In this document: positions 1-64,000 of the stretch, piece by piece
How positions within the stretch are numbered: the first letter of the stretch is position 1
Layout: the number at the start of each line of letters is the position of its first letter
Assembly: GCF_009796805.1 (NCBI RefSeq)
Contig: NZ_CP047029.1
Location: 2,990,001 to 3,054,000, forward strand
Length of the DNA stretch: 64,000 bases
Source of the DNA: Algibacter sp. L1A34
Lineage (GTDB): Bacteria; Bacteroidota; Bacteroidia; Flavobacteriales; Flavobacteriaceae
Direction of reading: 5' to 3'
Program-made: the position numbers and the translations under genes
Notes under the pieces: generated by a model
Database searches by the model: none
Told to the model about the DNA's origin: nothing
What the model saw: the letters and a program-made list of their open reading frames with translations, nothing else

Positions 1-567
<567 letters not shown>

Positions 568-705
568 TTGTACGCCTGTTTTTTTATAAGTTATACAATA
601 CATTATATTCATGATTTTTGTTTCAATATGTTAAGATATTTGTTTATCCAAAGAGATAAACGCTGTATGCTAAAGGATTAAAATCTAATAGCGAGCAGCT
701 ATAAC

Positions 706-813
706 TTAAGGTGGTTATAGCGATGGGGCTCACCTCTTACCATTCCGAACAGAGAAGTTAAGCCCATTAGCGCCGATGGTACTGCATTTGTGGGAGAGTA
801 GGTCGTTGCCTTT
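706..813 (+). rRNA. 5S ribosomal RNA
   Basis: The segment contains the typical 5S core (CCATTCCGAACAGAGAAGTTAAGCCC, described here by its positions 739-764) and the later GGGAGAGTAGGTCG element at 792-805. The ends are placed by pairing AAGG at 708-711 with CCTT at 809-812 to close helix I. It follows the 23S gene in the same direction and precedes a strong terminator, as expected for the end of an rrn operon. Confidence 0.93.
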
Positions 814-816
814 TTT

Positions 817-850
817 AATCCTCAACAAGAAATTGTTGAGGATTTTTTTT
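817..850 (+). terminator. Intrinsic terminator of the rrn operon
   Basis: A perfect 12-bp stem (AATCCTCAACAA, GAAA loop, TTGTTGAGGATT) is followed by a T run to 850. It begins four bases after the 5S gene. Confidence 0.92.
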
Positions 851-1039
851 GTTATAAACTTAAATGGAAATTTTTACGGCTTACCTTATTTAAAATCATT
901 ACGATAAAACTCCAGCATAAAAAGATATAGTGGGTAGCGTGGTTTTTAAACCTCTTAAACACTTACCATAAATACTTTTATTGTTACAAAATAAAACCAG
1001 AATCTTTATAATAAGCTTAAATTTTCTATTTTGATACTA

Positions 1040-2095
1040 TTATTTTTTAACGACTAATTTTTTTGTAATACTTGTAGTTTCTGTGAATATTTTTAAAAGA
1101 TAGATGCCATTTGACAAATGGGACACATTTAATGTGTTTTTATTTGATAGTAGTTTCATAATCATGTTCTTGCCTGTAACATCATAGAGCTCTACGGAAG
1201 TTATTGCCTGATTTTTATTTGTATACATGGTGATGCTATGAGATGCTGGATTTGGGAATATTGAAATAGGGTTAGCATCATATTCGTCGATATTTAAAGT
1301 GGAGGCATCGGCAAAAGTCCAGATTGAAAAGGCCTCAATATTGGATACGGAATGATAGAAGGTTTCTGTAGTACCGCCTTCTTTGGTAAACGTCACACCA
1401 TTGTCAGTACTTCTAAAGGCTGCAAGATTTGAACGTTGTAGTCCATTTAAATCAATGTGTGAAAGATAGAAATGCGCCTCTATATCTAAACCTGAATTAA
1501 TAGTGGGGTTAATTTCATAATATCGTTTAACCGTAGGGTTTTCACTAATGTCAAAAGTACCATAACGTCTAAATACCTCGGTACTTCCCATGGAGGTGCT
1601 TCCTGTATAAGTTACTACACCTATAAGGCCAAAATCATTGGTTATGTCAGCCGTATGGTTTCTTGTGGTTTTAATATAAGTGTCATCTGCCCCAGTGATG
1701 GTGTTGGTGTTGGATTCGCCAACAATTTCTGCTGTTGAGCCAATGATGATAGAACTACCAGTGTTCATTATAAAACTAGAGGTATCATTCATGAAAATTT
1801 CTCTGTTTAGCATTAATTGACCATCAAGTTCAAAAGAAGAACTGCCATAAAGTTCCAAATAATCAAAGGTGTTTTCATTGTTTAATTCGATGCGATGGGA
1901 GTTTCCATCCAAACCTATCATTTGAAGTGTACCGCCATTTAACGCCGTTTTACTTGCGTTTACAAAATCACCATTCACCACGCTAATGACAGCATTGTTG
2001 TTTTGGAGAAATCCTTCCGAAGAAATATAAAGCCCTTGCTGCCCAATTGAAAATTGGCACACCGTAAATATCAAAAATAGGATTATATTTTTCAT
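1040..2095 (-). CDS. T9SS type A sorting domain protein, exported
   Basis: Predicted 351-residue exported protein. It has an N-terminal signal peptide (hydrophobic stretch, ending near FSIGQQ) and a C-terminal type A sorting domain at about 275-351: it opens with ISIFPNPASHS, has the middle ELYDVTGK motif, and ends LSNGIYLLKI...KKLVVKK. Such tails send cargo across the outer membrane by T9SS, where they are normally removed. The body (about 20-270) is rich in short beta-strand-like segments and has no catalytic motif that I recognise. It is the last gene of a four-gene operon; its start lies 10 bases after the stop of the preceding gene. Its tail closely resembles that of the GDG-repeat protein two genes upstream. 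Function unknown. Confidence 0.87.
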   Translation of the reverse strand: MKNIILFLIFTVCQFSIGQQGLYISSEGFLQNNNAVISVVNGDFVNASKTALNGGTLQMIGLDGNSHRIELNNENTFDYLELYGSSSFELDGQLMLNREIFMNDTSSFIMNTGSSIIIGSTAEIVGESNTNTITGADDTYIKTTRNHTADITNDFGLIGVVTYTGSTSMGSTEVFRRYGTFDISENPTVKRYYEINPTINSGLDIEAHFYLSHIDLNGLQRSNLAAFRSTDNGVTFTKEGGTTETFYHSVSNIEAFSIWTFADASTLNIDEYDANPISIFPNPASHSITMYTNKNQAITSVELYDVTGKNMIMKLLSNKNTLNVSHLSNGIYLLKIFTETTSITKKLVVKK

Positions 2096-2105
2096 GGCTC
2101 TTAGT

Positions 2106-2765
2106 TTAAAAGTCTAGTTGATTTACAAGAAAGCCGTGGATAAGGACGTTGATGGTTGTCTGTGAGGCGACATTGTTATTGAAAATAGCGATCCGATCCC
2201 CTGGCCGCAAAATTAGTAGTGGGTTCGATTGATCTCCCGATAAAGTGACTAATTCCCGATTAGAACCTACCATTTTTACCAGCGAACTTGTTCTGAGAGA
2301 GTTTCCTTGGGCGTATACGCCACAGTCAATGCGTTCAAATGTAGTGGTTAGGTTATTGTCTTGTGCCTGAATACGCGTAACGAGGAAGAATTTTCCAGCG
2401 GATACGGTACTGAAGGTAGTGGTGCTACTCTCCCAAGATTGTAGTGTTACTAGACCGGGGTTACCTATTGTGTTGCCAACGAATACGGGATTGGAGCGTC
2501 CATAGTAAGCCACTGGATCACTAGGTGTGCCGCTGCTTTTTTGTTCTGTGAGGGATTTCCTTTCCGTCCCGTTGTAGCCCTCGAAGTCTTCGGAGACCGC
2601 AGTGTAACGAATAGTACCAGCGGTTGGAGCGTTGGTGTCATCCGTAATTTTCAGCTTACCGTTAATGTCAAGTGCTTGCTCTGGATTTGGGTTGTCAACA
2701 CCTACTTGGGAGTACATAGACAATATCATTAAAAATGCAAAAATTGTAGATAGTAGTGTTTTCAT
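2106..2765 (-). CDS. Exported protein with tail-fibre-like N-terminal segment
   Basis: Predicted 219-residue protein with a signal peptide (cleavage near MYSQ). The mature N-terminus reads GVDNPNPEQALDINGKL and then ITDDTNAPTAGTIRYT, a pattern common in Bacteroidota surface and tail-fibre-like proteins. The remaining 130 residues are beta-rich and probably form a small sandwich. No sorting domain is present, so it may stay in the periplasm or associate with its T9SS-exported neighbours. It is the third gene of the operon, 11 bases after the GDG-repeat gene. Function unknown. Confidence 0.8.
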   Translation of the reverse strand: MKTLLSTIFAFLMILSMYSQVGVDNPNPEQALDINGKLKITDDTNAPTAGTIRYTAVSEDFEGYNGTERKSLTEQKSSGTPSDPVAYYGRSNPVFVGNTIGNPGLVTLQSWESSTTTFSTVSAGKFFLVTRIQAQDNNLTTTFERIDCGVYAQGNSLRTSSLVKMVGSNRELVTLSGDQSNPLLILRPGDRIAIFNNNVASQTTINVLIHGFLVNQLDF

Positions 2766-2776
2766 AATTTTATTGT

Positions 2777-3634
2777 TTATTTATTTTTTACAATCAATTT
2801 TTTAGTTACTGAACCTTTTTCAGAAAACATATTTAAAAGATAGATCCCATCAGAAAGATTTGAAATATCGATTGTGTTTTCATTAGATAGCTCACTAAAC
2901 ATTTTCTTTCCTGAAACATCATAAAGTTCAATTGAAGTTATCGTAACCCCGTTATCAGGCTTAATGTGAACAATTTGACTTGCCGGATTTGGATAAATTA
3001 AAACATTCATCTCCAAAAGTTGCTCGATTAAATCTAGAGTAAGTGCCGAGGTCAATTTGTTTACCGCAAAACCATCTCCGTTACCTCCACTATAAAGTGT
3101 TAGCATTAGCCCGTTTAGATAGTTATTAGAACTTAATAAGCTTGCATAACCATCACCATTACCACCATTAAAAAGTTGGAGCATAAACCCTTTTAGAAAT
3201 AAATTTTCTTTTGTAGTATAAGTTGCACCATCTCCAATATTACCCGAATAAAGCATGCTTAAGTTTTGACCATTTAGAATGGTTTGGTAATCTTCTTTGG
3301 TATATCCATCACCATATCTTCCACTATATAAACTTTTTAATGCATTCCCATTAAGTACTAAAGCGGCTACATTTTGCGAAAATCCATCACCAACATTTCC
3401 GTTATAAATTTCAAAATTTGAATTTGATAATACGACTTGGTTTTGTTCGTTATCGAAACCATCTCCGGAGCTACCTTGATAGAGCACGGTAAAGGAGGCT
3501 ATTTCACCAGAAAGCCTACTGCCATGAAGCGCGGATTTATCGCTGCCATCATCTATTCCACCAACATATTGCGCGTTTAGTTGATTTGCTATTAATAATA
3601 ATGTAGTTATTACATATAATTTTTGAGTTGTCAT
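2777..3634 (-). CDS. GDG-repeat surface protein with T9SS type A sorting domain
   Basis: Predicted 285-residue exported protein: signal peptide 1-22, then six units of about 26 residues from about 52 to 206, each opening with a pattern like Y-x-G-x-x-GDG-[FY], preceded by one degenerate unit (YVGGIDDG) at 23. A type A sorting domain covers 210-285 (VLIYPNPAS, IELYDVSGKK, LSDGIYLL, KKLIVKNK). The aspartate- and glycine-rich units could form a solenoid or bind metal, but that is inference. It is the second gene of the operon, 11 bases after the FGE-like gene and 11 before the next. I do not know a named family for the repeat. Confidence 0.84.
   Translation of the reverse strand: MTTQKLYVITTLLLIANQLNAQYVGGIDDGSDKSALHGSRLSGEIASFTVLYQGSSGDGFDNEQNQVVLSNSNFEIYNGNVGDGFSQNVAALVLNGNALKSLYSGRYGDGYTKEDYQTILNGQNLSMLYSGNIGDGATYTTKENLFLKGFMLQLFNGGNGDGYASLLSSNNYLNGLMLTLYSGGNGDGFAVNKLTSALTLDLIEQLLEMNVLIYPNPASQIVHIKPDNGVTITSIELYDVSGKKMFSELSNENTIDISNLSDGIYLLNMFSEKGSVTKKLIVKNK
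3017..3568 (-). repeat. 26-residue GDG repeats (protein level)
   Basis: Six near-regular units of 25-26 codons, plus one degenerate leading unit, within the GDG-repeat protein. Unit starts are at residues 52, 77, 103, 129, 155 and 181, each with GDG at unit positions 6-8. The units are conserved more as protein than as DNA. Confidence 0.8.
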
Positions 3635-3645
3635 ATTTCAAGGTA

Positions 3646-5100
3646 TTATTCTTCAGTTCTTACCCCACGAAAGCCTAGTCTGTTATTAGCGCCCGCAAGA
3701 ACGCTAGCTGCATCAAACCTATCTGAAACTCTTATAAAATCCACTCCATTATAAAATGATCCACCTCGATATCCAATACCTGTATTAGTGTTAGGCCACG
3801 AGGTAACATTGGCGAGTCCATTTGCCAAAATCTCGCCATTTCCATGAGTGGATGTAAATGCTCTACCTTCTGGGTTACCAACAGTTATACATCGTTCGTA
3901 TAAATTTCCAGTTAATTCCATTATTCCATAATAACTACCACCAGTTTCTTCTCGCGTTTTGTTAACAGCACTAGCAGCCAAAATACCAGCTCTTTTAGGT
4001 CCTGTAGGTGTTCCATTAGTTAAACTATATAAAGCATTTCCTGTGCCTGTTTCTGGATTTGACACCAACTCATTCGGTTGAGATTCATTTATAATAGTAT
4101 AATCATTAGTGGCAATATTTGCATTGCCCCAAGCAAACTCACCCGGTTTTGGAGCAATAGGACCTCTACATGCTTTTTCGTATTCAAATTCTGTAATAGG
4201 CCTAAGTCCAGACCAATCTAAATAGGCATATAAAATATTATTATTTACATAATTGAGAGGTATATCTGGCGATGTTGTAGTGGCGCTAGCGCTACCATCT
4301 TCCCATGAAATAGGGTTTCGATTAAGTTCGGTATCTTGATTCTTACCGTTTGATCCCGTAATATCATTTGCAGTTTTTTGAGTTGGTGTAAGTGTGTTAA
4401 AAAAACCAACATACTGTCCTTGCGTCATTTCATATTTCATGGAATAAAACGCATTGAAGCCTTTAGGGAATTCTGCTGGAATAGGACCTAATTGATCTCC
4501 TGCATTTGGCGTTTCCGTAGTACTATAGTAAAGGTTACCAGAACCTTCAGCCACTGTAATATCATTTTCTGACTCTACTCTATATGGATTAGTGGTAATC
4601 GAAGAATAAAATTTACCAACTTCAGTACCCGGGCTTCCTAAAGAAAAAGGTCCTTCTGGTACATAAACCATTTCTATGGCAAATACTTGTAAATCGATAA
4701 TGTCGTTAGGGTCAATAGAGCCATAATCCCAACGCAAACGCATATCTTGTAAATTAATATCGCCACTTCCATCGCTATCTCTATAAACAAAGGTACCAAT
4801 ACCATCGCTGGTTATGTCTATCGTACTACCCGAAGCAGCCACAAAATCTGTTTGTGCTAATTGGGCATGTTCCCAATCTCCGCTATTAACTCTATATTTT
4901 ATAAACACCCAAGCGGCGTCCCAATTGGATGGACCAGCACTTAATCGCCAAGAGTTTTCCCAACTTAAATCGAATTCTACTTGAACCCAGTTTTGAGGCG
5001 AATTTAAATTTTCTAAAGAAATATTACTTACAGTAATATTGTTGGCACTTGTTAAGAAGCAAGCTAGCATTGCTAATGCTAAAGTGATTTTTGTTTTCAT
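3646..5100 (-). CDS. FGE-sulfatase/SUMF1-like domain protein, exported
   Basis: Predicted 484-residue protein with a signal peptide (cleavage near LTSAN). The N-terminal part (about 20-140) is a beta-sandwich-like segment. The C-terminal part (about 143-484) is a formylglycine-generating-enzyme-sulfatase type domain: it opens with MVYVPEGPFSLGS and has KYEMTQGQYVGFFN, RPITEFEYEKACRGP, GIMELTGNLYERCITVG and a final RLGFRGVRTEE. Only part of the FGE superfamily oxidises sulfatase cysteines; many bacterial members are structural or have other chemistry, and I do not see the paired catalytic cysteines clearly. No sulfatase is in the window. It is the first gene of the 1040-5100 operon and probably defines its expression. 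Confidence 0.86.
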   Translation of the reverse strand: MKTKITLALAMLACFLTSANNITVSNISLENLNSPQNWVQVEFDLSWENSWRLSAGPSNWDAAWVFIKYRVNSGDWEHAQLAQTDFVAASGSTIDITSDGIGTFVYRDSDGSGDINLQDMRLRWDYGSIDPNDIIDLQVFAIEMVYVPEGPFSLGSPGTEVGKFYSSITTNPYRVESENDITVAEGSGNLYYSTTETPNAGDQLGPIPAEFPKGFNAFYSMKYEMTQGQYVGFFNTLTPTQKTANDITGSNGKNQDTELNRNPISWEDGSASATTTSPDIPLNYVNNNILYAYLDWSGLRPITEFEYEKACRGPIAPKPGEFAWGNANIATNDYTIINESQPNELVSNPETGTGNALYSLTNGTPTGPKRAGILAASAVNKTREETGGSYYGIMELTGNLYERCITVGNPEGRAFTSTHGNGEILANGLANVTSWPNTNTGIGYRGGSFYNGVDFIRVSDRFDAASVLAGANNRLGFRGVRTEE

Positions 5101-5318
5101 TTTTTTGAATTTTAATTGATTAATTTAATATTGGATTAATTCTAGTCTATATATCAATTAGTATTTGGGAGTTTTTTGAATTGTAATCTTGAATAGTTAG
5201 CCATACATATATGAGTATTTAGCTTTTTTGAACTAATATTATTCTGTTTTAATAAAAAGAGAAATAACTCCATGTTACTTTCATTATTTCCCTTTTTCCT
5301 CACTGATTAATAGCATCT

Positions 5319-5456
5319 TTATTTCTTCAATTTTAGTGTCTTAATTACTTTATTACTTAATGTGATGTTTAAAACATATTCTCTATTTTTTAAATGATCA
5401 GTACTAAAGTGATTTTTTTTATTTTCTTCTGAATTTGAATCAACATATTTATTCAT
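5319..5456 (-). pseudogene. Orphan T9SS sorting-domain-like stub (45 codons)
   Basis: A short ORF whose product ends HLKNREYVLNITLSNKV followed by IKTLKLKK. This matches the last third of a type A sorting domain (compare LSNGIYLLKI...TKKLVVKK), but there is no PNP motif, signal peptide or cargo before it. It lies 122 bases downstream of the end of a T9SS propeller gene. I read it as the 3' remnant of a lost gene, though translation as a microprotein is not excluded. The rest of the 5101-5578 spacer is AT-rich and shows no gene or clear promoter. Confidence 0.5.
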
Positions 5457-5578
5457 AACTATTAGTATTTAAGGAGTTTACTGCAGATTATTGTGCAATA
5501 TAAAAACTGAAATACAAAGTCGCATACTAATGAATAAATCGAGTATTTAAAGTAAATCCTAATGAACAGAACTTAAAA

Positions 5579-8011
5579 CTAATTTTGTTGTAAAATAATT
5601 ATTTTACTTATCGTTTTGTTTTCTGCTGATATTTTTAATAAATAAACTCCAGATTCTTGGTTCGTTAAATTAATTTCTTTGGTGTTTTTAAATGTCTTAA
5701 CTTTTATACCCAAAACCGAAAAAACTTCAATAGTATCTATTTGATAATTGGTCTTTATGCTGAAGATTGCATTTGAAGGATTTGGATAAATTTCTACCAT
5801 AGATACTAGTTCATTATCCGATATACTTAAAGTTGGTTGTGCTATATATTCTGTTGCCAAATCATCATCGATAAGCTTAAAAGTATTTAGAGAAGCATGC
5901 GTCCAAACACTTCCTTCACTATCTATAGCGAGAGATGCTGGTCTATAATGGTCTAAAGATGGCATTATAGAATTATAATCTTCAATAACAACGTTTTCTA
6001 CTATTGGGTTGGCATCGGTTGGGTTTTCTATTGTGGCTATAGAAGCGACATCGTTATTAAGTAAATACGCTTTTCCATTAGTATCAACCACAACATCTAA
6101 CAAATTATATATCTCAGAATAATCGATAGCTTTAAAATCGTAAAACACTCCAGCTTCTTGATAAATTGCTGCGGTATTGCCCAAAAACCAAACACCTCCA
6201 TTTGGTGCAGCTACTATTTTACGTAAGTAACTCATACTACCAACTGATGATAAATCGTAAGTTGTAGATGTCAATGTAATGGTATCAAATTTTTTAATTT
6301 CTAACGCACCAGCTGTTGAATATTGCATAAACCAAGCATCTCCATTATCATCTACTGCAAAATAATAGGCTTGTTGGTACCAATCTTCTCCTAAATCATA
6401 AGAGGTTAAAAGCGCATCGTCTTTATAAACATCTATTTTTTTATTTGCATGATCAAATATCCAAACCTGATTTCCAACACGTTTTATATCAGTGGCTTGG
6501 TTAGCATTCTCTTGAATTGAAATAGCATTAGGGAAATCTATTTTTCTAATTTCACTAGGACTTCCGCCTTGTATAATCGCTTTGTTGTCATCATCTATAG
6601 CAGCAGACTGTGATAAATATTGTAAATCTATGGTTTGGAGCTTATCTTCACTATCTCTATAAAGTACTAAATTATCGTACCTATTAAACCACCAAACGCC
6701 TCCATTCTCGTCTGATAAATTTTTAGTAAAACGTCTATTCATTCTATAGGATAGGTTGCCTTCTTCATTATCGTTACGTCCAGACCACACATCATTATCG
6801 TTAATAATAACTTCATAATTAAAGTTTATACCGCTAGAATAGTCTCTTGTAGTATAATAGAACTTATTATTTCTGTAGTATATATTATCAGGAATATAAG
6901 TTACTGGTACACCTAAAGTTGTTAAGTCTTCTTTTGGTAGAAGAGTCCAAGTTGGAGAATCATTTTCAATGGTTAGTTTTACTAAACCATTGTAATTATA
7001 AGCAGCGGCCCAAATTAACCCATTATCGTCTAATGCTAGCGTGTTGAATTTAATATTTACGGCAGCATTATCTGGTCTTGGTAATTGGTATGTTGTATAG
7101 GTTTCTGTGGTAATATTAAATTTTACAATAGCACCATCGTAAGCTTCATTATTTGCAAGCCATAAATCATTATTAGCATCGATTTGTAAATCATTTATAC
7201 GATCAAAAGGCAAACTTGGAGTTGTTGTAGTGTCATAATATGTTATAGGCGCTGAATTACCCAAATTTGAAACATTTAATTTATAAAGCCCATATGTATA
7301 CTTACTAAAACCTCCTATGTAAATAAAATCATTATGATAAAGTAGTTTTGTTTTACCGAGTCCTATTGTGGTAGAACCTGTGCTTAGTCCTATTGTACCT
7401 AAATTTTTTATAAGTTTAAGTGTTTGGTTTGCATCATTATACATATAAAGATATGTTGTGCTTGTCTTCGTTGCAAATACCCAAGTTATATCTCTGTCTT
7501 CATCGTAAACCATTTGTTGAGGGTATCTATTATCTGGAAAATTAACAGATGTAAAGGTTTTTGTAAGGCGGTCGTAAACATTCAATACTGCACCAGCGTT
7601 ATTACCTTGAATAATTATTTTGCCATTTGGCAAAACCAAACCTGTTTGTATAGTTGGCAAATACGTGCTTCCCCAAAGTGGCACAGCAATATGTGGTAAG
7701 TTGTCCCAAGTACCATCTGCCTTTCTAATAGAAATACCATAACCAGTGAGATAATATTCATCTTCATTAAAATGATTAGGAAACATTCGTAAAACACGTC
7801 TATCACTAAGTCCATAGCTTCGTTCTACAACGCCTAGATTGTTGTTTCTATCGCAAAAACTTAATTTTCCGGCTGCTTCAGGCATGGTATTGCCACATTC
7901 GTTAATGTAAAATGCGAGTTTTGTGCCAGTTGTAAAGGCTTCTGTTTTTGTTATTTGAGCACTTATTGTTATTGAAAAAATAAATGCTAATGAGAGTAAT
8001 AATGTTTTCAT
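5579..8011 (-). CDS. Large T9SS type A protein with beta-propeller-like repeats
   Basis: Predicted 810-residue exported protein. The signal peptide ends near TISAQ. The body (about 30-730) contains many blade-like segments with aspartate-asparagine turns and tryptophans (NDLQIDANNDLWLANN, LALDDNGLIWAAAYN, FAVDDNGDAWFMQYS, AIDSEGSVWTHAS), the pattern of regulator-propeller/NHL-type beta-propellers. The tail at about 735-810 is a type A sorting domain (EIYPNPSNA, VLGIKVKTF, SGVYLLKI). It is the fourth gene of the 5579-10247 operon, 20 bases after the lipoprotein gene. Its resemblance to the sensor part of the neighbouring HTCS is in fold only. Ligand unknown. Confidence 0.86.
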   Translation of the reverse strand: MKTLLLSLAFIFSITISAQITKTEAFTTGTKLAFYINECGNTMPEAAGKLSFCDRNNNLGVVERSYGLSDRRVLRMFPNHFNEDEYYLTGYGISIRKADGTWDNLPHIAVPLWGSTYLPTIQTGLVLPNGKIIIQGNNAGAVLNVYDRLTKTFTSVNFPDNRYPQQMVYDEDRDITWVFATKTSTTYLYMYNDANQTLKLIKNLGTIGLSTGSTTIGLGKTKLLYHNDFIYIGGFSKYTYGLYKLNVSNLGNSAPITYYDTTTTPSLPFDRINDLQIDANNDLWLANNEAYDGAIVKFNITTETYTTYQLPRPDNAAVNIKFNTLALDDNGLIWAAAYNYNGLVKLTIENDSPTWTLLPKEDLTTLGVPVTYIPDNIYYRNNKFYYTTRDYSSGINFNYEVIINDNDVWSGRNDNEEGNLSYRMNRRFTKNLSDENGGVWWFNRYDNLVLYRDSEDKLQTIDLQYLSQSAAIDDDNKAIIQGGSPSEIRKIDFPNAISIQENANQATDIKRVGNQVWIFDHANKKIDVYKDDALLTSYDLGEDWYQQAYYFAVDDNGDAWFMQYSTAGALEIKKFDTITLTSTTYDLSSVGSMSYLRKIVAAPNGGVWFLGNTAAIYQEAGVFYDFKAIDYSEIYNLLDVVVDTNGKAYLLNNDVASIATIENPTDANPIVENVVIEDYNSIMPSLDHYRPASLAIDSEGSVWTHASLNTFKLIDDDLATEYIAQPTLSISDNELVSMVEIYPNPSNAIFSIKTNYQIDTIEVFSVLGIKVKTFKNTKEINLTNQESGVYLLKISAENKTISKIIILQQN

Positions 8012-8031
8012 AATAGTGCTTTTTTTATATA

Positions 8032-8844
8032 TTAATTCGTGTTTGATTTAGAAGCTTCTAATTCGTATTCTTTTTTGGCTCCTTGTATTTTTTCATCTTC
8101 CATAACTCGCTCTAAATACCACTTTACATCTTTAGAAGTTTGAGAGCTTAATGTGAAAAGTATTTTTTTAGGGATGGTGTGCTTATTATTTTCGCCATAT
8201 TGTTGAAGTTCTAGAACACTACTTTTTACAAGATTCCATCCTTTTTTAAACTGAATATCTGCACTTCTTTCAATTTCACGATCATCATAATAAGAGTATC
8301 CTCGTATACATTTTTCTTTATAACTAAAAGCTCTGTCTACATAAATCCAATAATACCTATTACCTATATTTTCGTCGAAATTTTCTTTTATTAACATTTC
8401 CTCATCAGAAACGATAGATACATAAGCTACAAAAGCATCATATTTTTTTACGTACATTGGTGGATATAACTGCGAATAAACATCATCGTAAGGTGTTTTA
8501 AAAAGGGGTTTTCCAGTCATATCCACCTCTCCTTTATCCTTACATATTAGCATATTGAATTGGCTTTCAAAATGAGAATTCATATGATTTTTACCTAGGG
8601 CTTTTATATCATATTCTGGCAAATTCAAATGAACAATGCCCTTTTCATCAATCTTACCTAGTACAATTTCATCTCCACTGTTTTGCCATTGAACAAGTTC
8701 AAAACCACCTTTGGCATAATCTAATTCCCCTTTAAATTGGTTTTCTATTTTAGGTAATGAAGCTTTAGTTTGCGATTGTTGTGTCTTGCACGAAAGAAAT
8801 AGCGCAGAAACAATTAATAAAAGTGTATAAATTTTAGTTGTCAT
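8032..8844 (-). CDS. Predicted lipoprotein, unknown function
   Basis: Predicted 270-residue protein with a lipoprotein signal (MTTKIYTLLLIVSALFLSC, lipid-attachment cysteine at 19). The mature part is charged and mixed alpha/beta, with no family that I recognise. It is separated from the preceding lipoprotein gene by only two bases, so the two are almost certainly cotranscribed and translationally linked. Confidence 0.78.
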   Translation of the reverse strand: MTTKIYTLLLIVSALFLSCKTQQSQTKASLPKIENQFKGELDYAKGGFELVQWQNSGDEIVLGKIDEKGIVHLNLPEYDIKALGKNHMNSHFESQFNMLICKDKGEVDMTGKPLFKTPYDDVYSQLYPPMYVKKYDAFVAYVSIVSDEEMLIKENFDENIGNRYYWIYVDRAFSYKEKCIRGYSYYDDREIERSADIQFKKGWNLVKSSVLELQQYGENNKHTIPKKILFTLSSQTSKDVKWYLERVMEDEKIQGAKKEYELEASKSNTN

Positions 8845-8846
8845 AA

Positions 8847-9386
8847 TTACAGTTTTTGAGCTTTAAACTTTCCTTCGGTAATCACTTTTGTAGAATCATC
8901 TGCTGGATTAAATCCTGTAAACGAAAAAGTTCCTTTTACATAAGAATTAGTGTTTTCTGTAATGGTAATTGTGCCAGAACCTCCATCTTCGGTTGCTGCC
9001 CATACAGCATAAGGATTAATCACTTGATAAAACAGTACATAATCTTCTGATATCGTTGCAGAAAATGTTCCAGTAGAAACAGGACTTTCTAATGAAAAAC
9101 CAAAGGAAGACTCTTCACCAACACCTCTGATGAAATAAATATCCGTGTTATCTTGAAAAGCACTAATTGTTACATAATCTGTTGAAAAATTAACACCATC
9201 TACTTTAGCTGTTAAATAATAATCGCTTTGGTCTGCGTTAGAATCATCATCACTAGAGCAGCTTGTTAATGATGCTGTTAGTAATATTAAAATGACTACA
9301 GTTTTTGAGAATAATATCTTTAATGTTTTGCTCTCATTATCTCTATTGATTTTTTTGAGTTCGTAATTTTTCTTTGAATAGTTCAT
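8847..9386 (-). CDS. Predicted lipoprotein, DUF6252-like
   Basis: Predicted 179-residue protein. A lysine-rich N-terminus leads to a hydrophobic segment and the lipobox LTSC (cysteine at about 43), followed by a serine-aspartate tether typical of Bacteroidota surface lipoproteins (SSDDDSNADQSD). The mature domain starts YYLTAKVDGVNFS and ends with beta-strands (GTFSFTGFNPAD, ITEGKFKAQKL), which resembles the DUF6252 type of small beta-rich lipoprotein. The family call is from memory. It is the second gene of the operon. Confidence 0.75.
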   Translation of the reverse strand: MNYSKKNYELKKINRDNESKTLKILFSKTVVILILLTASLTSCSSDDDSNADQSDYYLTAKVDGVNFSTDYVTISAFQDNTDIYFIRGVGEESSFGFSLESPVSTGTFSATISEDYVLFYQVINPYAVWAATEDGGSGTITITENTNSYVKGTFSFTGFNPADDSTKVITEGKFKAQKL

Positions 9387-9398
9387 AATTTTGGGTTT

Positions 9399-10247
9399 TT
9401 AATTTTTAATTTCAGAATTTAGATCCATAAACTCATAGTCACTAACTACAATAGTTTTTGGCGATTTCTCTAAGGCGACACATGTCATTTTTGCGCTATA
9501 TTTCTTTTTCTTTTTATGAGTCATATCCATTTCCATAACGATACTGTTCTCTGCTTTTTCCATCCATTTCGGATTAAAGCCTTTTTGTGTAGTTTTCAAA
9601 TGATTTCCATATACCTGATTAAAACTAACAGGAGAATCCATAGCCATATACATGGTCATTTCTAATTCATCGTTTTCTACTTTGAAACCTTGACATTCAT
9701 AACCCAATATCGTTTTATTTCCAATTTCTATAAATGTATATTCATCTATATTTGTTTCTTCTTGTTCAGCTACATCTTCAATATCTATAGTTGGATTCTT
9801 AAGAAGCGTACCAGATTTAACATCCTCTGTTTCCATAAAAATTGCCATGATACCTAGTTCTTTGTCAAACACCATAAACATGCCGTTTGCAATAGGGTTA
9901 TCTTCCACTTCTGGCTGAGACCCAAAATACTTGGAACTAGGTTTTAGGTAATAGGTCATATTTACATTGCCTTTTTTATGTTGCATCTGCATGGTGTATT
10001 TCCACTCAAAATCATAGCTTTCTGGTAAAATAGATGGATCTGCCTGAGCACCTTCAAAATCAATATCGAATATCTTATCCATACCTTTTCCTGTCATTTC
10101 AGCTGCTTTATTCGATGTTTTTCTTACAATAACTTCTTCAACAGCTTGCCCTGCTTTTTCAGTTAATTTTTTCCAAAACTGAGCGTGGCTTGTATGGCAG
10201 ATAAATAAAAATACGATGGTAAGTAATAATGGTTTTAGAGTTTTCAT
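9399..10247 (-). CDS. DUF4412-like exported protein
   Basis: Predicted 282-residue protein with a signal peptide (cleavage near SHAQ) and no lipobox. The segment 75-270 (FEWKYTMQMQHKKGNVNMTY, then LGYECQGFKVENDELEMTMYM) resembles DUF4412 proteins, which are periplasmic or outer-membrane-associated and of unknown role. It is the first gene of the operon and lies downstream of the proposed HTCS operator. The next gene starts 12 bases after its stop. Confidence 0.76.
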   Translation of the reverse strand: MKTLKPLLLTIVFLFICHTSHAQFWKKLTEKAGQAVEEVIVRKTSNKAAEMTGKGMDKIFDIDFEGAQADPSILPESYDFEWKYTMQMQHKKGNVNMTYYLKPSSKYFGSQPEVEDNPIANGMFMVFDKELGIMAIFMETEDVKSGTLLKNPTIDIEDVAEQEETNIDEYTFIEIGNKTILGYECQGFKVENDELEMTMYMAMDSPVSFNQVYGNHLKTTQKGFNPKWMEKAENSIVMEMDMTHKKKKKYSAKMTCVALEKSPKTIVVSDYEFMDLNSEIKN

Positions 10248-10354
10248 GATCGTTGTTTTTAGTTTTGGTTGCTAACGCGTTTATTTTTTAGTGTCTTAAT
10301 TCGAAAAAGGCAAACATGCGTATGCATCTTTTTATATATAACTACTGCATGCTT

Positions 10355-10510
10355 TTAAGTTTTAGTTATGGTAATTGTTTTAATAATTTTTCCTTTAGAA
10401 AAAATATTCAAGACATAACTTCCATCTTTTAAATAATCTATATGTAAATTAATTTCTGGTTTTGAAGACAATAGTTCTCCATCAAATATGAGCTTGTCTT
10501 TGTCAAACAT
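10355..10510 (-). pseudogene. Second orphan T9SS sorting-domain-like stub (51 codons)
   Basis: A short ORF whose product ends IDYLKDGSYVLNIFSKGKI followed by IKTITITKT, again the last strands of a type A sorting domain without PNP motif, cargo or signal peptide. In-frame TAA lies a few codons upstream. Its ATG overlaps the proposed -7 box at 10504-10511, so if that promoter is real the stub sits in the leader and cannot start there. Most likely a decayed gene end. The remainder of 10248-10603 holds this stub, the -7 box and the direct repeats; 10248-10354 shows nothing recognisable. Confidence 0.5.
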
Positions 10511-10511
10511 A
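10504..10511 (-). promoter_or_regulatory. Candidate -7 box of the 5579-10247 operon
   Basis: Read on the minus strand the sequence is TATGTTTG, a full match to the Bacteroidota TAnnTTTG box. It lies about 55 bases downstream of the near HTCS repeat and about 257 bases upstream of the first start codon. No good -33 TTTG is seen at the usual distance, which fits an activator-dependent promoter but also a chance match. Confidence 0.4.
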
Positions 10512-10565
10512 TTATTTAACAATTAATTTGATGTAAAACTATAGTAAGGTGGCTAGAAGGCTTAT

Positions 10566-10601
10566 AAACTATGTAACAAAGTGTTTAAACTATGTAACAA
10601 A
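10566..10601 (-). promoter_or_regulatory. Candidate HTCS operator: 15-bp direct repeat, 21-bp period
   Basis: On the minus strand, TTTGTTACATAGTTT occurs twice without mismatch (10587-10601 and 10566-10580), start-to-start 21 bases, i.e. two helical turns. Such phased direct repeats are the usual binding pattern for AraC-type DNA-binding domains. The pair lies just after the HTCS stop codon and upstream of the neighbouring operon, so binding by that HTCS is the simplest inference. Confidence 0.65.
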
Positions 10602-10603
10602 CG

Positions 10604-13600
10604 CTATTTTATATAGTTGGCTGGAGAAACATTATAAGCGTCCTTAAAACATTTACTGAAGTAAGAAACAGAGTTAAAACCTACGCTGTAAGCAATTTCA
10701 CTTATAGTAAGTTGCGATGCTTTTAATAATGGAAGCGATGCTTTTAAACGTTGGCTTTTTATAAATTCTGAAGTGGTTAAACCTGTTAATGCTTTTAATT
10801 TTCGGTGCAGTTGCATTCTACTCATTAACATATTTTTGCTTAAAAGCTCTGAATTAAAATCGGTATTCGTAATGTTTTTATTTAAAACTTCTTTTAGTTT
10901 TTTTAGAAATTGTTGGTCTACAGAAGTGGTTTTAATATCGCTTAGATTAAAAGAATTGCTATAACGTTGTTGTAGTTGTTGACGTAATTCAATTAATTTT
11001 TCAACACGTATTTTAAGTTTATTATTATTAAATGGTTTTGTAATATAATCGTCGGCTCCAGTTTTTAAGCCAATAATTTCATTTTTATCGCCACTTTTGG
11101 CAGTAAGTAGAATAATAGGGATATGGCTTGTACGTTCGTCTAATTTTAGGGTATTGCAAAGTTCAATACCACTAATTCTTGGCATCATAATATCGCTAAT
11201 AATGATGTCCGGTATGTATTTTAAAGCATTTGCAATGCCTTGTTCACCATCTGTAGCTTTTTTTATCGTATAATCCTGTTCGAAAATAGAGCTTATAAAT
11301 TGCCTAATATCCTCGTCATCTTCAACAATAAGTAGTAATGGTTTATTTTTATTATTTTTTGTTTTTGAAATTGGTTCTATGGTATTTGGACTATTTTGGA
11401 TAACAGGATTCTCTACTGTTTGAAGTTCAATAATTTCTGATGAATTATAAAACGAACGTTCTATGGGTAGTGTTACAGTAAACTGAATTTCATCATCATT
11501 CATGGTATGCGCGATGATGTTTCCATGAGACAATGTCACTAATTCTTTAACGAGTGATAAACCAATACCAACACCATCTGCAGTTTTGTTATTTTGATAA
11601 TACCGAGTGAATAATTTATTTAGTTCTTCTTCTGGTACTGTATTTCCATTATTGATTACCGAAATAATAATTTGACCATTTTGTACAATAGCTTCAAAAT
11701 GAATCTTTCCATTTTTTGGTGTATATTTTACCGCATTGGATAATAAATTGATTATAATTTTTTCAATGACATCTTTATCAAACCAGGCATCATTAATGGT
11801 TTTCATTTGATGTGTAAATACAATGTTTTTTTCTTTAGTTTTAAATTGAAAAGCAGCAATAAGTTGCTTAAGCAATACGGTTAAATTTCCTTTAGAAACT
11901 GATAAATTTAAATTTCCTGTTTCAAGTTTTGACAAATCCAGTAATTGATCAACAAGATTTAAAAGGCGTTGCGAATTGCGTTGAACAAGTGTTAACTCTT
12001 TTTTATCTTTATTTGAAAGTTTAGGGTTGCTTAATTGGTTTTCAATGGGGCCTGAAATTAAAGTGAGTGGCGTTCGAAATTCATGAGATAGATTTGTATA
12101 TAATCGTGTTTTAAATTCATTAAGTTTCTTTAAGCGTTTGGTTTCTTCATGTTCAAATTTCAATTTCATTTTCATGTACCAACGCCATTTTAAATAATAA
12201 TATATGGCATAAGATAGAAGTGCAAACAAAAATATATAAATGCAAATGGCAAGTGTACTCAAGTACCAGGGTTGTTTTATTGTAAATGTATAGGTCGCAG
12301 GCGTTTCATTCCAAACACGATCGTAACTACATGAAATAACTTTAAAAGTATAGGTGTTGGGTGGTAAATTTGTATAATGTGCTATGTTGTTATTTCCAGA
12401 CTCAATCCAATCAACATCATGGTTTATCAATTGATACTTAAATAAATTACGTGCTGGTTGTGAAAAGTGAAGACTTGAAAAAGTAAATGTTACGGTATTT
12501 TCATGATCTTGTAATTTCGAATTTTTAATTAATGGACGCACTTTCGAGAAGACTTCAAATTTAGAGATAATGGTTTTTGGTTTTATGGTATTGTAAGTAA
12601 GGTTTTCTGGATGAAACCAATTAATGCCTTCTAAACCTCCAAAAAACAAATTACCTTTCTTATCTTTAAAATAAGCTCCTGTATTGAATTCACTACTCTG
12701 AAGACCATCAAAAACACTGAAATTCTCAAAACTTTTAGCATTTTCCGAAGCATTAAAACAACTCAATCCGTTATTAGTACTTAACCAAAGTTTACCTTTA
12801 TTATCTGGTAAGATACCATAAACAACATCGTTTGGAAGTCCGTCTTTTTCAGTATAGGTTTTAGTGGTGTTTTTGGTAATATCATATTCCTTTAATCCAG
12901 CACCATTGGTTCCAATCCATAGAAAATTATTATAAGCGTAAAGCGATTTAATTTTCTGGTCTATACCATTAAGTTTGGTAATTTTATTTGTGGTTGTATT
13001 CAATTTAAAAACACCGTTATTATCTGTTCCTATCCAAATAATTCCGTTATCTGATTTTACTAAGGTTTTTATATTATTAGAAGTTAGAGCCGAATTCTCC
13101 CTATTGTATTCTTTTATAATGCCTTTGTTTTTGTCGAATAATATAATGCCATGGAGTTCTGTGCATAACCATTTTTGGGTTGGAGATTCATTTATAATCT
13201 GCCAGATTGTAAAGTTTTCTAACTCTGAATATGATTTCAAATTCCCTGAAGCATCCATAGTATTGAGTCCATGTGCTTGATGGCCAATCCATAATTCGTT
13301 GTAGTTGGAGTTAAGACTAACAATTCTGTTACTAGAGAGTTTAGAATTATCAGACGTAAAGGTTCTGTAAGTTTCTGCTCTTATATCAAAATAGGTTAAA
13401 CCTTTACCAGAGGTGCCAATCCAAAGGTTTTCATTAACATCCGTAGTTATACTTCTTACCATATCTACATTAACACTTTTTGGAACTTGATTGTTTGTTA
13501 ATATATTGAATTTTATTAAATGCTCGTCATAATAACTAGCCCCTGTACCATCAGAACCAAACCAGATTATCCCAGTTTTATCTTCATATAGTGATAAGAT

Positions 13601-14536
13601 ATCATTATAATGAATAGCAAACGGGTTATTTTTGTTAGCCTTAAAATTGGTTACTTTATTGGTTTTGTTGTTTATTAAATACACCCCATTGCCATAAGTT
13701 GCAATCCAGAGTCTACCTTTTTTATCTACTAATAAATCTTCTATATTTAAATTTTCGGGCAGATTTGTATTATTGTATTTTTTGAATTCGTTACTATTTA
13801 GTGGTTTAAAAAACAAGCCTTTGCCATAGGTTCCTAACCAGGCATCACCGTTCGTGGTTTTCTCTAGAACGCTAAAACTAGTGTTGGATGATTCGTTTAT
13901 TTTTTCATATGAATTATTGCTATTGATTTTATAGATATTATTAGCAGCTGCAACAATCAAATCATTTTCTATTTCAATATAATCGTAAATTGTTCTAAAT
14001 CTATCGTCATGTTTTAAAATTTGAATGGTATCATTAGTTTCGGCATCAATTTTTAACAATCCGTTGTCATATAGGCCTATATACATATTTAAATTTTTAT
14101 CCTGAAAAATGGAACTAGCTGCATGTGGCAATTTAATATGCTTAAAGTTGTCTGTTTTATTTTGATATAACTCAAGCTTTCCCGAGTGAGTAATAATCCA
14201 AAGTTTATTTTGTTTATCTATATATACCTTTCCAAGTTTGCTAAATGTGTTTCTTGTAATATCTTCAAACTGTTTTTCATAATGGATAAAATGTCTGCCA
14301 TCATATTTGTTTAAGCCGTCTTGGGTTGCAAACCATAAATAACCAATACTATCTTGAGCGATACTAATAACGCTGTTTTGTGAAAGTCCATCACGTATAG
14401 ATAATGTGCTAAAAGCAAATTGTTTTGGTATGGTAAGGTCTGTTTTAATTTCTTTTTGACCGTGCATTGAGCAAGTCCAAAATAGTAAACTAAAAAGAAA
14501 AGATATGCACTTGTTTTTAGTGAACATTAATGCCAT
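10604..14536 (-). CDS. Hybrid two-component system regulator (HTCS)
   Basis: One 1310-residue protein carries a whole signalling chain. Domains in order: signal segment; two periplasmic regulator-propeller regions (about 40-650, repeats such as DKKGRLWIATYGNGV); a Y_Y_Y-type beta domain (about 690-750); a membrane segment near 755-785; a histidine kinase with H-box SHEFRTPL near 820 and an ATPase domain with IINLLSNAVKYTP and GVGIGLSLVKEL; a receiver domain near 1065-1180 with LLIVEDDED, phospho-acceptor aspartate in SDIMMP and ITKPF; and an AraC-type HTH at about 1210-1310 ending FSKCFKDAYNVSPANYIK. The family senses extracellular, often carbohydrate, ligands and activates adjacent genes. 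No SusC/SusD pair or glycoside hydrolase is nearby. Alternative start at residue 4. Confidence 0.95.
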   Translation of the reverse strand: MALMFTKNKCISFLFSLLFWTCSMHGQKEIKTDLTIPKQFAFSTLSIRDGLSQNSVISIAQDSIGYLWFATQDGLNKYDGRHFIHYEKQFEDITRNTFSKLGKVYIDKQNKLWIITHSGKLELYQNKTDNFKHIKLPHAASSIFQDKNLNMYIGLYDNGLLKIDAETNDTIQILKHDDRFRTIYDYIEIENDLIVAAANNIYKINSNNSYEKINESSNTSFSVLEKTTNGDAWLGTYGKGLFFKPLNSNEFKKYNNTNLPENLNIEDLLVDKKGRLWIATYGNGVYLINNKTNKVTNFKANKNNPFAIHYNDILSLYEDKTGIIWFGSDGTGASYYDEHLIKFNILTNNQVPKSVNVDMVRSITTDVNENLWIGTSGKGLTYFDIRAETYRTFTSDNSKLSSNRIVSLNSNYNELWIGHQAHGLNTMDASGNLKSYSELENFTIWQIINESPTQKWLCTELHGIILFDKNKGIIKEYNRENSALTSNNIKTLVKSDNGIIWIGTDNNGVFKLNTTTNKITKLNGIDQKIKSLYAYNNFLWIGTNGAGLKEYDITKNTTKTYTEKDGLPNDVVYGILPDNKGKLWLSTNNGLSCFNASENAKSFENFSVFDGLQSSEFNTGAYFKDKKGNLFFGGLEGINWFHPENLTYNTIKPKTIISKFEVFSKVRPLIKNSKLQDHENTVTFTFSSLHFSQPARNLFKYQLINHDVDWIESGNNNIAHYTNLPPNTYTFKVISCSYDRVWNETPATYTFTIKQPWYLSTLAICIYIFLFALLSYAIYYYLKWRWYMKMKLKFEHEETKRLKKLNEFKTRLYTNLSHEFRTPLTLISGPIENQLSNPKLSNKDKKELTLVQRNSQRLLNLVDQLLDLSKLETGNLNLSVSKGNLTVLLKQLIAAFQFKTKEKNIVFTHQMKTINDAWFDKDVIEKIIINLLSNAVKYTPKNGKIHFEAIVQNGQIIISVINNGNTVPEEELNKLFTRYYQNNKTADGVGIGLSLVKELVTLSHGNIIAHTMNDDEIQFTVTLPIERSFYNSSEIIELQTVENPVIQNSPNTIEPISKTKNNKNKPLLLIVEDDEDIRQFISSIFEQDYTIKKATDGEQGIANALKYIPDIIISDIMMPRISGIELCNTLKLDERTSHIPIILLTAKSGDKNEIIGLKTGADDYITKPFNNNKLKIRVEKLIELRQQLQQRYSNSFNLSDIKTTSVDQQFLKKLKEVLNKNITNTDFNSELLSKNMLMSRMQLHRKLKALTGLTTSEFIKSQRLKASLPLLKASQLTISEIAYSVGFNSVSYFSKCFKDAYNVSPANYIK

Positions 14537-17553
<3,017 letters not shown>

Positions 17554-17580
17554 GAATACACTAAAACGTTTTTATATTAT

Positions 17581-17611
17581 AAAAAAAGCATCCGTTTGGG
17601 TGTTTTTTTTT
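17581..17611 (+). terminator. Intrinsic terminator after icd
   Basis: An A run leads into AAGCATCC, a GTTT loop and GGGTGTTTTTTTT: a short stem with some G-T pairs followed by about nine T residues, starting 28 bases after the icd stop. Confidence 0.7.
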
Positions 17612-17710
17612 ATGATTTAAAGTTTTTATTCTTGTATAAAATATTTACTATTCCATTATAAATAGATTAGAGTTCATTGCGTTTTCTAAAGGTATCATTA
17701 TATCTTTTAA

Positions 17711-18193
17711 TTAATAATTTATACTGCGGAAGCCTATTTCACTAACATAATTTGAAATATTTTCATAATAATCTCTTTTAAGCATTATGGCTTCCTCATC
17801 CTTTGGATGATGGTTTAGATAAATTTCAATATCTTTTAAAAAGTAAGAATCTTTGTTTTTTAAATGAACTAAAGCTCTATTCTTTAGAATTTCAGATGTT
17901 TCACCTTCTAAACTAATCGCCTTATTAAAGTTTTCTAAAGCATCATCTAAAAAGTTTAAATTATATAAGGCTATACCTTTTGTTTTAAAAGCTATAGATA
18001 GTGTATCTGTGACCTGAATGGCTAAATTACAATGAGCTATAGATGCTTTGTAGTTTTGTATATCATTAAATGAATTTGCCTTTTTTATATAGTAATTGTA
18101 AACCCTAATCTGTTCTTGTTGGGTAAAATTTGAACCACAATTAAATAATAAAAAAAGCACAACATAAAGGGTGATTTTTTTATATAACTCCAT
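17711..18193 (-). CDS. Small TPR lipoprotein
   Basis: Predicted 160-residue protein. The lipoprotein signal has a cysteine at about 19 (LLFNCGS). Two to three helical tetratricopeptide-like repeats follow (YKASIAHCNLAIQ, AFKTKGIALYNLNFLDDALEN then FNKAISLE). TPRs mediate protein contacts; the partner is unknown. It is monocistronic as far as the spacing shows, 83 bases before the WYL gene's stop on the same strand. Confidence 0.8.
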   Translation of the reverse strand: MELYKKITLYVVLFLLFNCGSNFTQQEQIRVYNYYIKKANSFNDIQNYKASIAHCNLAIQVTDTLSIAFKTKGIALYNLNFLDDALENFNKAISLEGETSEILKNRALVHLKNKDSYFLKDIEIYLNHHPKDEEAIMLKRDYYENISNYVSEIGFRSINY

Positions 18194-18276
18194 CGCTATC
18201 TCTTTTTATTTGGTTGAAGTACAAATAAAAAAAGCAACTAGACAATGCGTGTCCAATATAAAAAGAATATTTATAT

Positions 18277-19260
18277 TTAAATATCAGGGTAGTAGCGTTG
18301 TAAAATAAATTTATGCTGTTCGACTATGGTTTCAATTAACCATTGCGGTTCTATAACTTTTACCCATAAATTAAATTTGAACAGCTCGATGAGAAACTCA
18401 TAATTTGGTTTTAAGGTAACCGAAATTTCACCGAATATATTCTTGTCTGTATAATCTAAAATAACTGTATTCATTTTAACAGGACGACTAATAATAGTTT
18501 GAGAATGATGCAAAGGTTTTGATTCTAAATATTTGAAGTGATGATTGGCAACTTTGATACGTATTGTTTCTGTTTTAATATCATTTTTTAAAATACCAAA
18601 AGCATCTTTAAAATAAATTAACTCATCAAAATAATAAGGATCTTCTACTAAATGATCTGTAATTAAAATGTTAGAAATGCGTTTGTCTAAGCACAATACT
18701 TTTACGCCAATATCTTCATTATAAACTAATAAATACCACGCTTTGTTTGCTTCTTTTATATGCAAAGGCTGAACTGTGGCCTGTTTTATTTCAGAAAAAT
18801 GGTCGTCGTCATACCAGCCTTCATAGTTTATTTTAATATAAACTTTTCTTGCTATAGCTTTAACCAATCCTAAAATGTTGATTTTCGTATTTAATGATGA
18901 TTCTTCGGTTGTGATATAAGGAGACCATTGGCGCTCTTTATGGCTGGCTAAAAACAATTCCATTTTATCAAAAACGGTGCGGTGTGTTTTTGTAATAACA
19001 GATTGGTTTACCATATAATGGCCTTTGTGCCTTATATGTTCAATTTCTACACCAAAAAAGGATTCAATATCTTTTACATCTCGGCTAATTGTTTTCTCAT
19101 TGCTAACCAATAAGCCTTGATATAGTTTATCACCGTCGTGATAATCTAAATATAATGTTTCTAATGTATTGATTATCTCTTGTCTAGACTTACAATTGTT
19201 AATAGAGGTTTTGGTTAAAATTTCATAAATATGAAATTTTCTTATAAAATCAGGTGTCAT
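18277..19260 (-). CDS. WYL-domain transcriptional regulator
   Basis: Predicted 327-residue cytoplasmic regulator. The N-terminal 1-120 (RKFHIYEILT, SRQEIINTLE, TISRDVKDIESFFGVEIEH) resembles a winged-helix DNA-binding part. The region from about 145 to 230 is a WYL domain with the signature KAWYLLVY and the strand pattern VKAIARKVYIKINYEG. WYL domains sense nucleic-acid or nucleotide ligands in several regulators. I chose ATG at 19260 (MTPDFIRKF) over an upstream GTG at 19368, whose extension overlaps the divergent flippase gene and does not look like family sequence. The divergent gene begins 79 bases away. Confidence 0.86.
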   Translation of the reverse strand: MTPDFIRKFHIYEILTKTSINNCKSRQEIINTLETLYLDYHDGDKLYQGLLVSNEKTISRDVKDIESFFGVEIEHIRHKGHYMVNQSVITKTHRTVFDKMELFLASHKERQWSPYITTEESSLNTKINILGLVKAIARKVYIKINYEGWYDDDHFSEIKQATVQPLHIKEANKAWYLLVYNEDIGVKVLCLDKRISNILITDHLVEDPYYFDELIYFKDAFGILKNDIKTETIRIKVANHHFKYLESKPLHHSQTIISRPVKMNTVILDYTDKNIFGEISVTLKPNYEFLIELFKFNLWVKVIEPQWLIETIVEQHKFILQRYYPDI

Positions 19261-19339
19261 CAGTAGGGTTTGAAGTTCTAATGTAATAAAATTTGTTGAA
19301 AATTTACGATATAGTTCTACTTTAGCACAAAAGTGGTAA

Positions 19340-20608
19340 TTGAGTTTATTCAGTAAAAAAGATTTCACGAATGCTAAGTGGTATATTTTAGAAAAAGTAT
19401 GTCAATTAATGATAGGCATTTATATTACGCCTAAAATTTTTAATAGTCTAGGTGCTTTTAATTCTGGAGAATTAGAAATATCTAAAGCTATTGTTGGTGT
19501 GCTAGCACCATTTTTCTTTTTAGGATTATCGGCTATTTGTATTAGGGAATTAGTCTTTAAACCAAAATTAAAAAATTATATCCTGGGTACAACGTTAGTG
19601 CTTCGTTTGGCGAGTTTTTTAATATTGTCGCTTTGCTTATTAATCTATACCTATTTTACAAATACTACCGAAATTACTTTTATTGTTTTAATTCTTGCTT
19701 TTAGTTATTTGTTTAGAATTAGTGATGTTGTAGAGTGTTTTTTTGTAGCTACTAAAGAATATAAATACGTTTTTTTCTGTAAAATTATAACATTAGTAAT
19801 AGTCTTAATTGTTCAATATTACGGAGTAGAGAATAACCTTGGTGCTTTTTATTTTGCGAGTATTTTGTTTTTTGAATTCGCCATACAAACTATTATATAT
19901 TTGGTTATTATAAGGTATTCAAAACAATTAGATCTGTCGAAATTAAAATGGTCTTTTGCAATAGCAAAGGATTTATTAAAATCTGCTTTTCCATTATTAC
20001 TTACTAATTTTATTATTGTTTTTTATTTAGCAATTGACGATTTTTTTATCAATAATTATCTCGGTAATGCAGCTAATGGTGTGTTTTCTGTAGTAGGCTT
20101 TTTAGTGATTTTCATTACCTGGAATATTGGCGCAGCTTTTATTTATGGTTTGTATCCTGCTTTGGCGGAATGCTATTTGATAGATAAGAAGTTATATGCT
20201 AGTCGATTAAAATTTATGATTATAGTGGTAATGATTTTTGGAGTTTCCATTGGTTTATTTTATACTTTTTTTGGCGACTATATTATATCTACACAATATG
20301 ATAAAAGCTTTAGTACAGCCAAACTTCCTTTGCAAATTTTTGGATGGGCACCTCTATTTATTTTTATGGGTATGCTATTTGAAAAGCATTTGGTAAATCA
20401 AAATCAATTAGATCGTAATGTATATCGTTTTATTTTAGGGTGTTGCGTAAATGCTCTATTTTGCTTTTTACTTATCCCTAAATATAAACTCGTTGGTGCA
20501 GCTTTTGCTGTTTTATTAAGTCATTTTATAACCAACATCGTATTTGTTTTTTTATACAAATCTTATAGAAACAATATATGGGCTCTTTTATTTAGTAAAA
20601 CGAAATAA
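19340..20608 (+). CDS. Flippase-like polysaccharide export protein (MOP superfamily)
   Basis: Predicted 422-residue inner-membrane protein with about 12 transmembrane segments, of the Wzx/oligosaccharide flippase type. The N-terminus NAKWYILEKVCQLMIGIYIT matches the first helix of these proteins, and SGELEISKAIVGVLAPFFFLG follows, here split over residues 40-62. The start is TTG at 19340, directly after an in-frame stop; the next ATG (19409) would cut into helix 1. No glycosyltransferase cluster surrounds it, so the substrate is not indicated. Confidence 0.85.
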   Translation: MSLFSKKDFTNAKWYILEKVCQLMIGIYITPKIFNSLGAFNSGELEISKAIVGVLAPFFFLGLSAICIRELVFKPKLKNYILGTTLVLRLASFLILSLCLLIYTYFTNTTEITFIVLILAFSYLFRISDVVECFFVATKEYKYVFFCKIITLVIVLIVQYYGVENNLGAFYFASILFFEFAIQTIIYLVIIRYSKQLDLSKLKWSFAIAKDLLKSAFPLLLTNFIIVFYLAIDDFFINNYLGNAANGVFSVVGFLVIFITWNIGAAFIYGLYPALAECYLIDKKLYASRLKFMIIVVMIFGVSIGLFYTFFGDYIISTQYDKSFSTAKLPLQIFGWAPLFIFMGMLFEKHLVNQNQLDRNVYRFILGCCVNALFCFLLIPKYKLVGAAFAVLLSHFITNIVFVFLYKSYRNNIWALLFSKTK

Positions 20609-20667
20609 TGTTTGTAAATGATTATTAATTAGGTGCTTTTTCTTTATTTTTATAAAAAATTCCCCTA

Positions 20668-23043
20668 ATGAAAATTCTTTTCTTGTGGCTAATAATAGCT
20701 TTTTCTTTTTTTAGCGTTTCCTTAAATGCACAAAATAAATTTACTATAAGCGGTACTATTTCAGAAGAAAGTAGTAATGAAACCTTAATTGGTGTTAATA
20801 TTATTTTCCCAGAAGTTCAATCGGGAACCACAACTAATGAGTATGGTTTTTATTCCATAACATTACCCGAAGGTACTTATAAAATGGTGGTAAGCTATTT
20901 GGGGTTTAATACGGTTGTTGAAACAATTACACTCAGCAATGATCTCTCTAAAAATTATAGTTTATCCGACACTTTAGAAAATTTAGATGAAATCGTGATT
21001 ACCGAAAATATTGAAAAACTTAATATTAAAGCTCCTCAAATGAGTGTAAATAAGTTAAGTTCCACCACTATAAAAGAAATACCAGTAGTGCTTGGTGAAG
21101 CCGATATTATTAAAGCCATTACCTTGCTTCCAGGCGTTACAACCGCTGGAGAAGCAGCTTCTGGATTTAACGTTCGTGGTGGTGCGGCAGATCAAAATTT
21201 GATACTTTTAGATGAAGCTACCATTTATAATTCCTCACATTTATTTGGTTTTTTCTCGGTATTTAATCCAGATGCTATCAAAGATTTAAAATTGTATAAG
21301 GGTGGTATTCCTGCTAGATATGGCGGTCGCGTATCATCTGTTTTAGATATTTATCAAAAAGAGGGAAATAGTAAAGAATTTCATGCCAATGGAGGTATCG
21401 GTATCGTATCGAGTAGATTGTTGCTTGAAGGTCCTCTAAAAAAAGATAAAGGCTCGTTTTTATTAGGAGGAAGATCTAGTTATGCACATTTATTTTTACC
21501 ACTTTTCGATTTGGATAATAAGGCCTATTTCTACGATTTAAATACAAAACTGAGTTATAAATTAAATGATAATAACAATATCTATTTTTCTGGGTATTTT
21601 GGTCGTGACGTGTTTAGTATAGCCGATACTTTTGAAAATACGTATGGAAATACAGTATTAAATTTTAGATGGAATCATTTATTCTCCGATAAGATATTTT
21701 CAAACTTGTCATTAATTTATTCCGACTATTATTATGGTCTAAAATTAAATTTTGTTGAATTCGACTGGCATTCTGGCATTCAAAATTTCAACTTAAAATA
21801 CGATTTTAAACATTATTTAACCAATAAAATAAAATTACAATATGGTTTAAATAGCATTTATTACGCTTTTAACCCTGGTGATATTAAGCCAACAGGAGAG
21901 ACCTCCGGTATCAATCCATTTACATTAACTCAAAAATATGCCTTTGAGAATGCTATATATCTTGATGCTGAACATAAGGTGTCAGATAAGTTATCATTGT
22001 CTTATGGACTGCGTTTAAGTACTTTCCATCGCTTAGGACAAGATGAATTAAACGTTTACGAAAATGATCAAGCCGTTATTTTTAACGAAGATTTTCAAAT
22101 TTACGAAAAAGCAAAACCTATAGGCACAGAAAATTATGACAGAAGTGATGTCATTAAAAGTTTTATTAATTTAGAGCCTCGCGCTTCAGTAGCTTATCAG
22201 CTCAATTCCATATCTTCCGTAAAGGCAAGTTATAATAGAATGAGCCAGTATCTTCATCTACTTTCAAACACTAATTCTCCTACACCTTTAGATGTTTGGA
22301 CACCTAGTGGGAAATATATTAAGCCGCAATTACTAGATCAGTTTGCGATAGGATATTTCAAAGATTTTAATGAAAGTAAATATTCTTTAGAAATAGAAAG
22401 TTTTTATAAAACCATAAAAAACCGAATAGATTATATTGATGGAGCCAATTTAGTGGCCAATAAAGCCATTGAGCAAGTGGTTTTAAACGGAAAAGGTAGA
22501 GCTTATGGGTTAGAAGTTTTATTCAGAAAAAATGAGGGACGTTTTAAAGGATGGTTGGCTTACACGCTTTCAAAATCCGAACAACAAACTAAAGGAAGAA
22601 CGGCGAGCGAAATAGGAATTAATAATGGAGATTGGTACAATACTCCTTATGATAAAACTCACGATATTTCGTTAACTGGAAGCTACGATTTAAATGAAAA
22701 ATGGAAATTAAATGCTAATTTTTTGTTTCAAACAGGTCAGCCGGCAACCTTTCCAAATGGTCAATATCAATATAATGGAGTTACAATACCTAGTTATAGT
22801 AGTAGAAACGCCGATAGATTACCTGTTTACAATCGTTTAGATTTATCTGCAACTTATACATCTAAGCCAGAAAAAAAATCAGGATTACAAAGCTATTGGG
22901 TTTTTGGGGTTTATAACGCTTATAATCGTAAGAATGCAGCGTCCATTTCTTTTAGTTCTAATAAAGATACTGGAGCTAACGAAGCTAGTAGATTGGCTAT
23001 TTTTGGTGTTATTCCTTCGGTTTCATATAATTTCAAATTTTAA
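20668..23043 (+). CDS. TonB-dependent receptor with carboxypeptidase-like regulatory domain
   Basis: Predicted 791-residue outer-membrane receptor. Order: signal peptide 1-22; carboxypeptidase-regulatory-like domain about 24-110 (FTISGTISEESSNETLIGVN); plug domain about 120-230 (AITLLPGVTTAGEAASGFNV then RGGAADQNLILLDEA and PARYGGRVSSVLDI); beta-barrel to the end (GVIPSVSYNFKF, terminal F). It takes up a substrate with energy from TonB. The next gene, four bases after its stop, encodes a DUF4249 lipoprotein; the two commonly occur together. The substrate cannot be told. Confidence 0.94.
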   Translation: MKILFLWLIIAFSFFSVSLNAQNKFTISGTISEESSNETLIGVNIIFPEVQSGTTTNEYGFYSITLPEGTYKMVVSYLGFNTVVETITLSNDLSKNYSLSDTLENLDEIVITENIEKLNIKAPQMSVNKLSSTTIKEIPVVLGEADIIKAITLLPGVTTAGEAASGFNVRGGAADQNLILLDEATIYNSSHLFGFFSVFNPDAIKDLKLYKGGIPARYGGRVSSVLDIYQKEGNSKEFHANGGIGIVSSRLLLEGPLKKDKGSFLLGGRSSYAHLFLPLFDLDNKAYFYDLNTKLSYKLNDNNNIYFSGYFGRDVFSIADTFENTYGNTVLNFRWNHLFSDKIFSNLSLIYSDYYYGLKLNFVEFDWHSGIQNFNLKYDFKHYLTNKIKLQYGLNSIYYAFNPGDIKPTGETSGINPFTLTQKYAFENAIYLDAEHKVSDKLSLSYGLRLSTFHRLGQDELNVYENDQAVIFNEDFQIYEKAKPIGTENYDRSDVIKSFINLEPRASVAYQLNSISSVKASYNRMSQYLHLLSNTNSPTPLDVWTPSGKYIKPQLLDQFAIGYFKDFNESKYSLEIESFYKTIKNRIDYIDGANLVANKAIEQVVLNGKGRAYGLEVLFRKNEGRFKGWLAYTLSKSEQQTKGRTASEIGINNGDWYNTPYDKTHDISLTGSYDLNEKWKLNANFLFQTGQPATFPNGQYQYNGVTIPSYSSRNADRLPVYNRLDLSATYTSKPEKKSGLQSYWVFGVYNAYNRKNAASISFSSNKDTGANEASRLAIFGVIPSVSYNFKF

Positions 23044-23047
23044 TATC

Positions 23048-23875
23048 ATGAAAAATTTTATATATATATTATTGATAAGTTTAAGTTTTACAGCTTGTGA
23101 AGATGTTATCGATTTAGAATTAAATACTGCCGAACCGCGATTAGTTATCGATGCATCGCTAAATTGGTTTAAAGGTACGGAAGGAAAAAATCAGTTTATA
23201 AAACTGTCGTTAAGTGCACCTTTTTATGATAATGAAGTGCCACCCGCTAATAATGCGATTGTAACAGTTGTGGATACAAATAATAATACTTTCAATTTTG
23301 TTGAAGATGGAGATACTGGAATCTACAGAAACAATACGTTTATCCCTGAGATAGATGGAGTTTATAATTTGACCATTAATTATAAAGATGAAATTTATAC
23401 AGGTACCGAGCAATTGACGGGAGTTGCTAGTATTGATCGTGTAGAACAAAAAAATGACGGTGGTTTTAGTGGAGAAGAAATAGAAATAAAAGCATACTAT
23501 ACCGATCCTGAAGGTATCGAAAATTATTACTTATTTGAAGTTGAAAAGTTGTCGGATAACGATGTGAGCTTAGAAGTTTACGATGATGAATTTACGGATG
23601 GTAATGAGATTTTTGCATTTTACTCTGATGAAGATTTAGAAGCTGGAGATGAACTAACCATTTATGGTAGTGGAATCTCTGAGCGATTTTACGAATTTAT
23701 GGTTATTTTATTGCAGCAAACAGATGAGGAAGGTGGCGATCCTTTTGAAACACAACCCGCTACGGTTCGAGGTAATTGTGTAAATATAACGAACCCCGAA
23801 AATTATCCATTTGGGTATTTTAGAGCTTCAGAAGTTTCTATTTTTAATTATATAGTCAAATTAAAGGGGGTTTGA
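23048..23875 (+). CDS. DUF4249 lipoprotein, partner of the TonB receptor
   Basis: Predicted 275-residue lipoprotein. The signal MKNFIYILLISLSFTAC gives the lipid-attached cysteine at 17, followed by EDVIDLELNTAEPRLVIDA, the usual opening of DUF4249. The body is beta-rich with acidic patches and ends FGYFRASEVS..., as in the family. ATG at 23048 was chosen because it starts the signal peptide; an upstream start would overlap the receptor gene and add an unrelated N-terminus. It probably sits with the receptor at the outer membrane. Confidence 0.9.
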   Translation: MKNFIYILLISLSFTACEDVIDLELNTAEPRLVIDASLNWFKGTEGKNQFIKLSLSAPFYDNEVPPANNAIVTVVDTNNNTFNFVEDGDTGIYRNNTFIPEIDGVYNLTINYKDEIYTGTEQLTGVASIDRVEQKNDGGFSGEEIEIKAYYTDPEGIENYYLFEVEKLSDNDVSLEVYDDEFTDGNEIFAFYSDEDLEAGDELTIYGSGISERFYEFMVILLQQTDEEGGDPFETQPATVRGNCVNITNPENYPFGYFRASEVSIFNYIVKLKGV

Positions 23876-23880
23876 TACTT

Positions 23881-24041
23881 ATTTCTGGTTTTGAGGTTAA
23901 TCTCTTAGAAATCAAAAAAGATTTGGTTATTTAAATTCTCTTGAAAATTTCTGGCAAGATTATTACATATTAAGGCAACTTACGCTCTATGACTTTATAA
24001 ATGATAAAAAGATAGAAGTTGAAGATATTCTTTATGATTAA
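23881..24041 (+). pseudogene. Remnant of a TolC-family outer-membrane factor (C-terminus)
   Basis: Two overlapping frames together read like the end of a TolC-type efflux protein: frame 1 gives FEVNLLEIKKDLVI then stop; the other frame continues from about 23931 as LNSLENFWQDYYILRQLTLYD followed by a short tail to the TAA at 24039. The ENFWQDYY-x-x-R-x-LTLYDF type ending is typical of Bacteroidota TolC homologues. There is no start codon or upstream domain, and a frameshift separates the halves, so it is dead. The 3' end lies 27 bases before murQ. Confidence 0.6.
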
Positions 24042-24068
24042 AACCTGAATAATTCATATTTTTGGAAT

Positions 24069-24887
24069 ATGGTGAATTTCACAAAAACTACAGAGCAAGA
24101 TTCTAAATATAATCATCTGGAAAAGATGAGTGTTTCTGAATTATTAAGTAATATTAATAATGAAGATAAAAGTGTACCATTAGCGGTTGAAAAAGCGCTA
24201 CCACAAATAGAGAAGTTAGTTGAACAAATTGTTGCTAAGTTAAAAGAAGGCGGACGCTTATTTTATATGGGAGCAGGAACTAGTGGACGCCTAGGTATTT
24301 TAGACGCTTCGGAATGTCCACCAACATTTGGTGTATCTCCAGATATTGTAATTGGTATTATTGCTGGTGGCGATCGCGCTATTAGAAACGCTGTAGAATT
24401 TGCTGAAGATTCTATAAACCAAGGTTGGGAAGATTTAAAGGAATATAATATTTCTGATAAAGATGTCGTAGTTGGTATCGCGGCTTCTGGTACAACACCT
24501 TATGTTATTTCAGCTTTAGAGCAATGCAATAAAAATAATATTATTACAGGATGTATTTCTTGTAATAAAGATAGCCCTTTATCTTTAACGGCGCAGTTCC
24601 CTGTAGAACCTGTTGTTGGACCAGAATTTGTAACAGGAAGCTCTAGAATGAAAGCAGGAACAGCTCAAAAATTAGTGCTTAATATGATAACCACATCCAC
24701 TATGATCCAGTTGGGACATATAAAAGGAAATAAGATGGTGGATATGCAACTAAGTAATAATAAACTTTTTGATCGTGGGGCTAAAATGATAATGGCCGAA
24801 CTTAGTATTCCTAGAGAGGAAGCCGAAGATTTACTTAAAACTTATAAAAACGTGCGATTAGCAATAAAAAATCATAACAATGGATAA
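24069..24887 (+). CDS. murQ: N-acetylmuramic acid 6-phosphate etherase
   Basis: Cytosolic enzyme that cleaves the lactyl ether of MurNAc-6-phosphate to GlcNAc-6-phosphate and D-lactate in cell-wall recycling. The 272-residue protein is one SIS domain with GRLFYMGAGTSGRLGILDAS near 60-79 followed by the catalytic-region ECPPTFG, IIAGGDRAIRNAVE near 100, and VTGSSRMKAGTAQKLVLNM near 190-208. The last eight bases overlap the next gene, implying coupled translation. No murK or anmK is in the window. Confidence 0.96.
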   Translation: MVNFTKTTEQDSKYNHLEKMSVSELLSNINNEDKSVPLAVEKALPQIEKLVEQIVAKLKEGGRLFYMGAGTSGRLGILDASECPPTFGVSPDIVIGIIAGGDRAIRNAVEFAEDSINQGWEDLKEYNISDKDVVVGIAASGTTPYVISALEQCNKNNIITGCISCNKDSPLSLTAQFPVEPVVGPEFVTGSSRMKAGTAQKLVLNMITTSTMIQLGHIKGNKMVDMQLSNNKLFDRGAKMIMAELSIPREEAEDLLKTYKNVRLAIKNHNNG

Positions 24888-25110
24888 TAATAGAACAGAT
24901 AAAGTACAACTATTTAAAGGTGTTAAAACCATGATTTTTGCAGTATTAACACTTTTTATGGGGCCAATAATTTTGAGTATGGCTCTTAGTCAACCAGAAA
25001 ACTCGCTATATATTCCTCTTTTAATTATTGGAATATTGATTTGTGCTTTTGCGGTATTTTTAATATTTAAAGGTATCCGAACTATTATGGATAGTATGTT
25101 TAAGAAGTAG
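24880..25110 (+). CDS. DUF6095-like small membrane protein
   Basis: Predicted 76-residue protein with two membrane helices (about 17-36 and 44-64) and a charged N-terminus (MDNNRTDKVQLFKGVKTM). The pattern GPIILSMALSQPENSLYIPL then KGIRTIMDSMF matches DUF6095, small proteins of Flavobacteriaceae. It overlaps murQ by 8 bases, a tight link, but its function is unknown. Confidence 0.82.
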   Translation: MDNNRTDKVQLFKGVKTMIFAVLTLFMGPIILSMALSQPENSLYIPLLIIGILICAFAVFLIFKGIRTIMDSMFKK

Positions 25111-25125
25111 TGGCTAATTATTGAA

Positions 25126-25629
25126 TTAACATTTGTTTGAAACTGTTTTTGGAGTCGTTGGATTGTATCCAAAATCACCATCTTCAAACTGAATTTCTAA
25201 ACGATCTAAAATATAGCTAATTATCGCATAATGATGAATAGTATGGCTATTGGCTTGAGATAATAGAGCACCAAAAGTATAGGCGATTTCGGCTTTACCC
25301 AAGCCCAAATCGTCAATGACTACAATTTTTGTATCCGCATTAAAATCTAAAGATTTTAATTTCTCCATAGTAATATTCAAATAATTACTAGCTGAATTAC
25401 ATTGCGTTTCTACATCTAGATTTCTACAACGTGCGGTTAAGTCAATTATATTGTCTTCATTCTTATTAAAAATACAATCGTAAAAATCTAAAATATGCCT
25501 AACATGGCTACCAATGCTGGAGTAGTATGGAGAAACAGAAGCATTGCATAAATCATCATCCGATAATTTATTTAAAAGTAGGTCTGCTTTCTGTAGCGTT
25601 TTTAAGCTCGATTCGATAATTATATTCAT
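25126..25629 (-). CDS. DinB-like putative metal-dependent protein
   Basis: Predicted 167-residue cytosolic four-helix bundle of the DinB/YfiT type. Histidines in IGSHVRHILDFYD (about 44-56) and in NSHTIHHYAIISYI (about 124-137) are placed as the usual metal-binding triad. Members include thiol transferases and proteins of unknown function. ATG at 25629 is preferred over a GTG two codons upstream. It converges with the DUF6095 gene, only 15 bases apart. Confidence 0.83.
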   Translation of the reverse strand: MNIIIESSLKTLQKADLLLNKLSDDDLCNASVSPYYSSIGSHVRHILDFYDCIFNKNEDNIIDLTARCRNLDVETQCNSASNYLNITMEKLKSLDFNADTKIVVIDDLGLGKAEIAYTFGALLSQANSHTIHHYAIISYILDRLEIQFEDGDFGYNPTTPKTVSNKC

Positions 25630-25720
25630 GGGCACTAAAATAAATAATTTGAGAATGAAATGAGTAGCTGTTAGTCTTTATTCAGGAACTTCCTTACAAA
25701 AGTAAGTTATTAAAGTAAAA

Positions 25721-28171
25721 CTAAGTTTCATTTAAAACCTTTAATACCAAGCGTAGTTCATCATAACTATATTTTTTATCCACTTGCTGCTTTAAATCCG
25801 TTACGGTTTCAAAGGTTTTTTTAGGAATAATTTCTTTCAGCTCGTTATAATGATCTAAAGGTATTAAATCACTAATTTTTATTTCACCCGAATCAATAAA
25901 ATTCGATAAATGTCTAAAAATAGTGTTTGTAGTTAAATCACGTTCCTTAGCAATTTCAAAAATAGTTTTCCCTGCCTTATGTAATTCTAATGATACTTTT
26001 TTCGTGTCAACTTTTGGTTTTTTAGGTTTTTCTACAGCCTTTTCTTCGGTAAAATCAATTTTATCGACATTGGTATCAATATCATTTTCATCACAATACC
26101 CTTTAATAACTTTTAAAATTTCGGTGCCATATTTTTCTACACGTGTTTTTCCCATGCCATTTACTTCAAGCAGTTCTGCTTTACTTAAAGGTAAGGTTTC
26201 GCACATTTCGTAAAGTGTTTTTTGATTGAAAACTTGATAATGAATTAAATCGTTTTTCTCGGCAATCTCATTTCTAAGCACACGGAGTAATTCAAATAAT
26301 TCTACATTAGCTGTTCCATCAATAACCGTTTTTCTTGCTTTTTTAGGTTTGTCTTTAGCTAAAAACTTTGATTTAGCTCGTAACTCTAAAAGTTTTTTAG
26401 CAGAAAACCCATCTGTTAAACCATTAAAAAATAAAATCTTGGCAGCTAATAACTCTTCGAGTAAATCAAGAGCCTTAACTAAATCTTTGTCAATTGTTTG
26501 ATTATCAGTAGTGAAATTAAGTAATTTCAATTGTTCTACAAAATGCGTTTCAGTTTCCACTTTAAAATAGGCTATAGCCTTTTTAAAACGCTCTTGTATT
26601 AAAGCACTAGCATCTGGTAAACGCTCGGTTTTAGACAATTCCTTTAATTGCGCGTTAAATCCATTACTTACTTTCAAAAAGGTGGTAATGGCGGTTTTTA
26701 TTGCAAGTAAAGGCACTTCAACATTACCTTCAATACTTCCACGATTTTTGTAATAGACATCTAAAATTCGATTTGCCGGATATAAAAACGGATAAAAATC
26801 GAATACTTCAACAATTAAATCCAACTGAAAATTTTTCTGCGATAACTCTAAAACAGCTTCATCAGGTTCATTAGCTTCTGCATTTTTATTAAAAGTAATT
26901 ACGTTGGCATCACTAATAATTTGGCTAGAATGTATTTTACTTTTTAAAACCAATCCTTCTAGAGATTTACAGCGGCTTAGAGCTACATACGTTTGTCCAT
27001 GAGCAAAAGCACCTTGAGCGTCAATAATGGCTTTTTCAAAAGTTAAACCCTGACTTTTGTGTATGGTGATAGACCAAGCCAAACGTAATGGCATTTGGGT
27101 GTAAGAGCCAATTTTGTTTTCCGAAATAGCCTTGGTTTCCGTATCAACGGTATAATTTATATTTTCCCAAACCTCCGGAGTCGTCACTATATTAAACTCA
27201 TCGTCGGGGCAATGCACCACAACTTCATCTTGATCTAAATGGATAATTTTACCAATTTTCCCATTAAAATATCGCTTTTCTGGGTTGCTGTCGTTTTTAA
27301 CAAACATAACCTGCGCACCAACCTTAAGCTCTAAAGCTTCATTATTAGGGAAAGCATATTCAGGGAATTTACCCTCAACTTTGGCTTTGTAAAATCGATT
27401 TCTACCGTCAATTTTATTTAATTCCGTAATATTTGTAGCCTCTGCTTTGTTGTTGTGCGTGGTTAGTGAAATATAGCCAGCATCAGGCTTAGGCGTAAAA
27501 TCAGGAATATAACGTTTATTTAATTCCGTTGCCGAAGCTTCAGAAAGCACATTATTTCTAATTTCATTTAAAATATTAATAAATACAGGATTATCCTGTC
27601 TGTAAATATGTTTTAACTCAATGGTCACCGCGTCGCAAGCTTGATAAGCTAAGCTGCTAAAAAAGAATCCATTCTTGTAAAAAGGTTTCAATAAATGCCA
27701 TTCACTCTCTTTAATTACTGGAGAAAGTTGTTGTAAATCTCCTATCATGAGCACTTGCACACCACCAAAAACTTTATTTCTGTTTTTAAAACGACGTAAT
27801 GTGCGGTCAATACCATCGAGTAAATCGGCACGAACCATACTAATTTCGTCAATAACCAGTAGGTCCATCGACCTAATAATATCGATTTTAGTTTTATTAA
27901 ATTTTCGATTAAAACTCTTCGAAGCGTTTAAATCTGTATCGGGTAAAATAGGACCAAAAGGCATCTGGAAAAAGGAATGTATCGTCACGCCCTTCGCGTT
28001 TATTGCGGCCACACCCGTTGGTGCTACTACTACTAAGCGCTTTAAGCAATCCATTTTTAAGCGGTGTAGAAACGTTGTTTTTCCCGTTCCCGCTTTTCCC
28101 GTTAAAAAAATTGACCGGTTTGTGTTGTTCACAAATTCCCAAGCCAATTCTAATTCTTTATTATCTGCCAT
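25721..28171 (-). CDS. Pif1/RecD-like helicase with HRDC and helix-turn-helix regions
   Basis: Predicted 816-residue ATP-dependent DNA helicase. Walker A FLTGKAGTGKTTFL near 17-30; Walker B LLVIDEISMVRADLLDGI near 105; motif GGVQVLMIGDLQQLSPV near 130; C-terminal helicase motif TIHKSQGLTFEKA near 370 and TYVALSRCKSLEGLVL near 395. An HRDC-like domain follows at about 620-690 (LRVLRNEIAEKNDL, LLEVNGMGKTRVEKYG), then a helicase-associated HTH segment (KAGKTIFEIAKERDLTTNTI) near 725-770. I chose ATG at 28171; a TTG 35 codons earlier adds a non-conserved tail. It acts alone in its transcription unit, as far as spacing shows. The exact role (fork rescue, recombination, G4 unwinding) is not shown. 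Confidence 0.9.
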   Translation of the reverse strand: MADNKELELAWEFVNNTNRSIFLTGKAGTGKTTFLHRLKMDCLKRLVVVAPTGVAAINAKGVTIHSFFQMPFGPILPDTDLNASKSFNRKFNKTKIDIIRSMDLLVIDEISMVRADLLDGIDRTLRRFKNRNKVFGGVQVLMIGDLQQLSPVIKESEWHLLKPFYKNGFFFSSLAYQACDAVTIELKHIYRQDNPVFINILNEIRNNVLSEASATELNKRYIPDFTPKPDAGYISLTTHNNKAEATNITELNKIDGRNRFYKAKVEGKFPEYAFPNNEALELKVGAQVMFVKNDSNPEKRYFNGKIGKIIHLDQDEVVVHCPDDEFNIVTTPEVWENINYTVDTETKAISENKIGSYTQMPLRLAWSITIHKSQGLTFEKAIIDAQGAFAHGQTYVALSRCKSLEGLVLKSKIHSSQIISDANVITFNKNAEANEPDEAVLELSQKNFQLDLIVEVFDFYPFLYPANRILDVYYKNRGSIEGNVEVPLLAIKTAITTFLKVSNGFNAQLKELSKTERLPDASALIQERFKKAIAYFKVETETHFVEQLKLLNFTTDNQTIDKDLVKALDLLEELLAAKILFFNGLTDGFSAKKLLELRAKSKFLAKDKPKKARKTVIDGTANVELFELLRVLRNEIAEKNDLIHYQVFNQKTLYEMCETLPLSKAELLEVNGMGKTRVEKYGTEILKVIKGYCDENDIDTNVDKIDFTEEKAVEKPKKPKVDTKKVSLELHKAGKTIFEIAKERDLTTNTIFRHLSNFIDSGEIKISDLIPLDHYNELKEIIPKKTFETVTDLKQQVDKKYSYDELRLVLKVLNET

Positions 28172-28316
28172 TAAATCCTGTTCAAAATCGGAAATGAAGA
28201 TACATAATTTCAATATTTTTTTGGGCGAGTTTTTAAGAAAAATAAAAACCGCGCTATCCGCTGTATCTTTTTGCAAAGCAGATTAGTACACAATTTAAAT
28301 TATATAGAATTAATAA

Positions 28317-28499
28317 AATGAAGGACAAAATCTAAGTTTAGGCTTGTTAAAGCTTCACAAAAAGGATGGCGCTACTATCGCTCTCGCACTTATCTGCCAA
28401 GGATATGGACTTAAATTTGAAAATCAAGAATATCGACAAACGGTAAATCAAAACAAGAATTATAACAAACTCAGTACTTTAATTTTAATTAAAAATTAG
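28317..28499 (+). pseudogene. Startless open frame, possible gene remnant
   Basis: Sixty sense codons run from just after a TAA (28314-28316) to a TAG at 28497-28499 with no ATG, GTG or well-placed TTG at the beginning. The product, which begins NEGQNLSLGLLKLHKKDGAT, looks protein-like rather than random, but I do not recognise it. It may be the 3' end of a lost gene; chance is also possible. The rest of 28172-28505 is AT-rich and shows nothing else. Confidence 0.25.
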
Positions 28500-28505
28500 T
28501 ATCAC

Positions 28506-28937
28506 TTATAAATAAATGCTGATGGTGTTGTTGTCTAAATCAAATGTTTTGTCTGTTACTTCAATATTAGTTAGAGTTCCATAATCGCAACATTCATCTG
28601 TTTCCGGAGTAGTTGTGTCGTAGCTTATTATTGCGGCAGTTTCAGCGTTTATTTTAATTTCTAGAGTTCCTGCAGATATACTTTTTGCAATGTACAGCAC
28701 ACCAGTAGATTCTATAATATTAAATTCTAACAGCGTTTCTGTTTCATTTTGTATCAAAATATTTTCCTTAGAAATACTGTTTTGTGAAACCATATTTTCG
28801 TTCGTTTCAGTATCAATTAAATTAATTAAAATTGAAGGTTCAGCACATAAAATAGCCGAGCAATCGGGTTTATCGTCACTGCTATTACAAGATATAAATA
28901 GAGTAATTAAAACTAAGTAAGAAATCTTTTTTAACAT
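28506..28937 (-). CDS. Small predicted lipoprotein, unknown function
   Basis: Predicted 143-residue protein with lipobox LFISC (cysteine at about 17) and a short acidic tether (NSSDDKPDC). The mature part has an early cysteine pair (CSAILC) and a later CC pair (TDECCDYG), so one or two disulfides are likely. It ends with beta-strands (KTFDLDNNTISIYL). No family recognised; no operon partner apparent. Confidence 0.72.
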   Translation of the reverse strand: MLKKISYLVLITLFISCNSSDDKPDCSAILCAEPSILINLIDTETNENMVSQNSISKENILIQNETETLLEFNIIESTGVLYIAKSISAGTLEIKINAETAAIISYDTTTPETDECCDYGTLTNIEVTDKTFDLDNNTISIYL

Positions 28938-29032
28938 AATAAGATGTTTTATTTATAGATAACCAAACACGAAAAAGGTTGCGCGTCAGCAAGATGTTTC
29001 TTTTAGATAAATAAAAAAGATAGAATGAAAAT

Positions 29033-29452
29033 TTACTCTAAAAACCGATTTTTTAATTCAACTGTAGGTATCATACATGATTCTTTTTTACCATACCATT
29101 TATAACGATTTTTTGCAATAAAATCGTAAACCCAATTTCTGATAAAAGCGGGAATGATAAGGAATATACCCATTAAATTCTCAGGAAAGCCTAATGAAAA
29201 ACCTACTTTTAGTGCAGCCGTAGATTTATAATCAATTCCTTTCTCGGGTGTATAGAGTAAAATAGAATCTACTTTTTTAGTGTCAATTTTATAATACTCA
29301 AGGATTTCTTTTCCAACATCACTTTGTAGTGCTGTAAATAAAAATTGTTCGTTTTTATCACGTTTTATTACATATTGTACGCTGCTGTTACAAAGGTTGC
29401 AAACACCATCGAATAGTATAAGTTTTTTATGTTTAGGGACTCCAAAATACAT
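29033..29452 (-). CDS. DCC-family thiol-disulfide oxidoreductase-like protein (DUF393)
   Basis: Predicted 139-residue protein with the family signature FDGVCNLCNSSVQYVI near 14-29 (a D-x-x-C-x-x-C arrangement), QFLFTALQSDVGKEIL near 36-51, and LLYTPEKGIDYKSTAALKVG. The fold is thioredoxin-like; a redox role is inferred from the CxxC. It precedes no obvious partner; the thiamine operon ends 77 bases upstream. Confidence 0.88.
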   Translation of the reverse strand: MYFGVPKHKKLILFDGVCNLCNSSVQYVIKRDKNEQFLFTALQSDVGKEILEYYKIDTKKVDSILLYTPEKGIDYKSTAALKVGFSLGFPENLMGIFLIIPAFIRNWVYDFIAKNRYKWYGKKESCMIPTVELKNRFLE

Positions 29453-29529
29453 GTTGTAAAAATACCATTTTATAAATCAATTCAAAGCGATTAAAATAGG
29501 TTTTATAGTAGGTTGTTTTGGTGTACTTT

Positions 29530-30594
29530 TTAGTTGTATTTGTCTAAACCGTCTTTCAAATTCACAACCTTTTTACTGAATTTATGGTTAAGTAAAATTG
29601 TAATGGCGGCTTTACTTCTTACACCCGATTTACAGTATACCAAAAGGTTTTTGTTTTTTGGGATTTCTTGTAAACGCGCTTCAAGTTCGTTTAAAGGAAT
29701 ATGGAGACTCTCAAAATAATAATCATTTCGTTCAGCATGTGTTCTTACGTCGAGTACGTTATAATTTTGTTTGTTTATGGCGTAATCCTGAAATGTGATT
29801 TCCGTTATTTCTTTAGATATGCCACAAAAACCATCATAGTTATCTTCTAGTTTTTCGATGGATATAGCTTCATTTTTTTTGAATTTAAAAATAAGTTGTT
29901 CAGAGCTAAGCGCGTTGTATGTTAGAATTTTACCAGAGAGAACATCGCCCAATTGTAATATTGTTTTAAGGACTTCATTGGCTTGTAAGCTACCAATAAT
30001 ACCAGGCAAAACGCCTAGAACTCCAATCTCTGAGCAGTTAGGTACCTCATTTGGTTTTGGAGGAGTAGGGTATAGGCATCTGTAGGTTGGACCGTTTTTA
30101 TAATTAAATACAGATATTTGCCCTTCAAACTTGAAAATAGATCCAAAAATTACGGGTTTATTAGCAAGTACAGCGGCGTCATTTACTAAATATCGTGTTG
30201 GGAAATTATCACTGCCATCCACTATAATATCGTATTTAGAAAAGAGTTCAATAGCATTTTCTATAGTTACTTTTTTTAGATGAACTTCGAAAGTAATAAA
30301 CGGATTTAACCTAGATAATTTACTCGCAGCAACTTTAGCTTTATACTTTCCTAAGTCGTCATGGTTGTATAAAATTTGTCGTTGCAAATTACTTTGGTCA
30401 ATCGTGTCATGATCTGCAATGCCAATAGTACCAATACCTGCAGCTGCTAAATATTGCAAAATTGGGCAGCCCAAACCTCCAGCTCCAATGATTAAAACTT
30501 TAGCTTGTTTTAATTTTAATTGCCCAGATTCATTAATTTCATCTAAAATTAAATGGCGATTATATTGTTGATGTTCTGCTTTAGATAAATTCAT
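29530..30594 (-). CDS. thiF: ThiF-type adenylyltransferase fused to rhodanese domain
   Basis: Adenylates the C-terminal GG of ThiS so that it can be loaded with sulfur for thiazole synthesis. The 354-residue protein has an E1-like Rossmann domain (LIIGAGGLGCPILQYLAAAG near 33-52; DHDTIDQSNLQRQILYNHDD next) and the catalytic-loop NCSEIGVLGVLPGIIGS. From about 270 to the end is a rhodanese domain with active-site VYCKSGVRSKAA, which could deliver sulfur. The zinc-binding CxxC pairs of MoeB/ThiF are not both present: TYRC replaces CYRC and only one cysteine lies near the second site. ATG at 30594 overlaps the thiH stop (TAATG), so I reject the TTG three codons upstream. Confidence 0.9.
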   Translation of the reverse strand: MNLSKAEHQQYNRHLILDEINESGQLKLKQAKVLIIGAGGLGCPILQYLAAAGIGTIGIADHDTIDQSNLQRQILYNHDDLGKYKAKVAASKLSRLNPFITFEVHLKKVTIENAIELFSKYDIIVDGSDNFPTRYLVNDAAVLANKPVIFGSIFKFEGQISVFNYKNGPTYRCLYPTPPKPNEVPNCSEIGVLGVLPGIIGSLQANEVLKTILQLGDVLSGKILTYNALSSEQLIFKFKKNEAISIEKLEDNYDGFCGISKEITEITFQDYAINKQNYNVLDVRTHAERNDYYFESLHIPLNELEARLQEIPKNKNLLVYCKSGVRSKAAITILLNHKFSKKVVNLKDGLDKYN

Positions 30595-31706
30595 TATTCC
30601 CAATTATTACTCCAATCTTTCCAAACCACTTCTAGTCCTTGATCTTTTAGCATTAAAGTCACTTCTTCTGTAGAACGCTCATCCGAAATTTCAAATTGTT
30701 CTAAAGATTCTGGTGCTACAGCATAACCTCCTGGATTTGTTTTAGATTCTGCACTAATTGATGTAATGCCAAGATTCACAATGTTATTCCTAAATACTTC
30801 ACTTTCACGTGTAGACATAGACAGTTCGACATCTTCATCTAGTAACCTAAAAGCACAAATTAACTGCACCAAATCTGGATCTGTCATTTCTACCTTTGGA
30901 TCTAACCCTCCAGAATGTGGACGAAGCCTAGGGAAGGATATGGAGTATTTTGTTTTCCAATATGTTTTCTGTAAATATTTTAAATGTAACGCGGTAAAAA
31001 AACTATCGGCTCGCCAATCTTCTAAGCCAAATAAAGCGCCTATACCAATTTTATGAATTCCGGCTTTACCTAGTCGGTCAGGCGTGTCTAATCTAAAATC
31101 GAAATTTGATTTTTTACCTTTAGGGTGGTGTTTTTTATACTCTTCTCTATGATAAGTTTCTTGATAAACTAAAACTGCAAATAAGCCATTATCAATTAAT
31201 TGCTCATATTCATTTTGATATAAAGGTTGTACTTCAATAGTAATATTTGAGAAGTGAGAACGAATTAATTTTAATGCATTATTAAAATAATCCACACCAA
31301 CTGTTTTGTTGGCTTCGCCTGTTACTAGTAGAATGTGGTCGAATCCTTTTGATTTGATGTAAGTAACTTCTTTTAAAATTTCGGCATCGGTTAAGGTTCT
31401 ACGCGCAATTTTATTCGTCATGCTAAATCCGCAATATGTGCAAATATTTTGGCACTCGTTGCTTAAATACATTGGCGAGTACATTTGTATGGTATTACCA
31501 AAACGTTTTTTAGTTAACGCTTTACTTAGCTGAGCCATTTGCTCTAAATAAGGTTTTGCAGCAGGAGAAATTAACGCTTTAAAATCTTCTAAATCGCGTT
31601 TCGGGTTTCCTAAAGCACGTAAAACATCGGATTCTGTTTTAGAAAAAATACTCTGTAGAGTATCGTCCCAATTGTAAGTGTCAAATATGTTTTTGAAACT
31701 GCTCAT
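30594..31706 (-). CDS. thiH: 2-iminoacetate synthase
   Basis: Radical SAM enzyme that converts tyrosine to dehydroglycine (2-iminoacetate) and p-cresol for the thiazole ring of thiamine. The 370-residue protein shows the [4Fe-4S] motif CQNICTYC (a C-x3-C-x2-C pattern) near 85, LVTGEANKTVGVDYF near 125, YQETYHREEY, and SISFPRLRPHSGG. It overlaps thiF by one base and begins 6 bases after thiG. The choice of ThiH rather than the oxidase ThiO fits a pathway that can work without oxygen. Confidence 0.95.
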   Translation of the reverse strand: MSSFKNIFDTYNWDDTLQSIFSKTESDVLRALGNPKRDLEDFKALISPAAKPYLEQMAQLSKALTKKRFGNTIQMYSPMYLSNECQNICTYCGFSMTNKIARRTLTDAEILKEVTYIKSKGFDHILLVTGEANKTVGVDYFNNALKLIRSHFSNITIEVQPLYQNEYEQLIDNGLFAVLVYQETYHREEYKKHHPKGKKSNFDFRLDTPDRLGKAGIHKIGIGALFGLEDWRADSFFTALHLKYLQKTYWKTKYSISFPRLRPHSGGLDPKVEMTDPDLVQLICAFRLLDEDVELSMSTRESEVFRNNIVNLGITSISAESKTNPGGYAVAPESLEQFEISDERSTEEVTLMLKDQGLEVVWKDWSNNWE

Positions 31707-31712
31707 AGATTC

Positions 31713-32486
31713 TTAATTCAAAAAACTTGTTAACGGACTACTTGCTTCTGCTTTTTTATGCACTATTGGAGCAAGTTTTGCTTTATAGGCCATGCGTCCA
31801 GCTTCTACGGCCATTTTAAAAGCAATAGCCATGTCGGTTGGGTTTTGAGAAACTGCAATAGCGGTGTTTACTAAAACAGCATCGGCTCCTAGCTCCATAG
31901 CGTAAGCGGCATGCGATGGTGCACCAATACCAGCATCTACAATTACAGGAATATTACTTTGGTCGATTATAATTTCGAGAAAATCTTGAGTTTTTAAACC
32001 TTTATTACTACCAATAGGCGCACCTAAAGGCATGACACATTGTGTACCAACTTCTTCTAAGCGCTTACATAAAACAGGGTCGGCATGGATATAAGGCATC
32101 ACAACAAAACCTAATTTCACAAGTTCCTCGGCTGCTTTTAATGTTTCTATAGGGTCTGGTAATAAATACTTTGGATCGGGATGAATTTCTAATTTAATCC
32201 AATTGGTTTCTAATGCTTCACGAGATAATTGTGCTGCAAAAACGGCTTCTTTTGCATTTCGTACACCAGATGTATTGGGTAATAGATTAATTCTAGGATG
32301 ATTTAAATGTGATAAAATATCATCTTCTCTATCTTGTACATCTACACGTTTTAGCGCCACAGTTACCAACTCACTTTCCGAAGCTAATAAGGCCGCTTTC
32401 ATTAATTTAGACGAGCTAAATTTTCCAGTTCCAGTAAATAATCTTGAGCTAAATGTTTTATCTGCTATTTGTAATTTATTATTCAT
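31713..32486 (-). CDS. thiG: Thiazole synthase
   Basis: Builds thiazole phosphate from 1-deoxy-D-xylulose 5-phosphate, dehydroglycine and ThiS thiocarboxylate. The 257-residue TIM barrel has [11 protein letters not shown] near 15, [19 protein letters not shown] near 68, the Schiff-base lysine in WIKLEIHPD near 97, and [20 protein letters not shown] near 170-190 ([10 protein letters not shown] here). It is in the middle of the thi operon, 6 bases before thiH. Confidence 0.96.
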
Positions 32487-32518
32487 AATAAAAGTAACTT
32501 TTATTAAAGATTTGTGTT

Positions 32519-33166
32519 TTATTTTTCTTCAGGTTTCCAGCGTTGTTCCTCTGTTGTGCCTCCGTTTATAAGTTCTTTAAATTTTGAGATTTTATTGAAA
32601 TCGCTTGTGATTTCTCCCGAAACGGCAATACCGTAAACACCTGTTATCATAATATCTAAAATATCATTCAATGTGATGCCACCAATAGCGATAACCGGAA
32701 TATCTGTTTTTAAGGATTCTAGTATTGTTTTGTATCCTTCTTCTCCTAAAACAGGGCTTAAGTTTTCTTTTGTTTCCGTAAAACGGAAAGGCCCCAAACC
32801 TATATAATCTACTTTTTGATCAATTAATTTTTTGCAATCAGCAAGTGTGCTAGCGGTTCCTCCAATAATTTGCCAAGATGCCAATCCTTTTCGGGCAATA
32901 GTTGGGGAAGTATCCGATTTACCTAAATGCACACCATCGGCTTTAACTTCGGCTGCTATTTTATAATAGTCGTTTATAATTAAGCGTGTTTGAAAATGTT
33001 CTGTAATTTCTCTCGCTTTTTTTGCAGTTTCTAAAACAGTTTTAAGGTCGTATTTCTTTAAGCGCAACTGAATCAATTCGGCTCCAGCAGCACAAGCACT
33101 ATGGATATTTGTTAAATGTTCTTGTGGCGTTGCGCCTTGCGATATGTAATGTAATTTAGCTATCAT
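32519..33166 (-). CDS. thiE: Thiamine-phosphate synthase
   Basis: Joins HMP-pyrophosphate to thiazole phosphate to give thiamine phosphate. The 215-residue TIM barrel carries the canonical motifs [12 protein letters not shown] near 30, [20 protein letters not shown] near 60-80 followed by GKSD, and [18 protein letters not shown] near 125. It is the true ThiE; the homologue at 33917-34516 lacks these. Starts 1 base after the thiD stop. Confidence 0.95.
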
Positions 33167-33167
33167 A

Positions 33168-33920
33168 TTATTTTTTTGAATGAAATCCTAACAATGATTT
33201 ATTAGAATTTAAAAATTTTTCGGTGTATCGTTTACCTTCTTTGCATGCTTTTAACAAAGGAAATCCTAATGCTAAATAACTCGTTATAGCAGAAGATAAA
33301 ACACAACCACTACCATGTTTTTCGGAGCAGTTGAATGATTTTGGGTTTAAAGTAAATTGCTTTTTATTTGTAATATAAAGAACGTCTCGTCCTATTTTAT
33401 CTGTACGGTGACCACCCTTTAAAAATAGATTTGTTTTTGATGAAATATAAGCAATTGTTTCTTCTATATCTTTTTCTGGGTATAATTGTTGAATTTCATT
33501 GTAATTAGGTGTTAATAGATATATTTTAGATAATATATCGTCTAATTTTTCTGAATTATTAGAATGAAAACTAAAGTCTGAACTTGACTTTAAAACAGGA
33601 TCTAGAACGATTTTAATTTCCGGATTTAGTTCTTGCAATCTATTAATTATAATGGATAATATTTCCCAGTTTTCTACAATACCAATTTTAACATAATTGA
33701 TTTCAAAACGATTAAATAATATCTCCATTTGATTTAAAATAAGAATTATTTCTGTCCAATGGCAGGTTTTAAATTCTATGTCATTCTGGATGGTATTCGC
33801 TGTGCAAACAGATAAACCATAACATTTTAAAGCTTCAAATGTTTTTATGTCCGCAGTTAGTCCGGCTCCATTAGATGGATCGAAACCTGCGATGGTTAAT
33901 ATGCTTGGTCGTTTTTTCAA
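33168..33920 (-). CDS. thiD: Hydroxymethylpyrimidine/phosphomethylpyrimidine kinase
   Basis: Phosphorylates HMP and HMP-phosphate for thiamine synthesis. The 250-residue ribokinase-like protein has PSILTIAGFDPSNGAGLTAD near 4-23, IVLDPVLKSSSDFSFH near 108, LLTPNYNEIQQLYPEKD near 131, and HGSGCVLSSAITSYLALG near 205 with the catalytic-site GSGC. The start is TTG at 33918-33920, sharing TTGA with the tenI-like stop; no ATG lies near and conserved sequence begins at codon 3. This suggests tight translational coupling. Confidence 0.94.
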   Translation of the reverse strand: MKKRPSILTIAGFDPSNGAGLTADIKTFEALKCYGLSVCTANTIQNDIEFKTCHWTEIILILNQMEILFNRFEINYVKIGIVENWEILSIIINRLQELNPEIKIVLDPVLKSSSDFSFHSNNSEKLDDILSKIYLLTPNYNEIQQLYPEKDIEETIAYISSKTNLFLKGGHRTDKIGRDVLYITNKKQFTLNPKSFNCSEKHGSGCVLSSAITSYLALGFPLLKACKEGKRYTEKFLNSNKSLLGFHSKK

Positions 33921-34516
33921 ATTATTGTAGTGTCGTAAACTGTTTTTAATTCTATGAAACTTTTAACGGGATTATTTGAATTCCATATACCTCCCAAAAC
34001 TCCAACACCTTTAAAACCTAATTTAAAAGTTTCGATTATAGTATCTGCGTTAATACCTCCCATACCAATAATAAATTTATCTATATGGTTTACATCAAAA
34101 CCTCTCCCTTCGTAGCCTACTTTAGAAATAGAAGAAAACACGGGACTTAATAAATGGTAATCGAATTCGAATTCGCAATCTTCTAATGTTTTTGGTTCAT
34201 GAAAAGAGGAACTAATGCTTTTACCAAACATGTTTAGATTTTTAAAATACTGTCCAGGATTATCTATATGATCTATCCGTTTTTGTTCTTGAAAGTGAAT
34301 GCCTTTTAAATCGAATTCATTAATTAGTTCATGAAAATAATGCACTACAATTCTATTATGATATTGTTTATCTATTTGATTTAAATAAGCGCAATGTTCT
34401 TCATAGTTTTTATTGGGTTTTCTAAAATGATAGTATTGTAAACCTTCTTGAAACAACTGGTTAAGTATTTCAATTTCGTTTGGAATATCATGTTCTGGTG
34501 CTATTAAAACTATCAT
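33917..34516 (-). CDS. tenI: TenI/ThiE-like protein
   Basis: Predicted 199-residue TIM barrel related to ThiE. At the ThiE substrate site it has GIHFQEQ instead of GVHLGKSD, and SPVFSSISKVGYEG in place of the canonical GPFRFTETK. This fits TenI, a thiazole tautomerase that aromatises the ThiG product, better than a second synthase. ATG at 34516 starts conserved sequence (MIVLIAPEHD); an upstream TTG at 34618 would translate a palindromic repeat element. Its stop overlaps the TTG of thiD. Moderately sure of tenI rather than thiE2. Confidence 0.82.
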   Translation of the reverse strand: MIVLIAPEHDIPNEIEILNQLFQEGLQYYHFRKPNKNYEEHCAYLNQIDKQYHNRIVVHYFHELINEFDLKGIHFQEQKRIDHIDNPGQYFKNLNMFGKSISSSFHEPKTLEDCEFEFDYHLLSPVFSSISKVGYEGRGFDVNHIDKFIIGMGGINADTIIETFKLGFKGVGVLGGIWNSNNPVKSFIELKTVYDTTII

Positions 34517-34523
34517 TTTTTTT

Positions 34524-34617
34524 GAGTTAGGGATTGCAGTGAAAATCCTTTTGCTTTTGCAAAAGATTGTAACGGAAAGCCCGCCCTCGCTTTGTTTAAA
34601 AAGCGGGGGAACTCCCA
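34524..34617 (-). repeat. Palindromic (REP-like) element between thiC and tenI
   Basis: A 94-base element with markedly different composition. Minus-strand reading: CCCCGCTTT, loop, AAAGCGAGGG hairpin; a CGGGC box; then CTTTTGC-AAAA-GCAAAAG hairpin flanked by GATTGTAACGGAAAGCC-like and GATTGCAGTGAAAATCC-like half-sites (plus strand). I recall similar dispersed elements in Flavobacteriaceae spacers, but no second copy is seen here. It lies within an operon, so the transcript will carry the hairpins. Confidence 0.55.
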
Positions 34618-34627
34618 ATTAATTATT

Positions 34628-36490
<1,863 letters not shown>

Positions 36491-36566
36491 TTATTTATTT
36501 GATAGCGTGTAACTGGTAATAAATTTGATTGAATTTTGTGTAGATTTTATTTGTAGAAGGTTGGTT

Positions 36567-36770
36567 TTAACCGCCTTGAGTGGCTTTTATGATTAACACC
36601 TCGTCACCATCATTAAGAGTTTGAGTTTTCCAGTCGGTTCTAGTGATGATGTTTAAGTTTACGGCAAGTGCTATGCCGTTCGTCGAGATTTCTAACTTTT
36701 TTAAAATGCTTTCTAGAGAGCATTCTTTATTTAATTGATGTGTTGCGTTGTTTACCTTTATGTTTATCAT
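36567..36770 (-). CDS. thiS: ThiS sulfur carrier protein
   Basis: A 67-residue ubiquitin-like protein; its C-terminal GG (ATQGG) is adenylated by ThiF and converted to a thiocarboxylate that gives sulfur to ThiG. The NLNIITRTDWKTQTLNDGDE stretch near 38-57 is typical. It is the first gene after the TPP riboswitch. Confidence 0.93.
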   Translation of the reverse strand: MINIKVNNATHQLNKECSLESILKKLEISTNGIALAVNLNIITRTDWKTQTLNDGDEVLIIKATQGG

Positions 36771-36866
36771 ATAAAAATAGTTTGTGCAGACTAAATAAGT
36801 TTAGTCAAACAATTTTTGTAAACGATAAAAGGTTCGGGAATTTGAAAAAAGGGCAGTGGTTACACT

Positions 36867-36960
36867 GTTAACTTTTCCCTCCGTTGGTGTTAACCAAATC
36901 AGGTTCTAAGGATGTTTCTCAAACTAATTATATAAATAATTAATTACTCCTAAAGTTTAC
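36867..36960 (-). promoter_or_regulatory. TPP riboswitch (THI element)
   Basis: On the minus strand the core reads AGGAGT, TTGAGAAACATCCTTAGAAC, CTGATTTGGTTAACACCA and ACGGAGGGAA, which matches the THI box. P1 can form between 36952-36960 and 36867-36875 (GTAAACTTT with AAAGTTAAC, one mismatch). The aptamer begins a few bases after the -7 box and lies about 97 bases before thiS. Downstream, CAGTG-TAAC-CACTG followed by CCCTTTTTT (36845-36867) may be a weak terminator or attenuator. It represses the operon when thiamine pyrophosphate is abundant, by analogy with the family. The other bases of 36771-37135 show nothing more. Confidence 0.93.
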
Positions 36961-36965
36961 TATCG

Positions 36966-36973
36966 CAAATATA
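36966..36973 (-). promoter_or_regulatory. -7 box of the thi operon
   Basis: Minus-strand TATATTTG is a full TAnnTTTG match. It lies 6 bases upstream of the riboswitch P1 stem, so transcription would start at or just before the aptamer. A TTTG at -33 is not at ideal spacing. Confidence 0.6.
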
Positions 36974-37135
36974 TGTAAAACAATGAAAGATTAGACTACA
37001 AAAAATGAGATTGTTTTTTTTCATTTTTTAAATGATGTATTATACTTATGAAAGTATCATCATTATTTGTTTTAAAAGTCTTTTTAAGATAAAGGTTAGA
37101 GATATAATTTATCTATTTTATTTTCCAATGTGATT

Positions 37136-37909
37136 TTACTCTATTTTCCATTGATATTTATCTTCTTCACTTAATATTTTATAGATTTGGAATCCAAATT
37201 CGGCTAAATAAACTAAAACTTTATTTAGTAATACTATGTCAAATTGAATTAAAATTTTATTTCCTTCAAGTTTGTTTTTATTAAATAAAAATTCAAATAG
37301 ATTTTTATAATATTGGTTATTTGGGATTTTAGAAACATCTAAATAACCTTTATTGTGAGTTACTGAATGTCGAATCTCACTAAATATTTTGAGTAATTCT
37401 TTAAATTTGAAGTCATTAATGTTGTTTTTTGAATAATTAACTAACCTTTTTCCTCCTGCTTTTTTGATTAGCTTATAGATGTTTTCTCCTCCTTTTAAAT
37501 CTTTTCTTGAGTAGTTTTCATTAAATCCAACTAACTTTTTAAATTCAATATCATTTATGATTTTTGAATCTATACAATCTTTCAAAAATCTTTCAAAAGC
37601 TTCATAGCATTGTGAATAAACAAAACTAAATTCTCTTGATAAAATTTTAGTTATTTCATCGGGATAATTTTCTTTTCCAGTTAATTTATTAATTCCAGTA
37701 TGAAAACGTAATTTAGAATTATTTTCTCTTTGTAATGTCCAGTCTTCAATTACTAAAGATGTTAATGAAGAATAAATAGATTCTTCTGTCTTATATTTTT
37801 CTATGTCTTTTATTAAGACCTTATTAAGTCTATTTGTTGAATGTTTAAAATCCGTTATCGTATGAAAGTAGTTGTCTAAATTTTTTCTGTAAATGTTCTC
37901 GATTTTCAT
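37136..37909 (-). CDS. HEPN-like protein, unknown function
   Basis: Predicted 257-residue, mostly alpha-helical protein. Near residue 178 it has FSEIRHSVTHNKG, containing an R-x4-H motif (RHSVTH) on a predicted helix, the arrangement of catalytic residues in HEPN ribonucleases. An earlier helical stretch (FVYSQCYEAFERFLKDCID near 90) also resembles HEPN-type folds. It follows MutS2 by 24 bases on the same strand. No cognate antitoxin (MNT) is adjacent. Whether it is a nuclease, toxin or defence protein cannot be told. ATG at 37909 is chosen over a TTG three codons earlier. Confidence 0.7.
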   Translation of the reverse strand: MKIENIYRKNLDNYFHTITDFKHSTNRLNKVLIKDIEKYKTEESIYSSLTSLVIEDWTLQRENNSKLRFHTGINKLTGKENYPDEITKILSREFSFVYSQCYEAFERFLKDCIDSKIINDIEFKKLVGFNENYSRKDLKGGENIYKLIKKAGGKRLVNYSKNNINDFKFKELLKIFSEIRHSVTHNKGYLDVSKIPNNQYYKNLFEFLFNKNKLEGNKILIQFDIVLLNKVLVYLAEFGFQIYKILSEEDKYQWKIE

Positions 37910-37933
37910 TTTATCCAACTTAAAAAATGATTA

Positions 37934-40102
37934 TTACTTCTTCATATGCTCCACCAATTCCAACTGATCAATACTCACATTTGTAGTAAAGATGCCATAG
38001 TTTACAACAGCTTTATTTTTTTCAATTTTATCAATGGTACCAACGGCTCGGCCATCTTCCATGCGGACGCGATCGCCTAAACGAATTATCGATTTTGGTT
38101 TAGGAGCTTCAATGGCTTTTTTCTTCGCTTCTTTTTTCTTTTCGCGAATAACTTCAACCTTTTTTTCTACTTCTTTTTTTACCTGAACTTCTTTGGCTTT
38201 TACTTTCTTTTTTTGCTTTACAGTAACGCGTTTACGTTTAGAATTTTCAATTTGAACTATTTTAAAAAGTTCGCCCATGAGTTCTTTTTTCTGTTTGTTT
38301 TCAAAAAACTTCTCGGCAATATCATTAACCTTTTGGCCTAAGTAAATTAAACGTTGATTGCTATCGTAGAGTTCTTGATAGCTTTCTAGTTTCTTTTGGA
38401 TTTTGGTATTTATTTCTTCAAGTTTATCGGCTTCTTCTCCTTTTTTCTTTTCGTTTTCTTTTAATGATTGGCCTGTTTTTTCTAATTTAGAACGTTCTTT
38501 TTGAAGTTTAGCAATTGTGGCATCAAAACGAACTTTGCTACGTTCAATTTTCTTTTTAGCTCGGTTTATTAAACTATAAGGAATACCATTTTTCTGTGCA
38601 ACTTCAAAAGTAAAACTACTTCCTGCTTGTCCGATTACGAGTTTAAATAAAGGTTCAAGCGTACGCTCATCAAAAAGCATATTTGCGTTAAGCATATTTG
38701 GCATTTCGTTTGCCAAAATTTTCAGGTTAGAATAGTGTGTGGTAATAATTCCAAAAGCTTCGCGATGGTAAAACTCTTCTAAAAAAGTTTCCGCTAAAGC
38801 ACCTCCAAGTTCCGGATCACTCCCTGTTCCAAATTCATCTATTAAAAAAAGTGTGTTTTTGTTACACTTCTTCAAGAAATAATTCATTTGTTTTAAACGA
38901 TAACTATATGTACTTAAATGGTTTTCAATGGATTGGTTGTCGCCAATATCACTTAATATTCTATCGAATAAACAAACGGTGCTCCGTTCGTGTACAGGAA
39001 TTAGCATACCACTTTGCAACATAACTTGTAGTAATCCAACGGTTTTTAAAGTTATACTTTTTCCGCCCGCATTTGGTCCAGAGATCACAATAATCCTGCT
39101 ATCTTTTTTTAACTCTATACTTTGCGAAAATATTTTTTGTTTTTTTTCTAAATTGTTTAAATAGAGTAGTGGGTGGAAGGCATCACGCAAATTCATGCTG
39201 TGATCTTCTGTAAATTCTGGTAAAATCCCGTTCATAGATTTGGCGTATTTCGCTTTCGCGGAAATAAGATCTATATCGATTAAAAAATCTTGATAATTTT
39301 CTAATAATGGTAAAAACGGACGAATAAAATTGGTAACATCTTTTAAAATACGAATAACTTCTTCTTGCTCTTCGTATTCTAAATTATTTAGTTCACGTGA
39401 ATGTTGCAGCGTAGTTTCTGGTTCTATATAAACAATACTTCCTGTTCTACTACCGCCCATTATGGCGCCTTTAACTTTACGGCGGTACATCGCTTTTACT
39501 GCTAAAACACGTTTGTTGTCTACCACAGATTCGCGAATATCATCTAGATATTCCATGCCGTGGTAAGTATTTAAAGCGGAACTGAAGCTCGCGTTTATTT
39601 TTCCTTTTATTTGGTTTATAGATTGACGCAAACCATATAAAACAGTAGAGGCATTATCTTTTATGTCTCCAAAACGATCAACAATAGCATCTACTTTTTC
39701 AATAAGTACTTTGGTAACTTCAATATGCGATGCAAATTGGTGTAATTCTGGGTAATATTCTGCAAATTTCTTTAAAAACACAAGTATTGCATTTACCGAA
39801 ATCGACATTGAAACAATTTTTTTTAAGCCATGCACTTCTAAATAAGTGTTTTCTATATGAAGGAGTTTCAATTCTTTTGCAATAGTATCGAAACCATGGT
39901 TAGGTATACGATTATCGTTATATAATGACGATAAATATTCGTTAGTGAGTTGTAATGCGTTTAGGAGTTCTTCTTTGGTTCTAAACGGCTCTATTTCTAA
40001 AGCCTTTTGTTTGCCTAATGGTGTTACGCAAAGCTCGCTTACTTGTTGTAAAACGGCATGGAACTCTAAATCTTGTAATGTTTTTTCGTGAATGTGTATC
40101 AT
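37934..40102 (-). CDS. mutS2: MutS2-type ATPase lacking a Smr domain
   Basis: Predicted 722-residue protein. The MutS-like core and clamp cover about 1-300. The ABC-type ATPase has Walker A VISGPNAGGKSITLKTVG near 340 and LFLIDEFGTGSDPELGGALA near 420. A long coiled-coil/lysine-rich segment follows (about 515-670, ending in VKKEVEKKVEVIREKKKEAK). The C-terminus is a small SH3-like domain (RLGDRVRMEDGRAVGTIDK). The Smr nuclease domain that ends classical MutS2 is absent. MutS2 proteins act in recombination suppression or in resolving collided ribosomes. Transcribed with the downstream HEPN-like gene. Confidence 0.88.
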   Translation of the reverse strand: MIHIHEKTLQDLEFHAVLQQVSELCVTPLGKQKALEIEPFRTKEELLNALQLTNEYLSSLYNDNRIPNHGFDTIAKELKLLHIENTYLEVHGLKKIVSMSISVNAILVFLKKFAEYYPELHQFASHIEVTKVLIEKVDAIVDRFGDIKDNASTVLYGLRQSINQIKGKINASFSSALNTYHGMEYLDDIRESVVDNKRVLAVKAMYRRKVKGAIMGGSRTGSIVYIEPETTLQHSRELNNLEYEEQEEVIRILKDVTNFIRPFLPLLENYQDFLIDIDLISAKAKYAKSMNGILPEFTEDHSMNLRDAFHPLLYLNNLEKKQKIFSQSIELKKDSRIIVISGPNAGGKSITLKTVGLLQVMLQSGMLIPVHERSTVCLFDRILSDIGDNQSIENHLSTYSYRLKQMNYFLKKCNKNTLFLIDEFGTGSDPELGGALAETFLEEFYHREAFGIITTHYSNLKILANEMPNMLNANMLFDERTLEPLFKLVIGQAGSSFTFEVAQKNGIPYSLINRAKKKIERSKVRFDATIAKLQKERSKLEKTGQSLKENEKKKGEEADKLEEINTKIQKKLESYQELYDSNQRLIYLGQKVNDIAEKFFENKQKKELMGELFKIVQIENSKRKRVTVKQKKKVKAKEVQVKKEVEKKVEVIREKKKEAKKKAIEAPKPKSIIRLGDRVRMEDGRAVGTIDKIEKNKAVVNYGIFTTNVSIDQLELVEHMKK

Positions 40103-40347
40103 TCGAAGTTTAATGGAGATTATCTAATAAAATGTGTGCTAATTTACATATTCTAATTGAGAATGGGTGTCTATAAATGTAACTCGGTTAAATTAAGCGG
40201 AAACGAGAAGCTTATGTAGTATATTTCTTGTTTTTTTTTAGTGAATTAATGAGTTTAATTTTTATTTTTTTAAAAAAAAGACTAAAGATATCGGATTTGC
40301 TGCTTTTTTGTTTCTTACTGATTATCAATTGTTTGGCGCTGAAAGAT

Positions 40348-40406
40348 GCATTTCGTCGATAAAAAGCAGTTAATAAACTACTTAAAAAAGCATTTCGTCG
40401 ATAAAA
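40348..40406 (+). promoter_or_regulatory. Candidate operator of the spr operon: two 17-bp direct repeats
   Basis: GCATTTCGTCGATAAAA occurs without mismatch at 40348-40364 and 40390-40406, start-to-start 42 bases (four helical turns). The near copy ends 26 bases before a TAnnTTTG box, so the centres would lie near -50 and -90, the place for an activator. The remaining bases of the 40103-40490 spacer are AT-rich with no gene. I do not know a regulator that binds this sequence. Confidence 0.65.
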
Positions 40407-40432
40407 GATGTCTTTTCATAGGATAAATATTG

Positions 40433-40440
40433 TATTTTTG
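40433..40440 (+). promoter_or_regulatory. -7 box of the spr operon
   Basis: TATTTTTG is a full TAnnTTTG match, 50 bases before the first ATG of the operon. The -33 TTTG element is poor, consistent with activator dependence on the upstream repeats. Confidence 0.55.
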
Positions 40441-40490
40441 AGGAAATTATTATGCAATTTTATTGTTCCAAGCCTAAAATTTAATTACTT

Positions 40491-41804
40491 ATGAAAAAGT
40501 TTACTTTAGAATTACTGTTGTTTTTGTTTCTGTTTGGTAGTGCCTTTGCTCAACAAGAAAAAGGAATAATAGGTGATAACAACTGGTTAGAGAATTGGAC
40601 GGAGTTCAATCCAAAACAATCTAACTACAGAGAACCTAATAAAATATTAACAGGTAACATTACCGAAGACTTAACTCTTAACAAAAGAGACACCTATTTA
40701 CTTATAGGTAGTGTTTTTGTAACCAACAATGCAACACTTACTATTGAACCTGGTACAGTAATAATTGGCGACTACGATACTAAAGCATCACTTACTATTG
40801 CTAAGGGCTCTTTTATAGTGGCAGAAGGTTTAGAAACCGATCCTATTGTTTTTACTTCAAATAGAAGTGTAAAGCGAGCTGGAGATTGGGGAGGAATATT
40901 TATACTTGGTGATGCTCCAACAAATAAATTTGGTAATGGTTCAGTAGTGTCCTTCTTTCCTGGTTTAGCTACAAAAGATTATGCATATACTGGTTTTGGA
41001 GGCGATAATGCAGAAAGCTGCTCGGGTATTTTACGATATGTTAGAATTGAATATGCTGGTAAACGAATTAAAGGTGCTGGGTATTTAAATGGTTTATTGC
41101 TAGCGGGTGTTGGAAACCAAACTGTATTAGAAAATATTATGATGAGTTATTCTGGTGGTGATGCTATTGAAGTTTGGGGAGGTGATGTCATTTTGAAAAA
41201 AGTAGTATCATATAGAACAAGTAGTAATGATTTTAAATTTAATTATGGTGTACAATGTGAGTTATTTAATTCAATAGCAATAAGGTCTCCTTATATTTCA
41301 AGTAGTGAAGGGTCTAGATGTTTTCAAATATTGGCTTATGACGATATTGCTGATGTCGATTTTTCTAAGCCCGGAACATCTGTAGTCGCAAAAAATGTTA
41401 CTATGATTAATAATAGTGAAAATTTAGCAGCCGATGTAGAAAAAGGTTTGGTAAAGGAAGCTGTATTTGTTGCTTATAATACATCATTAGAAATGAGTAA
41501 GACTGTAATCTCTGGTTTTAACCCGGCAGTTATTTTCGAAGAGAAGATAAATATTAATCAGGAAAGCCTAGATCAAATAAAATTTAGCAATATGTATTTT
41601 AATAATTGTAATGGAAACATTTTTGTTGAGCATAATTCTAATAATGAAGATCTAGAAAACTGGTACGGGAACTCTTCTTTTTTTAATGTTTATGCTAAAA
41701 GCAGAAATTCAGAAACATTTATTAATATAAGAGACGAGCGTATGCCTGATTATCGTTTAAGAATTAATGAAATTACTTCAGTACAAGATGTTAATATGGA
41801 CTAA
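40491..41804 (+). CDS. Exported beta-helix-like protein, first gene of spr operon
   Basis: Predicted 437-residue protein with a signal peptide (cleavage near GSAFAQ). From about 60 to 300 it shows the pattern of a right-handed parallel beta-helix (LTIEPGTVIIGDYDTKASLT, then IVAEGLETDPIVFTSN, GDWGGIFILGDAPTN, RYVRIEYAGKRIKGAG). No T9SS sorting domain is seen, so it probably remains periplasmic or attached in another way. It opens the gliding operon, 162 bases before the SprC-like gene. Equivalent genes occur upstream of sprC in other flavobacteria, from memory; role unknown. Confidence 0.8.
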   Translation: MKKFTLELLLFLFLFGSAFAQQEKGIIGDNNWLENWTEFNPKQSNYREPNKILTGNITEDLTLNKRDTYLLIGSVFVTNNATLTIEPGTVIIGDYDTKASLTIAKGSFIVAEGLETDPIVFTSNRSVKRAGDWGGIFILGDAPTNKFGNGSVVSFFPGLATKDYAYTGFGGDNAESCSGILRYVRIEYAGKRIKGAGYLNGLLLAGVGNQTVLENIMMSYSGGDAIEVWGGDVILKKVVSYRTSSNDFKFNYGVQCELFNSIAIRSPYISSSEGSRCFQILAYDDIADVDFSKPGTSVVAKNVTMINNSENLAADVEKGLVKEAVFVAYNTSLEMSKTVISGFNPAVIFEEKININQESLDQIKFSNMYFNNCNGNIFVEHNSNNEDLENWYGNSSFFNVYAKSRNSETFINIRDERMPDYRLRINEITSVQDVNMD

Positions 41805-41966
41805 TATTTTTTTAATCTACCATATTTAAGTTTTAAAAATACTTAAGTTATTGTTATTTAGCTGTTTGGCTCCTTCGTTTTTTAGGGGTTTTGTTCAGCT
41901 TTAATATAAGGTGTTGAAATATTAATTATTTGAGGATCTTTATTTATAAACATAAATTACTATAGA

Positions 41967-43412
41967 ATGAGACGTTTAAATGTTTTTATTTTTTTTGTTT
42001 TGAGTTTTACGCAAATAGTAAGTGCTCAAATAGGAAAACCAATGCTTGGTTTTACTCAGGCTTGTGCGAGTCCGTCATTTAATACCTACAATGTTACGTT
42101 TACTTTTTCTTCAGATATAGGATCAAATGCATCAAATCAGTTTGAAATAGAACTTTCCGACGAAAACGGCGATTTTTCAACAGCATCTACTATTTATGTT
42201 TCAGAAGCAGGAAGTGTAACAGTATCACCAGCAACATTAACATTTTCTTTGCCTACAACCACTTCAGGCGAAGGCTATGAAATTAAAATAAAAAGTACCG
42301 AACCAGCGGTTTCAAGTACTGCTTCCGATGCTTTTGCTGCATATTATAAAATTCAAGATTCACCATTTACTATTAATAATTTAATTGCAACTGGATCTTA
42401 TTGTTCATCAGGGAGTTACCTGTTAACTATTGATAATCCTGGTGATGATAAAAATGATTCACCATTAAAATATGAATCACTTACCTTTAAATGGTTTAAA
42501 GAAACAGGCCCATCAACTTCAGTTTTTGTGGATTACGGTAATACTTTGGAAGTAGATTCTCCAGGTATATATTTTGTAGAAACTAATTATGGAACTTGTA
42601 CTTCAAATTCATATTCAAATCGTGTTACTATAGATGAAGTTGAGCTTGATGCGTCAACATTTACTATAAACTCCAGCTTAGAAATTCCATATTGTGCTAG
42701 CGACGGACCAACCATTTTAACGGCTATTAAGGGTGATACATATCAATGGTTTTTAGATGATGTTGAAATTACTGGGGCTACGGAACAAATGTATACAACA
42801 AATGTAGAAGGAACTTATTTAGTAAATGTAAGCTTAGGAAGTTGTTCATCCAGTGCAACTATAGATTTAGTAAATACCGATTTTACTGCAAGTATTGATG
42901 TACCAGAGTATAACGATATTGAAGCAAATGAAACTTTAGAAATTAATGTTACAACTACAGCAACAGATCCTCAATTTAATTGGTATTTAGATAAAACATC
43001 TGTCGCTACAGGTATTAGTTATGAAGCTACTGAATCTGGTAATTACACGGTTGAAGTATTACAAACAACGGGATGTGTTTCAACAAAAACATTTTCGTTT
43101 GAAGTAAATAAAAAGACAGGTACTGATAAAATAGATCCATTTCCGGATGTTGAGCAAATTCCAAATATAATTAGCCCAAATAATGACGGTGAAAATGATA
43201 CCTGGGTAATTCCTAAAATTTATGTTAGTGGCACAAATGCTAAAGTGTTGATATTTAGTCCGCAAGGTAAAATAGTTTTTAAGACCGATGATTATCAAAA
43301 TAACTGGCCAATAAATCAAATAGAATTTAAAAGTATAAATCCAGTGTATTATTACATAATTACGACCGAAAATAACGAAATACATAAAGGATCGATAACT
43401 GTTATTAGATAA
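41967..43412 (+). CDS. sprC: SprC-like T9SS type B sorting-domain protein
   Basis: Predicted 481-residue exported protein: signal peptide (ending IVSAQ), three Ig-like segments (about 30-380; YQWFLDDVEITGATEQMYTT, FNWYLDKTSVATGISYEA), then a gliding-motility-associated type B sorting domain from about 395 (IPNIISPNNDGENDTWVIPK, then VLIFSPQGKIVFKT and YYYIITTENN). It starts the sprC-sprD-sprB-sprF order. The next ATG overlaps its stop by one base (TAATG). The gene name rests on position and domain type, not on an alignment. Confidence 0.8.
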   Translation: MRRLNVFIFFVLSFTQIVSAQIGKPMLGFTQACASPSFNTYNVTFTFSSDIGSNASNQFEIELSDENGDFSTASTIYVSEAGSVTVSPATLTFSLPTTTSGEGYEIKIKSTEPAVSSTASDAFAAYYKIQDSPFTINNLIATGSYCSSGSYLLTIDNPGDDKNDSPLKYESLTFKWFKETGPSTSVFVDYGNTLEVDSPGIYFVETNYGTCTSNSYSNRVTIDEVELDASTFTINSSLEIPYCASDGPTILTAIKGDTYQWFLDDVEITGATEQMYTTNVEGTYLVNVSLGSCSSSATIDLVNTDFTASIDVPEYNDIEANETLEINVTTTATDPQFNWYLDKTSVATGISYEATESGNYTVEVLQTTGCVSTKTFSFEVNKKTGTDKIDPFPDVEQIPNIISPNNDGENDTWVIPKIYVSGTNAKVLIFSPQGKIVFKTDDYQNNWPINQIEFKSINPVYYYIITTENNEIHKGSITVIR

Positions 43413-46400
43413 TGAAAAAGTATATTCTACATACCGTTTTATTTTTGTGTTTAACTACTCAGGTCTATTCTCAAGAGAATGATATTGCCGCGTTTGCATT
43501 ACCTGTTAGGAATTCGTTAAAATTCAACAAATATGCCTTAAATCCTACATTTAGTTTTGTGCGGGAACAAAATAAATATATAAGTATTACCAATAAAAGG
43601 CAATGGGTTCAATTCGAAAATTCTCCTGAGAATTATTTATTAAGTTATTCTGGCCGGTTTAGTGAAAATATTGGAGCCGGTATTGGTTTATTTCAGCAAA
43701 ACATTGGTGTATTTACTAACTTTGGCGGTGTTTTGAATTTTGCTTACAATGCTGTTCTTAATCGAGACAGTAATTTAACTTTTGGTACTAATATAGCATT
43801 TTATCAAAGTGGTATAAATGAAGGTAAAGTTGTTTCTAACTATCCTGATTCAGCATTAAATAATATAGAAAAAAGCTCAGTTATTACAATAAATCCAGGG
43901 CTTAATTATGGAACTAAATTCTTAGATTTTGGTGTTGCTATTAATAATTTGGTTTCATATAATATGAATTCTTCCGAACTTATTGAAGAAAATCCAGAGC
44001 AAAGTGTTCAAGGTCATATTATGTACACGGGCTATATACAAAGTCGTGGTTTTTTTGATGAAAGTAAATTTTCTGGTTTAGTGAGATCGGAGTTTAAAAA
44101 AGATGAAACTGTAGTATCTGGAATTATGATGCTTGCTATGCCTAAAGGTATATGGACACAAGTTGGATATAATACGCTTTATGGTGTTTCGGCAGGATTA
44201 GGTTTAAATGTAAGTAATTCAATAGCAATAGAATATAATTACGAGAAATCTATGGGGGAGTTGTCAGGATTTGGTAATTCTCATGAAATTACTTTGGCTT
44301 ATAAATTCAAAAAGAAATTTAGATATGATTATAGTGATGACGAGGAAGAAACTTCACTTTTTTCTCCATCAAATAAACCAAAACGATCAGCTTCAAAACA
44401 ATCAGCTAAAACAAGTGAAAGTGATAAAGAAAAATTTAGAAATAATAGAGTAGCAAGTTCCGAAGTAAAAGAAGAAAGAAAAGTTGAAAAAATAGCAGAA
44501 GTAAAAGCTAAAGCAGAAGAAGTTGCTAAAACGAGAGAAATAGCACGAGAAAAAGCTAAAACGGCAAGAGTAGCTAAAGCAAATCAATTAGCATACAAAT
44601 TATATAAAGCGAAACAAGCTAAAGAAGCAGCAAGAGCAAAACAATTAGCAAGTGCGCAAGCTAGAGCGGAAGAAGTTGCTAAAGCTAGACAATTAACAGC
44701 GGAACAAGCTAAAGCAGAAGAAGTTGCAAGAGCGAAACAATTAGCTGAAGAACAAGCTAAAGCAGAAGAAGTTGCAAGAGCGAAACAATTAGCTGAAGAA
44801 CAAGCTAAAGCAGAAGAAGTTGCAAGAGCGAAACAATTAGCTGAAGAAAAAGCTAAAGCAGAAGAAGTTGCGAGAGCGAAACAATTAGCTGAAGAAAAAG
44901 CTAAAGCAGAAGAAGTTGCAAGAGCAAATAAATTGACAGAAGAGCAAGCTAAAGCAGAAGCAGCTGCAAGAGCAAAACAATTAGCAGAAGAAAAAGCTAA
45001 AGCAGAAGAAGTTGCAAGAGCGAAACAATTAGCAGATGAAAAAGCTAAAGCAGAAGAAGTTGCAAGAGCAAATAAATTGACAGAAGAGCAAGCTAAAGCA
45101 GAAGAAATTGCTAGAGCGAAACAATTAGCAGATGAAAAAGCTAAAGCAGAAGCAGTTGCAAGAGCAAAACAATTAGCGGATGAAAAAGCTAAAGCTGAAG
45201 AAGTTGCAAGAGCAAATAAATTGACAGTAGAGCAAGCTAAAGCAGAAGCAGTTGCAAGAGCGAAACAATTAGCAGATGAAAAAGCTAAAGCAGAAGCAGT
45301 TGCAAGAGCAAAACAATTAGCGGATGAAAAAGCTAAAGCAGAAGAAATTGCAAGAGCGAAACAATTAGCAGAAGAAAAAGCTAAATCTGAAGAAGTTGCA
45401 AGAGCAAATAAATTGACAGAAGAGCAAGCTAAAGCAGAAGCAGCTGCAAGAGCGAAACAATTAGCGGATGAAAAAGCTAAAGCTGAAGAAATTGCAAGAG
45501 CAAAACAATTAGCAGATGAAAAAGCTAAAGCTTTAGAAAATCAACCTGTGGCTGTAGTTACGCCACAACCGATGATTGATATAACGAAATTAACCGATGC
45601 ATCTAAGATAAAACAAGAGGATTTATTAAGCCGATTAAATGAAAAAACGGCTGGCAAACAAAAAGATCTTGATGATTTGAAAAAGGAAAATGATTTAAGA
45701 GATAAAGGTATTGTTAGCCCTCCAAAACCATTTAGACGTGTTTCTGAAGAAAATGCAGCTTTAGAAGCCTTAAAGATTGAGGTTGATGATGTTATAAGTG
45801 CAAGAACTGATAAAATAAAAGAGATTGAAGATTTATACAACCAGAGACGTAAAAAGGTTAAAAGTAAAGACGACCCTCTTAATATTATTTATTTAGATGC
45901 CATTGAGCTTCTATATAAAGAACAAAAAGAAGCAAAAGAAACGAAGGAAAGATTAGTTTCTACACTTGAGCGTATTAAAATAGCAACAGATATTGAAAGA
46001 AAACGTCGTATTAAAAAAGCTGATTATGAAAATGAGGAGGATCGATTTAAGAAGGATAGAGCAGCTTTAGCTAGAATTAAAAATAATACAGAAGTTAGTA
46101 CAGAACCGCTAACAGAAAGTGATTTCGATTTTGGTAAAAAGTTAAGTAATATTCAAATTATGAAAGGAGTAGATAATGTGGAAAGCGGATATTATTTGGT
46201 AGTTGCCGTACATAGTGATGTTGCTAAAAGAGATGCTTTTTTAGCCAAAGCAGTGGCTGCAGGACAATCAAATATTGATTTCTTTTATGATGTTAATAGT
46301 AGTAACTATTTTATTTATTATCAAAAATTTGATGATATCGAAATGGCATCAAGAGTTTTACTAAACAGAAACAATAAACCATACGATAGTAGAATGTCAA

Positions 46401-46420
46401 TGGTTAAAATAGAGAATTAA
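43412..46420 (+). CDS. sprD: SprD-like protein: PorP/SprF barrel plus long helical repeat and SPOR-like end
   Basis: Predicted 1002-residue outer-membrane/periplasmic protein. Signal peptide 1-21; PorP/SprF-type domain about 22-310 (KYALNPTFSFVREQNKYISI, then NKRQW and GNSHEITLAYKFKKK); charged linker; 304 residues of 16-residue repeats at 401-704 rich in A, K, E; a second helical segment 705-910; and a compact end domain about 915-1002 (SGYYLVVAVHSDVAKRDAFL, YFIYYQKFDDIEMAS) resembling SPOR-like modules. Together it could anchor at the outer membrane and reach peptidoglycan. It lies between the SprC-like and SprB-like genes. Confidence 0.82.
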   Translation: MKKYILHTVLFLCLTTQVYSQENDIAAFALPVRNSLKFNKYALNPTFSFVREQNKYISITNKRQWVQFENSPENYLLSYSGRFSENIGAGIGLFQQNIGVFTNFGGVLNFAYNAVLNRDSNLTFGTNIAFYQSGINEGKVVSNYPDSALNNIEKSSVITINPGLNYGTKFLDFGVAINNLVSYNMNSSELIEENPEQSVQGHIMYTGYIQSRGFFDESKFSGLVRSEFKKDETVVSGIMMLAMPKGIWTQVGYNTLYGVSAGLGLNVSNSIAIEYNYEKSMGELSGFGNSHEITLAYKFKKKFRYDYSDDEEETSLFSPSNKPKRSASKQSAKTSESDKEKFRNNRVASSEVKEERKVEKIAEVKAKAEEVAKTREIAREKAKTARVAKANQLAYKLYKAKQAKEAARAKQLASAQARAEEVAKARQLTAEQAKAEEVARAKQLAEEQAKAEEVARAKQLAEEQAKAEEVARAKQLAEEKAKAEEVARAKQLAEEKAKAEEVARANKLTEEQAKAEAAARAKQLAEEKAKAEEVARAKQLADEKAKAEEVARANKLTEEQAKAEEIARAKQLADEKAKAEAVARAKQLADEKAKAEEVARANKLTVEQAKAEAVARAKQLADEKAKAEAVARAKQLADEKAKAEEIARAKQLAEEKAKSEEVARANKLTEEQAKAEAAARAKQLADEKAKAEEIARAKQLADEKAKALENQPVAVVTPQPMIDITKLTDASKIKQEDLLSRLNEKTAGKQKDLDDLKKENDLRDKGIVSPPKPFRRVSEENAALEALKIEVDDVISARTDKIKEIEDLYNQRRKKVKSKDDPLNIIYLDAIELLYKEQKEAKETKERLVSTLERIKIATDIERKRRIKKADYENEEDRFKKDRAALARIKNNTEVSTEPLTESDFDFGKKLSNIQIMKGVDNVESGYYLVVAVHSDVAKRDAFLAKAVAAGQSNIDFFYDVNSSNYFIYYQKFDDIEMASRVLLNRNNKPYDSRMSMVKIEN
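44612..45523 (+). repeat. Nineteen 48-base tandem repeats in sprD
   Basis: The 912 bases equal exactly 19 units of 48 bp, each coding 16 residues of the form AKAEEVARAKQLAEEQ. Units 7, 10, 13 and 17 carry the variant ANKLT in place of AKQLA, so a higher-order pattern of three (once four) units is present. Neighbouring units are almost identical as DNA, so copy number probably varies between strains. Confidence 0.92.
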
Positions 46421-46487
46421 AAAAAAACAAGCATACTGTTTATTTTTCATAGCCTTAAAATGAAAAATAAATGTAACTAGAACTATC

Positions 46488-49400
46488 ATGAAAAAAACTA
46501 CTTATTTAAACAAAGGCTTAGCAATATTGCTACTATTATTCAGTTTTCAAGCTTTTGCACAAAATTATGTGAATTTTACTCCAAGATTCGATCAAGATCT
46601 TAAAGGGGATATAGTTTTAATTGGTAATAATACTTTAGGTCCAGATAATAATGCCTTTAATAATAATAGCACGTATAATCATAACGTTAATATGCGTTAT
46701 ATTGATATAGATGGAGATGCTTCTACATTTAGTTCCACGAGTGCAGATTTAGTAATCCCAAATATTGATTGCTACAAAATTATTCATGCTGGTTTATATT
46801 GGGGTGCTGTTTCAAGAGGAACGGCTCCTATTACTGATATAAAATTTAAAGGACCAGAAGGCGGTTATAATGATATTACGGGAGAAATTATTTATGATGC
46901 AAATGGCACTTTAGTTACAGGGAGTAGTTACCCTTATTCTTGTTATGCGGATGTTACAAGTATAGTTACAGGTATAACTAATAATACAGGAACTTACACG
47001 GTTGCAAATGTATCTAGTGAGGAAGGTAGATCGGCTTCGCTTACCCCAAGAAATGGTACAGGCTTTTCTGCAGGTTGGTCGTTATTTATTGTTTATGAAG
47101 ATCCTACATTACCAGGAAAATCGATTACGAGTTTTGATGGTTTTAGTGCTATTAGTACCTCGGTAAATTTAGATATTCCTATTTCAGGATTTAGAACTAT
47201 TCCTGCACCAGCACCTGTTCGTGCAAATTTAGCCTTTGCTACTTTGGAAGGTGATAAACCAATTAACGGTGATAGACTTAGAATTAACGGTTCTAGTTTA
47301 TCGTCAACAGATAGAAATAGTTGGAATTTCTTTAATAGTTCAGTAACGCAATTAAGCGGATTACCTGTTAATAATAGAAACCCAAACAGTACAAATACAT
47401 TAGGTTTTGATACTGGTATTATGAATGTGCCCAACCCCGGGAATGGAGTTATAGCAAATAATGCCACAAATGCAACTATACGATTGGAAAGTAGTGGAGA
47501 TACATATTTTCAATATTTTTTCGCGTTAGCCGTCGAAATTATTGAACCTAAAATTGTACTTACCAAAATTGTTGAAAATGATACAGGAACTAATATAGGA
47601 GGAGAAATAGTAGAACTTGGTGATCAATTAAATTACGTTATTGGTTTTCAAAATACAGGAAACGATAACGCGACAGAAGTAATTATTAGAGATATATTAC
47701 CACAAAATATTGTGTTTGATTATCCAGCGGATTTAGCACCTCTACCACCAGGTGTTACTGTCCAAAGTTATGACGAGGCCACGAGAGAGTTAATTTTTCA
47801 AATTGACGAATCGGCTGTTGAGGAAAACGATCCTCTTGGAGAAATTAGATTTTCAGTAAGGGTGGTTTCAACTTGTAGTTTACTTAGTGACGCATGTTCT
47901 AATTTAGTAGATAATCAGGCATATGCAACTTATAATGGTACGTTAAATCCACTTTTCACTATTTCTGATGACCCTAGTTTTTCAGAAAATACGGGGTGTT
48001 TATTAAACCCTAAGGCTACCAATTTTTTAGCAGATATAAATGATTGTAGCTTTGAAGAAGAAGTAACTCTTTGTGGAGCAACTACAGAATTAGTGGCTGC
48101 CGATGGTTACAATAATTATACATGGTCTACCAGTCCTTCACTTACTCCAGTTATTGGAAATACGCAATCTATAAGCGTTACTGAAACAGGAACTTATTAT
48201 GTTTATAATGAAGCAGTAGCGCCTTGTAAATCTATAAATCAAGTATTTAATGTTGTTAATTTTGGAACAACGGTTAATAATCCTGTGCTTCCTTATGCCG
48301 ATCAAGTTGTAATTTGTCCTAATGATGGAAAAGAATTACCAAATATTTTTCTATGTGGAGCAAATGATTCAACGGTTATTCAAACAGGAATTTCCGATAC
48401 ATCGTCAATGATTTGGGAGAAATTGGACGAGGCTAGTTGCGATGCTGTAACTAACCAAGACTGTGCTAATGAAAGTGATACGTGTACATGGAATCAAGTA
48501 GAAACTGGACCAAATTTTACAGCCGATACTGCTGGACAATATAGGTTAACCTTAAATTACACAGGAGGTTGTTTTAATCAGTATTATTTCAATGTATATG
48601 AAAATATTTTGGAACCAAATACAACATCACGTGATATTTTTTGTACAACTACAGGTGAAATTGTAGTTGGGGGAGTACCTAGTGGTTACGAATATAGTAT
48701 TGATGGAACAAACTACCAATCGAGTAATGTGTTTCCTATTTCAACTCCAGATTTTTATACTGTTTATATTAGACAAGTAGGTGTATCACCAAACCCGTGT
48801 ATATTTACTGTTCCAGATATTCAAATTCGTGAGCGTGATTTTACAGGTTCAACTATAATTACACAACCGCTTTGTTATGGTGATAAAGGAAATATTAATT
48901 TAGCTGCGAATGATGTTCGTCCGCAGTATTTCTTTACGCTTTATAGCGGTTTAACTTTAGTAAACAGTGTAGGGCCAATTAATGAAAATAGTTATAAGTT
49001 CGAAAACTTAAATCCAGGATTTTATACGGTTAATGTTTCTTCGGAAGATGGTTGTACATTTTCTGAGACTGTAGAAATTATAAATCCACCTTTATTAACA
49101 GCAACTTCGGCATTAACAACCCCGTTAACGTGTATTGATGGAGAAATTACCGTGTATCCAGAAGGAGGAACTGCACCATATTTCTATTTTATTAATAGTA
49201 CAACGGAATTCCAAAGTTCGGCAACAATAGATGTAACGTCTGCTGGTGTTTTTGATATTATGGTTGTAGATTCAAATAACTGTAGTGCAACAACATCTAT
49301 TACGGTGGAAGATATTCCGGCTCCAGTTTATACTATAGCTGAAACAGATATTTTATGTTATGGTTATGATTCTGGAGAAATTGAATTTAACGTTACTAAT

Positions 49401-52400
49401 GCTAATGGGTATACTTTAGAATACAGTATAGATAATGGAGTAACTTATGTTGCTAATCCTGTTTTTTCAAATCTTACTGCAGGTAGTTATGATACTATGG
49501 TTAAATATTCTCTTGGTACATCAGAATGTTTTACAACTCCAGAAAATATTACGATAAGCCAACCAGATACAGCTTTAACGGCATCTTCTGGGGTTTCTGA
49601 ATTGGCAGGTTGTGAACCTTCAGGTTCAGGGGAAGGTAAAGTACGTATTACAAACCCGCAAGGAGGTACCCCACCATATGAATATAGTTTTGATAATCAA
49701 TCGACATGGTTAACCACTAATGAATATTATGTTTTACCAGGAACTTATACGTTGTATATAAGAGATACTAATGGTTGTATTTATGCCATGCCATCTATCA
49801 CATTAGATCCTGAACCAGTTGCACCAACTATAGATGTTTCAGATCCTGATTTTAATTGTGATGGAACAGCCGATGCCACGGTAACGGTAACAAATGCAGA
49901 AATAGATTCTTTTTCTTATAATTATTTGTTAGATGGTGTAGAAAATCCTAATACGGCTGATCCTACAGTGTTTTTAAATGTTCCAAGTGGTTCTCATACA
50001 GTAACTGTAGATTATAAATTAGAAAGTGTAACGACTTACAGTAATTTATTGTATGAAACTTTCGGCTATGGAGAGGATACAACTTCTCCAGGAATAAACC
50101 CAACCTATTATTGTTTTGAAAGGCAAGTTGTCGGATCAGAATGTAAAGGTCAAATTAATATTCAGGATGGAGATTATTCTGTTACAGCTGAAATAGTAAG
50201 ACCATATGGTACTTGGCTTCAACCTGGAGATCATACACCTGCGACTACACCAGCAACAGAAAAAGGAAGGTCTTTAGTTGTTAATATAGGGTCTTCTATA
50301 CCGAAAACAGAAATCTTGTATGAAAAGGATATTAATGATATTATTGCTGGTCAACCTATTATCGTAGAGCTTTATGCTATAAACTTATTGAGATCTGGTA
50401 GATCAGGAGCTAATCCTGATTTACTTGTTGCGTTAGTAGATGGTTCAGGTACTGAAATTTCTTCTTTTTCAACAGGTGAAATTCCAAAAAGTAATCAATG
50501 GGAGAATTATCCTAAAACACCTATGACTCTTGATCCTGGATCAAATACGAGTTTAAAATTTATTATTAGATCCAATGTTCAAGTAAACAACGGTAATGAT
50601 GTTGCCATCGATGATATCACAGTTTATCAATTACCAAAATCTTGCGTAACAGAAGTTGAGTTTCCTATTGTAATCGATTCAGGAAAGGCCTTTACATCTA
50701 GTACCACAGGGTCTACAAATGTTACTTGTAATGGAGCTTCAGATGGAACTCTTAGCATTGCAGCACAAAATTATGACGCAACTATAGGATTTGAGTATTC
50801 AATAGATAATGGTACTACTTGGACAACTCAAATGACTTCACCTTATACTATTACTGGATTAGCAGCAGATAGCTATGATGTTATAGTGCGTTATGAAACG
50901 TGTAGTTTTCCGTTTTCTGAAACTATTACAGCACCAGCCCTTTTAGAAGTTAGTGCTTCGGGAACACCAATAACTTGTCTTACAGGTTCTACAGTTACAG
51001 CAACAGCAACAGGAGGAACAGCTGGTTACACTTATGAGTTGTTAGATACTGCAACATTAAATTTAGTAGATAGTTTTCCAAGTAATGGTATTTTATCTAA
51101 TATACCTTCAGGAGATTATACAATAAGAGCTACAGATTCTAACGATTGTGTTGCTACAACAACGCTTAATTTATCGGGATCTGCGGCACCAACAGCATCT
51201 ATAAATACAACCTCTAATTTTTGTTATGATCCCGTTGGAGGTGGATCACTAATAGTTGATGCATTGGGCGGAGAATTACCATATGAATATAGTATTAATA
51301 GTGGTATTTTTCAATCAAGTAATACTTTTACGAGTTTAGCACCAGGTAATTATATAATTACAGTGCGAGATGCTTATGGTTGTACGGTAGTTTTACCAGC
51401 AGAAACTATTGCTCCACAAATTTCAGTAGTTGTAGAATTAACAAAAGAATTAGATTGTACCACATCACCAGATGCAGAAATTTCAGGAACTATTTCTGAT
51501 GGTTATGCACCATATACAGTAACCTTATTACAAGGAACAGGAACTGTTACTTTAACAGGGAATACCTTCAGCTTAAATCCAACTACAGATGGTGTTTATC
51601 AATTTGAAGTAACCGATGATAGAGGATGTATTGTTGCATCAAACGAGGTTAACGTAAATCCTTTATTAACACCAGCAGTTACGGCTACTAAAACGGAAGT
51701 TACTTGTAACACAAGTGCCGACGGAACAGTTACGCTAACAGGCTCAGGAGGTTCCGGAGGTTATACTTATAGTGATGATAATGTAACTTTTACAACAAAT
51801 AACACGTTTTCAGGTTTAGCAGCTGGTACATATAGCTTTTATGTAAAGGATAGTAAGGATTGTTCTAATACAGTTAGTGCTACTATAACAGAGCCAGACG
51901 CTTTAGTTGCTACAGCTAGTGCCACAACATTTAGTTGTAGTGCAACCAATACAAAAGAATCGGCAGAAATAACTATTGCTTTACCAACAACAGGAACAGC
52001 ACCATATCAATATAGTTTTAATGGAGGAACATCTTTTAGTTCTACCAATACATTAACGGTAAATGATACTGGGGCAGATCAAACCTTCTCATATGTTGTA
52101 AAAGACGCAAATGGCTGTTTAACCGCAGCACAAGATATAACGATAACGGCATTAGATCCACCAACAGATTTAGATTTTACTTCATTATCTGTAACGTGTT
52201 TAGCCACGACTACTACTGTAGATTTAACAGCTACGGATGGTGTAGGAACATTGCAATATGAAACCATAGCGCCTTCACCTATAATAGTTGGAAAACAAAC
52301 ATCTAATTCTTTTGCAGGATTAACGCCAGGTACTTATGTGTTTCAAGTAACAGATGCTAATGGATGTTATTATTCAGAATCATATACAATAACTCCAGTA

Positions 52401-55400
52401 ACACCTATAGCCGTTTCAGGTACATTAACAAGTGATGTATCATGTAAAGGAGGTGATAACGGATCTGGAACTTATACGGTTTCAGGAAATGCAACTGTTG
52501 GAGGTTATACGTTTATATTAACATCAGGAACTTTAGGAACTGGTACACTTACACAAACAGGAGATGTTTTAACTTTAGCAAATGTAGAGGCAGGAACTTA
52601 TACTGTAGAAGTTACAGATAACGCTACGGGTTGTGATGATACTGCCAGTATTACAGTTAACGAACCTATAGATGCGTTAACACTTGGTGTAACAAGTAAT
52701 GTTAATGGAAATTGTGATACTGACGCTCAAGTAACAGTAACAGCATCTGGAGGTACACCAGGTTATAGTTATGCTTTTGTTCAAGATGGAACTTCTCCAA
52801 CAGGACTTTATACCTTTAGTAGTACTTCTAACTTAGATCCATCAGTAAATACCGATTGGGATGTTTGGGTAATGGATATTCAAGGCTGTACCACTAAATT
52901 AGATATTGTTGTTGCTGCAGATGGAATACCAACAATAGATCCTGTGGCATTAGAATGTTATAAAGGGCTACCTATTAGTATTACGTTATCAGGAACGGCT
53001 GTTGGCACACCAACTTATAGTATTGGAGGTGCTTTTCAAGCAAGTCCAATTTTTACAATAAATGCTCCGGGAACATATAATTTGAGTATTAAAGATGGTA
53101 ACGGTTGTATTGCATCTACAACTTATGTTGTACAACCAGAATTGTTGTTGGATGCTGATATGACACAAGATTTAACTTGTACTGTTGATGCTAGTATTAC
53201 CTTAACGGCAAGTGGAGGAACAGGAACTTACAGTACTTATGAAGTTAATATTGATGGTGCAGGTTATAATTTGATATCTGGTTCTCCTTATACAGCAACA
53301 GTTGATGGAGATTATCAATTTAGAGTTACGGATAGTCAAGGCTGTATAGCTGAATCTAATATTATTATAGTTACACCAAAAACAACACCAACACTTACAT
53401 TTACACAAACTAATGTTAGCTGTAATAGTAGTAGTGATGGTAGTATTGTAGTAACAGCAGATAGTGGTATAGCTCCATACGAATACAGTATAGATAATGG
53501 AGTGACGTTCCAAACGTCTAATGTGTTTAATGGATTAAACCCTACAGGAACTTATAATATTGTTGTTAGAGATAGCAAGAATTGTGATTCATCTGCTACC
53601 TTAGTAACTATAACAGAGCCAGACGCTTTAGTTGCTACAGCTAATGCCACAACATTTAGTTGTAGTGCAACTAATACAAAAGAATCGGCAGAAATAACTA
53701 TTGCTTTACCAACAACAGGAACAGCACCATATCAATATAGTTTTAATGGAGGAACATCTTTTAGTTCTACCAATACATTAACGGTAAATGATACTGGGGC
53801 AGATCAAACCTTCTCATATGTTGTAAAAGACGCAAATGGCTGTTTAACCGCAGCACAAGATATAACGATAACGGCATTAGATCCACCAACAGATTTAGAT
53901 TTTAGTTCATTATCTGTAACGTGTTTAGCCACGACTACTACTGTAGATTTAACGGCTACGGATGGTGTAGGAACATTGCAATATGAAACCATAGCACCTT
54001 CACCTATAATAGTTGGAAAACAAACGTCTAATTCTTTTGCAGGATTAACGCCAGGTACTTATGTGTTTCAAGTAACAGATGCTAATGGTTGTTATTATCA
54101 AGAATCATATACAATAACTCCAGTAACACCTATAGCCGTTTCAGGTACATTAACAAGTGATGTATCATGTAAAGGAGGTAATAACGGATCTGGAACTTAT
54201 ACGATTTCAGGAAATGCAACTGTTGGAGATTATGCGTTTATATTAACATCAGGAACTTTAGGAACTGGTACACTTACAAAATCTGGAAATGTTTTAACCT
54301 TAGCAAATGTAGAAGCAGGAACTTACATTGTAGAAGTTACAGATAACGCTACTGGCTGTTTTGATACAGCCGACATTATAGTGGGAGAGCCCGCAAGTGA
54401 TTTAAGCTTTATAACAACTTCAACAAATGTATTCTGTACAAATGATGAATCACAAATTACAGTTACTCCAGCAGGAGGAACGGCAAGTTATACTTATGCC
54501 GCTGTAGTAACAGGAGCATCAGCTCCGGTAACTTACGATGCAAGTAGTGTGATAACAGTAGATACCAATTCGGCAGCAAACTTAAGCTGGGATGTTTATG
54601 TAAAAGATGCAAATGATTGTATTGAAATAAACCCTGTTGTTATTGATACAGAAGGGTTACCAACGGTTACTACACCAGCTTTAGCTTCAAATCAATGTAC
54701 AGTTTCAACTGGCTTTACATTTACAGCAACAGGAACTGGCTTAGCGCCCCTTACTTATAGTATTAATGGTGGAGCTTCTTATCAAGCAAGCTCAACATTT
54801 ACGGTAAATACGCCTGGAAGTTATACCGTAACAATAAAAGATAAGAATGGTTGTACAGGATTTAGTACTACGCCAACTGTTGTTTATGCACCACTTACGG
54901 CAAATGCTATTTTGACTAAAGATTTAACCTGTTCAATACCTACAGAAGCTTCAATAGATATTTCTGCTTCAGGAGGAAATGGGGCTTACACTTACGAAGT
55001 GTCAACAGATGGCGGATCGACATATACAAGTATTACAGGTTCACTTTATAAAACATCAACAGCTGGTACTTATCAATTTAAAATAACAGATGTTAATGGA
55101 TGTGATATTGAAACAAATGTTATAACAGTTGCCCCTGTAACTCTGGTAACAGCTTCAGAAATACTAGTAAATCCAACATGTAATGGAGATACTGATGGTT
55201 CTATTGAATTAACAGCATTAACAGGAGAAGCTCCATTTATTTATAGTATTGATGGAGGTGGTTCGTTTGTATCATCAAATACATTTGGTGGTTTAGCAGC
55301 AGGGACTTATAATTATGTTGTGAGAGATGTTAAAGGTTGTGAAATAACAGATACAGTTACATTAACGTCCCCAGCACCAATTGTTCCTGAAATTGTGACA

Positions 55401-58400
55401 AATGGAATTTTATGTAATTCTGTTACACCTGGTAGTTTTGATGTGGATATCACTTCAGGAGGAGATGCTCCATATGTTTATAGATTGTTTGATAATTCTT
55501 TTACGGAAATAGGTAACTATACGACTACTTTAGCTTCAACTTCATTTCCACATAATTTTCCAAATTTAGATTTTGGAGATTACTATATTACTATTGTAGA
55601 TGCACGAGGGTGTGAGTTTTTAAGTTCTAAACTTAGAATAGAACCTATACCATATTTGGAATTAACTAGTCAAACAACATCTTTATCTTGTTTAACAGGA
55701 GCAACTGTTAATTTAAATGTTACTGGAGGTAATCCAAATTATACGTATTCAATATATGGGCAACCAGGAACAACTTCTCTGCCAACATCATCAACTTCTT
55801 ATACATTTGCAAATTTAGATCAAAATACAACATATGTATTTGAAGTTGTTGATTCAGGGGGATGTCCATCTTTTTTAGAAATAAAAACAGGTACAATATC
55901 TCCTATAACTATTGATCCTATAGTAGCTACAGACGTTACTTGTAATGGATCCAACAATGGAGAGCTTTCATTTACTATTGGTCAATATGATGCATCAGTT
56001 ACAGAACTTTATTATGAAGTACGTGATAATTTAACAAATGTTGCAATTTCACCAGCAAAAAATGGTACAATAACAGGAGTAACCGGAGCTGATGTTAGTG
56101 AAACAATTACTGGATTATTAGCTGGTAATTATACTTTATATATAAAAGAGGTTGACGGTACTTTCTGCTCAACAGCAGAAGAATTCCAAATTAGGCAACC
56201 AATTCAAGCATTATCTTCAATTATTACAAAAGAGATAAATGCTAATTGTAATTCAGGAGCTCAACTTACACTTACAACAACTGGAGGAACAGGCCCATAT
56301 AAATATGCCGCTGGCGCACCAGGTTTCACACCGTTAACAGGAGATTTTGGAACGAGTAATGTGCTTAATTTAGATTACAATATTAGAACTATTTGGGATA
56401 TAGTTGTAGAAGATGCCAATGGTTGTCAGTTTTTAATAGAAGACAAAACTATAATCAAAGATACCGATCCAACAATAACATCACCTGCTCAACAATGTTT
56501 TACAGGTCCACCAATTTCAATTACTTTATCTGGTACAACTGCTGTTAGTCCAGTTACCTACAGTATAGGCACTGGTGGTGTAGCAGGTGCTTATCAGTCT
56601 AGTGATACATTTACAATTAATGCCGCTGGAACTTATGATGTGTTTATTAAAGATGGTAATGGCTGTATTGCATCTACAACTTATGTTGTACAACCAGAAT
56701 TGTTGTTAGATGCTGATATGACGCAAGATTTAACTTGTACTGTTGATGCTAGTATTACCTTAACGGCAAGTGGCGGAACAGGAACTTACAGCACTTATGA
56801 AGTTAATATTGATGGTGCTGGTTATAATCCGGTACTAAGTTCTCCATATACAGCAACAGTTGATGGGAATTATCAATTTAGAGTTACGGATGATGAAGGG
56901 TGTATAGCAGAATCGAATATCATTATAGTTACACCAAAAACGACTCCTACATTTACTCACACTCAAACTAATGTGAGTTGTAACGGAGGTGCAGATGGTA
57001 GTATTGTAATAACAGTAATAGATGGTATTGCTCCATACCAATACAGTATAGATAATGGAGCTACATTCCAATCATCTAATGTCTTTAATGCATCTAATGG
57101 TAATCCATTAAATGCAGCAGGAATATACAATGTAGTTGTTAGAGACAGCAAGAATTGTGATTCATCTGCTACCTTAGTAAACATAACAGAACCAGTATTG
57201 CTCGATGGAACAGGTGATTTACCACAAGGTTTAACATGTGGTTCTGGTAATGCAACACAAGCAGCCGAAGTAACTATTACTGCAATAGTAGGAACGGGTA
57301 CAGCACCATATACTTATAGTTTTGATGGTGTAAATTACACATCAACTAATAATTATTTCACATATACATCTGGTACGGTATCGGCATACATAAAAGATGC
57401 CAAGGGATGTGTTGCAGGTCCAATAGATGTTATTGTACCAGCATTAGACCCACCAACAGATTTAGATTTTGTTGCAAGCCCAGTAACTTGTGTTGATTTA
57501 ACTAGTGATGTACAATTAACAACAACAGATGGTGTTGGCATATTAAGTTATGAGATACTATCACCAGCAACTTCTACAGGAAATGTATCGGGCGCATCAA
57601 GTGGTTTATTTACAGGCTTAGCACCAGATGATTATTTATTTGAAGTGACTGATGCTAATGGATGTACTTATCAAGAATTGTATACTGTGGTCCCTGTAAC
57701 GAATATTTCAATTGCTGGATTAAAATTAAATGATGTTTATTGTTTTGGAGATAATACAGGAGCTATTCAGTATACTGTAACAGGATATGCTGGTACTTAC
57801 ACACCTACTTTAACAAGTGGAGTGGGAACTTTGTCTCAAACCGGAAACACTATTGATTTAACAGGTTTAGTAACAGATACCTATACAGTAAGAGTAACAG
57901 ATGATATTACAGGTTGTTTCGATGAGGTTGATATTACTATAGATCAGCCAGCAAATGCATTAACATTTACAGCAGCAGCAACACATGTATATTGTACAGA
58001 AGATAATTCACAAATAACAGTTACTCCAGCAGGAGGAACAACAAATTATACTTATGCAGCTGTAATACAAGGAGCAACAGCTCCATCAGCAGGGGATTAC
58101 GGTATAAGCAACATAGTTACAGTAGATACCAATTCTGGAACAGATCTAATTTGGGATGTCTATGTAAAAGATGCTAATGGTTGTATTACCACAAATTCAT
58201 CTACTGTAATACTCGATCCAGAACCAACGGTAACCACACCTGCATTGGCTTCAAATCAATGTTCAGTTAGTTCAGGTTTTACTTTTACAGCAACCGGAGC
58301 ATCGGGAGTATCACCATATGTGTATAGTATAAATGGAGGAGCATCGTATCAATCGAGCCCAACATTCACAATAAATACACCGGGTTCTTATACCGTTACA

Positions 58401-61400
58401 ATTAAAGATGCAAATGGCTGTACGGCTACAAGCCCTATACCAACAATAGTATATGAGCCATTAACGTCGGTACCTGCTGTAACAAAAGAATTAGATTGTT
58501 CAGCAACGCCAGAGGCAGAAATTACGGTTACTATTTCAGGTGGTAATGGACCATTTACTTATACTGTTCAAAAAGGAGCAGGAGTAGCGAGTGTTGCAAG
58601 CGCACCTATTGCAGGTCCAACATTTACATATTCGGTTTCTTTAGCAGATGTAGATAGTTATACTTTTGAAATTACGGATGCTAATTCTTGTACTTCAACA
58701 AGTACTATAACAGTAGATCCAATAACTAATCCAATAGTAACACCAATTAAAACAGATGTTAGTTGTAATGGCGGTTCTAGTGGTACGGTTCAATTAACAG
58801 GTTCTGGTGGTTCAGGTGGTTACACCTATAGTGATGATAATGTAACATTTACAACTACATCATTATTTACAGGGTTAGCGCAAGGATCGTATACGTTTTA
58901 TGTAAAAGATAGTAAAGACTGTACAGGTTTTGTAACCGTAAACATCACTGAGCCAACGGCATTAGTGGCCACGGCTGTTGCAACAAAGTTTAGTTGTAGC
59001 ATTACAAATGAAAAACAAGCTGCAGTAATAACTATTGAGGTTCCTACAACGGGAACGGCACCATATCAATATAGTTTTAATGGAGGAACAACATTTACTT
59101 CTAGCAATACCTTAACGGTAAATGATACTGGAGTTGATCAAACATTTTCTTATGAAGTAAAAGATGCTAATGGATGTACAACAGGAGCTCAAAATATAAC
59201 GATAGTGGCATTAGATCCTCCAACGGATTTAGTATTCACACCAGGAAGCGCGGTAACTTGTTTAGATACAACGGGAGGTAGTGTAACATTAACGGCAACA
59301 GATGGTGTTGGCATATTAAGTTATGAGATAGTATCACCGGCAAGTGCTACAGGTAATATATCAGGCGCTTCAAGTGGAACTTTTACAGGTTTAGGACCAG
59401 ATACTTATTTATTTCAAGTAACGGACGCTAATGGTTGTTATTATCAAGAATCATATACTGTACCGCCTGTAACCAATATTGCAATTGCGGGATTAAAATT
59501 AAATGATGTTTATTGTTTTGGAGATAATACCGGAGCTATTGAATATACTGTAACAGGATACGCTGGTACTTACATGAGTACTTTAACTAGTGGAACAGGA
59601 ACTTTAACTCAATCAGGAAATACTATTAATTTAACTGGTTTAGTAACAGGTACCTATACAGTAAGAGTAACAGATGATATTACAGGTTGTTTTGATGAGG
59701 TTGATATTACTATAGATCAGCCCGCAAGTGATTTAGACTTTACAACAACTTCAACAAATGTATATTGTACCGAAGATAATTCTCAAATAACAGTTACTCC
59801 ACTAGGAGGAACAGCAAATTATACTTATGCAGCTGTAGTAGCAGGAACAACAGCTCCAGCAGTTGGAGATTATATTACGAGTAATGTAGTTACAGTAGAT
59901 ACTAACTCTGGAACAGATCTAGTTTGGGATGTCTATGTAAAAGATGCTAACGGTTGTATTACCACGAACCCATCTACTGTAATATTAGATCCATTACCAA
60001 CAGTAGATGTGCCTACTTTAGCATCAAATCAATGTAATTTAACTGGAGATGCTTATACATTTACAGTAACAAACCCAACAGGTGTTGTGCCTTTTGAATA
60101 TTCTATAGGGAACGGTTTTCAAACAGGTACAACCTTTGCGGTTAGTAATGCCGGAACTTATTCGGTAACAATAAAAGATGGAAATGGTTGTACGTTTACA
60201 AATGCAACCCCAATAACTGTTTATGCGGCGTTAGATGTTTCTTCTACAATTGTTTCTTTACCTAGTTGTATAGATAATGATGGTGAAATTACAGTATCTG
60301 GAAGTGGAGGATCTGGAAATTATACATTCAGTATAAATCCTTCAACAGGTATCACACAAACAGGAAATATATTTTCAGGATTATCTGCTTTAACTAATTA
60401 CACAGTTACAGTTACGGATACTGTAACTACCTGTACTAATACAGTTACTGTTAATTTAGAAGCAGCAACTCCTGTTAACTTTACAGCAACTCCAATAGAT
60501 GTTACCTGTATAGGTGATACGGATGGTGTTATTACTGTTAATTTAGATGCATCGAATAATAATCCATTATACAAGTATGCTATAATTGCAGGACCAGCAA
60601 CATTCCCAGCACAAGATTCAAATATATTTACAGGATTAGAAACTGGAAGCTACACTGTTGAGGTTACATCTGGACGAGATTGTGTTGACACAGAAATTGT
60701 AACGGTAGGAACACCAACGGCTATTATAGTTCCTGCTCCAACGGTTCAAGAATATTCTTGTACAGTAAATACCAATTTATCTAATTTTGCAACTATAACC
60801 GTAACAGGTGTATCTGGTGGATCTGGTAATTTTGTTAAATATGAATTTATTAGAGATGCCGATGGTGTTGTAGTACAATCTAATTCTAGTAATATTTACA
60901 CAATAACCAATCTTTTAGGTGGGGCATATACAGTTAATGTTTATGATGATAATGGATGTTTAGGCGCTTCTGTAGCAACGGTAGCTCCATTTATTTCTAT
61001 TGATGATTTAACAATTACTATTGATAATGCTATTACATGTACTAATGATGAAGATATAACGGTATCTGTAACAAGTACAGGAGGTACGCCTACCAATTTA
61101 CAATTTACTTTAGAGGATATTGTAGGTAGTGTAAAAGGAGGTGTTTATAGCCAAACCAATGCAACAGGTGTATTTACAGGATTACCAATTGGTAATTACT
61201 TAGCGACCGTTTTAAATATCGATACCGGGTGTGTTATAGAAAAAGTACATTATGTAAACGATCCATTCACGTTCGATCTTACTATAGATAATATTGTAGA
61301 CGTTACTTGCTTTAGTGATAATGATGGTAGTGTTGATATTACTTTAATCGACAGAACACCTAATCCAACCGATGAGTCTGGTGCTTTTAGTTATGAGTTA

Positions 61401-63824
61401 TTTGATAATTTAGGTAATTCAGTAGCAACAGGATTAACAACTAATGCTGGACCAGTTACAATAACAGGCCTTTTAGCAGGAACTTATAGTGTTACTACAA
61501 GTTTAACAAATGCTCCTTATTGTACAGTAAATAAAAACTTTACTATTACTGCACCAACTGCGGCATTAGCAATAGCTGAAACGCATACTGCTATTACATG
61601 TGTGAGTGGTAATAATGATGGGTCTATATCTGTTAGTGCAACAGGAGGTTGGCCAGGAGGTTATGAGTATCAATTATCAAATACAGGAGGATCTGTTATA
61701 ATTCCTTTTGGAACGGAAAGTAACTTTACTGATTTATCAGCAGGAGATTATACCGTTACAGCTCGAGACAGTCAAGGTTGTGAGGATCCTATTAATGTAA
61801 TATTGGTAAACCCAACTCCAATAACTATTGTTGCTAGTACAGATATAACAACATTAAATTGTTTTGGTGATTCTAATGCAACTATTAGCGTTACAAGCAC
61901 AACAGGTGGACAGGGAAGTAATTATACATATTCTCTTAATATGGTTTCACCAACAGGAAGTACGTCGGGACCACAAACATCAGGTGTATTCTCTGGTTTA
62001 GCATCAGGAACTTATAATGTAACTGTAACAGATGGTTATAATTGTAGCGCAACTTCGTTAGATATCATTATTGCAGAACCTGCAGATATTCAAGCATCGT
62101 TAGTGAAGTCTACATCGGAAACTTGTTTAATTAGTGCAGCATTGACATTAAGTGCTACTGGAGGAACTGGTATTTATGAATATAGTAACGTAAGTGATTT
62201 TGCAACAGTTATAGGATCGTTCGTATCAGAGGTTACTTTTGATGCTGCACCAGGAACGTATATGTATTATGTGCGTGATGCAAATGGTTGTCTTGCTAAT
62301 GCATCTAACGAAATAATTATAGATCCTTTACTTGATTTAAAGGTGAATTTAGATACTACAAATGCTAGTATTAATTGTTCTGGAGATGATACAGGTGTTA
62401 TTATAGCTAAGGCTGAAGGAGGTTTAGGTAACTATGTTTATACGTTGCAAGATGCTTCTGGAACCGATATAAGTCCAGTACCAACTCAAAATAGTCCTGG
62501 TGTATTTACAGATTTACCAGCAGGAGATTATTTAATTGAAGTAGAAAGTGGCGACTGTTTAGAGATTAGTGCTCCTGTATCAATTTCTGAACCAACAAAT
62601 CCATTAAGCGTTGCTTATAATGTTATAAATGTTACTTGTGCGGGAATAAATAATGGAATTTTAGAAATAAATGCTACGGGTGGATCTGGAATTATTAAAT
62701 ATGCAATTTCACCAAGATTAGATCGCTTTTTTGAAGATGCTACTTTTGAAGATTTAGCACCGGGAATCTATCAAGCTATTGTTCAAGATCAATTAGGTTG
62801 TTTTGTAATCATTGATTTTGAGGTTGAAGATGCCGAGCCTGTCTTATTAAATATTGTACCAAATTCTATATTCCCAGCCGTTTGTGATGGTGATATGGAT
62901 GGTGAATTTAGTGTTGAAATATCAGGAGGTGAAATGCCATACAGTGTTGTTTTAGATGATGAAGATGGTGTTTATACAACTGGAGCAGCAACACAAATAG
63001 AATTCGATTTTACAGGTTTAGAAGGTGGTGATCATATTGTTTTCGTACGTGATAACTTAGGTTGCGAAAGTGAATGGAATATTACATTCCCAGAATCTGT
63101 TCTTATAGATCCTCAACTTAACATTGAGTATGGTTGTGTTGATAATGCATCAAGTAACACCGTGACAATTTCTGTAGATGAAAGTATCACAGATACTTCA
63201 GATTTAGATTATTCTCTAGATGGAGGTGTATCATACCAAGCTAGTAATATTTTCTTAGATGTTCCTGCAGGATTAAATCACTATGTTAATGTTAGACATA
63301 CCAATGGCTGTATTAAACGTACAGAGCTTTTTGATATTTCTGAAATTCTACCATTAGAATTGGCTATAGAAGCAGGAGGTTTAAATGAAATTGTTGCAAC
63401 GGCAACAGGAGGAGTAGAGCCATATGAGTTTACATTAAACGGCGAATCGTACGGAAGTACTAGTGATTTTATATATTACGAGTCTAGAGATTATACTGTA
63501 ACTGTAACCGATAGAAATGGTTGTATAGCAACTGCAACAATGTATTTTGAGTTTATTGATGTGTGTATAACTAATTATTTCACACCAAATGGCGATGGTG
63601 TTTTAGATGAGTGGGGCCCAGGTTGTACATCTATTTATAATGATTTAACTTTCGAGATTTTCGATAGATATGGTCGTGTTGTAGCTAAATTAAGAGCTGG
63701 ACAAAAATGGAATGGTAAATATCATGGTAAAGAGTTACCTACTGGAGATTACTGGTATGTAGTGAAACTGAATGATAGTAGAAATAATAAAGAGTTTGTT
63801 GGACATTTTACACTTTATAGATAA
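46488..63824 (+). CDS. sprB: SprB-like giant gliding adhesin
   Basis: Predicted 5778-residue cell-surface protein, comparable in size and arrangement to the motile adhesin SprB of gliding flavobacteria. Signal peptide 1-25; conserved N-terminal domain about 26-350; a DUF11-like domain about 354-455 (VELGDQLNYVIGFQNTGNDN); from about 780 on, several dozen Ig-like SprB repeats, each with V-x-C-x-G near its start and GC at its end (for example DANGCYY); an inserted domain at 1177-1384; and a T9SS type B sorting domain at about 5690-5778 (NYFTPNGDGVLDEWGPGC, FEIFDRYGRVVAKL, PTGDYWYVV). The paired cysteines suggest disulfides in many repeats. SprB is moved along the cell surface by the gliding machinery. 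Secreted by T9SS, with SprC/D/F as helpers. Starts 67 bases after sprD. Confidence 0.92.
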   Translation: MKKTTYLNKGLAILLLLFSFQAFAQNYVNFTPRFDQDLKGDIVLIGNNTLGPDNNAFNNNSTYNHNVNMRYIDIDGDASTFSSTSADLVIPNIDCYKIIHAGLYWGAVSRGTAPITDIKFKGPEGGYNDITGEIIYDANGTLVTGSSYPYSCYADVTSIVTGITNNTGTYTVANVSSEEGRSASLTPRNGTGFSAGWSLFIVYEDPTLPGKSITSFDGFSAISTSVNLDIPISGFRTIPAPAPVRANLAFATLEGDKPINGDRLRINGSSLSSTDRNSWNFFNSSVTQLSGLPVNNRNPNSTNTLGFDTGIMNVPNPGNGVIANNATNATIRLESSGDTYFQYFFALAVEIIEPKIVLTKIVENDTGTNIGGEIVELGDQLNYVIGFQNTGNDNATEVIIRDILPQNIVFDYPADLAPLPPGVTVQSYDEATRELIFQIDESAVEENDPLGEIRFSVRVVSTCSLLSDACSNLVDNQAYATYNGTLNPLFTISDDPSFSENTGCLLNPKATNFLADINDCSFEEEVTLCGATTELVAADGYNNYTWSTSPSLTPVIGNTQSISVTETGTYYVYNEAVAPCKSINQVFNVVNFGTTVNNPVLPYADQVVICPNDGKELPNIFLCGANDSTVIQTGISDTSSMIWEKLDEASCDAVTNQDCANESDTCTWNQVETGPNFTADTAGQYRLTLNYTGGCFNQYYFNVYENILEPNTTSRDIFCTTTGEIVVGGVPSGYEYSIDGTNYQSSNVFPISTPDFYTVYIRQVGVSPNPCIFTVPDIQIRERDFTGSTIITQPLCYGDKGNINLAANDVRPQYFFTLYSGLTLVNSVGPINENSYKFENLNPGFYTVNVSSEDGCTFSETVEIINPPLLTATSALTTPLTCIDGEITVYPEGGTAPYFYFINSTTEFQSSATIDVTSAGVFDIMVVDSNNCSATTSITVEDIPAPVYTIAETDILCYGYDSGEIEFNVTNANGYTLEYSIDNGVTYVANPVFSNLTAGSYDTMVKYSLGTSECFTTPENITISQPDTALTASSGVSELAGCEPSGSGEGKVRITNPQGGTPPYEYSFDNQSTWLTTNEYYVLPGTYTLYIRDTNGCIYAMPSITLDPEPVAPTIDVSDPDFNCDGTADATVTVTNAEIDSFSYNYLLDGVENPNTADPTVFLNVPSGSHTVTVDYKLESVTTYSNLLYETFGYGEDTTSPGINPTYYCFERQVVGSECKGQINIQDGDYSVTAEIVRPYGTWLQPGDHTPATTPATEKGRSLVVNIGSSIPKTEILYEKDINDIIAGQPIIVELYAINLLRSGRSGANPDLLVALVDGSGTEISSFSTGEIPKSNQWENYPKTPMTLDPGSNTSLKFIIRSNVQVNNGNDVAIDDITVYQLPKSCVTEVEFPIVIDSGKAFTSSTTGSTNVTCNGASDGTLSIAAQNYDATIGFEYSIDNGTTWTTQMTSPYTITGLAADSYDVIVRYETCSFPFSETITAPALLEVSASGTPITCLTGSTVTATATGGTAGYTYELLDTATLNLVDSFPSNGILSNIPSGDYTIRATDSNDCVATTTLNLSGSAAPTASINTTSNFCYDPVGGGSLIVDALGGELPYEYSINSGIFQSSNTFTSLAPGNYIITVRDAYGCTVVLPAETIAPQISVVVELTKELDCTTSPDAEISGTISDGYAPYTVTLLQGTGTVTLTGNTFSLNPTTDGVYQFEVTDDRGCIVASNEVNVNPLLTPAVTATKTEVTCNTSADGTVTLTGSGGSGGYTYSDDNVTFTTNNTFSGLAAGTYSFYVKDSKDCSNTVSATITEPDALVATASATTFSCSATNTKESAEITIALPTTGTAPYQYSFNGGTSFSSTNTLTVNDTGADQTFSYVVKDANGCLTAAQDITITALDPPTDLDFTSLSVTCLATTTTVDLTATDGVGTLQYETIAPSPIIVGKQTSNSFAGLTPGTYVFQVTDANGCYYSESYTITPVTPIAVSGTLTSDVSCKGGDNGSGTYTVSGNATVGGYTFILTSGTLGTGTLTQTGDVLTLANVEAGTYTVEVTDNATGCDDTASITVNEPIDALTLGVTSNVNGNCDTDAQVTVTASGGTPGYSYAFVQDGTSPTGLYTFSSTSNLDPSVNTDWDVWVMDIQGCTTKLDIVVAADGIPTIDPVALECYKGLPISITLSGTAVGTPTYSIGGAFQASPIFTINAPGTYNLSIKDGNGCIASTTYVVQPELLLDADMTQDLTCTVDASITLTASGGTGTYSTYEVNIDGAGYNLISGSPYTATVDGDYQFRVTDSQGCIAESNIIIVTPKTTPTLTFTQTNVSCNSSSDGSIVVTADSGIAPYEYSIDNGVTFQTSNVFNGLNPTGTYNIVVRDSKNCDSSATLVTITEPDALVATANATTFSCSATNTKESAEITIALPTTGTAPYQYSFNGGTSFSSTNTLTVNDTGADQTFSYVVKDANGCLTAAQDITITALDPPTDLDFSSLSVTCLATTTTVDLTATDGVGTLQYETIAPSPIIVGKQTSNSFAGLTPGTYVFQVTDANGCYYQESYTITPVTPIAVSGTLTSDVSCKGGNNGSGTYTISGNATVGDYAFILTSGTLGTGTLTKSGNVLTLANVEAGTYIVEVTDNATGCFDTADIIVGEPASDLSFITTSTNVFCTNDESQITVTPAGGTASYTYAAVVTGASAPVTYDASSVITVDTNSAANLSWDVYVKDANDCIEINPVVIDTEGLPTVTTPALASNQCTVSTGFTFTATGTGLAPLTYSINGGASYQASSTFTVNTPGSYTVTIKDKNGCTGFSTTPTVVYAPLTANAILTKDLTCSIPTEASIDISASGGNGAYTYEVSTDGGSTYTSITGSLYKTSTAGTYQFKITDVNGCDIETNVITVAPVTLVTASEILVNPTCNGDTDGSIELTALTGEAPFIYSIDGGGSFVSSNTFGGLAAGTYNYVVRDVKGCEITDTVTLTSPAPIVPEIVTNGILCNSVTPGSFDVDITSGGDAPYVYRLFDNSFTEIGNYTTTLASTSFPHNFPNLDFGDYYITIVDARGCEFLSSKLRIEPIPYLELTSQTTSLSCLTGATVNLNVTGGNPNYTYSIYGQPGTTSLPTSSTSYTFANLDQNTTYVFEVVDSGGCPSFLEIKTGTISPITIDPIVATDVTCNGSNNGELSFTIGQYDASVTELYYEVRDNLTNVAISPAKNGTITGVTGADVSETITGLLAGNYTLYIKEVDGTFCSTAEEFQIRQPIQALSSIITKEINANCNSGAQLTLTTTGGTGPYKYAAGAPGFTPLTGDFGTSNVLNLDYNIRTIWDIVVEDANGCQFLIEDKTIIKDTDPTITSPAQQCFTGPPISITLSGTTAVSPVTYSIGTGGVAGAYQSSDTFTINAAGTYDVFIKDGNGCIASTTYVVQPELLLDADMTQDLTCTVDASITLTASGGTGTYSTYEVNIDGAGYNPVLSSPYTATVDGNYQFRVTDDEGCIAESNIIIVTPKTTPTFTHTQTNVSCNGGADGSIVITVIDGIAPYQYSIDNGATFQSSNVFNASNGNPLNAAGIYNVVVRDSKNCDSSATLVNITEPVLLDGTGDLPQGLTCGSGNATQAAEVTITAIVGTGTAPYTYSFDGVNYTSTNNYFTYTSGTVSAYIKDAKGCVAGPIDVIVPALDPPTDLDFVASPVTCVDLTSDVQLTTTDGVGILSYEILSPATSTGNVSGASSGLFTGLAPDDYLFEVTDANGCTYQELYTVVPVTNISIAGLKLNDVYCFGDNTGAIQYTVTGYAGTYTPTLTSGVGTLSQTGNTIDLTGLVTDTYTVRVTDDITGCFDEVDITIDQPANALTFTAAATHVYCTEDNSQITVTPAGGTTNYTYAAVIQGATAPSAGDYGISNIVTVDTNSGTDLIWDVYVKDANGCITTNSSTVILDPEPTVTTPALASNQCSVSSGFTFTATGASGVSPYVYSINGGASYQSSPTFTINTPGSYTVTIKDANGCTATSPIPTIVYEPLTSVPAVTKELDCSATPEAEITVTISGGNGPFTYTVQKGAGVASVASAPIAGPTFTYSVSLADVDSYTFEITDANSCTSTSTITVDPITNPIVTPIKTDVSCNGGSSGTVQLTGSGGSGGYTYSDDNVTFTTTSLFTGLAQGSYTFYVKDSKDCTGFVTVNITEPTALVATAVATKFSCSITNEKQAAVITIEVPTTGTAPYQYSFNGGTTFTSSNTLTVNDTGVDQTFSYEVKDANGCTTGAQNITIVALDPPTDLVFTPGSAVTCLDTTGGSVTLTATDGVGILSYEIVSPASATGNISGASSGTFTGLGPDTYLFQVTDANGCYYQESYTVPPVTNIAIAGLKLNDVYCFGDNTGAIEYTVTGYAGTYMSTLTSGTGTLTQSGNTINLTGLVTGTYTVRVTDDITGCFDEVDITIDQPASDLDFTTTSTNVYCTEDNSQITVTPLGGTANYTYAAVVAGTTAPAVGDYITSNVVTVDTNSGTDLVWDVYVKDANGCITTNPSTVILDPLPTVDVPTLASNQCNLTGDAYTFTVTNPTGVVPFEYSIGNGFQTGTTFAVSNAGTYSVTIKDGNGCTFTNATPITVYAALDVSSTIVSLPSCIDNDGEITVSGSGGSGNYTFSINPSTGITQTGNIFSGLSALTNYTVTVTDTVTTCTNTVTVNLEAATPVNFTATPIDVTCIGDTDGVITVNLDASNNNPLYKYAIIAGPATFPAQDSNIFTGLETGSYTVEVTSGRDCVDTEIVTVGTPTAIIVPAPTVQEYSCTVNTNLSNFATITVTGVSGGSGNFVKYEFIRDADGVVVQSNSSNIYTITNLLGGAYTVNVYDDNGCLGASVATVAPFISIDDLTITIDNAITCTNDEDITVSVTSTGGTPTNLQFTLEDIVGSVKGGVYSQTNATGVFTGLPIGNYLATVLNIDTGCVIEKVHYVNDPFTFDLTIDNIVDVTCFSDNDGSVDITLIDRTPNPTDESGAFSYELFDNLGNSVATGLTTNAGPVTITGLLAGTYSVTTSLTNAPYCTVNKNFTITAPTAALAIAETHTAITCVSGNNDGSISVSATGGWPGGYEYQLSNTGGSVIIPFGTESNFTDLSAGDYTVTARDSQGCEDPINVILVNPTPITIVASTDITTLNCFGDSNATISVTSTTGGQGSNYTYSLNMVSPTGSTSGPQTSGVFSGLASGTYNVTVTDGYNCSATSLDIIIAEPADIQASLVKSTSETCLISAALTLSATGGTGIYEYSNVSDFATVIGSFVSEVTFDAAPGTYMYYVRDANGCLANASNEIIIDPLLDLKVNLDTTNASINCSGDDTGVIIAKAEGGLGNYVYTLQDASGTDISPVPTQNSPGVFTDLPAGDYLIEVESGDCLEISAPVSISEPTNPLSVAYNVINVTCAGINNGILEINATGGSGIIKYAISPRLDRFFEDATFEDLAPGIYQAIVQDQLGCFVIIDFEVEDAEPVLLNIVPNSIFPAVCDGDMDGEFSVEISGGEMPYSVVLDDEDGVYTTGAATQIEFDFTGLEGGDHIVFVRDNLGCESEWNITFPESVLIDPQLNIEYGCVDNASSNTVTISVDESITDTSDLDYSLDGGVSYQASNIFLDVPAGLNHYVNVRHTNGCIKRTELFDISEILPLELAIEAGGLNEIVATATGGVEPYEFTLNGESYGSTSDFIYYESRDYTVTVTDRNGCIATATMYFEFIDVCITNYFTPNGDGVLDEWGPGCTSIYNDLTFEIFDRYGRVVAKLRAGQKWNGKYHGKELPTGDYWYVVKLNDSRNNKEFVGHFTLYR
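51882..54359 (+). repeat. Near-identical pair of 753-bp blocks in sprB
   Basis: Bases 51882-52634 recur at 53607-54359, offset 1725. By eye I count about two dozen differences, fewer than ten of them in the first 500 bases, far fewer than between other super-repeat units. A recent duplication or gene conversion is indicated. Confidence 0.88.
51882..62462 (+). repeat. Tandem super-repeats of 575-607 residues in sprB
   Basis: Equivalent points (codon before the ITEP-like motif) lie at 51882, 53607, 55359, 57180, 58941 and 60702, i.e. steps of 1725, 1752, 1821, 1761 and 1761 bases, all multiples of three. Each unit holds about six Ig-like repeats in the same order (TTFSC module, DPPTDL module, VSGTL/KLNDVYC module, and others). 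The end of the sixth unit is estimated from the mean period. Confidence 0.75.
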
Positions 63825-63865
63825 TGAAGAAGAGTCTGTTTATGTTTAACACTAAAAGAATTCAA

Positions 63866-64000
63866 ATGAAAAAAATATTAGTATATCTGCTTCTTATGGT
63901 TATGGCAAATGCTTATAGTCAAGAACTTAATTTACCTGTTTTTACACAACATTTAGCAGAAAATGATTTTGTAATATCTCCAACCTATGCTGGAATTGGT
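63866..64000 (+). CDS. sprF: SprF/PorP-type T9SS outer-membrane protein, N-terminal part
   Basis: Only the first 45 codons are in the window. They encode a signal peptide (MKKILVYLLLMVMANAYSQ) and the start of a PorP/SprF domain (NLPVFTQHLAENDFVISPTY). SprF is needed to export SprB. An in-frame ATG at 63824 overlaps the sprB stop (TAATG), as in sprC-sprD; it would add 14 residues and is a real alternative. I prefer 63866 because the signal peptide begins there. Confidence 0.82.
   Translation, partial: MKKILVYLLLMVMANAYSQELNLPVFTQHLAENDFVISPTYAGIG

Follow-up and report, generated by a model that had tools for sequence, protein, structure and literature searches.

LytTR regulators act on operators that generally comprise two repeats, direct or inverse, of 9-11 nt with 11-13 nt between them (PMC4847170). 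YpdB, a LytTR response regulator of Escherichia coli, binds a direct repeat of GGCATTTCAT (PMC4847170), and examination of the E. coli genome confirmed the arrangement GGCATTTCAT-N11-GGCATTTCAT in the yhjX promoter, with a period of 21 bp. AlgR, a LytTR protein of Pseudomonas aeruginosa that regulates motility and surface functions, recognizes the site CCGTTCGTC (PMC4064291). LytTR proteins have no common consensus, so that an operator match amounts to similarity to named members of the group and is no proof. Within Bacteroidota, transcriptional control of type IX secretion is known from the PorX/PorY-SigP system of Porphyromonas gingivalis, where the regulators are PorX and the ECF sigma factor SigP; no LytTR operator is described for that system. 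Literature searches with the core TTTCATCGA returned no relevant paper, and no paper connecting LytTR with spr or T9SS genes was found; one paper on Flavobacterium johnsoniae with a mutated LytTR regulator held no target information.

The window, i.e. the whole stretch of 64,000 nucleotides considered here (G000:C1:2990001-3054000), belongs to the 4.64-Mb, single-contig genome of Algibacter sp. L1A34. It displays three half-sites, A, B and C, in front of an sprC-sprD-sprF-sprB operon (Table 1). From their resemblance to the named operators, these half-sites very probably constitute an operator of the LytTR class. The TTTC cores of B and C are 21 bp apart, which corresponds to a half-site of 10 nt followed by a spacer of 11 nt; most relatives have a period of 20 bp and a spacer of 10 nt, one base below the LytTR range of 11-13. 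The half-sites GCATTTCAT and GGTATTTCAT are close to the YpdB sequence, and both operators display a direct repeat of 21-bp period, the core ATTTCAT and tandem half-sites upstream of the promoter. They differ in that the half-site of the window runs on into CGAtaaa, that three sites are present instead of two, and that the promoter-proximal site extends into the -33/spacer region. YpdB furthermore comes from another phylum and has a transporter as its target, in contrast to the adhesin operon found here. The site of AlgR has TTCGTC in common with the window copies, but AlgR sites are single, dispersed and found in either orientation, whereas those of the window form an array of 21-bp period.

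Table 1. Features of the array, the operon behind it and the candidate regulator gene (window positions; contig coordinates for L124)
Feature	Position	Strand	Remarks
Site A, distal half-site GCATTTCGTCGATAAAA	40348-40364	+	42 bp upstream of B
Site B, half-site GCATTTCGTCGATAAAA	40390-40406	+	First member of conserved tandem pair; kept at 97 of 105 sprC orthologues
Site C, half-site TCTTTTCATAGGAT	40411-40424	+	Core TTTCATAGGA at 40414-40423; 21 bp after B
Predicted Bacteroidetes -7 box TATTTTTG	40433-40440	+	Fits TAnnTTTG; from sequence match and spacing to C in relatives
Divergent MutS-V gene	37934-40102	-	Upstream neighbour of the array
sprC-like gene, 437 aa	40491-41804	+	First of the operon; named by gene order, without Pfam match
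sprD-like gene, 481 aa	41967-43412	+	CHU_C type IX secretion signal domain
PorP/SprF family gene, 1002 aa	43412-46420	+	Long repetitive tail
Giant surface adhesin gene, 5778 aa	46488-63824	+	SprB-like by position and size only
L124, orphan REC-LytTR gene, 231 aa	C1:2863921-2864613 (L325:4419-5114)	-	Between priA and rpsF-rpsR-rplI

Organization of the array and of the operon

The initial annotation of this region had described two exact 17-bp copies of GCATTTCGTCGATAAAA, 42 bp apart from start to start. Both copies are real and lie where they had been placed; the unit itself is a three-site array of 21-bp period, of which site C had been overlooked. Ungapped extension of the two copies reached 26 nt with 88 % identity. 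Scattered copies of the 17-mer had been considered as an argument against a specific role, and a search of the whole genome recovered the exact sequence only at these two positions, together with one single-mismatch copy elsewhere. When up to three mismatches were allowed, 43 matches were obtained, as compared to 55 for a reversed-pattern control. This absence of genome-wide enrichment indicates that a single half-site is too weak as a query. Within the window, the pair was the sole non-coding close repeat of 17 nt. When the 388-nt intergenic region was shuffled 5000 times by dinucleotides, an exact repeat of 17 nt or longer arose in three cases (p about 6e-4), which makes for a moderate argument on its own, so that the reality of the repeats is decided by their conservation.

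The spr names were attributed according to Pfam domains, gene order and size only. The SprC-like protein of the window was closest to that of Algibacter lectus (78 %), followed by that of A. miyuki (75 %). A second sprC-like gene, with 58 % identity, was encountered in the same genome (G000:C1:3745790-3747049, upstream region L131) and displayed no array upstream. The tail of the PorP/SprF gene contains a tandem repeat of 48-bp period (GAAAAAGCTAAAGCAGA..., window positions 44700-45530), which encodes a Lys/Ala/Glu-rich stretch past the PorP_SprF domain.

Conservation upstream of sprC

Regions upstream of sprC were gathered from 50 named loci and from further genomes of the family, which yielded 105 distinct regions. 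The tandem pair B-C, followed by the -7 box, was present upstream of 97 of these 105 sprC orthologues from Flavobacteriaceae, in the form TGTATTTCATCGA-aaTaaT-TGGTATTTCATrGA and then the -7 box; the consensus of site C in relatives was GTATTTCATrGGA. Sites B and C were the most conserved part of the array and were nearly universal among sprC orthologues. Among the 94 strong cases, B and C were spaced by 20 bp in 92 and by 21 bp in two, namely the window and A. lectus. In 79 of the 94 promoters, the -7 box started 21-23 bp past the aligned C start. In 48 of the 94, a half-site equivalent to A, with the consensus TGnATTTCATCGATAAAA, preceded B by 41-44 bp; elsewhere it was met as one stray copy at 63 bp. 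On this distribution, site A is lineage-specific. Twelve of the 46 promoters without site A (e.g. L036, L039, L078) displayed a TGTAAGAA-like element about 33 bp upstream of B, which a different factor may recognize.

Perfect identity between the 17-bp copies was not conserved: the copies differ from each other in A. miyuki (L069), and both contain CATCGA in A. lectus (L031). Such divergence, together with the few shuffles that attained 17 nt, would suit repeats arising by chance or by neutral duplication and devoid of function; this explanation is refuted by the position, spacing and sequence kept in the 97 promoters across many genera, and its probability is close to nil.

Of the 50 loci, those of A. 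lectus and A. miyuki were the only ones with a MutS-V gene as upstream neighbour. As the neighbouring gene varies between genera, the array is a feature of the spr operon and moves with sprC. Conservation in spite of a changing neighbour speaks for the earlier proposal that these are putative regulator sites, located on one face of the helix and controlling the spr operon. In one genome (G090), an extra gene of 150 aa precedes sprC; the array lies upstream of the extra gene, and a second, weaker match directly upstream of sprC. Two Flavobacterium loci (L067, L068) had another gene directly upstream of sprC and displayed no array.

Distribution of related sites

A search model based on sequence only, comprising the tandem pair and the -7 box and trained on sprC promoters, was applied to 149 genomes of the family, some of them from closely related species. 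Owing to this training, motif strength drops with phylogenetic distance. The best site of the Algibacter sp. L1A34 genome was the spr promoter itself, with 29.5 bits, followed by a few weaker sites, some of which precede genes for a beta-helix protein, an M15 peptidase and a protein with bacterial Ig and cadherin-like domains. Strict two-site patterns occurred in this genome in chance numbers only, apart from the spr site. Two ACATTTC-type half-sites, also 21 bp apart, were observed elsewhere on its minus strand (G000:C1:2378738-2378775; L029, L030).

Globally, the 149 genomes contained, besides spr promoters, other promoters of equal or higher score, the best attaining 54.5 bits. These non-spr promoters precede large secreted proteins with MAM, Laminin_G, M14 peptidase and Por_Secre_tail domains, which are predicted T9SS cargo. 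The idea that the element might also precede other T9SS or adhesin genes was thus borne out in relatives, for T9SS-cargo genes.

The candidate regulator

The genome encodes 17 REC-LytTR proteins, most of them beside a LytS-type kinase. L124 is an orphan among them, as no PHFxxN kinase was found in its neighbourhood of about 4 kb and the usual LytS/LytTR two-component pairing is therefore missing. Its Pfam matches to Response_reg (66.9 bits) and LytTR (68.6 bits) were both over the cut-off, and the receiver motifs VVDD, FLDIEMP and HKP were recognized by eye. Autoregulation provided no clue, since none of the 17 LytTR genes, L124 included, was preceded by an array. L124 and YpdB are about 26 % identical and differ in that L124 is without an adjacent kinase; the same genome encodes several further LytTR proteins that resemble YpdB as much or more, and for this reason the similarity was not used as an argument.

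Five of the 17 proteins (L124, L117, L126, L129 and L114) were profiled over the 149 genomes. L124 had an orthologue in 69 of the 70 strong-motif genomes, in 40 of the 42 with an intermediate motif and in seven of the 37 without motif (strong versus none, Fisher p 9e-19, a co-occurrence that is confounded by phylogeny and by the presence of sprC). In the 33 genomes devoid of L124, a motif match at E<1e-3 was restricted to two (G079 and G088). Both also lack the neighbouring hisS, which indicates that the L124 region is missing from these fragmentary assemblies (81 % and 87 % complete). Divergence of hisS served as yardstick of phylogenetic distance: at matched divergence, the motif was present at E<0.01 in 21 of the 25 L124-bearing genomes and in none of the 17 others (Mann-Whitney p 7e-7), the group difference in divergence being non-significant and phylogeny thus partly controlled. 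The motif was also kept in some L124-bearing genomes without a close sprC orthologue (e.g. G001, G011, G103, G106 and G120). Only L124, of the five regulators profiled, followed the distribution of the motif. L117, L126, L129 and L114, with orthologues in 61, 20, 27 and five of the 149 genomes, respectively, were rejected as general regulator.

For 21 of 37 genomes, including that of Algibacter sp. L1A34 (11 kb), a distance of 8-34 kb separated the strongest listed non-spr site from the L124 gene. Five such regions were read and displayed the order priA, L124, rpsF, rpsR, rplI, ..., hisS, and then a T9SS-cargo gene preceded by the array; Pfam domains were checked for four of these cargo genes. 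Conserved gene order ties the cargo gene to hisS as well, and the linkage between L124 and the array consequently counts as supporting evidence only. The single-contig, complete genome G118 had no hisS match at E<=1e-100, and its histidyl-tRNA synthetase was possibly replaced. L124 itself was 87-99 % identical across many genera, as compared to about 50-78 % for SprC, despite having no adjacent kinase.

Its distribution, supported by its linkage to a second array, points to L124 as the probable binder. The initial annotation had assigned no regulator to this sequence, for which a regulator class, LytTR, and one candidate gene are now proposed. The operator might instead be bound by another, or several, of the remaining 16 LytTR regulators, one with an adjacent LytS-type kinase. 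The abundance of kinase-paired LytTR proteins is in line with this, as are the degenerate half-sites before other surface-protein genes of the same genome, which are expected if paralogues share specificity; it is nevertheless rather improbable, L114, L126, L129 and L117 being missing from many strong-array genomes, and L124 alone among the five being both nearly universal and linked to a second array.

Direct repeats with a unit of about 17 bp and a period of 21 bp are also recognized by AraC/XylS-type proteins. Half-site conservation over roughly 14-17 bp and the period of 21 bp are compatible with such a protein, or another helix-turn-helix regulator, as binder of the array. The core, however, equals a published LytTR operator, and no linkage of an AraC-type gene to the sites came to light, the profiling having covered five LytTR proteins, which leaves this second alternative quite doubtful.

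Promoter architecture and proposed mechanism

Counted from the predicted -7 box, A, B and C lie at about -90, -48 and -28, in agreement with the earlier estimate of about -90 and -50 for A and B. The sprC transcript is predicted to start at about 40445. Site C spans -33 to -18, i.e. the -33/spacer region of the predicted promoter. The -33 TTG is missing in the window and in A. lectus, while in many relatives TTG is part of C.

The reading preferred here, to which a probability of roughly 0.68 is given, is that the repeats are LytTR operator half-sites and that L124, as their most likely binder, switches the sprC-sprD-sprF-sprB operon. Two protomers of the phosphorylated regulator would occupy the tandem pair B-C on one face of the helix, with a period of 20-21 bp, and the bound regulator would then switch transcription of the operon. 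Site A, exactly two periods upstream, would provide an additional contact that strengthens or tunes the switch in the Algibacter group of genera. Phosphorylation of L124 would presumably be carried out by a kinase. At the window promoter, devoid of the -33 TTG, L124 would help RNA polymerase, and it would also control the gene of a T9SS-secreted surface protein situated about 11 kb away and adjoining hisS.

As site C covers the -33/spacer region, repression constitutes the main mechanistic rival: the same regulator, bound to the same sites, would block this region through C, which lies between -33 and -18 and includes the -33 TTG in many relatives. Most characterised LytTR regulators are activators, however; the distal position of site A is better suited to activation, and the lack of a -33 TTG in the window and in A. 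lectus suggests reliance on an activator. Repression is accordingly considered unlikely, and L124 would be expected, with fair confidence, to activate the spr operon. A broader proposal, with even odds, is that L124 serves gliding adhesin and T9SS surface-protein promoters as their dedicated regulator throughout much of the Flavobacteriaceae, by way of a tandem YpdB-like operator.

Should the assignment to L124 be true, expression of the gliding adhesin in a large group of marine bacteria would be governed by a defined promoter switch, with a half-site and one candidate gene. The YpdB-like LytTR recognition sequence would then extend from gamma-proteobacteria to Bacteroidota, and an orphan LytTR regulator that was formerly unassigned may control the giant gliding adhesin genes.
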